Source of the DNA: Vitis vinifera
Lineage: Eukaryota; Streptophyta; Magnoliopsida; Vitales; Vitaceae
Direction of reading: 5' to 3'
Length of the DNA: 64,000 nucleotides
Assembly: GCF_030704535.1 (NCBI RefSeq)
Contig: NC_081806.1
Span: 5,891,501 to 5,955,500 of the forward strand
Positions 1 to 64,000 of this stretch are shown here, one piece after another. The number at the start of each line of letters is the position of its first letter. Positions within the stretch are counted from its first letter, which is position 1. A model generated the notes under the pieces. That model was not told the origin of the DNA. It did no database searches and saw only the letters and a program-made list of their open reading frames with translations. A program made the translations under genes and the position numbers.

Positions 1-370
1 TAAATATATATATAAATTAATTTTTTTCTTTTAAAATTTGAGATAAGATCATTTGGAACAATTTAATGAATTTAGTAGATCTTTTTAGGAGGCTCCAATA
101 ATCATAGATTGAACCTATCTAATTTTTATGGTGCGATAGTTGGCTCTTCACCAACTAACCATACCTATTTTTTTATTTTTTTTTTAATATCAGCAATTTA
201 GTTTATCCAACAAATTATAGAGTTGCAACAAAATCAAATCAATTGAATCTACCAGTTTTTACCGAGTTAATAATTATTTGATTTATATTTTTTCAAATTA
301 GTGACTTGAAACCTACTTTTCTCTAAATATATATATAAATTAATTTTTTTCTTTTAAAATTTGAGATAAG
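1..370. repeat. Interspersed repeat with 47-bp flanking direct repeats
   Basis: A 47-bp AT-rich segment occurs identically at about 1-47 and 324-370. The roughly 275 bp between the copies resembles 56876-57095 at the other end of the window: shared blocks include catttggaaca, gaatttagtagat and gaacctatc. This is an interspersed family, possibly with tandem units of about 323 bp that continue upstream of the window. No coding potential was seen, and the repeat class is not identified. Confidence 0.6.
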
Positions 371-792
371 GAGTCTTATACATATAAATTATTATTTTTT
401 CTATTTATAAAAAAAGAAAAAAAAGAAATACCCAGACAATGCTATAACTTCAAGATTAACTAAGCAAATCCTAATGACCAATCAAATCTTCAGGTTTTTA
501 ATTTCATGCAATATGGAAAATGATATAAATATGGAAAATGATAGAAAATAAAGTAGATAATTTTTTTTCTTTCATTTGCATTTGAATATCCTGCCATATC
601 TTGATATATAATTAGAACTTAAAAATATTTTTAAATAATAAAAAAAAAATCTTTAAATTGATGATTATGGAAAGTGATTATCAATGAATGAATAAATAAA
701 TTAATTAATTAAAAAAAAAACTACAGACCGAGGGGCAGTTGGGCTGGAAGCGTGGAGGCCAAGGTCGGCGCGGCCCATCCTTAACGGACCTC
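371..792. other. AT-rich upstream region
   Basis: AT-rich DNA with poly-A and poly-T runs up to about 720, then a short GC-rich stretch (720-790) just before the TATA box of the downstream gene. I see no gene. The GC-rich stretch is probably proximal promoter. Confidence 0.4.
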
Positions 793-800
793 TATATAAA
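793..800 (+). promoter_or_regulatory. TATA box of the DWNN/RING ligase gene
   Basis: TATATAAA lies in a GC-richer setting, about 630 bp before the start codon at 1426. A TATA box here would place transcription start near 825-830, downstream of the two nearby ATGs at 813 and 818, so those small frames would not be in the mRNA. Confidence 0.6.
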
Positions 801-825
801 CACATCCCTCAAATGCATTGTCTAT

Positions 826-1425
826 TCATCGAAGCGAAAAGAGGGCAAGATTATCAGAATCAAGAAAAAGGCAAGAAACCCTTGAAAAAGCTTCCAAGCA
901 GCAGGAAGAAGAAGGCGGCCAAGAAGAGAGAGCGAGGGCTTACCCGGAGATTCAATGTCTCTTCATTGAGACGCATACTTTCGTGCTCTTTTTCACCGAT
1001 CGCCTTTCAAGATCGGCGTTTCTAACGTTTCCGCCGTTCCGATCCGCTCCCCGGCTGAAATTTCACCTGATCGAAGAATCGGGGCGATAGATCGATCCAA
1101 GGAGGTGTTTCGGCTTGTTATCGGCGCGATTTGTGGCCTGGAATAGGAGAAATCTTGGCTCCTAAGAGAGATCTTGTTGCGTTGCGCGATTCGAAGAAGA
1201 GGATCTTGATTTCAAGAGTTGTTGATGGGGTTTGTTGCGTCGGTTTGATCTTTCTCCGAGAGAAATTGCAAAAAGAAGAGATATATTTTTGTACTTTAAT
1301 TGAGTTCAATAACAGGCCTTTTGTGGTTTTTTTGTTGATTATCAAAGGGCCTTTTGAACTTAAGAGTTTTTTTTTTTGTTTGATTTATCCAAATTTTAGA
1401 GGGAAAGAACTGAGAAAGAAAAAGA
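826..1425 (+). other. 5' leader, probably with an intron
   Basis: The leader between the inferred start site and the ATG at 1426 is about 600 bp. A plausible leader intron runs from a GTGTTT donor near 1105 to an acceptor ATTTTAG near 1399, with a T-rich tract at about 1365-1390. Removing it would delete the upstream ATG at 1131, whose frame otherwise overlaps the main start. The splice sites are inferred from consensus only. Confidence 0.4.
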
Positions 1426-4400
1426 ATGGCAGTGTATTATAAATTCAAAAGTGCAAAAGATTTTGATTCGATTCCAATCGACGGACACTTTATATCAATT
1501 GGAAACTTGAAAGAAAAAATTTTTGAAACAAAGCATCTGGGCAGGGGCACTGATTTCGACCTCGTGGTCACCAACGCCCAGACTAACGAAGGTTGGTTTT
1601 GTTTTGTATTGCATATCTACTTCCTCGATCGTTATTTTCTTCAAAACTTGCGAATTTGGGTTCGTCATCGATTCAAAGAAAACGAATTTCAATTTATAAA
1701 GATTGCTTTAGTTTTAAAACTAATTGGCTCTCTGATTTCCAGCTAAATGCTTGTTGAGAGTTGTAGAGAATAAGGGTGTGTTTCTTTGTGTGGTGGTATT
1801 ATGGTAGTGCATCTTCTGATGTGTGGCATTGCATCTTTGCATAGGGGTTTTGTGGATTTCATAGTGGTGTGTCATTGATTTAAGAAGACTGGGGGTTTTT
1901 GGTTTCATTAGGTAAAGAGCTTCTGCCTTCCATTATGCAAAGGGGGTTTTGCAGATATTTTCCTCTGTTTCATTAGGCAAAGGGCTTCATCAATTACTTT
2001 AGGCAAAGAGGTTTTGCAGATTTTTACATTGATTAAATTAGGCAAAGGGGCTTTATTAATTCCATGAGGGGAAGCCGCTCATGGTTTCCCTTAGGCAAAG
2101 GAACTTTCGTTCATTCCATTAGGCACTAGGTTTCCTTGATTTCATTAGGCAAGGGCCTTCATCAATTCAATTAGGCTAAGGGGTTTCATAAATACCAAGT
2201 GGTTTCATTAATCCCATTAGGCGTGGGGTTTCGTCCATTCCATTATCCAAATGGGTTTCATTGATTTCAATAGGCAGAAGATTTTCAGTCATTTTTACAA
2301 TTATAGAATGAAAAGTGTATCTCGGTAGGCAGATTGGTCTCAATTTCTGGTTGTTGATTCCATGCTATAGGGCATCAGTATACTTGTAAAATGAAAGGTG
2401 CATTTCAGTAAGGACTCGTTGATCCCCTTCTGTATGGGGGTACTTCATCTATACAGGGGTACTGGGCAATGAGCACTTGTTTGATGATGATTGCATATTG
2501 TATTTGATGGAAAGCATGCCCCTTGTGAAGAAAGTAGGAGGTTGCTATTAATGAATCTGGGAAAATTGTGTTTAAATTTACATGACCTTAATAAGTTGGC
2601 CAGGTCGTGAGATCAATTTTTTATTACAGTAAATATTTGATCTCTATTCAGGAATGTTTTTGTTGTTGGCTAGAACTATGTAGGTTAATATTTTTGCAGA
2701 GTTTTTTATAGACCTGGTGTTCTTTCTTTTGCAATTTCAGAGTATCTTGATGAAGCAATGTTGATCCCAAAAAATACCTCTGTTTTGATTCGCCGGGTTC
2801 CTGGACGGCCTCGAATGCCCATTGTGACTGAAAAGGACGAGTACTGTCTCAAACTTTTAAAGCTTAGTCATTGTATATCAGTCCTTTTTATGTTAAAGAT
2901 GTCAGGGTGTTAGCTCTTTTAACTTATGTGTTACTTCCATAAGCTTAATGGTCTAGCCAGTATTAGTTACTTTGATTACTTGTTAACCAGTGTTAGAGAC
3001 AATTCTGGATAATCGTTTTCATCTTCCATTTGAGCTTTTAATTGTGGGGCAGATTCCAAGGATTTGGCTGATTGTATTTTTTTTTTTTCTAAATTTATTT
3101 TATTCTGTAGGCCTAAAGTGGAAAATAAGGTAGATGAAGCTCAACCAACAAATAGTAACTTTGTGGGTGCTGATTCATCTGCCATGAAATATGTAAGCTT
3201 TAGTTTATAGTGTTCCTTTCTCATATTTTGGTTTTTTAGCAAGTGTCTTTTGTACTGTGTTGAAGTGGTAACCCATGTTTCAAATTTATAGCCTGATGAT
3301 TCAGAGTGGGATGAATTTGGAAATGACTTATACGCCATACCTGAAGTGGTGCCAGTTCAGTCAAGCAATCCAGTTTTGGATGCTCCTCCTCCAAGTAAAG
3401 CTGATGAAGACAGCAAGATCAAGGCTTTAATTGATACTCCAGCCTTGGACTGGCAGCGGTGAGATGTCTTGTTTTGTCACATTACTTGATTTTTTGATGA
3501 TTGAATTTTAACTCTTACCAATGGAGGAATATTTCTATTGTCTTAAATATCTAAACTTTTGTCTTTACAGTCAAGGCACTGATGGCTTTGGACCTGGAAG
3601 GGGTTTTGGAAGGGGTATTGGTGGAAGAATGATGGGTGGACGTGGTTTTGGTGATTATCTATACCTCTTCTAATTAGATATTGGTGCTAGCTGCTATATC
3701 ATATTGCTTAGTAGATTTTCATTATACCTTTGATTGTTTTTTGTCTTTGTGCTTCCAATGCTTTCTTTATGTTGGTGAGGATGCTTTGATTTTTTTCTAG
3801 TTGATTTTGTATGAGCCTGAAACTTATCTTCACTAACTCAGGCCGGATTGGGTTGGAGCGGAAAACACCTCCACAAGGATACATATGTCACAGGTGCAAG
3901 GTGCCTGGTATGTTCATGTTCTTGATGGATTTGTGTTTATTTATTTAATAAAAATTTTTGTTGGTTGTATGGTTTATGTTTCTTTCAAAATCATGATCAC
4001 TGAATGACATTCTCCTCTTCAGGACATTTCATTCAACACTGTCCTACAAATGGGGATCCAACTTATGACATCAAAAGAGTGAAACCCCCTACTGGCATTC
4101 CAAAGTCGATGTTAATGGCAACCCCAGATGGCTCATATGCGTTACCAAGCGGAGCTGTTGCTGTTTTGAAACCAAATGAGTAAATAGTTCCCCATTATTT
4201 GTTATATTTTTTATAATTCACTTTGTTGGAATTTGGAAGTATAATTTTGTTCTAATCATATGCCCTCAAAACAGAGCTGCTTTTGAAAAAGAAATTGAAG
4301 GGTTGCCTTCCACTCGTTCTGTTGGTGAACTTCCACCTGAGCTTCATTGCCCACTATGTAAAGAAGTGATGAAAGATGCTGTTCTAACAAGCAAATGTTG

Positions 4401-7400
4401 TTTCAAGAGTTTTTGTTATAAATGTAAATTGTTCTTTCTTTCTTCCTTTTTTTTTTTTTTTTTGGTTGTTGTAGTTTTAGAGAATATGGTTCCAGATCTG
4501 CAAGGGCTTATTCTTAAAATTTTACTCAGGTATCAGAGACCACATTATCTCAAAATCAATGTGTGTTTGTGGTGCCACAAATATACTCGCAGATGATCTT
4601 CTTCCAAACAAAACCCTTAGGGATACAATCAATCGCATTCTGGAGTCTAACAATAGTAGTGCAGAAAATGCTGGAAGTGCTTTACAAGTTCAAGGTCAGT
4701 AGATATATCATCAACTTGGCTCCTTTTTTATTTCAATAATCATTCTTGTTGTGGATCTAAATTTTTATTTGTTTGATTTTAATTTTCTTTTATCCAGATA
4801 TGGAATCTGCTCGCTGCCCACAGCCTAAGATTCCATCCCCTACATTGTCTGCCGCATCAAAGGGAGAGCAGATGCCACCACCTCAGATTGAAGAAACTCC
4901 GAACATAATAAAACCAGTTGCAGATGAGAGTAAGTCTGCTAATCCTCCACCACAGCTTCCAGAAAAAGGGAGGACAGGAAAAGCTGCTGATGTGTCTGAA
5001 GCTACACTTGAGTCCATGAGTGTGAAGGAACTGGCTTCACAGGGAAGTGCTCCTCTGGCTGAGGAAGAAGTGCAGCAGAAGCTTGCTTCTGGTGAGGCAG
5101 GTAAATGACATCAAAGAAAAATTCTGTTAACTTTTTTTTATTGAAAAGAAAATCTTCTTGAAGGAACATCAAACTCCTTGTTTACTGTTTTGAGAAGTGA
5201 GGGAGTCGGTTAAAATGTGGAGAAAATTCTATTGATGTGAATGTGTTCTTAGAAATAGTGCTTTTAGTTTCAATTATTGATGAGGTTAGGTGGATCTGGC
5301 ATTTAGATACTTACTGCTGTAAATTTTTATGTCACCCTTTTTTTTGGGTGCAAAACAGCTTTTATATACAAACGGGCAGTGCCCATTCAAAATGATTCTA
5401 GCTAGTTTAGTCCAGATACAATGTTGACCAGTTTGATTATTGCTATGGGAGGTGAAATCTATTATTCTATTTGGGTCCCTGCCAGGAGTTGAACCTAGAA
5501 TCTTCCACATAGCCACTCCAACATCCTGTCACCTGAGCCTGACCTCAAGGGCACCTTACCCTTGAGGTCTTGTACCACAGTAGGAGCTGGATGGGTTCTT
5601 GCTCATATAAGATTGAATTTCCATTAGAAACCTAAGAAATGATGTCAGTATCGAGAAAGAGAGATATACATTGTTTGTTCTTGTTAACGTAGGCCATGAA
5701 TATTATCTAAGTTATATTACTTATTGCTTTTCAGGAAAGAAAAAGAAAAAGAAGAAAGCTCGTGTGCCTGTAAATGGTTTGTGTGCTGCCATTTTCAATT
5801 CTATCTATTTATTACTCATTAAACCTTTTCATGTGAATTTTGCTAATGATATTCTGTTCTGGTTACAGCAGCAGACATTCAGTGGAAGTCCACTCAAGAT
5901 CTTGCAGCTGAGAACTATATGATGCCTATGGATCCCACATATGCTCCTTACTGGAATGGCATGCAGCCAGGAATGGATGGCTTTATGAACCCTTATGCTG
6001 GTGCCATGCCATATATGGGGTATGGTTACAATACATTAGATATGCCTTTTGGGGGTGTTCTACCTCAGGGGCCTTTTGGGGCACCGGGTTATATGCTGCC
6101 TGTTGTTCCACCTCAGAGGTATGCACTTTACTTCTTGATTATTGTGTTCAGTTGTGTTTTATGTCTAGATGGTATTTGGTCTTTCTATGCATTAATCTGA
6201 GCTTGCATAGCTTAATGTTTATAAATGTTGGCAACTATGCCTAATCAGTTTGCTATTTTCAGGGATCTGGCTGATTTTGGAATGGGTTTAAATGCTGCAC
6301 CTCCTGTTATGAGTAGGGAGGAATTTGAGGCTAGGAAAGCTGATCTGAGAAGGCGTCGTGAAAGTGAGAGACGAGGTGAAAGGTAAGAACAGCAATCCTA
6401 CTTTCTTATTGATAGATATTTGCAAACGTCTTATAAAAACAATGAGGCTGGAATTCTTATATGAAATTTTTATGAAGGATAAAAAATTTTCATCAATTTG
6501 TATACTTTAAATCAGGCAGAAGAGTAGAAATAAAAATGAGTATGGTATTAGTTTTAATCATAGGCCTGCTAGAAGGAAGAAAGATTTCACATTATTCCTC
6601 AATGGTTGGTTGATTGCTTATTAATTTATTAGTAAGTTTTCTATTCTGTTATGTTATTGCTGTAAATTTGTTTCCACCTTGTCTTCCTTTTCTACCTCGG
6701 CTGCTTTTTCACCAATATATTTTTTTGCTTAACTAGAGGTTTGAACTATATAATTCTAGTGGATTGGACATTGTACTGAACCATAAATTTAAAACCGTTG
6801 TGATGAAACTTTTTTGGAATATCCATTTGTTTTTTTCTGTTTTCATCTCCATTGTTTTTGCTTGGCTATTGGTTATTGGACTGCTATTTGCTTTATTCTT
6901 TTTTCACCTATAGTACCGGTTACCATCTAACTACATATGGTTAACAAAACATGAGAACAATGAAGCCTAATATCCACAGCTCTAGCTGCTAGTTAATGAC
7001 AAATTTTATTCCTTGCTCTTGCAGCAAAGAGTTCCCTAAAGATCGAGAATATGCTAGAGAAGGGAGCATGGGCGGTGACGTTTCTACAATGAAACCAAAA
7101 CCCGTATGTCTTTATGTCCAAACTTGCATTTTTCCCTGTTATTTATGTACTGCAGCAGGTATTTTTTATGGCCATGGTTGCAAGCTACACTGTCCAGAAA
7201 TCGCCAATGTGGCCCGAGAACGACAATTGGGAGAGACAAGACTGAACATTCATTTTCTTTTAGGCTTAGGAAGAAAGAAAAGGGGAAAATCTTTTATATT
7301 TTTGGTGCGGTTAGGATCAAAAGATATGAAATTTATTTATTGGATGATATTTACTTTCTGTTTTTTTCCCCTTCCGATGCTTCATTTGATTGGTAGAGAA

Positions 7401-8662
7401 ATGGTAGGAAAAGAAAGGAAAATGTGGAATCTTTTATGTGGGGTGATTGCCACAGCAAAAGTAGGTGGCAAAAGGACTCCAAGTTTTCATTTCTCGTTCC
7501 CTTAAGTCTTCTTTGCAGTCAAATGGAGCTTGAGCAGGAGGAAAAAAAAAAAAAAAATTCAAAAAACATAATCCCATTCAAACAAATGGCCAATTAACTC
7601 TTGGTTTAAGACAATAATACGAGTATTTCGAAATTGTTTTCCAATTAAATTTTTTATTTTTCTTCTAAAAAAAATTTGTTTAAATATCGTCTGATATCTC
7701 TTCTTTTGTTTTAAAAAAAAAAAATTGGCTTTGCATAAAGTATAAATCATTAATTTTAACTTGTTATGTAAAATTTTTATATTATCAAAATGATTTTAAA
7801 GCACAATCAAAAGAATTTATGTTTACAACGGAGAGGGAGTGGTAAAGGAAAGCACCAAAAAAGAAATAAAGAAAAAAGAAAAAAAATATTATTGAGTAAA
7901 TGGTAATCTACTCTTATGATATTTATTATATCTAAATTATTTATGAAAAAGGTGCTTAACAGAATTGCATCCTAGGACCTGGTAGAGGGGGAAAATAGCA
8001 ATAATGATAATTTGTTGGACTATGGTGAAAGAATTTTGTTTTTGTTGTGTCTTCTTATGTAATGTGACATTTATAACATAGTGTTTCGGGATGTGATGCA
8101 GAAATTGGCTCCCCAATCATCGAGCGCCGACCACCACCACCGCCGCCCTCGACCGGAGAGGTCATCGCCGGAGCGCCCCACCAGAGATGTAGAGGCACCG
8201 CGCCCCTCCAAGAGAAAATCAGAGCATCACCACCACCGCCCCTCTGACTCATCCGCCCGACCTCCTCCCTCCGCGGCCGCCGAATCATCTAGATCCTTGG
8301 CGGATCGCAAGGCAAAGCCCAGCGTCTTCTCCCGCATAAGCTTCCCGGAGGAAGAGCCCACCAAGAAGCGTAAGTTGTCTGAAACTCCAAGCGCCTCGGC
8401 GATTCCAAACGGGCAACATGAGGATTGGAAAGTGTCGCCCTCTTCGGCGGCTGCGTCGAGAAAGAGCAGTGTGACAGAGTATGAGTCAAGTGATGAGGAT
8501 AGGCATTTCAAGAGAAAGCCATCGAGGTACGAGCCGTCACCGCCAGCCCCGGCGGCGAAGGAGGCGGAGTGGGAGGAGAAGGAGGCGAGGCACTCATCGA
8601 GGGGGTCGAGGGAGCGCGAGAGAGAGTACGATAGAGATCGTGGTTACAGTAAGCACAGATAA
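1426..8662 (+). CDS. PQT3: DWNN-CCHC-RING E3 ubiquitin ligase, PQT3/RBBP6-like
   Basis: Fifteen exons join in frame: 1426-1591, 2741-2840, 3111-3192, 3292-3458, 3571-3650, 3842-3907, 4023-4179, 4275-4423, 4530-4694, 4798-5100, 5735-5776, 5869-6118, 6263-6382, 7025-7103 and 8102-8662, giving 828 residues. Residues 1-85 form the ubiquitin-like DWNN domain (MAVYYKFKSAKDFDSI start). A zinc knuckle follows (C214, C217, H222, C227). A RING/U-box-like domain begins at C298-P-L-C301 and continues through CC, FCYKC and CVCGA. The middle is Gly/Met/Tyr-rich, with a Lys block, and the C-terminal exon is His-, Arg/Ser- and Glu-rich. In Arabidopsis the family member PQT3 is an E3 ligase that turns over PRMT4b in oxidative stress; animal RBBP6 works in mRNA 3'-end processing. 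The domain order fits both. The 1 kb last intron and GC-rich last exon are unusual. Orthology to PQT3 rather than a paralogue is likely but not proven. Confidence 0.9.
1895..2290 (+). repeat. Degenerate minisatellite in intron 1
   Basis: About ten diverged copies of a 30-40 bp unit built on ttcattaggcaaagggttt, with spacers such as tcatcaattcc, fill this part of intron 1. Examples lie near 1905, 1970, 2005, 2036, 2090, 2122, 2145, 2172 and 2215. Copies differ by substitutions and small indels, so the array is old. Confidence 0.75.
5440..5575. repeat. Short interspersed repeat fragment (intron 10)
   Basis: This stretch contains the blocks ttgaacctagaa and cctcaagggca. The same blocks occur, in the same order, at about 12715-12785 in an intron of the phosphatase gene. 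Such text recurs in plant introns as degenerate retroposon tails. The class is not determined. Confidence 0.35.
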
Positions 8663-9765
8663 AGAAGAGGGTAGAGAAATTGGGGATGTGAGATGAGTGA
8701 GGAGTGATGAGGAAGTCTTTGGTCTCTTGCGCTTCATGGAAAGATGGGAGACTTGATTTTATATGACTTGAAATATGACTCTGTATTCACCCTTTCTTTT
8801 TTTAATATAAATAATTTCATCTTTTTCAACATTTCCTCCTGCTTCTCCCTTCATTCAATTTTTTTCTTTATGCATGTGTTAGAAATATTATATGGAAATT
8901 TTCTTTTTGATTATTGAATTCTAAATTAATAATTTTTAGATAAACACTTTATAATAATTCACAATCATAAGCTTACTATATCCTAATTGCCGACATCATG
9001 AAATAAATATAAAATATAATTAAAATTACTTATATATTCTTTATTTTTAAAAGAAAATCAAATATAATTAAAATTAATTATAAACCTACGTGTGTGTAGA
9101 AGAATTTTGCTTAAAATATGATTAGTTTAATCACATTTAATATCTTCCCTTAATTTGTGTAATAAATGCAATATTGTTTTCATATAATATTGTTGGCTTA
9201 TGTTTGATAGAGAACAAGTTACATGACACCCAAATATGCTAAATCTATACATGTTTACAACTTGTTTCATGAATTACAAATATTTTTGAAATATTTAGAG
9301 ATGTAGTTACCACTATTTGCTTGACTGATATTCATAATTTCTTAGTATTACTATAAGTAAATATATATCTATCTAAGATCAAGTTTTATGGGGATTGGAA
9401 ATATATCCAATACCAACATATCCAATTACGATTTTTATTCTTTTGAATAAAAAAAGCTCATGTTAATTGTCCTAAGAAAATATCCTCCTATATGTTTGAA
9501 CTCATTCCAATAACTTCAAGTTGGTGTAGAACTATGTCTAAAATTGATAAGAATGTTATGTCTAGTGGGTGTAAATTGAAAAATACATTAATGTGTCAAT
9601 TGCACTGAAATATAATAATTATAGACCAAACACTTCATTTTTTTTCTTTAGGATGAAACATATTTTTGTTCACTTCAAGAGGACGAACAATCAGTATAAA
9701 GCTAAGTGAGTATTATTTATCCATATGATAGTATTTTAAGATCGAAATTTGTTTCCTGCTTTTTG

Positions 9766-9768
<3 letters not shown>

Positions 9769-9801
<33 letters not shown>
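9769..9801. repeat. (TA)n microsatellite
   Basis: An uninterrupted TA dinucleotide run of about 32 bp, followed by a T run. It is a likely length-polymorphic marker. Confidence 0.9.
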
Positions 9802-9809
<8 letters not shown>

Positions 9810-10095
9810 TGAAAAATAGAAAATTATTTTAAATAGGATTACCAAATAGACCATTAGTGATTGTCTCACTGATCACGACTTTTTTTGTTCATTCCCTTCC
9901 AACCCATCCTGGATCCCTGTAATAACAAGACAAGTGATTTTACCCTAGCCTTTGGGCGAAGGGGCATTTGTTTATGTGTACTTATTTACCTATGTAAATA
10001 TTAAAATAAAATAAAATGAAACAAGGAGAATACTCTTCATTCATGTAAACAGTGGGTCCTACATTTTGACGCTCGTAAATATATCTCTCTTTATG

Positions 10096-10170
10096 TTTTG
10101 TTTAATTTGAGTATCATATAATTAATTGTTTTTTGTTTAATTTGAGTATCATATAATTAATTGTTTTTTG
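10096..10170. repeat. Two-copy 35-bp tandem duplication
   Basis: A unit starting ttttgtttaatttgagtatc is repeated twice with a period of 35 bp. The copies are essentially identical, so the duplication is recent. Confidence 0.85.
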
Positions 10171-10846
10171 GAATATCTGTCAAAGTTCATACTAGTATTT
10201 CTTCTTTTAATTTTCGTATATAAAAATTAAATAACTTTAAAATATATAAATTTTTAATTAATTTTAATTACAATTAATTTTTATTTGTATTTTTCATCAA
10301 TTTCCTTGGTATTGTTTGACACTTTTCTAGATCCAAACATAGCATTAGAAGCCCTCAGTTATTTGTCTTTTTTTTTTTTTGGGCCAATCCATGCATTCAA
10401 GCAAAACTTTCACTTCCCACTTTTTAAAGGATGAATAATCAAGTTAAGAGATACTTAAGAAGATTCTCAACCTCAGATTTCTTGGAGAGCTTGTGTGGAG
10501 CACTCGAATGCATGCTGGATTGCATTTGTAAGAACCATGCATAGCACAGTCCGAGTATAGCAATCAAAAACTTGATTAATAACAAACCTTTCTGAATTTT
10601 GCATAACAATTGATCGTTTTCTCTTCCCCAAAAATCAGATCAATGACCAGGAAATATGGGTGTGCCATCTTTCTTCATTTCAACTTAAATTGAAAAACAG
10701 CTCATTTACAGAATAAACACAAGCACAAAAATCCACAATTCAAATTTCTGGAAATAAAAACGTATTTGCCTTATCATATACCAGAAATGAAATTAGGGGA
10801 AGCAAAGCTTAACAAACATCATATGTGCAATTTCATCAAGTATTTC

Positions 10847-13800
10847 TCAGTAGACCTGGATGTCCACAGTAAGCCCTCCCAAATGATCAGGCCTCACCAA
10901 CCTTTCCCCTGAAATCCTTTGGTTGGCATGGTAACGGAGCCATAGGCATGAGATTCTTGCCAGAGCTGCCTGGCCAGCAACTCGAAACCTATAGACTACA
11001 CTTAAATCTGCCCATATCTCACTTCCTACAGCACCCGATTCAAGACATGGGTCATATCCATCAAGATCCGATTCTGTTACCACAACTATAGTGTCATCAT
11101 CGAACGCCACAAGATCTTCTGCAGCTGAGAGAACTGGAGGTTTCATAACTAGATTTGTCATATAGCCACAGACACCAGTCTTCTTGACATTAAGATAGTA
11201 GTATTCCTGGACAGCCTAAAAAATCAATCAGAACAAAAAAGAATTAGCAACTGTACAGAAACATCTTTGCCAAGACACATTATTCATATGCATATATTTT
11301 GAAAAAGTCTTAAACATCATATTCTGTCGGTAAATCCCCTCAAGGATATTTTAAAGCGGATTAATAAGAACTGGCTTCTGTATACATATGGAATTACATG
11401 GGAAAAACAATCTTCCTAGTAATTCCCACGTGCAATAATAAAAAGCTGTCATTTCCAGACAATGGGGGAGGGGAGGAATGCAAAACCTTGCCAGGTCTAA
11501 GTACCTGCCACTGCGAAGAGGCTAGGAGCACTCTTGGCCGGATTGACTTTAGATAATCATATGCATCAGCAGGCATCATATGCTTGTGCTGCACCTGTAT
11601 AACAAAGAAACCTCAGAAAGGTGCAGTCATTGATTGATTACCCAGGGTTTAAGGAATTTTAATGCATCACTGACCAGATAACATATAACAATTGTTGTGC
11701 TGCGGCCTCGGCCAGCTTTACAGTGGACATATGTAGTTCGCCCATAAGTTGCATTCTCTTCAGGACAAGATATGAAAGAATGATTATTAAAAAAATTAAA
11801 CAAAGATGGTTCCCAAAAACAACAGGGGAGAATACTTGTTTGCAGAATTAGCTAAGAATGCACAATATGTGATAGTAGCTTGGTTGCTTTTTGTACATGC
11901 CATCACTGAATACTTGCACAGACTGCCATGTTTTAAGTTCATATCCAAGCATTTACCAGCTTGGGTACTCCAATAGCCTCACTAGACTTTGGCAGTTTGG
12001 AGATGCAGACCCACCACAAAATGGCACCTTGATCTTTGGTCCCATGCTTTTTACTTGCAAGCTGTGACTATAATGTTAAAAAATGTGGCATTGATCAAGA
12101 ACTGAGCATTCAAATCCAACATTCCCTACTTGGACTTAACAATGAATGATGTCCAACATTCACATCCAAGCATTCAGCTCTGTATGTCCAACAGTCAATA
12201 TCCTGGGTTTGCATCAATTTTCAAAACTTACTGTTGAATAAAAGTCAAAGTTATCACATGCCTCCATTAAAGTATAAAGTGTGCCTGTGAAACGAGACAC
12301 AACATTTTTTTTATTGTCCAAAAAAGCCCAGAACTTAACAATGAATGACGTCTCTGTTTAGCAAGTTAAATGACAATATTTGTCATGGCCCAATGCCAAA
12401 ATGATATAAAGCAATTAGCTACAAATACTATAAAGAAATTAGCTAAAAATACTTACTATGAATGAAATCTACAGCTTGACGTATATCAGTTAATGATGGT
12501 GCAAAGAGATAATCTCTAGTAGGGATCACCAAATGGTCAATGTCATGAGCCTGCCAAAAGTAATTAAATAATCATTAAAAGATGCAACAACAAAATGATA
12601 AACTTGGCATTAGAACCATTAAAATCCAAAATATGTTAGTCAGCAATGGTGCCAAAGCCAAAATGGAGAACCAGAAATTTTTTTTCTTCTGGATAGGTAT
12701 ATTTTTATCCCCATTGAAACTTGAACCTAGAACCCACAAACCCTCCCCAACCTTATACCGCTTGAGCAAGGCCTCAAGGGCAAATACCCAGAAAACCATC
12801 AACCTGGAATATGCATCATATTATCACCGGGGTTAACATTTATGCTCATCCAGTAGAACTTCTATTCCCAAAAGGGCAGAAATATCACAATTTTAATACT
12901 CTATTCTAAGAGAAAGCATTCCACCACAAACTGGCATTGGAAAGAATCTACAGTGACAGTTAACTCCAAACATGATAATAGTAGCACAATGGGCATAAGG
13001 TCTTCACAGAAAATAAGCTAAAAAATTAGAAATAGAAATTCATACTGATTTTCCAAGTACTGTTATCTGCAGACCAAATTCATATAAAAATTGAAAAGAA
13101 ATGGCTAGCCTCAGCACCAAGTACTAGAAATTTGAATTCAAGCCCAGAAGTCCAAAAGGACTACGGTGATGTTGAAAGGGCAGCACAGCAGCATGAACTG
13201 TAACTTGATATGATAGAGCTAACTTAAATAATGTTAACAACATTTGTTGCTCAATCATGGTAAAATAATCATGCATGAAACACTAGATTTATTTCAGCAA
13301 AACTTGCCTACATCCATAGAGGTAAAAAAAGCCCTATCAATAATAGGAAAAAACAGAAAAACTTATGCCACTTGTCAACTCTTTTCACTTCCAAAACCAT
13401 GTCCAAGAACATCAAACTAGAAGAGGAAAAACCCACACAAAATCACCGAAACCACCCACAAATTTTTTACCAGTCATCCTGCCCTTGACCTCCCATATTG
13501 GGCCACTTGGGTTCCTTGCCTGTGTCTCTCCTCTGAGCCAGGCCACATTGGGCCTAAAAGACTAGTAACATAAGAATGCAAGACATCTCACAACTTTCTT
13601 ACTACGGAATTACTAATATGGACCACCAAATCTATTAAATCAAACAAACTAGAACAACCCCTATTACCACTCTACACATCATTTTCATTTAGTTAAAAAG
13701 CACATCAACCCAGCACATGCACCAAATAGCATGAACACTAAAAAGGCAAGAGTGAAACCAAGCTGCCACTAGCATTAACACTAAAAAGAGAAGAATACAA

Positions 13801-14935
13801 GCACGCTGCAAAGAAATAGGATGACTCAATAATGGAAGCACTCACATGATATAGAGATGTTGGAACCAAAGTCTCATATGGCTCATTTAGTGTGACCACT
13901 CCACCCACGCCAAGCTCCTTTAGGCGTGAAACATCAGATGGAAATGGAACAGCACCTAGCAGTACAAACTGAAAATCAATATGTTAGAACTAAAAAGAAG
14001 TAAGGTTCACACCATACAAGTACTAATCCCATGTACAATGCTTGAAATCAAAGAATACAATTACAATTGGAGTATACTTCTATTCAAAACTAAACATGAA
14101 GAATTCGGTTGGGAATCTTATGACACGTCTTTATATGATACAAACAAATGCATGGTTTTAGACTTCTCAATTTATCTCGTCCTGCTCATTTGTTACATGG
14201 TCTTCTTCCACTGAGTTCCTGTTAAACACGTTACTGCTTGAAAATTATTAAAGAAAAAAAAATCAAATCAGTGGGTCCAACCATATGGAGTGTACGACAC
14301 TTCAAAATTCATTATCACTGAAAAATTTCGACAAAGAGACTCAGCAAAGACTGAATACAGAATACTACACTCAGTGATTAAGTCTTCAAAATTTTATGTC
14401 CAGGCAGCATTTTTTACTTAAAAAGTGTTTTACTTCTGCCTATTTATTAGCTCAAGATCTTCAATACTATTAGCTCAATCCTAAAATTTCCTGGCACTCC
14501 ACAAATAAGAATTTTTTTTTTTTCTTTTTTTTTTTGTGGACTTTAGAAATCCATATGGTGAGAATAGATTAAAAGAAGCAAAACTCACATAACTGAAACA
14601 AAAAACAAAACAAACTAAGGCATTTACACAAACAAAAACCAAAACAGCAGAAAGAAATTGCAGAAGCAATTGACACAACAAGAAACCTCAAACAGACAGA
14701 AATAACATAAATTTACCTCATCAACTCTATCCCACCACCGGAACTCTGCCTGAACCTTATTCCTGAGAACATTGTAAAGCAAAGTCGGATAGAAAAGTGC
14801 CCGAGCCCCCGCTCCGACCAAAGCCCTTCTCGCATCCTCCGCAACAAAACCAACACGAAAAGCGCCACTACCAGATAACTGTTCTTCCTCCCTCCCACAG
14901 TCCACTTCCCCTCCCTTTAATTCTTCAATATACAT
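10847..14935 (-). CDS. DSP8: PTPMT1-like dual-specificity phosphatase (DSP8 type)
   Basis: Six exons on the minus strand (high to low): 14935-14717, 13968-13846, 12550-12457, 11757-11675, 11594-11505 and 11215-10847, together 325 residues. The protein tyrosine phosphatase signature HCKAGRGRS is at residues 157-165, with catalytic Cys158 and Arg164. Asp127, in TRDYLFAPS, is the probable general acid. This arrangement matches the PTPMT1 family, whose members dephosphorylate phosphatidylglycerophosphate on the way to phosphatidylglycerol and cardiolipin, in plants as in animals. About 150 residues follow the catalytic domain, as in the plant proteins annotated DSP8. Exon 4 uses a GTCAGT donor; all joins keep frame. 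A decayed inverted copy lies at 29.7-35 kb. Organelle targeting is not obvious from the N terminus and is left open. Confidence 0.9.
12685..12790. repeat. Short interspersed repeat fragment (DSP8 intron)
   Basis: This lies in the intron between phosphatase exons 2 and 3. It shares cttgaacctagaa and cctcaagggcaaa blocks with 5440-5575 and is preceded by a T-rich run. It is probably a retroposon remnant. Confidence 0.35.
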
Positions 14936-15320
14936 AGCCCCGATTCAAACCCAACAACCAGAATAAACACCACGCCTCCAAATGACACCTGAAAATGACC
15001 ACCAAACAAACTACAGGCAATGGATTAACACATATCACATAATACCACGATTTTCACATCCGTTCAATTCCCCAGATCAATACCAAAAATCCACCGATTC
15101 TTCCTTCGTTTCTCCAAAATCCCGTAAATCAGGCTATGACAACAATTATATCTAAAACAATTGGAAATTTCATTGATCAAGGGAGTCGCGATAAGGAAAT
15201 GCACGGGCCTTGGTCAACAGCGAATTTCGCCGAAAACGGATCGATCGGACGGGAAGAAGGAGGCGGAGACAGCGGAACTGGAGTAGTATCGAGCGGTTTG
15301 AGAAGATTCGAGAGATCTGG

Positions 15321-15346
15321 AAACCCTTAACCTAACCCTAGGTTTT
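15321..15346 (-). promoter_or_regulatory. Telo-box element upstream of DSP8
   Basis: AACCCTTAACCTAACCCTAGG contains telomere-like AACCCTA units about 400 bp upstream of the phosphatase start codon. Telo-boxes are common in 5' regions of plant housekeeping genes. A nearly identical block sits before the PPR gene at 27913-27934. Confidence 0.45.
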
Positions 15347-16575
15347 GGTAAGGAAGGAATGGAGGAAAACCTTGGTTCTACTCTACCTTTTGCCCAACCA
15401 ACTTCGAAACGGATACAAAGGGGAGGTAGTGTTCGTCTCACCGGCCTCGTTTGGTGAAGATTGTGACAGCCCGTGAGTAAGTTCCACGTGTATGAGTGTG
15501 ATGGTTAACCGCACCATCAAGTTGAAATTACAGTTGTAGTCGTCATGCACTGGTTTTTTTTTTCAACGGTGGATATGGCATTGAAATTGGATCGCTTCTC
15601 CATTCCATTCATTCTATATTAAATACCCAATCCCTAACCATTCAACTCCCGGCGGCCATTCATTATTTTAATACACGTTTTGACTCACTAATTAATTTAA
15701 ATATATAAAAAACAAATATTTAATTTTTATAAATCAATTTTATCGTTTAAAAATATTTTAAAACACATATGCTTTTTCATAATTCAAATAATATTTCTTG
15801 CAATGAATTTTTTATTTATGACATTAATAACATCAAATTAATAATTTTTTTATCACAAAAACTTATTTAAGATTAATAAAATTAAAAAATTAAAAATAAA
15901 ATTAAAAATATAATATTAATTTTCATTTATAAGCACTATGGTATAAAATATAAATATCAAGAAAAAGTAAGAAATTTAATAAGAGTAAATATTTTGTTTT
16001 TTAATTTTTAAGTTTTTAACTGTTTTCTTTAATGTATTTTGGTTTTAATTGTATTTTTTTTATTGTAAATGTAAACTACAAATTTTTTTATTCAATTTTA
16101 TTTTTAAAAAATAATAATAAGATGAGGGTATTTATATAACACAGGATGTAAAATCCTTATTAATTAGGGATTAGAAAAATTTTATTTATCATTTAAAGAT
16201 CTTTAAAAAAATTTCCACAATGATTTGTATACCATATTATATAATAAAAAATTATAATATATTTATTTATAAAACACTTTGATCGAATTAAAATGATAAA
16301 TTAATCTTAGATAATTTTATTTAATATTATCAATTTAAAAAGTATTTTAAAAAATAATTATTTAACTTACAAAAAGGTGTATGTATTTAAAATATTTTTA
16401 AATAGATGAAAATAAAACTAATTTATAAAAGTTGAAGTTTATTTTTTTATACTTTTTTTTAAATTAGTGAGTCAAACTCCATTTTTCCCTGTAAATTATC
16501 TATTTAAAGATCATTTTTAACTATTGCTTTTAACCATTCGAGAAATAATAATAAAAATAATTATTTTTATGGTTA

Positions 16576-16770
16576 ATTTCATTTACCTCCCCAAAGTATT
16601 AGTTAAATACACTTAATTTTTATTAATTTGAAATTTCGTCAAATACATCTCTATCATTCTTATTTCTAACTTTCATTCATCTCCCCTATCACTCAAAATA
16701 AGGGAGATATTTGATAAAATTTTAAACTTAAGATGTATTTAGCCAAAATATCAAAGGAGGTAAATGAAAT
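16576..16770. mobile_element. Fold-back MITE (195 bp)
   Basis: The ends are inverted copies: ATTTCATTTACCTCC at the left and GGAGGTAAATGAAAT at the right. Homology continues inward imperfectly for most of the element, so the single strand can fold into one long hairpin. TTA flanks both sides (16573-16575 and 16771-16773), which fits a PIF/Harbinger-type target duplication, although a 3-bp match in AT-rich DNA is weak evidence. No coding sequence is present. Confidence 0.7.
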
Positions 16771-17699
16771 TTATTCTTATTTTTATTGTCAAAACGGCTT
16801 TACATTTGGAATATCGTGTTTTTATTAAAAATAACAATAAATTTGAGAGGTTTTAAAGTATTAATAATTATATTAAATTATGTTTTTTATATAAAAAAAA
16901 ATTAATGATATTTAGCTTATTAGAACATAATATTCATTAAAAGAAATTTAAATTGGAGTTAGTTTTCTTCCTATGCAAGGAAGGAAGAGAGTAGAGTGAT
17001 TGAATTTGCTTTTAGAGATGAAGGAGGTACAATGAAAATGATCTCATTAAAGCTAAAGCAAAAGCCAAAAAAGAATGTTGCCAAAGTGTTGGTGCCTTGA
17101 ACCTTCCTCCCTTGTATAGTAAACGACTCCCCTTGCCAAAGTAACTTATCGTATGATTTGATTTATTTGGATATATCATATCGATCTCATATTTTATTTT
17201 TACAATAAATAACAAATGGAATATGGTAATATTTGCTATTAAAAAAAATATATGTAAAATCTTAATCTTTGATTCCTCGCTATGTGACAAAAGGGTTTGG
17301 GAGGATTTGAGTAAGGTTTTATTTAGGTGTAATTATAGTCGGTTTAAATATTTATTATGAAAAAATAATGAAATATCTCTTATGTTTAGTAATATTTCAC
17401 AATTATAGACAATTTGTCTTTCAATAAATAAAATTCTATTTTTTTTATTAATAATATTCATTATTAAAAGATTTAAAATTAATAAATAAATAAAATTATA
17501 TTATGTTGTTACATATATGAAAACATTCTATATGTATATATTAATATTATTTTGTAGTATATTTTATACATATTTTTTATTTTTTGAACCACAATTTTCA
17601 TTTATTAATTAAATTTTTTGTTTTACAAAAGGAGTAACATAAAAAATTGAAAATAAATAAATAAAGAAAATAAATAATAATAATAGTAAATTTATGATA

Positions 17700-18259
17700 T
17701 GACTGACTTACACTTCTTAAACCAATAGTATCCTCATTCGTGTCGAAATGTTTATTATTAATAGGAGCCCACTATGAAAATGAGAGGCCATTTGAAATTG
17801 ATAGTGAAGTGATGAGCCAAATTGACATTGATCCAATAGAAGAAGAAGGCTATTCTTGAAGATAATTGATCATGATATCAAAATGATTCGACGTCAGCTA
17901 GAAATAAAAAATCATACCTTTAAAACTATTTTTGCCTTAGATTTCTAATTGTCATGTGTCACGCCTTGACCACTCATCTCCGATGTTACTTGTGATTCAA
18001 GTTATGCAACACTACACGATGTGTTGTGGACCCATGAAAAGCTATTGTGATCATCTTCACGAACCACTGAGCCTATAAATAGGAGAACGGGTTGTAAATT
18101 TTGGGAGAAGGTTTTCCAAAAGAAAAACCAATATTGTGAGAGTACAATCTTGATTCATGTCAAATGTTGCAATTGATTTCAATTTTTATTATTAAATTTT
18201 AAATATGCTAATAATAAATAATATTTCCAAATAATAAACTTTTATTAATAAATAATATT
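17700..18259. repeat. Possible LTR remnant
   Basis: This is less AT-rich than its surroundings and holds TATAAATAGG at about 18074 followed by leader-like sequence, a pattern common in plant LTR promoters. I see no second copy, no clear ends and no coding frame. It could equally be a dead promoter. Confidence 0.25.
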
Positions 18260-18264
18260 AAATA

Positions 18265-18783
18265 TGTTGGTGCAGTGCCAACCAAGTCAAGTCTGTCTAG
18301 CTTCTTTGAAGTTAGAAGGGTTTTTTCCTACATAAAAGGATGTTCGAATAGATGGTTTAGGCACACCCCTCTGAAGCTTAAGTAAAAAAGGAATAAGGAT
18401 GGATCAAATTCTTTCGAATGACTCTATACGTGTGTACCTTTTTCATGCTTCTCACGGGGCTTTTATGGAACGGATGACACCATTGTCATAGCGTTAACGA
18501 CGCCTTCATGTCTTTTTTGTGATGGTGGTTGCCATTAGGGCGGAAATCAAGCCTTAGCAAGAGGGGTCAATACCATCATTTCTATGTGAATTGGGCAATC
18601 ATACCAAACATAATCCACTTACTAGTATCACCAATTGACTGTTGAGCAAGAGTCTCGGACCATGTAGTTGGCCATGAGTTTGTTTTAGCTCAGATGGATG
18701 GATCTAGACGGATCATCTGTTTTCTTAGACGGACCAAGGGTTTTTTATTTAGGAGAGGACATGTGGAGGAAAGCCCCCCCATA
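18265..18783 (+). repeat. Left terminal repeat of the GAG-only element
   Basis: Aligns from TGTTGGTGCA through tctgaagcttaagtaaaaaa and ctttcgaatg to gtggaggaaagcccc with the right copy. Compared with that copy it lacks about 235 bp near 18674. Its exact right end is uncertain by a few bases (C run). Confidence 0.8.
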
Positions 18784-19004
18784 ATACCCCCTTAATTCGT
18801 CTTCTTCTATTCGGTCGAGTAGACGACGGGTTGAGGCAGAACGAATTATTTGTCTCTTCAGGTTACTTGGGTGCTTGGGAACACGTGTCATTTAGGGCAA
18901 CAATGATGGGTCACATCCATCAAGGTTAGCTGTCAGGCGGCATCCCTATTTGGGAAGCATTTCCAAGCGGCTTGTCCCTTGGAATACCTAGGATTTTGGA
19001 TCCC

Positions 19005-19013
19005 TATAAATAG
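19005..19013 (+). promoter_or_regulatory. TATA box inside the GAG-only element
   Basis: TATAAATAG is followed by a pyrimidine-rich leader and an ATG at about 19154 that opens a short frame ending in a GTAAGT donor-like site. It looks like a gene promoter, yet lies to the right of the left terminal repeat rather than within it. Confidence 0.45.
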
Positions 19014-19837
19014 AGCGGTTCCACAATTTTTGGGTTACTTTTTGGCTTTTTTCCGCTTTCGAGTTTCTCTACTCGCACTGCTCCTTCATCATCGTTGCGT
19101 CTGCCACTAGTCCCCCTTCGTCTTTCTCGCTATCGTCCTCAGGCTTGCTTCCGATGGATTTCTTCCTCACTAAAGAGCATTCATTCCCGACTTCGGTAAG
19201 TTTTCCACCGCTCACTTTTCATTTTGTTTGCTCTTCTTCTTTGAACTGAGTCTGCGGTTGTTTGGTTAGAGGGAAAATGGACACCTTGGCGTCCAAATTC
19301 TAGGGTTTTTTTTTGTGTTTTTGCTTTGGAGATGATGAATGTGCCGATGGTCGGACTTAGGGTTTTTCAAGTTTCCTCTTTTGCTCTTATGTTGTTAGTG
19401 CATTCGGCGTCGGTTCATGTTTTTTGTCCCACTGTTGTCGCATCGAGAAAATGAGAGCAAAATCCTTCTTTTGTTAATTGGCTAAGGGACTTACTTCGCA
19501 ATTTTCGGTAACCAATCCATCTAGGCTTGGACTTTTGGTCCGTCTAGGTTTCTTGTTGTATTGTTGAGGTAATGTTGAACGACGGATGGGTCAGATGATC
19601 AGTTTTGATAACTACATTGTCCCGTGCAGGTTTCTACACGACCCAAATCCACTTAGCATAATGGCAAGATGATGAGTCGCTTCTACTAGCGGAAGGCCTC
19701 AGCAAAGTGGACGAAAAAATACTAGAGTCGGGCACCTCAGATAGGACCGTCCAGTTAGTATCCTATCTGAACGGGAATTCTGAGCTCATTTCCATATCCC
19801 ATACAGTATCCCTATCCAACTAATAGATGGCGAGGCT

Positions 19838-21024
19838 TTGTCATCAACTAACCTTCCCAACAACATGATGTATTTTACCAAGAAACAATTTGTTGTTAGG
19901 CTCTATATACCTATCCCTTCTCTTTTCAAGCAGTTCCTATACTTCACACAAATCCCTACAGTTTTTCTTCATCCGAACGTTATCCGGGTGTTGATGCGGT
20001 ATAGTGTGTTGGACATGCTCTTCCAACTTGATCTTTCTTTGCTAGAACTCTTATTCGTTTATACTGTCAAAATGAGTAAAAAAGAAAGGTTCATTTTGTT
20101 TGCCCATATTCCTTCTCTCCAACTGGTGACAGATCTTCTAGATTCATGTAAAGGTTGGGCAAAAGGGCATGTCCTAGTTTCTGGCCTTGGAGTGGTTCGT
20201 CCGAGGGACCAGAAAAAGCCTTTTCTCCACAACGTTTGGTGGGGATTCCGAGTAGGATATGCTTCTATCACTTTCTTTGTATCTTGCAGTTTTTCTTTCT
20301 TGCTATAAATTCTCTAATGATATATCAATTTGTGAATTACAGGCAAGGAGAGGTGATGACACCTTATAGAGTGGGTGGAAAAGGCTTCCTTCACCCGGCT
20401 CAACAAGTTGTTCGAAATAGACACGACCGAACGAGCTTACAAGGTTCTTTTGTAGGAAAACAACTTGCCAGCGTTGATCGACGATCCCAAGCCGTTCATC
20501 ATTCCCGTATTCCCTTGTCTAGCTCCACCGTCTTTGGTGCTTGCTGAACACTTCGTGCTGAAGGATCTACCCTTCTACGAGGTTGCTCGTCTGGCAGATT
20601 TTGAGGCACGCCAAGCTCGTTTAGAGGAACGGGAGAGAAAACATCAAGATGGGACATTGAGGCAAGTTGTGGTTGTTGGTCGTTTGTTCTCTAGTTTCAC
20701 TGCCCATCATCTCACTCCAAAGAGGAAGGAACCTACTACTCGTCCTGTCCAAAGAGCGAAGACCCCTCCTCCTACGCCCCCGTCTTCTTCATCTTCTCCT
20801 TCTTTTTCATCTTCTAGTGACGAACCAAAAGTAGAGGTTGACCAAGTAGTACCCTCTATCGTTTGTGAAGAAAAAGAAGAAGAAGATGAGAATATGACTT
20901 CCAACTTGAGGGTCAGATTTCATGAGAGACAACGTAAGCGCTTGTCCGAATCCAATGTTGTCAATCCTACACCCTCCAAGAAAGCCTGTTCGGAACCTAT
21001 TTCAGTTCCCACAAACGACGCCAA
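19838..21024 (+). pseudogene. Degenerate GAG-like / putative plant transposon protein
   Basis: The first block (19838-20270) encodes a domain with hydrophobic Phe/Leu segments, LHPN-like (FLHPNVIRVLM), LSLLELLFVYTVK and LLDSCKGWAKGHV motifs. These are typical of the PF04195-like putative gypsy-type plant transposon domain. A probable intron (GTAGGA near 20250 to CAG before 20341) separates it from a second block containing EKASFTRLNKLFEID, LPALIDDPKPF and EHFVLKDLPFYEVARLADFE, then a Ser/Glu-rich low-complexity tail. A TAG near 20454 interrupts the second block. The frame runs into the right terminal repeat and stops at 21145. It is probably non-functional. Confidence 0.7.
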
Positions 21025-21774
21025 TGTTGGTGCAATGCCAACCAGGTTGAGTTCGTTTAGCTTATCTGGAGTCAAACGAGCTTCTCCTTGCACAAAAGGA
21101 TGTCCAAACAAGTGGTCCGGACACGCCCTTCTGAAGCTTAAGTAAAAAAGGAATAATGATAGATTAAATTCTTTCGAATGGCTCTATATGCACGTACATT
21201 TTTCATGCTTCTCATAGGGCTTTTATAGAGCGAATGACACCATTGTCATAGCGCTAACGATGCCTTCATGCCTTTTCTGTGATGGTGGTTGCCATTAGAA
21301 TGGAAATTAAGGCTTAGCAAGAGGGTTAACGCCATCATTTCTGCGCGTATTGGACAATCATACCAAATAAAATCCGTTGACTAGTGTCATCAGCTGGCTA
21401 GCGATCAAGAGTCTCGGACCATATAGTTGAATTTGCATTTACATTTGTCAATGTCGTAGATTGCACGTATCAATTAGTAGACATTGACTTTCAAACGTAA
21501 ATGTCGTATAGGTCGTTACTCAGACACTGGATATGATTATCCGTTTGCTCAATGTTTGGAGTCTCCGATTGTGTTGGTTAATCCGTCTAGAGATTTCAGT
21601 TGACATGGTCTGTCAATTCCGTCTGACTCTCAGAAAGTAGGGAAACTTTTTCCTCTTGTGCTAGACGGAGTTTGTTTTGGCTCAAAATGATAGATTTAAA
21701 CGGATCATCTACTTCTTTTGATGGACCAAGGGTTTTTGATTTGGGGGATGACACGTGGAGGAAAGCCCCTCACA
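21025..21774 (+). repeat. Right terminal repeat of the GAG-only element
   Basis: Direct copy of the left terminal repeat, starting TGTTGG and ending CACA immediately before AAATA. It carries about 235 bp (roughly 21430-21665) that the left copy lacks. Confidence 0.8.
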
Positions 21775-21779
21775 AAATA

Positions 21780-23458
21780 TGGTAATAATAAAATTTTTAA
21801 ATCATAAAATTGAGATAAAGATGCAAAAGGAGCATTCACTTTGGACATTCTCTGATATTCTTTGTTCGGACAGACAAATACCCACTCAACTGAAGGAGGA
21901 TGTAATTATTCATGTCACATTTTCCAATCTTTTCCATTCATAGTTATTTTGTATCCTTTTATAAAATTTTATATATTTAAAAAATTAAAATCAATACACA
22001 ACACCTATATTTGTCTTAGGAAAAACCAACTCTTAATTTCCACCGTTAAAAGTATACAAAAAAATATGAAATCATTTGATAAAATTATAATGAGACTATA
22101 ATACAAAGCAATCGACACGAAACACTAAACACTAGAACCTAAATTTATACTCAACATAATTTGATTGATTGCACATTTTGGTTGGGTACCTCTTTTTTAC
22201 TATTGACCCTTTATTTTATATTTATTTTTTTTATTTGATTGTAATACTTAATGGAAAGTGAAACCAATCAAGTCATATAATGTGTATACTTAAATCTCAT
22301 TATTTTATACCTCGAGTCTAAATTTTATGTACTTTCACTAATAGAGATCAGGAGTTTTGTAGGTGCATTTTCAACACTTTTTTTTTTACATTTATTTTTT
22401 ACTAACAATATAGTTAAAAATACATATTATATTTATTTCCTTGGCAATATGTTAAAAATTAACAACATCAAATTTATGGAATATCGCTTTAGAATCACTT
22501 TCACTATTCAAATTTTATACTATGTGGAATTGTTCAACATAATCCATTTTTGAATAACTAAAGAAGTTTATTTCAATGCTATATTTGGAAAATAGGTAAT
22601 TTCAAAAATATAATTAATATAATATAATCATAAAATGTGCCTATACCCTTATTAAAATAAGAACAAAAAATGTTATATCATGGAATAAGTAACCATTATA
22701 CTTATCAATTTAGGAGAAGAACATTACATTTAATTCTATTTATAAATATAATTTGAAAATTTTAAATTTAAAACACTAATTATTGCCATTTTGCAAAATA
22801 AAACTTTCTAAAAATATATTAAAATTAAAAAAACCTTTAATATTCAAAGAAAAATAATAAAATATTAAGATAAAAAAATAGAACCAAATAAAAAAGGAAG
22901 GAATTAATTAAGACTTAAACATTGTATACACAAGTAATATTAAGATAATGATTTCTTAACAAAAAAGAGGAAATTATGAAAAAAAAAAAAAACAAAGATA
23001 AAGAAGTGATGAGTTTTAAGCTCCGCTAAGTTTTTTAAAATTTTATTTTTTTAGTTTATCTTTTAATTTTAATTGTTATTTTATAATGAAAGAAAACTAA
23101 TATTAATAAAGAATTAAAACACCTTTCAAATGATTATAAAGATTTCAATTTAAATCATACTTAATTTTTCTTTAAATAAATAAATAAATGAAATAATTAA
23201 TTGTGAAAAAAGATTTTGCTTTTTACATCATTATTTTTATTTTGCCCTTTTAATTTACTTTTGATTTTAATTATAAATTTTATTTTTATTTAATTTTTAA
23301 TTCAAATAATATAATTTTTATTCAAATAAGAAATGTTAAATTGTTTGGATGCCCACATTTTTTATTTTTCACTTAAAAAGATTACCGTGATTTGTTTAGA
23401 GGAATTTAATTTAATTTAATTTCACCAAATTAATTTTCCATAATTACAATTAAAGAAA
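21780..23458. other. AT-rich intergenic stretch
   Basis: AT-rich sequence between the GAG-only element and the hAT element. Two small frames (about 60-80 codons, near 21755-22101) show no recognisable domain and have no homologue I know. I see no gene. Confidence 0.5.
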
Positions 23459-24444
23459 TAATAAACCATGGTTTTAAAAATCGAACAAACCGGACGGTTC
23501 AATTAATTTTTATTTTTATTTTTATTTTTTATAGCACCAAAACGACGTCATTTTGAAGGATATAAAAGTACCTTCCAAACCCTCTCTCAGTCCAAACTGC
23601 AATAGTTGTCGCCCAGCCTGCCCCCAACATGTCACGACAGCTCTCACTGACAACCTGGAAGTCTTGCAAAACCTCCCTTCACCGGCCGTTACAACGTCGC
23701 CTCTTCTTCGCTGTACCGTTGCAAGACCCCCCTACCCCGCGCTGTAAAGCCCCCACCTGGCCTACTCCAACCAGTAGCTGCAATTGCAAAGGTATGATAT
23801 TTCATTATTTTGAAATTTATTTTTTATGTTTAATAATTAACATACAAATTTTAATTTATTTATAATTTATTACACATTTTAATTTATAAATTTTAGGTAA
23901 ATTTACCCATTGATTCATCCTAAGTAAGATGTAACCCCTGCCTTCATTTCGACTTAGATGTTAGGTTTCATTGGTGCATGGTTTACTGAAATAAAATTTT
24001 TTGTTGTCTACAATCCATTGTTGAGGAGTTGGATACAAATTTTAAAATATTGTGACGTGGAATGAGCATGAGAAAGTCTGGGATTGGTCCGTTATTTTGA
24101 TTCAAATTAAGAGTGAAATCTGGTGAAATTTTAAACTCATGATGTATGCAACCCCTGATTGATGGACTATTTTCAAGATGAAGTAAATAAAGCGTGAGAT
24201 TTGACTGAGCATGTGGGTTATGGTGGCAAGATATAAATTTTCAATTTTCAAATGTTCACAAAGCCCCCCTACCCCGGTTGTGGTGACAACAATTTATAAA
24301 TTTTAGATAAATGTTTGATTTGAAAATAAATTTCTCATTTTTTCAATTGTTGATGACTTAATTATAAATCATTAAATTGTTGATGACTTTCATTCTCTAT
24401 ATTAATGTGGGATTTTTGTTACTAATTTGATAGAGAAATAAAAA

Positions 24445-26800
24445 ATGAAATCAAACTTGACCCCATCCTCTGGTCAAGATTCAACTACCAATTCACAAAC
24501 AACTAAAAGTAAGATCGATCCTGCATGGGAGCATGTTTCTGAAGAAAGATATGCAAATGGAAGGAAAACTCTTATTTGTTTGTATTGTAAAAAGATTGCA
24601 AAAGGTGGGGGTATTCATAAAATGAAACAACATCTTGCTGGAGTGAAAGGAGATATTGGTCCATGTAAATCGATTCCTCCTGATGTTAGATTTCAAATGA
24701 AAAATTCTTTGCAAGAGTTTTTGAATTCCAAGAAAGGAACCCAAGAAGCATATGGATATAGAAATCCTTATGGTCCTAATGTGTCACAATTTGAAAGGGA
24801 TATGACAGAAGGTGAATAAGAAGTTCAAGAAATGCAAAGTCCTATGGCAGCTAGTAGTGGAAAAAGAAAAAAAAATCAACAATGGATAAGTATTTTGTAC
24901 CAAGAAATACTCAATGAGCTCAACCTTCCATGAGGAGTGTATTAGTTGAGAAATAAGCTATTTACATATATGACAGTTGGGAGATTCTTTTATGATGCAT
25001 GCATTCCTACTAATGCTATGAATTTGTTATACTTTAAGCCAATGTTGGATGTTATATTTACAATTGGTCCTAGATATAAGGGTCCAAATTTCATTAGCTA
25101 CGGCTTAATCTTTTAAAAGATGTCAAGAAAGAAGTTCAATTACTTGTGGATTCTTATCCTGCAATTTGGGCAAAAATTGGGTGTACAATAATGGGTGATG
25201 GTTGGACAAATAATAGACAAAGAACACTCGTAAACTTCCTTGTGTATTGTCCTGAAAGAATATCGTTTGTGAAATTTGTTGATGCTTCAGACATTGTCAA
25301 GGATGCAACTAATTTATTTATGTTATTTGATGAGGTGATTGAATGGGTGGGTCCACTCAATATAGTTTATATAGTGACTGATAATGCAACAAATTATGTG
25401 ACTGTAGGGAGATTGATTTCTCATAAGCATGAACATATCAATTAGTCACCTTGTGCAACTCATTGTCTTAATTTGATCTTTAAGGATATTGGTAAGATGG
25501 ACCATGTTGCTGAACTTGTAAGATGTGCATCAAAGACGACAATTTTTGTGTATAATCATGTTACTTTGTTAAGTTGGTTGAGAAAAAAAGACGGATGGAC
25601 AGAGATTCTCCAATCTAGTGCAACTTGTTTTACTATTACACATTCATTGCACTCAAGAGTCTTCATGATCATAAACATGACTTGCAAGATTTGGTGACTA
25701 GTAAGTTATTTGTGGACTATGGATATTCAAAAAATAATAAAAGCAAAGTTGCAGTTTCCATCATCTTGGATAATAGATTTTGGAATGATTATTTGATTGT
25801 TGTGAATCTTATGTCTCCACTAATGTGCTTATTGCGTATTGTTGATTGTGATGAGAGGTCTTCAATGGGATATGTGTATGAAGACATGTATAAGATTCAT
25901 TTGGGCATCAAGAAATTGTTTAACTACAACAAAATACTATACAAGCCTTATACAAAGTTTATAAAGCAACGTTGGGATCAATAATTAAAGAAAAACATTC
26001 ATTCAGCAGCTTATTGGTTGAATCCATGTTTCCAATATCATCAGAAAAACTTTTGTAATAAGCCAATTGTTATTGGAGGTGTCATGAATGTTATTGATCA
26101 GAAAGTTCGGAAAGGCAAGCTTGATACAATGAATTAAATGAAGTTGTTTCGTGATCGATTGAGAAGTTTTGGAAGAGACCTTGCTTATTCTTCATGTGAA
26201 GTACTTCAACTTGGTAAAAGATTATTTTCATTTATTAGTGTGTTTGTTATTTTTCATTAGTTACTTAATATTTAATATTTTAAACTGGCTAATGTTTTTT
26301 TTCTTCTTCTTATTTTTAATGTGAAAATGGTAACTAGATGAATGGTGGAGGTTACATGGATACGGTGCACCACATTTGCAAAAGTTGGCCATTCAAATAT
26401 TGAGCCAAACTGCATCGTCTTCTGGATGTGAGATGAATTGGAGTGTCATTGAACGTATACACACCAAAAGAAGGAATAGATTGGAACATTAAAGGCTTAA
26501 TGATCTTGTATACGTTCATTGCAATTTGCAGCTAAAAAATCAATATAAATGCTTTCTTAGTTGTTTTGAATTTAAATTCTTTTATTCACAATTATGAATA
26601 ATTATATGCTTTTCTTTTTTAAGTTCTATAACAAAAAAATAATCTATGATCCCATTGACTATGCATGCATTGACGAACAATTTTTTGATAATTGATGAGA
26701 ATCAACCAGTAGAGTTAGATGTTGAAGAATTGGAAAATCTTCTATATGAAAAAAGGTCAATTTCAATAAATAAAGTGTAAAGTTCGAGTTCTCACATTTG
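24445..26800 (+). pseudogene. hAT transposase, inactivated
   Basis: The first open block (24445-24819) has a BED-type zinc finger: C-x2-C in LICLYCKK and a downstream H-x-H-like MKQHLAG. A DUF659-type catalytic region follows (25146-25445; GDGWTNNRQRTLVNF, TDNATNYV), then SPCATHCLNLIFKDIGK, a region to about 25984, and a C-terminal dimerisation region after a probable intron (LSQTASSSGCEMNWSVIERIHTK, about 26390-26490). Inactivating changes include stops near 24817, 25443, 25982 and 26134, and frame changes near 24930, 25090 and 25620. Transposition in cis is excluded. Confidence 0.85.
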
Positions 26801-27254
26801 TTAGTATAATATTTAAACTTATAAAAGTTCAATAATTTTATTTTTTTTCTTCAAAAATGATTTCTTGTTGATATATATTCAATATTTTTGTAAATGATGA
26901 GGATGGTGGTGACGTGGCTATAGAAGGGTTTGATGAGGAGAACTTTGGTTTTCCATATGCTCATTTTCAATCTCCATATTCTAATTTCCAAAATGAATGA
27001 AGATATGAATTTTATATTTATTAGTATGCAAAAATCTTCATATTCAAACATTGATATGTTATATTTTGAGTAACTATTTAAGTGTTGTAGTTGACATTTA
27101 TATTATTTATTATGGACAATGTGTTAAGTTAACAACTTTTTGATAATTTGGTTATTATAGGATAACAATGGTTGATTATTTGATAAATATTGAGTTTATT
27201 GATATTATGAATGTATAACATCTTATATTGTGTTATAGATTCTCAAACAAAGTA

Positions 27255-27400
27255 GAATTTATTAATTTTTTAATTTTTAATAGTATATAAAATAATAAAA
27301 TATATATTTACGACGTCATTAATTCGACCATGAACCGATAATTTATTAATTTGTAATAATATATAAAATAATAAAATATATATTTACACGTCATCAGTGT
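27255..27400. repeat. Two-copy AT-rich duplication in the hAT right end
   Basis: A segment containing atatataaaataataaaata followed by tatttac and (a)cgtcat occurs twice, around 27280-27318 and 27359-27397, with a period of about 79 bp. It is part of the subterminal region. Confidence 0.7.
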
Positions 27401-27487
27401 TGGTCTGGTTAGTAAACACGTAACTTTTTCGGTTCATAACTTTTTCGGTTCAATGATCGGTCCGGGTATGAAAATATTGTAATAAAC

Positions 27488-28080
27488 TATTTTTTCTCAA
27501 CATTATAATGAACTCATTTCATTTGGATTTCGTTGTATTTGGATTTGGATCCAAACGCGGCGTCACTCGTTTGCAGATGAAGCATTGTTTGGGTCATGCT
27601 CTGTTTGGTTGCCGGGAAAGCTGACAATCGAGACAAAGACGAGCCGACGGTAAGATTATTGAATTCTGATTCTCTTTTGATTTTTTTTCTTCTCCTCACT
27701 TTTCCTCTGCATCCAAACAGAGGATTTGATTGAATTTGTGTTGCTAGGTATTTGTAGTTCGTCGTCTGATGGATGATTTTGTTATTAGATAGGGAAAACA
27801 GTAGCGAGGGGTGGAACCAAGGAGTTGGTGGAGGCACTGCAGCCCGAAAAATGCGAGAATAATTAGAGAAAAGGACAAGCAGGATCCAGACTTCGTACAT
27901 TGCTTCATCATCAAAACCTAGGGTTAGGGTTTTCCAGATACTTCTCCTTTTCGATATTCTGCCGCTTCAAATATATTTCCATCCAATGTGGCGGTAAAAG
28001 TATTGTTCTGTTAAACAGTACTTTTTACAGACGAATTTTTCGGGTCCGTTGAAGTCTCCACTTTTAGGGATCAAAACCTA
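27488..28080 (+). promoter_or_regulatory. 5' region of the PPR gene with telo-box
   Basis: Between the hAT right end and the PPR start codon. The telo-box AACCTAGGGTTAGGGTTTTCC lies at about 27915-27935 and matches the block upstream of DSP8, including a following CCAGAT. The hAT insertion end is about 590 bp from the start codon, so it may bound the promoter. Confidence 0.4.
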
Positions 28081-29523
28081 ATGCTTATCTGCAAATCAAT
28101 GGCATTTTCTTCAGTCTCTCGATTACTGCCATACTCAATTCGCCACAAAAACCCTAACTTCTCAACTGCGCTGTCACCTGCGGAGAAATACTACACCCAC
28201 CTGCAGAAATATGGGGATAATATCGAGAAAACCCTACCTGCGGTGAGGGCTAAATTAGACTCTTCATGTGTCAATGAGGTCTTAAATAGATGTTCCCTAA
28301 CTCAGTCTCAACTGGGTCTTCGGTTTTTCATATGGGCTGGTGTCCAATCATATTATAGACACAGTTCATATTTGTATAGCAAAGCTTGTGAACTATTCAG
28401 AATTAATCAAAATCCAAGAGCCATTATTGATGTTATAGAAGCTTATAGAGTGGAGGGGACTGTGGTTAGTGTCAAGACATTTAATGTGGTTTTGCATCTA
28501 TTGAGGGAAGCAAAGCTTGCTGATGAGGCATTATGGATATTGAAGAAAATGGCAGAATTTAATATAAGGGCTGACACTGTTGCGTATAACAGTGTTATAC
28601 GTCTGTTTTGTGAGAAAGGTGATATGGATTTGGCTGCAGGATTGATGAAAGAGATGGGTTTAATTGATCTTTATCCTAATATGATTACTTATGTCACCAT
28701 GATTAAAGGGTTCTGTAATGTGGGTCGGTTGGAGGATGCTTGTAAGTTGTTTAAGGTTATGAAAGGACATGGGTGCTCGCCCAATGTGGTCGTGTACACT
28801 GTGATTCTTGATGGGGTTTGTAGATTTGGGAGTTTGGAAAGAGCTTTGGAGTTGTTAGGGGAGATGGAGAAAGAGAGTGGTGATTGTAGTCCCAATGTTG
28901 TTACATATACATCTATGATTCAGAGTTGTTGTGAGAAGGGTAAGTTGATGGAGGCATTGGAGATTTTGGATCGAATGAGAGCTTGTGGGTGTGCTCCAAA
29001 TCGGGTCACAGTTAGTATTTTGATGAAGGGGTTTTGTGCAGAGGGGCGTGTAGAGGAGGCTTTTAAATTAATTGATAAAGTTGTTGCTGGAGGTAATGTA
29101 TCATACGGTGAGTGCTATAGTTCTCTTATTGTGTCATTGGTAGGGAATAAAAACCTTCAGGAGGCAGAGAAGCTCTTTAGGAGGATGTTAGCAAATGCTG
29201 TGAAGCCTGATGGTTTGGCATGTGGCACTTTGATAAAGGCGCTTTGTTTGGAGGGACGGGTCTTGGATGGGTTTCACTTATTTGATGAATTTGAGAATAT
29301 GGAAGGATTGTCATACCTTGATTCTGATATTTATTCCATTCTTTTAGTTGGACTCTCTCAAAAAAGGCATTCGGTAGAAGCTGTGAAACTAGCACGGTTA
29401 ATGGTTGATAGAGGAATTCAACTGAAGACTCCTTACTTTGACAGTATAGTTGAACACCTGAAGGAATCTGGAGACAAGGAGATAGTAATGTATTTGTCTC
29501 GTATTTTTTTTGATAGGCAATAA
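28081..29523 (+). CDS. Pentatricopeptide repeat protein, P class
   Basis: An intronless 480-residue frame. The N-terminal 40 residues are basic and Ser-rich with few acids, as in organelle transit peptides; an alternative start is Met7 (28099). From about residue 120 on there are tandem 35-residue PPR units. Clear ones include TVAYNSVIRLFCEKGDMDLA, NMITYVTMIKGFCNVGRLED, NVVVYTVILDGVCRFGSLER, NVVTYTSMIQSCCEKGKLME and NRVTVSILMKGFCAEGRVEE. No E, DYW or SMR domain follows, so it is P class. Such proteins bind organelle RNA by a modular code and act in stability, splicing or translation. It looks like Arabidopsis At5g47360-type proteins, from memory only. The RNA target is unknown. Confidence 0.92.
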   Translation: MLICKSMAFSSVSRLLPYSIRHKNPNFSTALSPAEKYYTHLQKYGDNIEKTLPAVRAKLDSSCVNEVLNRCSLTQSQLGLRFFIWAGVQSYYRHSSYLYSKACELFRINQNPRAIIDVIEAYRVEGTVVSVKTFNVVLHLLREAKLADEALWILKKMAEFNIRADTVAYNSVIRLFCEKGDMDLAAGLMKEMGLIDLYPNMITYVTMIKGFCNVGRLEDACKLFKVMKGHGCSPNVVVYTVILDGVCRFGSLERALELLGEMEKESGDCSPNVVTYTSMIQSCCEKGKLMEALEILDRMRACGCAPNRVTVSILMKGFCAEGRVEEAFKLIDKVVAGGNVSYGECYSSLIVSLVGNKNLQEAEKLFRRMLANAVKPDGLACGTLIKALCLEGRVLDGFHLFDEFENMEGLSYLDSDIYSILLVGLSQKRHSVEAVKLARLMVDRGIQLKTPYFDSIVEHLKESGDKEIVMYLSRIFFDRQ

Positions 29524-29689
29524 GGTGATGTTAAATAAAAGGTCATTTCATGGTTGTCTTGGAGTCATTCAGGTAAATAAAGGAAAAACCATTTTTTTTT
29601 GTATCATTATTGGGGAAATTGAGTGGATGTGAAAATCTCAGTGTTTTATGTTAATCCTATATACATGGTTTATTTTGGTGGTTTGGTTT
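29524..29689. other. PPR 3' flank
   Basis: Short non-coding stretch containing the PPR 3' untranslated region. It may overlap the upstream edge of the DSP8-like pseudogene. Confidence 0.4.
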
Positions 29690-32600
29690 TGCGTGGTGGG
29701 TTCCATTTTGTGGTGGTGATGCGATGTGTTGGGGGTAGTGCACACACTTCTGTACCCTGGCTCTGCTTTACAATGTTCTTTGGAATAAGATTCAAGCAAA
29801 CTTCTGGTGGTGTGATAGGTTTGATGAGGTAAATTTTATTTTACATTTCTTTTTCTAGTCTTCATGTATTTGTTTTGTTTGTATTCTGACTTTTGTTCAT
29901 CCAAGTGAGTTTTTAGTTTGGTTTGAAAATTGGAAATCAGGCACTAGAACTTCAGTACTGAATCAGTGGTATTTAACACGTTAGACTATTATGCGGAACC
30001 AAAGAACTTGTTGGGTAATATAAAGGATTTTGTATTTGTCAGATGGGTCTGGAGGATTTCTCATCCTTCTTTGTACTTACTATTTCAATGCAACGAAATA
30101 ATTGTTTTCGAATAAGAAAGAAAAAAAAAAAAAAAGAAAGCTTGTTGGAAATACCACATGAATATGATGTCTTAAAGCCTCAACTGCTGAGTTGTTCTAA
30201 ATCAGTGTCAAGCAAGTTTCTCTAACTGAAAATCTGAAGCTTTTTAATTTATTTTTTTAATTGCTACAACCATTTTGCAGCACCAAACACACAAAATCAC
30301 ACTACCCTTTATTTATTAATTTATTTAAAATTTTCATTGAATAGTATGTCTATTGTATGAGCTCAGCAAAATACATCACAGGACAAACAAGCATGCAATG
30401 GACAGGATAAAAATTGAGAGGTCAAAACCATGTATTTTTTGTTTTATCATACGAAGACATATTCTTTGTGTCACATCCCATTTCAACATGGTTTCTTGTT
30501 TGAACAAAAGCATACATCCAACAGAGGTTGGATGCGTGGAGAAGATATTGTCCTTTATGCAAATGTTGGATGTGTAATGGGATCAGGAAATAACGCTAAT
30601 GCTCAATTCCTTTGCCACCTGATGTGATAATAGTATTTTATTTTGGGTTGGTAGTTTTTTCATAATGCATTTCAAGTTTATTGTTAGATTTAACTAAGGG
30701 GTTTTGCATTCTAGATGAGTTATGAATTGAGTGAAAGATTAAATCAGCCAATTGTTCTCACCACATGACAAATAGAAAGACAGCAAAGCAATTTTATCAA
30801 TATTACTATCTCTCAGTGCCTTAGAGAGCAAAGCGGCTGATTTAAAATCTAATTGGACTAATGGTAAGAACGTTTAATGTTTTGTATCATGAATTGTGTT
30901 AATTTTTTTATTTTTTATTTTATTGCCTGATTGTATGGAAATTTTGTTATTTTTAACTTAATTTGATTGGTTAATGCTTGTTCAAGGCTTTTGGTTTTTC
31001 AAGTTTACTCGTGATCTTCCATTATACTTGTTTATATATATTATGTATATATTGCTTTCTCATTTGTATTTTTATTTACTTGCTGTCTTTTTGTCATTAC
31101 CTTTTTTTCGCAGCTGTGTTTTTCATGTGCAGGATTAATTGTTTTTCTAGCTACATCATAGGTCGTTAGGTTGGGATTTTTTTGTAGGTCAATGGGATTT
31201 GAGGACAGTTATGTGCTAATGAAAAATCCATTGTTTACATTTTCTGCTCATAGATTATTTGCAAATAAGGTTATGTTTGTTGTTAAAATTGTTTTTATTT
31301 CCACACTAATTGTTCACATATTTTTATGTGACTAGTATGTGCTTAGTTTTGTAGCGATGGCATTCTTCTAGTTCAAGCACTGGGATCTCATTAGAAATCT
31401 CTAAGAAACCCTGAGGGTTTGTTAGATCTGTTATTGTGAAAATGAAGCTAATATTTATATGGTGCCAACCAAGCTTCTTTTCTAATATATCAATTTTCAG
31501 TTCATACTTCTTGGTGCTGTTCTGTTTATGTCTGATGTTTTGTGCCTAAAGTGGCTTGGTGGTCATGGAGTGGTCAGAATAAATGAGATGTAAAGACTTT
31601 GGTTGTGATATCTCTATGTCTTGTGAGTGTTCTGTTATTGGTTGATCCAAGTTCATTGTGGCTTAGTTGCTTTCTTCTCCTCATCATGGATAACCTGTTA
31701 CTGGGTTGATGTGATTTGTGTTCACTAAAGCAAAATGATGGAGAGAGTCATTATGCTAGTGGTTCTTTTAGTCCTTTCAATTTTTTTTTATTTTTTATTT
31801 GTTAATTCTTTTAGTCCCTTTGATTAGGAATAAATTGGGTGATCAATATTAGTAATTACTTGGGAAGAAATGTTTAGCGATTAGTCACTGTAACTTGTAT
31901 CTTAGCAAGGCATTGTTTATGTACTTTTAACGTTATTATGCTTGGAAGTAAAGTTTTTTTTCATCTTTGGAGGCCCTATTTCCAGGGCTCAATTGTTTGA
32001 GGGCTAGGATTAATCGTTATAGGTTTATGCATGTTTGGAAATCCTAGGATTACCTGGGTGCTCTCTCTTTCTCTTCTGGGCTTGAATCCAAATTTCTATT
32101 GCTTGGTTTTTGTCAATGCTAGCCCTTCTGTTGGTTAGCAGGCAGCAAATAATTGGATAGCGATATTGTTTCTGTTCTTAATTTTTTTGAGCATGTATTC
32201 TGTGGAGATCTTATAACTTCAGTGCTAGTATCATGTTTGGACTCGCTATGGTTTCAGATTATTCCAGATCCCAATTTTAATGGGATGCTTTTTCTCTAAG
32301 ATTTATACTAGTAAAATTGAATTATGTAAGCTTGTTGTTTTTCTGGTTCTATTGGAATAGGAGCTTTATTGGATGAGTTTAGATGTTGGTCCTGCAGATA
32401 AAATGATATAGGTTCTCCATTGTTTTCAGCATATGAATTCTGGTTTGGGTATCATTGTTTGCTGCATTCTTTTGGCCTTTTCAATTTCATGCCAAGTTAT
32501 TCATTTTGTTATTGTGTGTATTATTGTCATACAATAACTTTTGACAGGCTCATGATGTTTGATAAATTAGTGATCCCTAGAGTAATCTTCTCTGTGCCAT

Positions 32601-34960
32601 AATTAAGTGATATATGCTAACTGTTGAGCTCTTTCATAGTAATTATCCTTTGGAAGTTGCTTTAGCCTGCTTTGGGCATTGGCAATAACAAATGTCATGT
32701 TATGTCTAGCATAACAAATATCATTTTGTTAAAATAGATAATAAACCAGTATCATGCTTCATTTTTTGTTTTTTTGTGGTGATCAGAAACAAAATATATA
32801 TTGATAACAGTAATGTTCAAGAGAAGGATGAGAGGTCCTTCCCACAAAATACAAAACCTGATCAAACCAGTATCATGCTATTTAATATGCCAATTTCTAG
32901 ATTTTGTTGATAGTTATGTCCTTTGCAGTTTGTTTTGAATGCTCAGGATTATTTTAGGCCATAACAAATATTACATTATCTAACTGAAATTTAGCCTCAC
33001 ATCAGGGAGGCATGTGCTATAATTTTCATTCAGTTGTAGGTTCTGAATCGTGATACAAACTCAGGTTTCAGTTTATGAATGTACCCAACTGGATAATATC
33101 CTTGGAGCATATGTCGGAGATATGCTTTACCCAGTTGGATAATTATATTATTGGAGCGTATGTAGAAGATATAATTTTCAAGTAGGGAATCCTTGCATTG
33201 AAAGCTCATTTCGTTGTCAGCATCCTATCTTTTACATTTTTTATACTCATCACTTGCAAATAGAAGAACTGGACCAAACCTTAGATATCTGCCTTGTTAA
33301 AAAAAATTCAAATTTGGATGTTTGAATGATGTCATTTTGGATTTTGGGTAGTCCTTCCTTGTAGTTCATATTATAGAAGATGAAACAAAACTTATCAAAA
33401 AAAATATTACAGAATAGGAAACAAAGGAGAATAGAAGAGAAAGTATTGTTCCTTCCTAAGATCTGAGAGAGCAAATGTCGATCTCCTTCTACACCAAGGA
33501 TGCCTAGAAACTCTAAATGCAAGTAGAAACATACTAAAACTCATCCTGATCAATACATAAACATACTATAGAAACATACCATGACTCAAGTTATTTCCCT
33601 AAATCACAAAACTTAAAAAATTTATAATACAGCAATATTCTTAAAAGTAGATTCTAATAATTCTAGCCTACTAAATAAATGACTTGGCTTGTCATTTGGT
33701 GTGACCCCTGACAAATTAGACATGTCAAGGGCCACTGAGGTTGCTGCAGCAGCTTTGTTGATAAATACTTGGGGTATGAGGCTAAGGTATAAATTGTTAG
33801 CATTTACAAACAAAAACCAGCTATTGTCACATATCATGTATTCTCAACTAATTTTTGCATGCTGATTGCTCTTGCTACTTGGTGTATGTTCTGTTTTCCT
33901 TTTTCTGCTAGTCAACAAGCTTGTGGATAGGGAATTTGAATGTTGTGGTCCAGCTGTTCTTCACGGTTTCTTTAGCAGGAAGCGTTTTTTAATGATTTTG
34001 TAATCATCAAAGTTTGTGTCCCTGTGCTTTTCGTTATTTTTATTTCATGACCTGATCTTTCTTTTGTTTCCTGAAGAGGGGAAGTTTAATTGGGCTGTAT
34101 TCACTGTAGAGCTGGTGACGCTACAGTGCAACAAGTATCATTAGTTAACTGGTCTTGTGATGCTAAGAAAGCCTTTAATGAACTTATCAATCAATGTCTC
34201 TGCAATATTTCTGAGGTTTCTCTTTTTGCAGATGCAGCACAAATGATGCCTGATGCTGCATACAATGTCTGCAGTCAATCCACCAAGGATGCTCCTGACC
34301 TCTTCCCAATGGCAGGCATGCCTGACTTGATGTTGGCAAGAGATTGTATTCTCCCCTCATTCTCTGGAAGTTGGGGCAAGAAATGCAGGCATTCCTGCTT
34401 TTTGTCATTGAGCTTGGAGGATTTTCTACAACTTCATTTAGTATGTTAAACGACAACACACTCATTCCATTGACACATTGATCATTCCCATGTGGCCCTT
34501 GAGGCCTGGCTCCGATGGTTGGGGCTTAAAGTGGAGATAGGGATAGGGATGGGAGAGGCTCCAGCTACATTATTCTAAGCTTCTTTTTGTTTGTTGCCCT
34601 TGCAGGCTATCCAGCAATACTATCATCTCAAGGTGAAAGACTGGGACCAATCTATTTATGAAAACCGCAGTTGCCTTAGTTCCATGAGTTCTGGTGGCAT
34701 TCGATGATGGCTCTATAGTTCTGGTGACTAGAGTAGGATCAGGCAGGACCAAGTCTTGAAGAATGAGGTCTGCAGGAAACAAGATGTGGTCAGATTTAAG
34801 CATTGTTTGCAGGGGTGCAAGTTATGGGCATGCAGGTCTGACTCAAAGATTTTGGAGGACGAAGTTGGGCGGGGAGGGATGGCAGGGCTGATCAACTGGG
34901 TGGACTCACTGTGGATGTCATATCCACTGAGAAATATTGCCGAACTTCCCCATAAGATGT
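29690..34960 (+). pseudogene. Decayed copy of the DSP8 phosphatase gene, introns kept
   Basis: Four blocks match the intact gene at 10847-14935 in order. Block 1 (about 29740-29845) matches exon 1 (ALLYNVLWNKIQANFWW versus TLLYNVLRNKVQAEFRWW) including the GTAAATTT donor. Block 2 (about 34070-34175) matches the catalytic exon, with both splice sites and HCRAG for HCKAG, but the rest of the P-loop is lost. Block 3 (about 34230-34325) matches the fifth exon, including LLTSSQWQ after frameshifts. Block 4 (about 34600-34960) matches the last exon (VAFDDGSIVLVT versus VAFDDDTIVVVT). Matches to exons 2 and 3 are not seen. Frames are broken. Kept introns argue for DNA duplication, not retroposition. 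Its strand is opposite to that of the parent. Confidence 0.85.
29850..34065 (+). other. Former intron space of the DSP8 pseudogene
   Basis: About 4.2 kb of AT-rich DNA between blocks 1 and 2, where the intact gene has about 3 kb with two exons. Nothing coding is supported. 33300-33540 and 32760-32870 have retroposon-like text but no identifiable element. Confidence 0.4.
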
Positions 34961-35480
34961 TTGACACATTTCTGTTTTCTTGTTACCGTTTTGATACCAT
35001 ATTAAATGGCAAATAAATTTCACCAGAAGTTTAGATGAGTATTTTTTCCCATTTTCTTGTTTTTGTTCTGTAAATTAAGATGTTCTGTCTCGAAATAAAA
35101 TGAAGAAAAATGTTCTCATATTTCCTGCTTGTTTCTTGAAATCTTTCCAGTTCCAGTGGAATCTCTGCAAAATTAGAAACAGAAATTGGCTTCCCGCAAA
35201 TAATCAATGTTAGAAACGCATATCACAGCAGATAACATGTTCTTATGAACAGACTTGTGATTTCAATTATCATGGTATGGTACTACATTGTAACAATTCC
35301 ATATGCCTATGGCTAAAACAAGCTTCATCAAGCATTGCAAGGCACAGGAAAAGAACAGATCTAAAGTTATTGCATACTTATAAATTGCCATCAAACTGAC
35401 TTTGCAGTCATGCATTTGTAGATTGTGGTTCATAGAACTTAAATCAAGTGTTCATCAATGATTTATCCTCTGGGACCTGG
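34961..35480. other. Intergenic, between pseudogene and thioesterase 3' end
   Basis: About 520 bp of AT-rich sequence. It holds the 3' untranslated region of the thioesterase gene on the minus strand. I see nothing else. Confidence 0.4.
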
Positions 35481-38400
35481 TTATTTCCCTAAGAGATTCT
35501 TGATCCAGGAAGGCAACCAATGTGATGATGAATATCTAGTGATCACCTCAGCTGATGCCTTTTCTTCCAGGTAAGGCACCACGTACTGTTTCATGTCGCT
35601 GTGGGAGATCCCCAGATGATTTCCTGGAACACTGATGTACTTAACCCTTCCGGCATCATCCAAGGTTTTCAAACCAATCCAGTCCTCAGTGTAAAGCTTT
35701 GTCTGCCCAGATGAAAACATGTCAGAAAACTAAGATGGCATATAAAATTACAACATAAAAGTATCTTCTAATACCAGACTACCTTTTACAAGATTCTAAT
35801 ACATGAGAATCATTACTTCTATTATTGAGCAACCACATAGTAGCCTTAAAACCTTTAAATGACTATAATTTAGTGGTCTGTGTCTGCTATGGATTTTGTT
35901 CACAATGCTGCCAACCAGTTTGATTGTCCACCTTCAGAAGTTCAGATTAGATGACATGGACTGTTATCAGTCTCTTGTTACAATCCGGTGGTTCTCTTCC
36001 CTCCATAATTTGAATTTATACCTTCAGTAAATGGCCCAAGCAGTAACCAACTAGAATCATCATCCAAAATATTTTCGATTGTTTGAGTTCAATTCCTTTA
36101 GACATACATTTTTTCCCTTCGCTTCTAAGAGCTGTTGTAACACCAGTCACCAAAATTAATTTTTCAAATGCAATACCTGTTGTGGAGGCAGAACTGGTTC
36201 AAAGGCCCCGTCTGGGTAATATCCAAACCAAGAGGTTTCTTTAGGTATCAAAACAGTGTCCTGCTCAAACTGTAGAGAAACCAATATGATAAGGTGGCAA
36301 ATATAAATATTCTTGAACAGCTAAACCTACATAAATTGAGTAAAGAGAACAATAATCTGAGGACTAAGAGAGTTATAGTAAGGGAGAAAAAGCTCTTTCA
36401 ACTCACCATGATAAGAACCAAATTCTCTAAGCTACTGAAACGTTCCTTGTAAGTTGAATTCCTCTCATCAGGGAGTTCATTATTAAGCTTTGGTAGAAAT
36501 CTACATTTTTCCAGATACTTGGGGATATCCTGGAAGAGAAAGTTGATTATTATTTTTTTGATCTCAACAATTAGTTCCAAGAGAATAAAGCGATTATAAC
36601 AGGCATAAGTTCATTAATACAACATATAACACATCTGATCAAGGCCAGGGCTATCCTGGCATGACACATCTGGATTCCAGATGGGTGGGGAGTAGGTTGC
36701 AGTTCAAGAAAACTGTTATGCAAAGCCCAAAACCCTACCCAACAGATAAAACACCCACCCACCCCCCAAGAATGGGAGGAAATTGGATATCTAGGGGAAA
36801 ATCAATCAACAAAATATAAATAGATAAGCATAATTTGTTCCCATGACTATAATATCCTAAAATAAATTAAATAAAAAACAACTAGAATGAAACAAGCTGT
36901 TAACTTTCGAATGATTGTATGATTGTAGAGGCTTCATGAATAAACTAATAACAACAGAGCATGCAGTAGAATTTGAAATCATCTCCTGCACTCCGTTAAG
37001 TTATTTTACTCACATTTGGTAGTTTAAGATAACCACTGGGAGCCAAATGAGTCTGCATTCCACAAATCAAAGTTTGTCAAACCTTGTTAGAGGCAAAAGA
37101 ATCAGAAACAGAATCAGAACAAGCATATTTTAGTGAAAAGACAGACAATTGTCTTCAACTAAGAAGTTGCAATGCTACAAAAATCTCAACTGCCAATGAT
37201 GCTGTAAAATTAAAGAAAGCTCAAAGGCAGACGTATACTTGGACATAGTCGCTGTAGATCTGTGATTTGATCAGGTTGTCTGCAATGATGCAGAAAACGC
37301 CAGACTGCAAAAGGAGAAATTCCTAGCATATTAACAGAGCTCGAGATTGGGAAAAATGAAATTTTAATAACATTGTTACCAGGTCCTTCTATGCATGCAA
37401 ATCTAAGATCACTGCTATAGTAATCATTGATTCAAGACACATATCCATGTTGAATTGAACTAGCCAAAAATTTCCAAGTGATACATTGTATAAAAGGGCA
37501 ATTCCTCATTAAAAAATACAAGGCCATTTTAGGTGGACTGCATTGTAGAAATATCAGCAATAACTTGTAAGCATTACAATCATCCTCCAGTATCACAGAA
37601 CTATCATATGACAGTGGTACAATATCATATGATAACATTGTAAATCTGGGAAGGATTCCTCATCCTTCTCATGCACTTGCTTTGTCCATTTCTAATACAT
37701 TCTTTTTTCTGATAAAAAATAAATAGCCAGTCCTTCGAGGGTTGTACTTCATGGACAAAATTTGAATCATGTAATAAAATTTTAGTGTCGATCACACTCT
37801 TGAGCAAAATAGATTTAAACAGCATGGGCTCGGTTGATTATGGCTTGTGATAAGAGTGGAACAATGTGAGACATGCTGTGCCCCCAATTTATTGGATAAA
37901 AGCACAGAAGAAAACAATTATCCAGTCCATCTATGGAAACAGTGTTGCTTGTTGCTCATCATCCATATGCATTTGAAAAGCCTTTGTAACTATCTCTAGT
38001 TTTTCTTTAGGTAAATTGTATTCCAAGTAGTTTACAAGTTGCAGTTAACTTATTCCAAAAAAATCTTATTTTCCCATCCCTTTTTTGGATAGACTAACCT
38101 CATTTCCCAATCTTTAACCAAGCAGTTTTAGAATTCATCACGCATGATATGATAATGATGACCACAAAAGCACTTACCCCACAAAGAGGGACAGAAGCAG
38201 TACCAGCATGAGGTCCTGCTAATGAGACAAAGTTCTTAACCTGTTGCAATGATTGGGAACGAAAAAAATTGAATGCAATCTTGAATTCACAAACTGAAGG
38301 CAGGAAAATGTATCCATATAATTAAAAGAATGGTGATAAAATGGAAAAAAAAAAGTGCAAAAAGCAATGAACAATACTTCACAAACAATCAAGCATTAAT

Positions 38401-40181
38401 AGTCTTACAAAAAACGACATGCTGTTTGGCCTTCGCCCAAGTTGGTTGGATTTAAATTGTTGGTCTATTACCAAATAGCTTAAACTTTTGGGTTAAATTG
38501 GTGTAACTTAACATGGTATTAGAGCATTGGTTCATGGGAGGCCGTAAGTTCAGGTCTCACTGATGTTATTCTCTATTTATTTAGCCCACATGCAAACCAA
38601 AAAAGGCTGATCATGAGGCAGAAGATTAGAGCTTTAGACTAAGCTGAATGATATACACCATGGGTTTATTACCTAAAAGCTTAAGCCATTGGGTCAAATT
38701 CACAGTTTAACATATACCATTAGTGTGTTATGAAGAATACCAAATACTGGAGAATTCATGATAGTAAATAGGAAGAAGCCTCTCACTCAAAGGCTCTGCA
38801 TAATGGCATTAATCAATGGTACCTCTAAACTGCAATTTGATGGATCCCTCTAAAATACATACTATGAGTTCAGTGAATACCTGATCAGATGAAAGCCAAC
38901 ATCCAACTAAATCACACTTCATAATCTTTTCCAAAAAACATAGAGAAACTGTCTGGAGCTTAGTATCATCTGATATAATTAAGTTGGTCAAGAGTTGTCA
39001 AAAGTGGTATAGGTTCATGAAAAACAGGATGCTTTTTATGGATCTAAATGATAATTAGTCAAAAGAGAATTGAAAGCACCATATAGTGGTTTTCAATTAG
39101 AAGTTCAACTGTAATAAACATCATCTGAATTTTGATTGGTTTAATTCATGGTTCCAGGAAGCTCCTCAAAAGGTGATGCTCCCATTCAAGAACTGCAATT
39201 TCATGACTTCTACTTAGAAACTAGTTAGATTCAAAGTTTCCCTGTGACAAGCTAGCAAGGATTGTGATAGAAGCTTGAATTTCCTTAAAAGGGTTCAAAC
39301 TCTCTAGAAGCTCAAATACTTTCATCTACAAATTAGCTTATCACCTGGGAAACATTATAATATATTCCTCTCTTTTCATAATATAGATACTCAAGATAAT
39401 GATATTCACAAATTTTATTACTATTTGAACCATGTGCAAGAAAAGCTAAATCCATTTACTTGCCATGGGCTACAAGAATGATTAGATGACTGTAATGCAT
39501 CTAGTCATCAATCGAGGCTATTCTTTTCTTTTCCTTGATTGCACCACATTTATACTGTATCAGACACATGACTGTCTCAAAATTTTTTTCCTTCAATATA
39601 ATTGGTATTTGAAGATCATGCAACATGACAAATGCACTTATCCACTCTATTTGTTACACTTTAACCCAATGAACAATATATTCTTCCCCTCATATTCCTT
39701 TCACTCATTACCAGATGGTTGAATAGGCACATCAAAACAATCACCACTGAGACTAACCTGGTCATCTCACTGTATCGTCATTTATACTCATTATTTTACA
39801 AATATTAACCTAAAAATTCTACATTCTAAAGAATCTTCCCATCATTCTAGCTTAGAATTTATGCCTACTTGGTTTTAATCAATTAAAACAAGACTATTAG
39901 TAAACAAGAAATACCACAAGACTTCCATTTGAATATGTTCAGAACTAATAAGTAACTGATATAAAAAGGATAAGGACTCATTGCTGACTTGTAAAATGAG
40001 CTTAGTGTGAATTGTGATTAATAATTCACTTGTACATGCTCCACATGTTCTTGTACTAGTTACTGCACCATCATCCTTAGTCCTTCATAACATAAATATA
40101 TCAAGTTGATGCCTCCTTTGCTAATGTCCATCATATCATCCCTCTAGCACCTTTTTTCCATAAATTTATCAACTCATATGA

Positions 40182-40213
<32 letters not shown>

Positions 40214-43200
40214 GAGTTGAAAATACCACGTATATGCCTTTCTCTCCTTTTCAAACCCTTTGATGATTTGCTTAGGAGAAAAGATTTTTCCATGATTGAT
40301 TTCCCTAACATAAAACCAAACTAGTTTTCTCAGACTATTGTTTAACTGCTTAATCTTTGCCCAATCATTCTACTAGTTATAGTACAGTGCATAAGTTTGG
40401 TACCAAGAAAATTTGTGAACTTCAAACATTAGCTCCATTTTCCATTGGGCCAAAATAAATAGGAAAAAGGAATCTTGATTATTTAATCATCACTGTTCAT
40501 GATTTTTAGGTAAATAACATTGGATCCAATTGATACAAAACCTAAGCTATTACTGGAGCTTGCTCCTTGTCCTAGGGCCACTCATCCTGCCTTGTAACTG
40601 TGATTGAAACATCAAGGGTGATGGAGATGTAGGGTGTTTGTGTACAATGAGGGCAATGCTTACACTTGCATGACATAGCAATTGATGGCAACATCTCTCT
40701 CTGTCTGTCACACACACGCAAGCATGCGCACACACACCCACACCCACAAACTTTTCTCTGTAGGTGGATAGAAGGATATCTATATGAAACATGGTACACT
40801 GTCATAGTTCAAAGTTCATCCATTTTACCCCATTCATTGCAGTTGATTTTACTTTTTTCCAATTGCCTAGTGCTACTAAACATATTTGAGAAAATCTCTC
40901 ACATGGATGCCAACATATATAGTCTAAACTCGTCCATGAAAAACGTGTGTAGGTAGTCCTTAAAAAAATGAAGGTTTTGCAAATTTATCCAGGAAAAAGT
41001 GTCTGAGTAGCTCATTGAATAATTAACTGAAAAGGAAGAAAACACTGAACCAGCAAAGTTTTAAGCTCATTCTTACAGGTGGTCCTCCATCGCAGAACTC
41101 AACAACACCTCGACCTATCAAGTTACCCTGTAATACGAAAACAAAAGATCAGAGTGAGAGCCAGCATCCATAAAGCCACCTGAGCGTTATAACTCAAAAA
41201 TATGGAATAAAGAGTGGAGACATTAATATGCTAGCGGTAAGAAAATTAGAAAACCATCCAAAATGAATATATGAACATTCTTTATGAACATATGCTAGAT
41301 AACAGCAGGTCTAATAACCATGGCAACAGCAACAAGAATTAAGATGCATTTGAGCTTAACTGCATGGTCCACTTCATCCACAATCAGAACCAACCAGAAA
41401 TACGAAGTTGTGCTGGAGAAATTATACAGTAAAATCATCCTTAGCTAATGCCATAATAAAGATGTATCATCAGAAATCTTGAACATGTGTTTAATTGAGA
41501 GTTCATTTGATGTTAGAAAATGGATGTTGAGACAGTGAGGCAGTATCAGAATGTAAGAAACTACAAATATGAATTTTGTAAATCACACTTCTCCATCTTG
41601 GCAAGTCCCTGCCAGCCTGTATTTCATCAGAGAAGTTGTATCACAAAAATTATGGATAACATTTGTGATTTATGTGATATTTACATATATTGTACAAGGA
41701 AAAGGCTGATTAAATTGGTCACCTCTTTTTCCCTTTGATTAGAAACTAAATTTTGATAGTTCTAAACACTATGAGATTTCAGCACTTCCAGACCCAAAGT
41801 GGGTTGAAAGAAACTAGGTTCAGCCATATCCCATCAACATGACTCCTCTGTTTCATAAGGCAAGAATTCCTGTCCATTAATTGGGCCCACAAGTACTCAT
41901 TGAATGGATTTTTTGGGTTAATCACCATCAGTAAGCGGCCTCTAAAACACCATCTGGAATGTAGCTATCCTTTGTAAGTTCAATGTTGCATTCCGGAAGA
42001 ATACCCAAGGCAGGTGTTTAAGAAATCCATTTTTAGCTTATTTAAGACAAGGCTCCATATCCCATCAGTTCTTTTTAGATTTTTCAACAAGGTTTGAAAA
42101 TTGTACCATATGGTATAATGCAAGTTTACTCTTTTCATTGAGTGAAGAAAGCACTAATGTGGTGGCTTTCCCCATCAATCACCTTCATTAGGAGTACAAG
42201 GAAAATAATGAACTGCATTTAAAAGGGTATCCGTGCAAGGTGCATTCAAAGCCACCAACATGAGTAAGGGGGTAACAAGTAATTGGTTCTGTGAACTAAG
42301 GGGGTCTATATATATATCGTTCTTCAGTGAAACAGTAGTAATTGAAAGATTCTTTTTACTAGTGACTAAAAAGTTCCATTTTAAATGAGAGATGTCTGTA
42401 ACATCCAACCATCACAATGAGTCGACTCTTAAATTTTCACATGGGAGTTCCAAGGACAGTTACTTTTATGTCAAAAAAGTTTTAGTTGTAAAATTATTTG
42501 GAAAAGATGGGATATTAAGCAGTGCCTAAAGCTTAGATGAAACATGTTGAATTACAAATTTAATGTACAAAAAAATAAAAAAATGAAAATTTGCAATCCT
42601 CATTAATCACCTGGGAGAGACCAACTATGTTGTAACCGCCTCTAAGTTCTTCCATTTCCTTCACCTATATGTTTTATACAGAACTTATCAGAGACAAGAA
42701 AACCTTTAAAGGTCTTGCCAGCAAGAAAACTAAAATTACCACACTGCTTCACCACCTTGTTGCAAACAATTTCTGCCTGCAAAAGATGACACAGTTCAAA
42801 TTGCAATCAGATGATGAAAAACAATGCTTCAAAAATAATGAGCCAATTAGTTTCTATTGTGTTCTTACCTGTTCCTTCATTGGAATAAACCAGGAATCCC
42901 ATGTTCCGTCTCCAACTTCTCTACAGAGAGGAAAAGAAGTAAAGGAATAACATTATATATGCTAAAGAATATACCAACACTATCAATTTACTTCAGAACA
43001 TACAACATAAGGGTGAACACTATTTTTGCAGACTGTTAATAAAACTTTAATATAGAAAGGAAACAAAATAGATGAAATCATGATTACATAATTGCATATT
43101 AGAATTATGTATTCAGATGAATGGTTTTACTAAGTTCTTGATAAATTATTTAAGTGGATAAGTCAATTTAAACTGGATAGTTAAAATAGATTTAAAAACA

Positions 43201-45463
43201 GGAATAGAAATTCAATGCAGAATCTTTTGCAATTATCAGTCACAAAATAAAACCACTCCATAAGAGATAAATGCAGTTGGATTTCCCCTTCTCTTAGATC
43301 GAGTTTTGTTTCTGATGCTGAAATCATGATCCTTTCAAAGTGAAACCGAATATTGTGTGCATCCATTTTTAGATTGCTCTATAAGCAGTGTTTTTCATTT
43401 TTAAACACAGATTCAGTTCACAACAGGTTTAACAGACTGTTAAATAGTATGCCATTAAAAAAATGAAAGTTTCTGTTAATATATCTTTTGCTTGCCTATA
43501 AAAAAAAAAAACAAAAACAAAAACAAACTTGAAGACTGTGAGATTGACATATAAGTAGACCTACTTCTAAGATAAAGATCTCAATGGAATACACGAGCAG
43601 ACCTTCAAGACTTGTGCTAAAAATTGCATCAAGTAATAGTTTATCGTCTTGTTATTGATGTTGTTATTATGTTATTATCATTTCACATAAATAATAGCAA
43701 GCCACATAACCCAAAACGCAAGTTGTTTGGATAGGGATCAGCCTTCACAAACTAAGTTTAGAGTCAGACATCCAGTATGCATGCTATTACTACCTTAAAC
43801 AAAACAAAGTATACAACTATACAGACATACACACAATATCCTTCAGAGTTGGAGAAGTTCCTTAGTAGCTCAGTGAACTGTTTAACTCCTTTGTTGGAGC
43901 ATTGATCTCCAATTCCTGCCATAGATTGGTTATTAGAAAGTATGATTTCAAATAGAAAAGATAATTAAATTGAATTAGAAAGAAAAGAGTAAAAAGTCAA
44001 TCTAAATCTACTATTGCAGTTAATAAATATAGGAAACTGAGCATAGTACTGCTGGGAAAGACAATAGGTCAACCCAAAGAAATAATCCACAAACAACATT
44101 TCACCACAGGAAATACAAGAAGTCAACTGAAAAACAACTTGATCAGATACTTTGAGGCAAGAATACCCTTAATCAATTTCCAAAGTATAAGAATTCAGAG
44201 CAGGAATCATACTGCAATCAATATGAATAACAAAGTAGGTATCGTTGTCAGACAAGCTGAGACTTCTAGGGACAATAATCAAATCGTGTTTTGGATGTCA
44301 AATGGAGCTTGACTTAGTCCATTATATTGCACACAGAAGGACTGCACAAATTGGTGACATAATATGGACTATGGAGACACATATCATGAAATAAAGTAAA
44401 GCTAAGAGAAGGAAATAGGATCTATAGATATCATAGAAAATACGGTGGACTCACTATCATATATAAAACACAATGCACCGACTTGACTTCCGTAGAACAT
44501 TTCAATTCCAAATGCTCCAGCAATATATCTTCAATTTTAATTTAACCAAAAGTTATCTACCATGATATGATTCAACTGCAAAACTATCCATTGGTATATC
44601 TGGCATATAAATTCAACAAATAATCCACAGCTAAGTTGGAAATTTTGTCCAATAAGTTCTAACCATCAAGTAAAGGTTTGGAATCGAAGGTAGCATTACT
44701 TTATAATTGGAGAACCTTAAGACACAGATGAATGTAAGACATCTTGTGATTTGTGGTAGACGCACCACTGCAATGAGATGCAACTTGCAAAACTCCTGTA
44801 CTGTGTTCAGACCCTTCTACATTACTTGCTATACCTTTTTCCCTCAATCAAGCATCTAAATTATATCAATTTATGAGCATAACAATCATTAAATATTCGG
44901 GCCAAATTGAGGGCCCTTTTCTGTGTTATGCAAATGCGAGCTCCTCCTGACAGTGGATCATTGTAACTTCATTATGCGAGGGACCGGGAAGCATGAGGAT
45001 TTTTCTCAAGACAATGTCCTCATGTCACTACTCTACCAGGCCAGAACGAATTTCATCTTTCAAACCCACTGCTATTACAGCAAAATCCCAACCCAGTTCA
45101 TTGCAATTTCCATGGTCAAATTCATGAGAACTACACAAACACATACACACTCAATACATAAACATCAGTATGAAGCAAATATAGAAAGAATCCATAGTAG
45201 ATAGTTCATTCCCTTTTCAACCTTGAAAATACAATCACAAAATCAACAGTCCATATTGGAACAGAGTCTTCAATCAACCATACAACAATAAGCATTGAAA
45301 GCTTTAGCTTAAAGAAACAATATTATCAATTAAAAAAAAAAAAAACAATCATGCTTAAGAAAAAGGAAAAGTTACCATGGAGTACAATGAAAGGAATGGA
45401 ATATGATAATTGGAAAATGATGAAGAAGCTGAGCAAGATTGTGAAAGATGGAGAGGAACCCAT
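35481..45463 (-). CDS. Palmitoyl-protein thioesterase (PPT1-like)
   Basis: Twelve exons on the minus strand (high to low): 45463-45376, 43915-43831, 42920-42869, 42776-42756, 42664-42611, 41127-41077, 38240-38178, 37304-37239, 37052-37014, 36529-36407, 36269-36177 and 35702-35481. They give 318 residues with every join in frame. A signal peptide spans residues 1-23 (hydrophobic ILLSFFIIF). The alpha/beta hydrolase fold begins with IPFIVLHGIGDQC. Ser99 in GLSQG is the nucleophile, Asp252 in LYTEDW and His274 in GNHLGIS complete the triad, equivalent to human PPT1 Ser115, Asp233 and His289. The family removes palmitate from cysteines of proteins in lysosomes; in plants a vacuolar or secretory site is inferred. 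Length equals the family norm (about 300-320), so it is probably functional. The specific plant substrate is not known to me. Confidence 0.93.
38450..38730. repeat. Retroelement-like repeat pair in a thioesterase intron
   Basis: Two diverged copies of a block (taccaaatagcttaaactt followed by ttgggtt and aacat) lie near 38466-38526 and 38664-38726. The first is followed by ATGGTATTAGAGCA, close to the TGGTATCAGAGC primer-binding site of plant LTR elements. It is probably a fragment of a retrotransposon end. Confidence 0.5.
40171..40219. repeat. Palindromic (TA)n tract
   Basis: AACTCATAT at the left and ATATGAGTT at the right bracket a long TA run, so the whole tract is a near-perfect palindrome that could extrude as a cruciform. 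It lies in the 2.8-kb intron of the thioesterase gene. Confidence 0.8.
40708..40752. repeat. CA-rich imperfect microsatellite
   Basis: cacacacg, cgcacacacac and ccacacccac units make an interrupted CA repeat in the same thioesterase intron. Confidence 0.7.
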
Positions 45464-48019
45464 GATTGATTCCTCCTAACGGGAATGGGTTTTCGTGGGC
45501 TTTTGAGGTTTCCAGCAACTTTTGCAGAAATCGATGAGGAGACAGACACCCAACTGCTAAGAGTCAGGCACCAATTAGATTTTGGTTGGACTTTCAGTTA
45601 CGGGATTAGGATTAAGATCCTCTGCAGTCCTACGGAGTTCTTACGGTTCAGTGAACTGTAGCTTGCAACGTAGGCAAAATTATCGTTATTGCTTATTATC
45701 ATTGGTTATCATTTTTAAGATTGTGAAGTCTGACCCATTATCCAACGTTCCAATGGATCAAATCCATTTATCCTTCACATCAATCAACATACTATTGGAT
45801 TATTTGATTGAGTTTCTTCATGGAATTGGATTGTATGATTGAATTTCTTTGAGGGTGGGCAAATCCTTTTGGCTTCATTCAACAATTATTCATTTATTAT
45901 AGAAATTTCAAATTTGTTAGGCTTATTTATTTTATACATTAACAAATAAAGAAAATATGGAAAATAAGGTTTAATAGATAGGTTATTTAAATTTGTTATA
46001 AAATGGAAAATAAATATGGAAAAATAATAGGAATTTTTAGTAAATAAAAGGAAGAATAATATGTATTAAGAAATAAATAAATAAGGAAAAAAATGCACAT
46101 GACATGATAGGAATTTTTAGTAAATAATTTTTTATATAGAAAGGTAGGAAAATATATACTAAATAATAAATAAATATAAAAAATACAAAGTGTAGATTGT
46201 AGTAGATAAATTATTTATGGTCAGTAATTATTTTTAAAAATAATTTTTTATTTTCTAAAATAAAAAAAGTAGGAAGTCATGTTTAAGATTTAAAAATAAA
46301 AAGCAGTTTTTTATTTTTAAAAATATATCTAAAAAATGATTAAAAATAAAGTATTATATATAAAAATTATTTTTAAAACATACTTAAAAATATAGAAAAT
46401 ATGTTAAAAATATTTTAAATTTAAAAAAAACATTTATTTTACAAAATATTAAAAAATAGTTTTAAAAAATTATTCTAAAAAATTATTAACTAAAATTATT
46501 TTTGAAAAATAGTTATCAAATAAAATCTTAAATTCTTTATAAAAAAATTTACAGATGAATGGAAAAACACTATGAATTTTTAGTAGATAAATTATTTAAT
46601 TATATTATATAAAGTTATGAAAATGTATATTAAACAATAAAGAAACATGAAAAAACAAACTTTAATAAATGCATTTTTTTTTTTATATATATTATAGAAT
46701 TACAAAAATAAAAAATTTCAAGAAATACCAAAATACAAGAATAAGTAAATAAATAAATTATTTAAAAATCTTTGTAAATAAGAATATATATATTAAATAA
46801 TAAAGAAATAGATACATGATCAAAATAATTAAGGAAATGCATAAAATCAACGGTATAATGGATATCAATTACATGCACATAATCAAGCAGGTAACAAACA
46901 TGAATTCCCTTTGATAGATAATTCCATAAATTATAAGTAATGAAATATTAATTAAGGAGATGCAATAAAATCAAGTGCATAGTAGGAAGTCAAATATGTA
47001 ACAGACAATAATCCTGATGATTCCATAAATTAAGACAATCAAATAGTATTATATACTCGATTTTAATTCTTTCCCGTTATGGGCTTGATTTTGTGATTCC
47101 CTTAATAGTTAGCAGGAAAGATATGTAGCATGGATGAAATTGACATTGTTTCATATGTTGGTCCAAACATTTTCTTCAACGATTCTGAAAGCTTCTCTCT
47201 ATGCTTTTTGTGCTGGAAGCTTTGGTGTTTTTGGCCACCATTTGAGGGAAATTTTTTGAGTTGTGAAGTGGGTTCATGTTGAAGATACCCACCACTGTTT
47301 GAGTCTCTGTAGGTACACATTGTTTCAACTACGGCTTCTGTTGCTAATTTTCACGAAGGATTTGAAATTGAATATCTTCTAGTGTTTGTTTATTGGCGCT
47401 AAGAGAATGGGGTAAATTTACTGCTGTTTGGTCGAGAGAATGAAACAAAAAGGAAAGAAAATGGGATTTTGAGAATGGTTCTTCTTTGTTTTGGTAACTG
47501 AAAGTTGTGAGCAGCTTACTCTATGGGGTAAGCCAAAGTGTTGTGTGATAGGTTCCTGAGTTTAGGTTTTGGTTATATGGGTTACCGCTAACTTAAGAAT
47601 CAAATGTTCAGAATTTTAATTTCTTATATTTTCCTGCCATTTCTTCATTTTTGTGATTCTGTTATGTATTTATACTGCAATACCAATTTGTGGGCTGAAA
47701 CTGCAATGTGAAATGCAGTAGACTAATGAAATTTCAGTTAGCCATCTAGCAACTCCTGAGAAGTGTCATGTTTGATTTTTCATGTTAGAGAGTTTGGGAG
47801 TGTTTCTATTTGAAGTGCTTTCTCTAGAACCATTATGGGAGAATCAACTATCAAGTGCTTGTTTTCTTAGGAAGCACCACAAGTGATTTTTCAACTTTTC
47901 TAGTAGTTATCAAATGGATTTTATTTATCCTTTTGTGTGACTCCTTGGCCTTAAACATATGGTAACAATGCAAAGTGTGTGGGTGCTAATGGGTGTAAAT
48001 TTCTGCATCATATAGTAAT
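45464..48019. other. Intergenic between divergent genes
   Basis: This separates the thioesterase 5' end (minus) from the ATPase-like 5' end (plus). 45900-46900 is extremely AT-rich. 47050-48019 is more balanced and probably contains the ATPase-like promoter and leader; no clear TATA box could be assigned. Confidence 0.45.
45990..46800. repeat. Degenerate AT-rich repeat field
   Basis: The block ggaatttttagtaaataa recurs at about 46029 and 46108, with related forms (gtagataaattattt) near 46200 and 46577. Runs of aataaataaataa are frequent. It is a decayed tandem array. Confidence 0.5.
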
Positions 48020-51000
48020 ATGACGACCAGTTTCGACGTTGCAGATTATCCAACTTTCCACGGCAGTGTTAGGAGAGCCACAATGGACAAAACTGCAATT
48101 ACCCTTGAAGCTATCAGCAAGGAGATTGTTGATCTGGTATTTATTTTACGTTTGTCACATTACTATCTTGCATTTCCTGGTAATATAATGCTGTGTATTA
48201 AGTTACAGAATAGGCTCTGGGTGTGGTTTTTCTGCTTCAGTAGTCAGTACCATCTGAAGTCTTCACAAGAGATTGTGGTATTATATATGCCTTTACTGGG
48301 TGACCACTTAGAACTCCTACTGTTCTTGGTAAACCACATAGCCCTCTTAGAGTAAAAATGTTATCTTTGTTTCTAAATCATGATCTCTTGTAAGTAATAT
48401 AGGGTAGTGTTCATTTTCCAAGTCTTCTTAGAGGATAGGCTCTATTTCTTGCTGCAAGTTGGGAATGGAGGCTTCTATTTTATTGAGATAAAATTGAATT
48501 ACATAGTTCAATATATATATTGTTCCTACTACGTTGGTGATATAAATTCTGTACTTCAGATAAGAAAAATTATTCATAGAACTGATTCAGTACTAGGTAT
48601 CCTAATATTTTCAACTCAATTTAACTTAACAAAGCCTTAATTCTTAATTCTAGCTACTTGGGCCAGGTGAATTCTCTTTTTTTTTTTTTCCCTAATAATG
48701 TCTATCTAGAGCCATGATGCATATATATCTTAGAACTGCAATACTGTTTTACTACATGGGTTGGAGGTTCCACCTTCAATTTTGATTAGGTGACTGCACC
48801 AATTTATAAGTCTCTGTTGGCAGGAGAACATCCCTCTTGAAGAAGTTTTTGAGAAATTAAAATGCACAAGAGAAGGTCTCGGCTTGGATGAGGTAGAGAA
48901 GCGATTGAAGGTGTTTGGGCACAACAAACTTGAAGAGAAAAAGGTCTCAACTTGTGTTCTTCTCTCTTCTCTAGTTATAGTCTTCCTCGTCACCTCTCAG
49001 AAGTTCAGTTTCATTTTTGGTCGAGTTCCCAACTTTTTCTTGATTTGTAGTTGGGTCATTTTCTTTTCAGGAAAATAAGATTATCAAATTTTTGGGATTT
49101 ATGTGGAATCCTCTCTCATGGGTTATGGAAGCAGCAGCAATCATGGCCATTTCTCTTGCACTTAAAGAGGTAAGTCTATAGATATCTATCTTACGTTGAT
49201 GTTGGAAATCCCCTTTTGAAGACACTTGATTGAACTGAACTCAGAGCCCAATCTTATCTTTTTTGACTGTTGCAAACGCTTTTTTGTACAGAATAAGGAT
49301 GTAGATTACATAACCTTTCTTGGCATTCTGGCACTGCATATTATCAATTCAGCCATCAGCTTTGTAGAGGAAAACAAAACTGGCAATGCTGTGGCTCGCC
49401 TTATGGCTTGGCTGGCTCCAAAAGCAACGGTTTACATTCTCACATTCTTTCAATCTTGGATTTTCCACCAACTATTTCAATCTATTGTTTCCATTACCCC
49501 ATCTAGACATCTTTCTGTATTTCTTGCCTTCAAAATGTCATCTGCTTCTTCAGGTTTTACGAGCTGGCAAATGGAGTAAGGAATATGCTTCTGTGTTGGT
49601 TCCTGGAGACATTGTCAGTATCAAACCAGGAGATATCATCCCTGCTGATGCACGTTTACTTGAAGGAGATCCTCTGAAAATTGATCAGGTATCTGATCAT
49701 GTTAAATTCTGAAACTAACTAATGAAGAATGTTTGAATCTGATTATGAATGTCTACTTTGCAGTCACTTGTTCTATATATCAGTTTGAGATGTGTGCACT
49801 TGAAGCTTGAATTGACGAGATAGGTAGTTTAGGACCTGAAATGAAGCTGAAAATGCCAGAATGGAATTGGAAATGATCTCTAACTTTCTACTTTTGTTCT
49901 TTGATCCTAATTTTCTCTGCAATCAGAGTGCTGTATTCAAGTCTATCACCAGTGTATATATAGGTGATAGCGCCTCGCTTACCAAGGCGTGGGCCCTTAT
50001 TGTAGAGGGGCTTCTAGTTTACTTTAATTTTCCCTATTAAAACATTTTTATTCTTGAAATTTATATAGTTTCATTACTTTTTTGTTGTCTGCTTATTTTA
50101 AATGTTGGAATCTTTATTTTTTTGTCGATTGGATTGAATTTTAAATCATATTTTATAAAATTGATGTGCATCATACTTAGCATTTCACTCCACTTAGGCA
50201 CACGCCTAGTGCCTAATCCCTAAGAGACTTTTGCGCCTTAGGTGTGTCTTGTACCTTTTAAAATTGTGGTTACCAGATTATTGGAAAATTTCTGTTCTAA
50301 CTGTTTCGGTCTCCTTAAATTCCCTTCCCAAGTTGCTTCTCTTCTATTCATATAGGCCCAAATAACGGCTGCCTCCAAGTCTCTCAGTTAAAAGAAAAGC
50401 CCATAAAAACAATTCTTTAGCTTCTAATGGTCATGCATCATTTGAAATGCTGGTTAATATCATCCAGTTGGTTAGCTGTGCTATTTCATTTTCCCCCAAG
50501 AAATTTATGATAAAAAAAAAAAAAAGGTGTCATTGTCTGTCTTAGATCTTCATAATTGCTACTGTAATTCTTTACTTTTCTTTCCTTTTCTTTCCTTTGC
50601 TCCCTTATGGTTAGGCAATCCCATACATTTTTAGATAAAATTTGGCCTCATGCCTAACATAATCCTTGTGTTACCAAGTGCTACTGTGGAATGGCATTAC
50701 TAATGACATGATTTTTATAGTTCATAGTGATAATTTCTTACAAAGGAAAAAACCATTAGTCTTTCTGGAGATACCTTAGGGTGATTTCAAATGGTCAAAA
50801 GATGCGTATGGATTATGTATATCCAGAAAAAGTGGGAGAATATTCATCCTTCTTGGGGCTGAGGAACCAAATACCAGATCTGACTGGCCTGATAAGGCAA
50901 CGCATTATCCAATTACACATTTTTTATCAGCAAAAGTATGCAACTTGTATTGGTCAGCACTCATCCTCAAAGAACTTGGCAGATCATCTTCTAAAAGAAA

Positions 51001-54000
51001 ATTATACCATTCCCAAGGGTTTCAAGGACCGATTAGTATTTCAAACTGTTGAGGTTGTTGAACCAGAAAATAAAAATTTAATGTTGCTTCATACCTTCCC
51101 AGAACCATGTTCTGTAGTCCTGCCTTGAAATTCTGTTTCTTTTATACATTGAGTGTAGGGTAGTGTGTTACCATGAGAATGTGGTCAAAATACTGAAATT
51201 TAGCAGGGTTACTTATTTGGAAATCTAGAAATGTTATAGTTCTATATAACTTTTAGTTATGGATAGATGTGGAGTACCTGTCATGATATTTTACGTCTTA
51301 ACTTCTATCTAATCATTATGCGACCTGAAGTGTTTGCAAAGAGATTTGATTTCATAAAAGTAAAATTTGAGTGGCTTCAATTTCTGCGTTTCTAACTACA
51401 GTCTTCTTTTTCAGTCTGCTCTCACAGGAGAGTCACTCCCAGTGATAAAACATCCTGGTGAGGTAGCTTACTCTGGTTCAACATGTAAGCAAGGTGAAAT
51501 TGAAGCCGTTGTTATTGCAACTGGAATGCGTACTGTCTTTGGAAAGGCAGCTCATCTTGTGGAAACCACCATACATGTTGGGCATTTTCAGCAGGTTTAT
51601 TCCTGAAACTCTTAATCTTCATAATATACTCAAACAGGTAGTCATGGACTTCTGGTATCAGTCTGAAACTTATAGTACTAGGCGCATGGAATTTATAACA
51701 ACACATGAGGCCTTGTGTGTAACCCATGAGAAAGAATTTGTTACTCCATTGTGTATTTGGGGATTCATCACTTTACTTGATGGTTTCAGGTTTTTACTGC
51801 AATTGGAAACTTCTGCATTTGCGCAACCGCCATTGGGGTGTTAATTGAGATCATTGTAATATGGTGGGTCCAACACAGAGATTATCGTTCTGTAATATAT
51901 AACTTGCTTGTCCTCCTCATTGGTGGTACCCCAATTTTCATGCCAACAGTTCTGTCCACTACCATGGCCTTCAGTTTTGAATGCCTATATCGGAAGGTTT
52001 GTCGAGCTAATATTGACATAACATTTTGGAATTGTGCCTTTGCCTTGAAAATTCTGCAGAAATTATTCAAATAATAACCTGGGAGTTTTAAAAAATTGAA
52101 CAATCCCTTGAGCAGGGTGCTGTAACTAAGACAATGACAGCTATTGAGCAAATGGCTGGGATGGATGTGCTCTGCAGTGATAAGACAGGAACTTTAACTC
52201 TTAACCAACTTACAGTAGACAAGAATATGATCGAGGTACTACTTCTTGTCCTCTTATGACAATTTTCATTTCCTTGAATGGCATAGCAAAAAACTGTACT
52301 GTAGCTTTGTTTATAGTAACTGAGCTTAATTAAGGTTTGCTTTGGTGGTATGATTGATGTCTCACACTAAACTTTGGCCTGAGAGTTGTTTCAAGTTCAC
52401 TAGCATGAGCTTTTATTCAAAAGAGCTTCCAAGATCCTATGGTTAACGTGTATTTGCATTGAATAATTGCCAATTGGCTCAGAATATAAATAATACTTCT
52501 ACTGCTGGAATCTTCATATAAAATTTCAGACTCCAATATTTGCCAGAAGTTTATAGATATCCTGAAGAATGGATCCAAAGAGCTGCAGAATCAGTGCGAT
52601 TACTTGGGTCTGTCAGAATTCTAGTCTTTTCCATTTTGTTTTGCAACATATATTGACATGATTGACTTTGCTACAGGTTTTTGCCAAAGGTGTTGACAAG
52701 GAAATGGTTTTATTGATGGCTGCAACAGCTTCAAGGTTGGAGAATCAAGATGCGATTGATGCTGCCATTGTTTCAATGCTGGACGATCCTAAGGAGGTAT
52801 TGGATCCCATTACTTAGAATATTCATGCAAGTCTAGTAATATTCAGGAACTATGTTCACCTGAGGCTCCTTTTGAAATATATAGACCTAGTGCACTAGCT
52901 TGATGACCCAAGAAGTCTTGAAGATCTTTTTTGCTTAAGTTTTTTCTCTCTTCCTTTTGGAGAAACTGAAGAATATGAAGGTTATCATTGGTCTTTTAGT
53001 GTCATCATTGCTGTTGTTGTTTCTGTTGGACAGGAATGAAATGGGCATCTTTTTAGTATGCCTGGAATCCCTAATACAGTATTAGGAAAAAAATTCATGT
53101 AGACTTCTTCCAGCTTTATATATTTTTATGTGTATACATAACAGTTGCATTCTCCATGCTTGTGAAACAAACTCGAAATTTTGATAATCCATTCTGTTGA
53201 TTTTTTTTCCTTTCTTTTGGTGTAAGGCACGCACTGGGATTTCAGAAGTTCACTTCCTTCCATTCAATCCAACTAATAAGAGGACAGCGCTTACATACAT
53301 TGACAGTGCTGGTAAAATGCACAGAGTTAGCAAGGGTGCACCAGAGCAGGTATAGCACTTTTCACTTTGAAGCCTTATTAGATTTGAACCCTTGGGCATA
53401 CAATTGATTCAGAAACTTTGGATTCCCTTTACATGTGACTTGTAGATTCTCAATTTGGCACATAACAAGTCAGATATTGAAAGAAGAGTACATTCAATAA
53501 TCAATAAATTTGCAGAGCATGGGCTTCGATCCCTTGCAGTTGCTTGTCAGGTAAATTTGTTTTTATTCACTTGCTGGTGTTTTTTGGAATTTTGTTCCAC
53601 AAATGTCTGAATGAATGAGGGGCTGTTCTCTTTGCTACAGGAAGTACCAGCAGGCACCAAAGATAGTCCTGGTGGACCCTGGGAATTTCTTGGTCTTCTC
53701 CCTCTCTCTGACCTTCCTCGCGTTGACAGTGCCTTGACAATTAGAGGAGCTGTAGATCTTGGAGTAAGTGTTAAGATGATTACAGGTGACCATCACTGCT
53801 GATTCTCTCATGGAGCTTTCTATATTTAGAATGATTTGTCTTTCAAGAGTCTTTAATTGTGTCAACTGGGTGTATTCAATATTGCTACTCTTCAATGAAA
53901 CTTTTAGAACAATTGGGCAGGCTATTTCCAACTGGTTCACTAATGTAAAAAATATGCTTCATGAGATTATTGATAAAGACAATAGAGATGATGCAAACAG

Positions 54001-56741
54001 GTTGCATACACACATAAAAGTACCTCTCAAATTGAGAGGTTTTTCTAGTTAACCACCATTATCCTTGGTTCCTATGACAAAAGAGAAAAACATAGACTAG
54101 AGAAGAACAAGCTAGCCAAAAAAACAGATGATTCTGCAACTGCAGCAAAATGATGGTACTTTGATTTATAAAGAAGGGTGTGAATGTATATGAAGAAGTG
54201 GTTGTTTGATTGCTAGAGAAGGATCTAAGTTCTTTAGTCTTAGTTTAAGGCTCTCTTAGATTTGGTGTTGTGTTCATTGGTACTTAGAATTTCTTAGATA
54301 TCCTTTTGTACTTTCAAACACCTGTATTTGAAAGTAATCTTTCTCATGCCTTTTGACACGCCTCTTACCTTGGTGTCTTTGAGGACAACCGGTCTATCTT
54401 GACACAACTACAGTTTTTTTCATCAACTTCATCGTCACTATATCTACCTTAAACCAGGATGGCAATCCAATCTCTCCAAGTTTTACCAATCTTCTTTAGG
54501 AATTTTTTTCTCTCTAATTGAAATTGAAAATCGATACCTTACATGCACCATTATATATACCAAAAAGAAAAACATGCATCATGACTATGTCTCACATTGG
54601 ATCCTTTTTCAGGTGATCAAATGGCAATTGCTAAGGAGACTGGAAGACAACTTGGAATGGGCACAAACATGTACCCTTCATCATCTTTACTTGGTCATAA
54701 TAAGGATCAGTCTGTTGCAACCTTACCAGTTGATGAACTCATTGAGAAAGCTGATGGTTTTGCTGGTGTCTTTCCTGGTAAATATGCTGGTTATAAAATG
54801 TGAACATGTGAATCTTTTTGCACAACTATTTTTTATCCATTCTTCCATGCAGAACATAAGTACGAGATTGTGATGCAATTACAATCAAGAAAGCACATTG
54901 TTGGGTTGACGGGTTATGGAGTTAATGATGCACCTGCATTACAGAAAGCAGACATAGGATTTGCTGTGGCAGATTCAACAGATGCTGCTCGAGGTGCTTC
55001 TGACATAATACTGATACATCCTGGGCTAACTGCTATCATTAGTGCTGTATCAACCAGCCGCTCAATCATTCAAATGATGAAGACCTACTTGGTAAAAAGA
55101 GATTTTATTCTTTGAGGAAACTTCTCTTAACAAAAAAATTGTGCTTTATGACCATTAATGCTTAAAAGTTTCTTTTCCCCTTTTTTGTTCCCCAGATATA
55201 TGCAGTATCTATCACAATACATATTGTTGTAAGTTTCCTTTTTTATTTCATTTTCATTGGATTGAATATGGGAGTTTTATCATATGTGCCCACTTTAATG
55301 TTCATTTCTGATTGGCAACATGGGTTTTTTAACAGCTTGGTTTTCTGTTGCTGACTGCATTCTGGAAGTTTAATTTTCCTCCTTTCATGGTTCTCATTAT
55401 TGCCATTTTCAATGATGGTTAGTATTACTAGTCTCTTATGCTTCTATATTGTGTGATTCATGATGATTGACAATATTTTGTTTCCTTGTTTTATTCCCTA
55501 CTTACCCAACTTGATTACTTGTTTTCAGTTGCTATCATAGCTATATCCAAAGACAGGGTCAAGCCGTCTCCAGTTCCTGAGAGTTGGAAGCTCAGTGAAA
55601 TTTTTGTGACTGGGGTTGTCCTAGGAACTTACCTTGCCCTAATGACAGTTGTATTCTTCTGGGTAGCCTATGAAACCAGTTTCTTTGCGGTATAACCTCT
55701 CCACACCTTGATTTTAGGAAAAATTGTGAACTTACTCTTTATGAAGTAAAAAATGTCTAATTTGTGCAACCAATTTATTGCTCTTTACACTAATCATCTA
55801 GGAACAGACTTAAGTTTGCTGGCTAGTGAAACATGATTTAATTTCTTCATTTGTTACCTTCAGAAAATCTTCCACGTAACAAACTTCAACAAGCACCAGT
55901 ACAATCTCTCAGATGAGAAAACCTATGTTCATCTGTATGCACAGTTGGTATCTGCAGTGTTCCTTCAAGTTAGCATCATCAGCCAGGCTTTAATATTTGT
56001 CACTCGCTCCAGGGGCTGGTCTTTGAGGGAAAGACCTAGTTTTGTTCTTGTTAGTGCCTTTGTCCTCACTCAATGGGTAAACTAGTTTCCAACGTCTTCT
56101 TAATCTTCTGCTTCTACCTTGTACTGATTTTTTGCTGTGAACTATTAACGCTATCTATGTATATGTATATATGACAATATGTTGTGAACCTTGCATCATG
56201 TTTCTTACTAAGCTCCCTATGCAGGGTATGTTTTTGTTTATTTTTTGTTTTTCACTTGAGCAACTGTAATTCTTGCAGAGTGCAACTATGATATTTGCCA
56301 CAACATCAAGGGAAAATGCTGGGAATAGAAAGATTGACTGGGGTTGGATTGGTGTTATTTGGCTGTACAACATTGTTGTCTATATATTGCTGGATCCTAT
56401 CAAATTTGGTGTGCGACATGCAGTCAGTGGGAGAGTCTGGGGCCTGATGCTAGATCAAAGAGTGAGTTCCAAGTATCCTTTCTCATAACTTAACTGTTCC
56501 TTGATGAGAATTGAGTTGAGGTTGAAGGTTGAATGGGGTTTGATTTGCTCCTAGTGACTGTTCTCAATGGGATTGTTTCCAATTTTTGCTGTTTATATAT
56601 ATCTGAGTTTTGCCAATTTATATAATTTTCCAAAGGACATTCATCACCCAAAAGGACTCTGCTAAGGAAGCCCGCGAGGCTGCTGGGGCAGCTGATCAGC
56701 GGACACCTGATGGGCTTCAATCTACTTTGGGAGGAGATTAG
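48020..56741 (+). CDS. Divergent plasma-membrane H+-ATPase-like protein without R domain
   Basis: Twenty exons join in frame: 48020-48136, 48824-48943, 49071-49169, 49292-49429, 49554-49688, 51415-51594, 51790-51996, 52116-52235, 52677-52796, 53227-53349, 53446-53550, 53641-53785, 54613-54777, 54853-55091, 55196-55228, 55336-55417, 55529-55689, 55864-56076, 56279-56472 and 56636-56741; 933 residues, or 912 from the Met at 48083, which aligns better with family starts. It is a P3A pump: TGES (207-210), phosphorylation Asp354 in [21 protein letters not shown] and Asp709 (AHA2 Asp684) are kept. However TGDGVNDAP reads TGYGVNDAP (Tyr613), GIPIAMP reads GTPIFMP (309-315), and AHA2 Arg655 is His680. 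The protein stops just after QRTPDGLQ, so the autoinhibitory R domain and the terminal YTV 14-3-3 site are missing. Pumping is doubtful; the intact frame suggests recent decay or a changed role. Confidence 0.9.
49955..50290. repeat. Mobile-element remnant in ATPase-like intron 5
   Basis: GCGCCTCGCTTACCAAGGCG at the left and cacgcctagtgcctaat plus gcgccttaggtgtg at the right are inverted, aggc/gcct-rich ends around an AT-rich middle. Such text is common in plant introns as a diverged transposon. Exact ends and class are not determined. Confidence 0.4.
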
Positions 56742-57927
56742 TGTCATTGCTGAAAATATCTTGCATCCTTAGCCTTGCCTCAGCGGGTCTAGCTTACCAT
56801 ATGTTTGGAAGTCCTCGACCAAACGAGTATTTAACAGAGAGCCTACAAGGAATTCCATTAATAAATTGGCCGTATTGATCATTTGGAACAAATGAATTTA
56901 GTAGATTTTTTTACGAAGTCCCAATGACCATAGATCGAACCTATCCAATTTTTATAATGGGATGGTCGGTTGTTCACAAACTAGTCATACCTACCATTTC
57001 TTTTCTGGGGTTAATGTCAACAATGTAATTCATTCAATGATAAACCTAATCCAAATTATAGAACTACGACACAATCAAATCCGAATGAATAAAATATTGA
57101 ACCATATATGCATGCCCAACACCTTTGGTGTTTGTCCCATAGAAAATTTAAATAAATAAAGCTAACCCTATTGAATTCGGAGTCGGTTTGAATTGGTCCC
57201 TTAGGCAATTCTGAAAATATTGGGTTCACCTCTTTTTAAATAATTTTAAAAGAAAAAATGTCAACTTTAATTATATTATTTATTATTTTATTTTTTTGGG
57301 AAAATAAATAGTTTTTAAATGATCTCTTATTTATTATAAAATATAAAGTTAAAAAGCTTATCATGCATGGATTCAATTCAACCCGATCTAGATTTGACTC
57401 ATACAACTTAAACAATTCATCTAACCCGAAAACCTGAAAAAATTGAGACAAGTTGGATTGGGTTGGTTTGAACATTTTGGATTAAAGATCAAATTGGGTT
57501 AGGGTTTGGGTTGGATTAGTTGGTGTCTTCAAGTTAGCATCATCAAAACCAATAGACCCCAAAATCAAGTTGCAGCCCCAACACTAAACATTGAAAAGAT
57601 AAAGTTGTAACTTTATCCAAAATGGGTCACACTTCACATTAATCATACACCTGAATTAATTATACTAAGCTTATTTTTAATACATTTTATCTAATCAGAA
57701 TGGTACCTCTCAATTTCTTGTGTAGTTACGCCTGCAACATACAAGACAGAGACTTGAATGTGTCAAAGCAGACTTACTGTAGAATGGGATATTACAGCTG
57801 TGGCCATTGACTTCTACTTTGTGATGATGATGAACTTCTTTATCATCATTGCCACTGTTTCAGGTATCAACTCAAAATAAACATAAACTCCATTGGATGC
57901 TCGTCTTTGAAATCACTTCCATGACTT
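56742..57927. other. Intergenic between convergent genes
   Basis: Holds the ATPase-like 3' flank, the interspersed repeat at 56876-57095, an AT-rich part, and at 57360-57530 a stretch rich in aaccc/gggtt blocks that looks like a transposon remnant. No remnant of a lost ATPase R domain was recognised after the stop codon. Confidence 0.45.
56876..57095. repeat. Second copy of the window-start interspersed repeat
   Basis: Matches 46-290 in the same orientation through tgatcatttggaaca, gaatttagtagat, catagat.gaacctat.c and the later aaattatagaa/acacaatcaaatc blocks. The copies are substantially diverged. Confidence 0.65.
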
Positions 57928-60261
57928 TTAAACTGGTTGATGAAGACCCATCTTGATTGAATATTCAGCAGTCTTGAGGGCTTTATAGTCTCCCAATGAC
58001 TTTTGAACCTGGAGGTGGTTCTCTTTTTCCTTCTGACCATTCAGTTTCTTGGAGTTATGGATCTTTATGCTTATCAGTATTGCCACAATGAAAGCAAAGA
58101 TGCCAGTGATTAGGCCTGCATAGAGGGCATTTCTCAGTGAAATTAAATATAAATGGAATGTAAAATCATTGAGAACTGAATAGAGGGCATACCTATAACC
58201 AGATGCTTATTTGAAAAACCTGCAAATTAAGCCAATGGTTGAGGATTAGCATCATTTTGTACATCAAAAGCTTACATGTGTATTGCATCATAGGGTTTAT
58301 GACATCTCAAAGATGGGTGTTGGTTTTCTTTGTAGTAGTAAGACTATTCAGTGCCCAGTCAATTGTGCCAACTTGAGGAAAGTATGGAAGAAGTATCCTC
58401 TCATGCACATCATGGAACAGTCAGTGGAGTTAGGTCAATGGCTCCAACAGCCACGTACCTTTTGGTAGTTGAATGGTCTAGGTGAAGTTATTTTGTTCCT
58501 ATGCTGCTACTCTTTTTTTTTTTTTTTTTTCCTTGCGGATATACCCATATATGTTACTTTAATTTGTGTGTTAGTTAGCAAGAATTAGGGTGTTAATTTG
58601 TGTAAGTGGATCGTTTTCGTATCGTGTCAAAACACTAGTGCTCGATTAAACGGATTAACCTAAACAAGATGCAAATACAAATTAAAAAATATGAACAAAA
58701 ATATGATCTATTTATTCCAAGTCATATTTTGAACGAGTCAAAGTCAATTCAAGTCAAATCTATGTTATATAGGTTGCCTAAAAAATAATCTATTTATTAA
58801 ATAGGTTATGCAAGTATAATACGAATTTGTTCTAAATACGATCATACTTAATTAAAATTTAAAAAGAAAAAAAGTGTCAGATTTATTCTCTTAAATGGTG
58901 AATCTGATCAAAATTTGTCACCCCGGAAAACACGAATAGATCAAACCTGTTAGAGTAGGGGTGTGGTTTTCTTTTTCTTGTGGCTTTCTCAGTTTGAAAA
59001 GGAGCACAACTACAAGGCTGATAACTTGGAGTATGGTATAAATTGCTTTGGTCCCTAGTTCACTATACAAGGAAAAAAAATTCTCATAGCTATTTGGGAA
59101 GAATTTAATGGCTCGAATTGCCCTTGGCAGCTGGTTCTACTTTTCAAGACTTATCCCCTTCCACCTACTGAAATAAATAGCTGAATTTGAAGTTGATGGA
59201 GACAATCAGACAACTACTCCAATCAACTTGGGCAAATTTGATGTGATCCATAAATTAAGGCTTAGAGATGAGAAAAGGCCTTTGGCCTCACGCTAGAATT
59301 AACATTGACTTTACGCTAAAGAACAGGAACATCAATCTTCTTTGTTTGCCATTTACAGTGATCAAATTCTCATATACCCCTTAAACAACTGGACAATTGA
59401 ACATGTGAACTCTGATACACATTTTGAAATTTCATGAGATATCCTGTTAGTAGTCTATTCCATCAGATGTTTCAATGAATAGCCCATCATGTTTATTTAC
59501 AAACAAAAAAATGTATATGATGGAGAGAAGAATGGATCATTCAAGGCAAGAGTACTGAAAGGAACAAACCAAGATTTCTAAAGAATTTAAAGGGAAGATG
59601 AAATTCAAATACCTTTGTTAAAACAGCTGGTCTGATCCCCTGTTTTAGACTGCAAGTTGCAATGGCCTCCTTTCTCATTGCATCCAGGCAAGGTCCAAGT
59701 TAACCCGAGACCAAAGGTATTATCAGAGAGATAAGGACTGTAGGGAAATGGGATTGCAATTGTCTTCATAGGCATGCAAGAAAGTCTAGAAGCCGGAGAA
59801 GACTCGACAGTATAGACATGATACTGGGAGCCACTTAGGCATGGTACTGGTGCAAAAGAAGGCGAAAGCTGAGCTGAGCAATTGAGATATGTGTAGTTCT
59901 TGACATGATAGTAATACTGGAAGGGGGTGAGAGAGAGATTGAGATTAAGAAAGACCTCATGGACGCAGCTTTTCGGGTCAAGAAGGTTTAGTTTTTTCAT
60001 GTCATAAGATATGGATTGTATGACCAAGTCGCCATAAGATGGAAACTGAATCATGGTGCTGTTTTCTTTGCAAACCAGCTCGAAGCCTGGGTACCCGCAG
60101 TGTTGGGGCTGCTGGCCTTTGAGTCGAAAAGGGAACCGAATATCAGGAGCGCCATCACCACACTTGGCTGGTGGGCAAGTGGCATCAAAAGCTACAACAT
60201 GCAGAAAGATATCAGAGATGAGGATGAGGAAGACGAAGATGAAGGCTGCCATCAGCCTCAA
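57928..60261 (-). CDS. GUB_WAK ectodomain membrane protein without kinase or RING
   Basis: Three exons on the minus strand: 60261-59613, 58219-58193 and 58115-57928, exactly 287 residues plus stop with phase-1 joins. Residues 1-25 form a signal peptide. A Cys-rich GUB_WAK_bind domain follows (CPPAKCGDGAPDIRFPFRL, QHCGYPGFELVC, C-terminal LPGCNEKGGHC). One membrane helix (ITGIFAFIVAILISIKI) and a cytosolic tail of about 45 residues (KKLNGQKEKENHLQVQKSL) end the protein. The domain is thought to bind cell-wall pectin. In LRK10-like kinases and ATL20-22 RING proteins it is followed by a kinase or RING-H2; neither is seen here. It may be a truncated paralogue, a natural decoy or co-receptor, or the model may miss a downstream exon, although a stop follows the tail directly. 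Confidence 0.78.
58560..58965. repeat. Transposon-like repeat in intron 1 of the GUB_WAK gene
   Basis: This stretch carries cgtatcgtgtcaaaaca, attaaacggattaacctaaac and later caccccggaaaacacgaatag blocks. Such text is typical of diverged non-autonomous DNA elements with CGTGT-rich ends in plant genomes. No target duplication was found by eye. Confidence 0.35.
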
Positions 60262-60317
60262 CAGGATTGAGGATGGAATAAAATGGTAATGTTTGGTTCA
60301 AGTCGTCTTCCAGTACA

Positions 60318-60325
60318 TTATATAG
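60318..60325 (-). promoter_or_regulatory. TATA box of the GUB_WAK gene
   Basis: On the minus strand TATATAAT lies about 57 bp upstream of the Met at 60261, leaving a leader of roughly 25 bp. Position and sequence are plausible. Confidence 0.45.
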
Positions 60326-61042
60326 AAAGTAAAAGAAAGGAAAAGAAAGATATCTTATTGAAAGAGTATGATACAAGGAAACTTTGTGAGAAATTTCCAG
60401 TTGACTCAAAGAAACAGGTGAATTTGAAGTCTGGGTCATCGAATATTATTTATTGAGGTTGAGATGTTGTTTGGCGAGAACACAAAAAAGTTAAGTGGGG
60501 TACCTAACTCTGCAGGGCCGTGGGGGGAAAACAAGGAGGCAGCATTCTAGATGATTAGAAATTAGTATTTATTCAATTTTATCATTTTTTTATCGTTGAC
60601 CCAGACCAACTGGTCTATCATGACAAGTGCCATATCATGGCAATAGGAACAAGCCAAAAAAAAAAATGGAACATTGAAAAATTTAAATTTGTTTCCTTTC
60701 TTAATTCTTTTTCTTTTCTTCAATAACTCTTACATATCCTATGGAGATGTTTTTATATGGAACATCCACAAAATGGTCACTTGCGTATAGAACATTTCTT
60801 CTCAATTCATTAAAGGATTCTGCTGAGATGGAAAGAAAAAGGAGAAGGCAAAAGCTTAATCATACACTTGGAAAGAATGTAGGTAACAGCCTAGTCTTGA
60901 TTCTCGGGCCCGCTAATCATACCAGGAAACATAACAAGGCTTAGAGCCTTAGACAACTAAATTGAGATTACATGTTTACTGATATACTACTTTTACAAAC
61001 CAACAGACCCAAAATAGCAATTAAGAAATTGTAAGAGAAAAA
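60326..61042. other. Intergenic
   Basis: Upstream sequence of the GUB_WAK gene and 3' flank of the DeSI-like gene. A 67-codon frame at 60741-60944 shows no known domain and is probably chance. Nothing else was recognised. Confidence 0.4.
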
Positions 61043-62884
61043 TTACAGAAGATCCTTAGCTAGCTTCACTGGTTTTTCCTTTACAAATGCCATTTCACCA
61101 TTTGCTCCAGTCAGTAGGTGATGATCTGGCTCCTCCTCTTCGCTCTCTCCTGACGCAGATGACACCAAGGAAGCTGATTCGTCATCTGTTTTGCCATTGC
61201 ATTTAGACCATGGGAAAAAAATTGTCAGCAACATACATGTTATAAAATATATATTTAGAAGGCATTTTTTTCTCTTTTTTTTGGCCTATACAGAATATAT
61301 ATTTACAAGCCATTTTTCTTTTCCTATTTTTTTTTCTTTTCTTTTCTTGGATAAACACAACTTCAACAACAACTGACGAAGCAGCCCCCAACAACAAAAC
61401 CACACGCTTCCCCCTCAGCCCCCACCCAAAGAACCTTTAAAAAATAAAGGGAAAAAAATCAGAGGGAGAGAGATTCTCCAGTTCAGTGGAGCACATGTTC
61501 AATAATGACAGGAGACCAACGTAAGGCTCTTAACATACAGAATTATGTGTGCTAAGGATCCACAACAATCCATGAACTTTGCAATATCCCAAAACTTTTC
61601 CTACTCCACTATTCATGACTATATTGAACTTTTGACTTATGGAAATAAAGCATGCAGGTTGGTCCTTTAATTTCAATGGATTATAATTCCTATCCAATGC
61701 CTAACAAGGCTCTTAGGTAAGAGGATCAATATTACAATATAATAAAGCTATGGTTTAGCATATCACATGAAAACTTCTCGTCTTTCTTCTAATTTTTCCT
61801 TCTTAAGGTTCAAATGTATAGCAAAATATAGGTGTATATATCTTTCTTTTTTTTTCCTTTTTCTTTTTGATAGTAACATAAGGTATAAAATACAGGTTAA
61901 TTCCACGCATCTCTAGGCTGCATCAGCTCCATTCTCTGATATGATACGACTTGAATGGATATAAAGAATGTGGTAGATGCAGCAGATTTCAAATTTCCGT
62001 GTCAACTAGGGTTGACTAATAATTGACAAGCAGGTCTTAATCTTGATCATCCAATTTTGAGCAAAATTATATTACAGAGAGAAGCACAAAATACATAACC
62101 TAAACCAGGTAGCTTAGAACAACAAGCTTACCAGAATAGATAGGATGATCGGGTAGATGTCTAATTGCCGTAGCTTGAATACTTTCCGGCAGCAGACAAT
62201 TGCAAAATGAACCTGAAACTTCAAACAGCTCTCAAATTAGATAAAAAGGCAACACTAATCAACACCGGCCACAAGATGTGAGGTCAAGGAGTGCAAGCAG
62301 CTACATAAGTTGCTTAGATCATTACCCCTCCATATATCCATTGCCAGAATGACATGGAACTACCAGAATATATGAGATCTTTGGCAGCTATTCTTTAGAG
62401 GATCTTTTCTTAAATGTTTAAAAGTAAAAACACTTGCTCAAAAATTGATTGATATTAGAAAATTGCAGAGCTACAGGGTTGGTTTCACACCCATAACCAA
62501 CACTTAAATAAATCTGTAACAAGAATAGTGTGGATATGCAATTTACCATGATCACCAGATAATCTATATGAACAAACAACAGACCTTCCAACTTACCAAA
62601 TCGGGCTAATCGATTCACCCATCCAGGAATAGGTTTGCCAGTGAGACGAAGGCAAACTTCATCAGTAAAATGGTTGCAATTTTTAGCAATCAAATGATAA
62701 GTATCCCCATGATATTTTCCAGAAAGGTGCTCCATGAATGACCGAAATTCTGCACGAGACATGTCAGTGCTGCCCAACATGACTGACCGTCTGAAGATAA
62801 AGCCCGGGCAACTTCTTGGTTCCACCTCAAACACTCCACTAGTTGGGTATTCATGTGCTCCATATCCATACTCCATACCATGTA
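61043..62884 (-). CDS. DeSI-like PPPDE peptidase, 3' part
   Basis: Three 3' exons on the minus strand: 62884-62597, 62212-62132 and 61185-61043, in frame. The visible part begins within the PPPDE domain (HGMEYGYGAHEYPTSGVFEVEPR), continues with the catalytic Cys in AKNCNHFTDEVC, then LTGKPIPGWVNRLARFG, SFCNCLLPESI and an acidic tail ending KLAKDLL. The family (plant deSI-like At4g17486 type; animal DESI1/2) are papain-fold cysteine isopeptidases that cut SUMO or ubiquitin. The N-terminal exon or exons with the catalytic His lie beyond 64000, because no matching exon is seen in 62885-64000. The gene is therefore partial in this window. Confidence 0.9.
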
Positions 62885-64000
62885 CTGCTTATCAAATTAG
62901 ACACAAAATCTTCTGTTAATGCACTGTAGGAATTTAAAAATGGAAATATGGAGAAAATCAGCAGCACATGTTCACCATATAATGTGAAAAGCTTGCCATA
63001 ATTTAAACTAGGAGCTTTAAACTTCACATACAAAAATGGTCAAAAAGTGTATCCTTCTACCGTTAAACACATGCAACCCTGAATTACAGTCAATTTTCTG
63101 TGACATAATGGATTGTAATCTAACATCATGATTGCTAGGATGTGAAGTGGCATCTGAGCTTTGATGGCTAGGTATGAAATTGTATGGATGAGTCATCAAA
63201 CATTCTAGATTTGGTATTCATACCAAAGTTGAGAAGGGTTTATGAGGACCCTTATTGACTAAACTTGATATAATAACAATTTAAATAGAAGCAGTCAAAT
63301 TTCACATACAATCGTAGGTTGACAAGGGTCCCCATCCAGTATTAAAGAAATGGCACCTAAAATTGTGGTCATTGCAGTGACGTCATGGATTGTAATCTAA
63401 CATCATGATTGCTAGGATGTGACTGCCCCATTTTTTATGGTCAGGGGTGAATTATGTATGGATTAGTCATATAACATTCTAGATTTGGTATTTATACCAA
63501 AATTGAGAAATCCTTATAAGAATAAGGGTGAATTGTGTATGGGTGAGTGAGTCATCAAACATTCTGGATTTTGTATTCATTCAAAGTTGAGAAAGGTTTA
63601 TGAGGACACTTATGGAATAAGTATCTGATTTGAAGTGACATTGCACCTAGATATCAAACATGACCCATCAATGCCTTTTTCCGTTGCATCTAATAAGCAC
63701 CATCTAAGTTCAAACCTGAATGATATCATAGGTTTCGCTCAAATAAGGCATTTTAGATTTGTCATCCAAATCCCCAATACCTAGGCAACTAGACACTGAT
63801 AGAATTAATTACTAATTATTTTAATAAAATAAATGAGAGGAAGATAGTTCCCCAAGTGAGATAAGTTTTGAAGTTCAATTTTTGGCCACAAAAAATCCCC
63901 TCAATTTGCAATTAAGGTGTCAAAAGACACTCAAACACCATTCTCAAGACACTGCAGAGGAAAAGTCCGGATTTCTTTACATCACTAAGAAATCACTAAT
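62885..64000 (-). other. Intron of the DeSI-like gene (runs off the window)
   Basis: No exon with the expected PPPDE N-terminal sequence was seen. It contains the direct repeats at 63102-63620. Confidence 0.5.
63102..63620. repeat. Direct repeats with about 277-bp period
   Basis: A block (tggattgtaatctaacatca then tgattgctaggatgtga, atggat.agtcat..aacattctagatttggtat) occurs at 63108-63245 and again at 63385-63510. A partial third copy (gtgagtcatcaaacattctgg) lies at about 63545-63610. This is a local duplication within the DeSI-like intron. Confidence 0.8.

Follow-up and report, generated by a model that had tools for sequence, protein, structure and literature searches.

A plasma-membrane H+-ATPase copy on grape (Vitis vinifera) chromosome 2 very probably no longer catalyses proton pumping, judged from its sequence, and is tentatively read here as a retained non-pumping protein derived from a P3A H+-ATPase duplicate. 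The gene is one of three related H+-ATPase copies on this chromosome and lies in the window C2:5,891,501–5,955,500, the whole stretch of 64,000 nucleotides that was analysed. A retained non-pumping protein or a very recent demotion suits the data better than a plain pseudogene, which fits poorly because exons 1–19 are open where lesions are predicted and relics of comparable divergence are lesioned.

The spliced model of the window gene has 20 exons (Table 1) and gives 912 residues from the ATG at 48083 to the stop at 56741, or 933 residues from an upstream ATG at 48020. The ATG at 48083 (MDKTAI) is likely the true start. The 21 codons added by the upstream ATG are probably 5′ UTR, since the related copy at 5.99 Mb is frameshifted there and the one at 2.65 Mb has no ATG there. 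The window protein aligns with Arabidopsis AHA2 (5ksd) over residues 37–881 with a phmmer score of 1261 bits. It shows the Pfam domains E1-E2_ATPase and Cation_ATPase_N above cut-off, and Hydrolase at 25.3 bits falls just under its cut-off of 26.4. Homology across the N-terminus and the A, P, N and M domains marks the predicted product as a P3A plasma-membrane H+-ATPase by descent.

Table 1. Features of the H+-ATPase copy in the window (positions counted from the first nucleotide of the window)
Feature	Position	Strand	Basis
Exon 1	48020..48136	+	spliced model
Exons 2–13: N-terminus, M1–M4, A domain, P1, N domain, P2	48824..54777	+	spliced model, all GT/AG; AHA2 5ksd alignment
Exon 14 with TGYGVNDAP	54853..55091	+	spliced model
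Tyr codon TAT, equivalent of AHA2 Asp588 / yeast Pma1 Asp634	54915..54917	+	alignment with relatives
Exons 15–19: M5–M10, with Arg655His, Asp684 unchanged and Gly685Val	55196..56472	+	spliced model, AHA2 alignment
Ancestral exon-19 donor GT (GTGAGT), still there	56462..56463	+	alignment with 5.99-Mb copy
New donor GT (GTATCC, where the two sisters have ATATCC)	56473..56474	+	alignment with chromosome-2 copies
Lost exon-20 acceptor: AA here, AG in 5.99-Mb copy	56632..56633	+	alignment with 5.99-Mb copy
Exon 20 as modelled	56636..56741	+	alignment with 5.99-Mb copy

A first-pass annotation of this DNA had noted TGYGVNDAP in place of TGDGVNDAP, and comparison with relatives bears this out. The codon is TAT in the window gene. 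The 5.99-Mb copy shares GAT (Asp) with all seven presumed working grape copies, and the 2.65-Mb copy has AAT. The Tyr was said to replace the catalytic Mg-site Asp, and by phmmer the codon does align with Asp588 of AHA2 (5ksd) and Asp634 of yeast Pma1 (7vh5), residue numbers being counted by hand on the alignment. A passage in PMC7435182 names Asp588 as an ATP-binding site. A single G>T change separates the codon from the GAT of the nearest copy, and the 18-base motif at the site occurs a single time in the genome (exact search, 495.6 Mb, 21 contigs). The phosphorylation Asp is kept, as had also been claimed (DKTG in P1; residue 354 counted from the upstream ATG).

The window gene also keeps TGES, KGAP in the N domain, MITGD in P2, and the equivalents of Asn106 and Asp684. 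Lost are, in AHA2 numbering, Asp588 (Tyr), Arg655 (His) and Gly685 (Val), and also the DPPR of P2, which reads DLPR (P513L) and which belongs to the P-type ATPase motifs listed in Table 1 of PMC6985207. The description of the gene as having a single active-site loss does not hold, as 70 of the 576 positions that are the same across the seven copies are replaced on the window branch, Asp588Tyr, Arg655His and DPPR to DLPR included. An active pump that tolerates Tyr would be very improbable: the retained motifs and residues suit it, but Asp occupies the site in the aligned AHA2, in both aligned fungal pumps and in the seven grape copies, 69 further invariant sites are changed, and even the D634N substitution of yeast Pma1 is listed as dominant lethal in a section of PMC3692421. 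Even less credible is an assembly or base-calling error at the Tyr codon. A single genome and a single G>T change leave room for such an error, but the window branch has 194 resolved base changes, the Tyr change among them, and the latter thus is no isolated oddity.

The earlier statement that all 20 exons are open with consensus splicing is correct for exons 1–19, but fails at the exon 19/20 junction, which uses a new donor and has lost the ancestral acceptor. This junction is modelled with the donor GTATCC because the ancestral acceptor AG has turned to AA; the nearest AG is now at 56634–56635. Were the ancestral donor at 56462 paired with the shifted acceptor, the frame would stop nine further codons on. 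Exon 20 as modelled has lost 29 bp, not a multiple of three, between 56725 and 56726, and its shifted frame runs into a TAG stop at 56739–56741. The frame stops ahead of the regulatory (autoinhibitory) R domain, and downstream of the window gene, up to 59000, blastn detects nothing that corresponds to the R-domain exons of the 5.99-Mb copy. Either junction leaves exon 19 and its M10 whole and gives a product that lacks the R domain.

A search of the genome with exon 14 gave 49 matches, after which 18 stretches were taken and nine P3A copies were modelled besides the window gene. A copy at C9:0.17 Mb with an intact TGDGVNDAP was omitted since its 5′ half is not in the retrieved sequence. Seven of the nine carry GAT at the site, keep the other checked motifs and serve here as the presumed working reference set; the remaining two both lie on chromosome 2, at 5.99 Mb and 2.65 Mb. 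The H+-ATPase copies match published VvPMA genes closely on chromosomes 4, 9 and 11 (7.1 Mb), and within 0.4 Mb on chromosome 17. The coordinates of the three remaining VvPMA genes are garbled as printed in Table 1 of PMC5399082, the part of that survey compared here; their chromosomes 11, 14 and 15 also hold copies. Frameshifts placed near residues 762–770 in the chromosome-4 copy and both chromosome-11 copies are taken as aligner artefacts of the longer query loop. Residues 759–793 are masked in the trees, in the branch, partition, segment and one-switch fits and in the joint chance given below, and are unmasked in the invariant-site count (70/576) and the 784-codon base-change counts.

The 5.99-Mb copy (L032+L033, C2:5.98–6.00 Mb, minus strand) lies about 40 kb away, measured between its exon 14 and that of the window gene. 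It keeps TGDGVNDAP, the checked catalytic motifs and an R domain ending in HYTL, and its frame is broken twice, by a 2-nt frameshift within exon 14 and by a TAA stop within exon 17. It shows one P-domain replacement and a dN/dS of 0.32, and this low ratio suggests that it may have worked as a pump until recently. A segment of about 245 bp in intron 1 of the window gene (window 48173–48415) matches the 3′ flank of the 5.99-Mb copy at 88% and may have moved or inserted.

The 2.65-Mb copy (L048+L040, C2:2.64–2.66 Mb) reads NKTG, the phosphorylation Asp being replaced by Asn, and TGNGVTDAP. The equivalent of Asn106 is Asp and that of Asp684 is His. Exon 18 carries an in-frame insertion of 6 nt. 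The frame is open through M10 to codon 868, ahead of a stop at 869, with canonical splice dinucleotides and no R domain in frame. By its predicted sequence this is a second active-site-dead yet open H+-ATPase copy. It is like the window gene in its dead active site, in being open through M10 with no in-frame R domain and in its N-domain constraint, but it differs in its catalytic losses, its codon-869 stop, its 6-nt insertion and a more constrained P domain.

The trees group the three chromosome-2 copies with support of 100, and within this group the window gene pairs with the 2.65-Mb copy (support 94 and 97). A chromosome-15 copy (C15:15.3 Mb), the nearest presumed working copy to the window gene, branches directly outside, and it shares with the chromosome-2 group a longer loop after M7. 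A longer loop of this kind is presumably also a feature of AHA7, and we take the chromosome-15 copy to be of AHA7 type. The M7–M8 loop of AHA7 senses external pH, according to a passage in a review (PMC8657649). The chromosome-15 copy resembles the window gene in exon plan, in the post-M7 loop and in amino acid sequence (76% identity over 836 codons), but unlike it keeps TGDGVNDAP, Arg655, DPPR and a full R domain.

Selection on the window branch was estimated from 836 codons of six copies under three topologies, with a codon likelihood model of our own. The branch shows a dN/dS of 0.80 on the best topology, and 0.88 on the second. The value of 0.80 is indistinguishable from 1 (2ΔlnL 1.4) and far above the background of 0.045 (ΔlnL 116); thus pump constraint is gone over most of the branch. 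By segment, dN/dS is 0.29 (0.1–0.6) in the N-terminus, 1.13 in M1–M2, 0.71 in A, 1.66 in M3–M4, 0.51 in P1, 0.25 (0.15–0.4) in the N domain, 0.76 in P2, 0.81 in M5–M6 and 1.25 in M7–M10. Neutrality is rejected on the low side in the N-terminus (2ΔlnL 8.8) and the N domain (22.4) only. The N-terminus and N domain of the window gene are constrained, and little constraint is left on the membrane and P domains. The segment fits use plug-in branch lengths fixed from the branch fit, approximate outer-branch lengths and our own aligner, and their p-values are rough because of these fixed and approximate lengths. The 2.65-Mb copy shows 0.25 in N, 1.34 in M3–M4 and 1.58 in M5–M6, and its P2 (0.29) and M7–M10 (0.44) are constrained too. 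A four-partition fit favours uneven dN/dS on both branches (lnL −9208.2 vs −9235.5, 6 extra parameters).

A one-switch model, in which the window copy passes from constrained to neutral, gives a best neutral fraction of 0.75 (0.65–0.90), and fits worse than free segments (2ΔlnL 28, 8 df, p about 4–5e-4). The first-pass annotation had offered a very young pseudogene or a pseudoenzyme. Pump catalysis is indeed very likely lost, but the dN/dS of 0.80 and the neutral fraction of 0.75 lend no support to the words "very young". Uniform neutral decay of the window gene is rejected on the N-domain constraint. Gene conversion as the source of N-domain conservation is likewise rejected, since conversion would also lower synonymous change there, and the 11 N-domain synonymous changes are 0.99 of expected. 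Positive selection in the membrane domain is not claimed: M3–M4 at 1.66 is borderline (2ΔlnL 4.0), and the pooled membrane segments (dN/dS 1.25) are indistinguishable from 1 (2ΔlnL 1.1). Replacements on the window branch are a little more conservative than those drawn under neutrality (BLOSUM62 averages −0.11 against −0.38; 3.3% of draws). They strike invariant and variable sites alike, 70/533 vs 43/248 in the 784-codon count (p 0.13) and 70/576 vs 43/293 in a larger site set, a pattern like that of a dead gene. In 2,633 exon bases 167 changes are unique to the branch, and its exons have taken up substitutions at 83% of the rate seen in introns (0.0634 vs 0.0767).

No stops, indels or lost splice dinucleotides are found in exons 1–19 and introns 1–18 of the window gene, where every GT and AG is kept. 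With 66 synonymous and 127 replacement base changes resolved on the branch in 784 codons, the neutral expectation for in-frame stops is 10.2 when based on the former and 7.0 when based on the latter. One "stop" in the tally of the window copy reflects a single-base path through a doubly changed codon that is in fact sense; the stops of the 5.99-Mb and 2.65-Mb copies are aligned as inserted codons and are absent from their stop counts. The window-branch introns show 26 indels per 4,486 three-way aligned bases, so 15.3 would be expected in the exons, or 5.9 outside simple repeats, and none is seen. Non-triplet indels outside simple repeats are expected 3.5 times in exons and seen 0 times (P(0) = 0.03). 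At a neutral fraction of 0.75 about 16 core lesions are expected and 0 seen, with a joint chance of ~1e-7, a value that treats the three counts as independent and is unadjusted for the gene having been picked for its open frame. These counts lend statistical support to selection having kept the frame.

As controls, three pump relics in the same genome were aligned by tblastn with the window protein as query. L043 (C15:17.25 Mb) shows 3 stops in 430 aligned codons, L045 (C15:17.30 Mb) 7 stops in 436, 5 of them past a frameshift, and L044 (C2:1.37 Mb) 4 stops in 302 as well as a change of frame. Between L044 and its likely parent there are 56 mismatches in an 846-column alignment, and L043 and L045 differ from a chromosome-9 copy by about 2–10%, piece by piece. 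These relics are comparable in divergence to the window gene, yet carry stops or frameshifts. Over the matched stretch all three are without the introns of working copies, and L043 and L045 share the odd motif TKDGMNNA.

These counts bear on a plain pseudogene, neutral since early after duplication and still open through chance or through recurrent conversion by a functional neighbour, which we consider improbable. The first-pass annotation had taken a dN/dS near 1 against paralogues, together with a lack of expression, as the mark of such a gene, and the ratio is near 1 on average though not in every domain. The exon rate close to that of introns and the equal treatment of invariant and variable sites also accord with it. 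However, the N domain stands at 0.25 with neutrality rejected, the core lesions expected of such a gene are missing, and the undiminished N-domain synonymous change speaks against conversion.

A recently demoted gene is almost as likely as a retained pseudo-pump, in view of the invariant sites being hit like the variable ones, the exon rate and the chromosome-2 lesions. The window gene would then have been a rapidly evolving pump relative that still worked until recently and would now be a young pseudogene without function, with Asp588Tyr, the lost acceptor and the 29-bp deletion all late events. Such a history accounts jointly for the open frame and the fresh C-terminal lesions, and the neighbouring 5.99-Mb copy looks pump-like until lately and now has a frameshift and a stop. 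But the P segments of the window copy carry 26 replacements, DPPR to DLPR among them, against 1 in the 5.99-Mb copy, and this number hardly suits an ATPase that worked along most of the branch.

The retained non-pumping protein is favoured by the 2.65-Mb copy, which is also dead, open to codon 868 and shows the same N-domain contrast; the lesions in all three chromosome-2 copies, that of the window gene being at the C-terminal junction, count against it. The predicted product would be a ten-helix, ATP-binding, non-cycling membrane protein, held for some time for a non-pumping role, of which the likeliest would be that of a partner within mixed H+-ATPase oligomers. Loss of the Mg2+ Asp should block the cycle of phosphoryl transfer. 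The yeast allele Pma1 D634N, at the same position, is among the dominant lethal alleles listed in PMC3692421, where dominant lethal Pma1 proteins are described as hetero-oligomerising with the wild type and retaining it. Working AHA2 becomes more active when part of its R domain is removed, a 57-residue truncation supporting growth of yeast at a pH as low as 3.5 in results given in PMC9708826. Since partial R-domain loss raises activity in working AHA2, loss of the Asp and of the R domain together would be expected to yield an ungated, non-cycling subunit. A more specific proposal, that the window and 2.65-Mb genes encode pseudo-pumps, ten-helix P3A proteins without catalysis or R domain and with an N domain still under selection, and that these tune or restrain ordinary H+-ATPase oligomers as non-cycling partners, is unlikely as it stands. 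Expression of either chromosome-2 copy would make it a natural dead variant of the plant proton pump and a dominant-negative or scaffold candidate.

The same fold is expected for the window protein as for AHA2, from which it differs by Asp588Tyr, Arg655His, Gly685Val, DPPR to DLPR and the absent R domain. It resembles yeast Pma1 D634N in that the same catalytic Asp is struck and all ten helices are present; D634N and D378T are laboratory alleles with dominant effect, as described in PMC3692421, whereas the window gene is a natural copy known from sequence. A dead P-type relative as such is not new. A footnote (12) to a table in the plant survey PMC3355532 describes a P-type-ATPase-like protein judged an unlikely ATPase, with TGDG changed to TGMG and with cDNA support; unlike the window gene, it is also without the DKTGTLT stretch and has further core losses. 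The same survey lists pseudogenes besides this protein, and P-type pseudogenes are reported elsewhere, e.g. in barley in a passage of PMC10763278. TGYGVNDAP was not found in the literature searched, and a search by the words "P-type ATPase" and "pseudoenzyme" only found no paper with both. A published grape survey that used an 11-residue protein motif as probe reports seven genes, none on chromosome 2 in the portion considered (PMC5399082), and the sections considered of PMC4220414, PMC5854021 and PMC5623721 contain no chromosome-2 H+-ATPase. Family surveys built on an intact motif can miss copies such as the window gene.

Near-identical 35-residue H+-ATPase fragments (GMTGDGVNDAPAPKKADIG) are found at C16:7.73 Mb (L046) and C5:25.88 Mb (L047), each alone in a distant 10-kb stretch, as if borne by a mobile element. 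Further along the window, two open frames on the minus strand were assigned by eye: that at 59605–60297 presumably resembles the wall-associated extracellular part of a receptor kinase, and that at 62418–62888 we take to resemble an exon of a PPPDE/DeSI-type peptidase.
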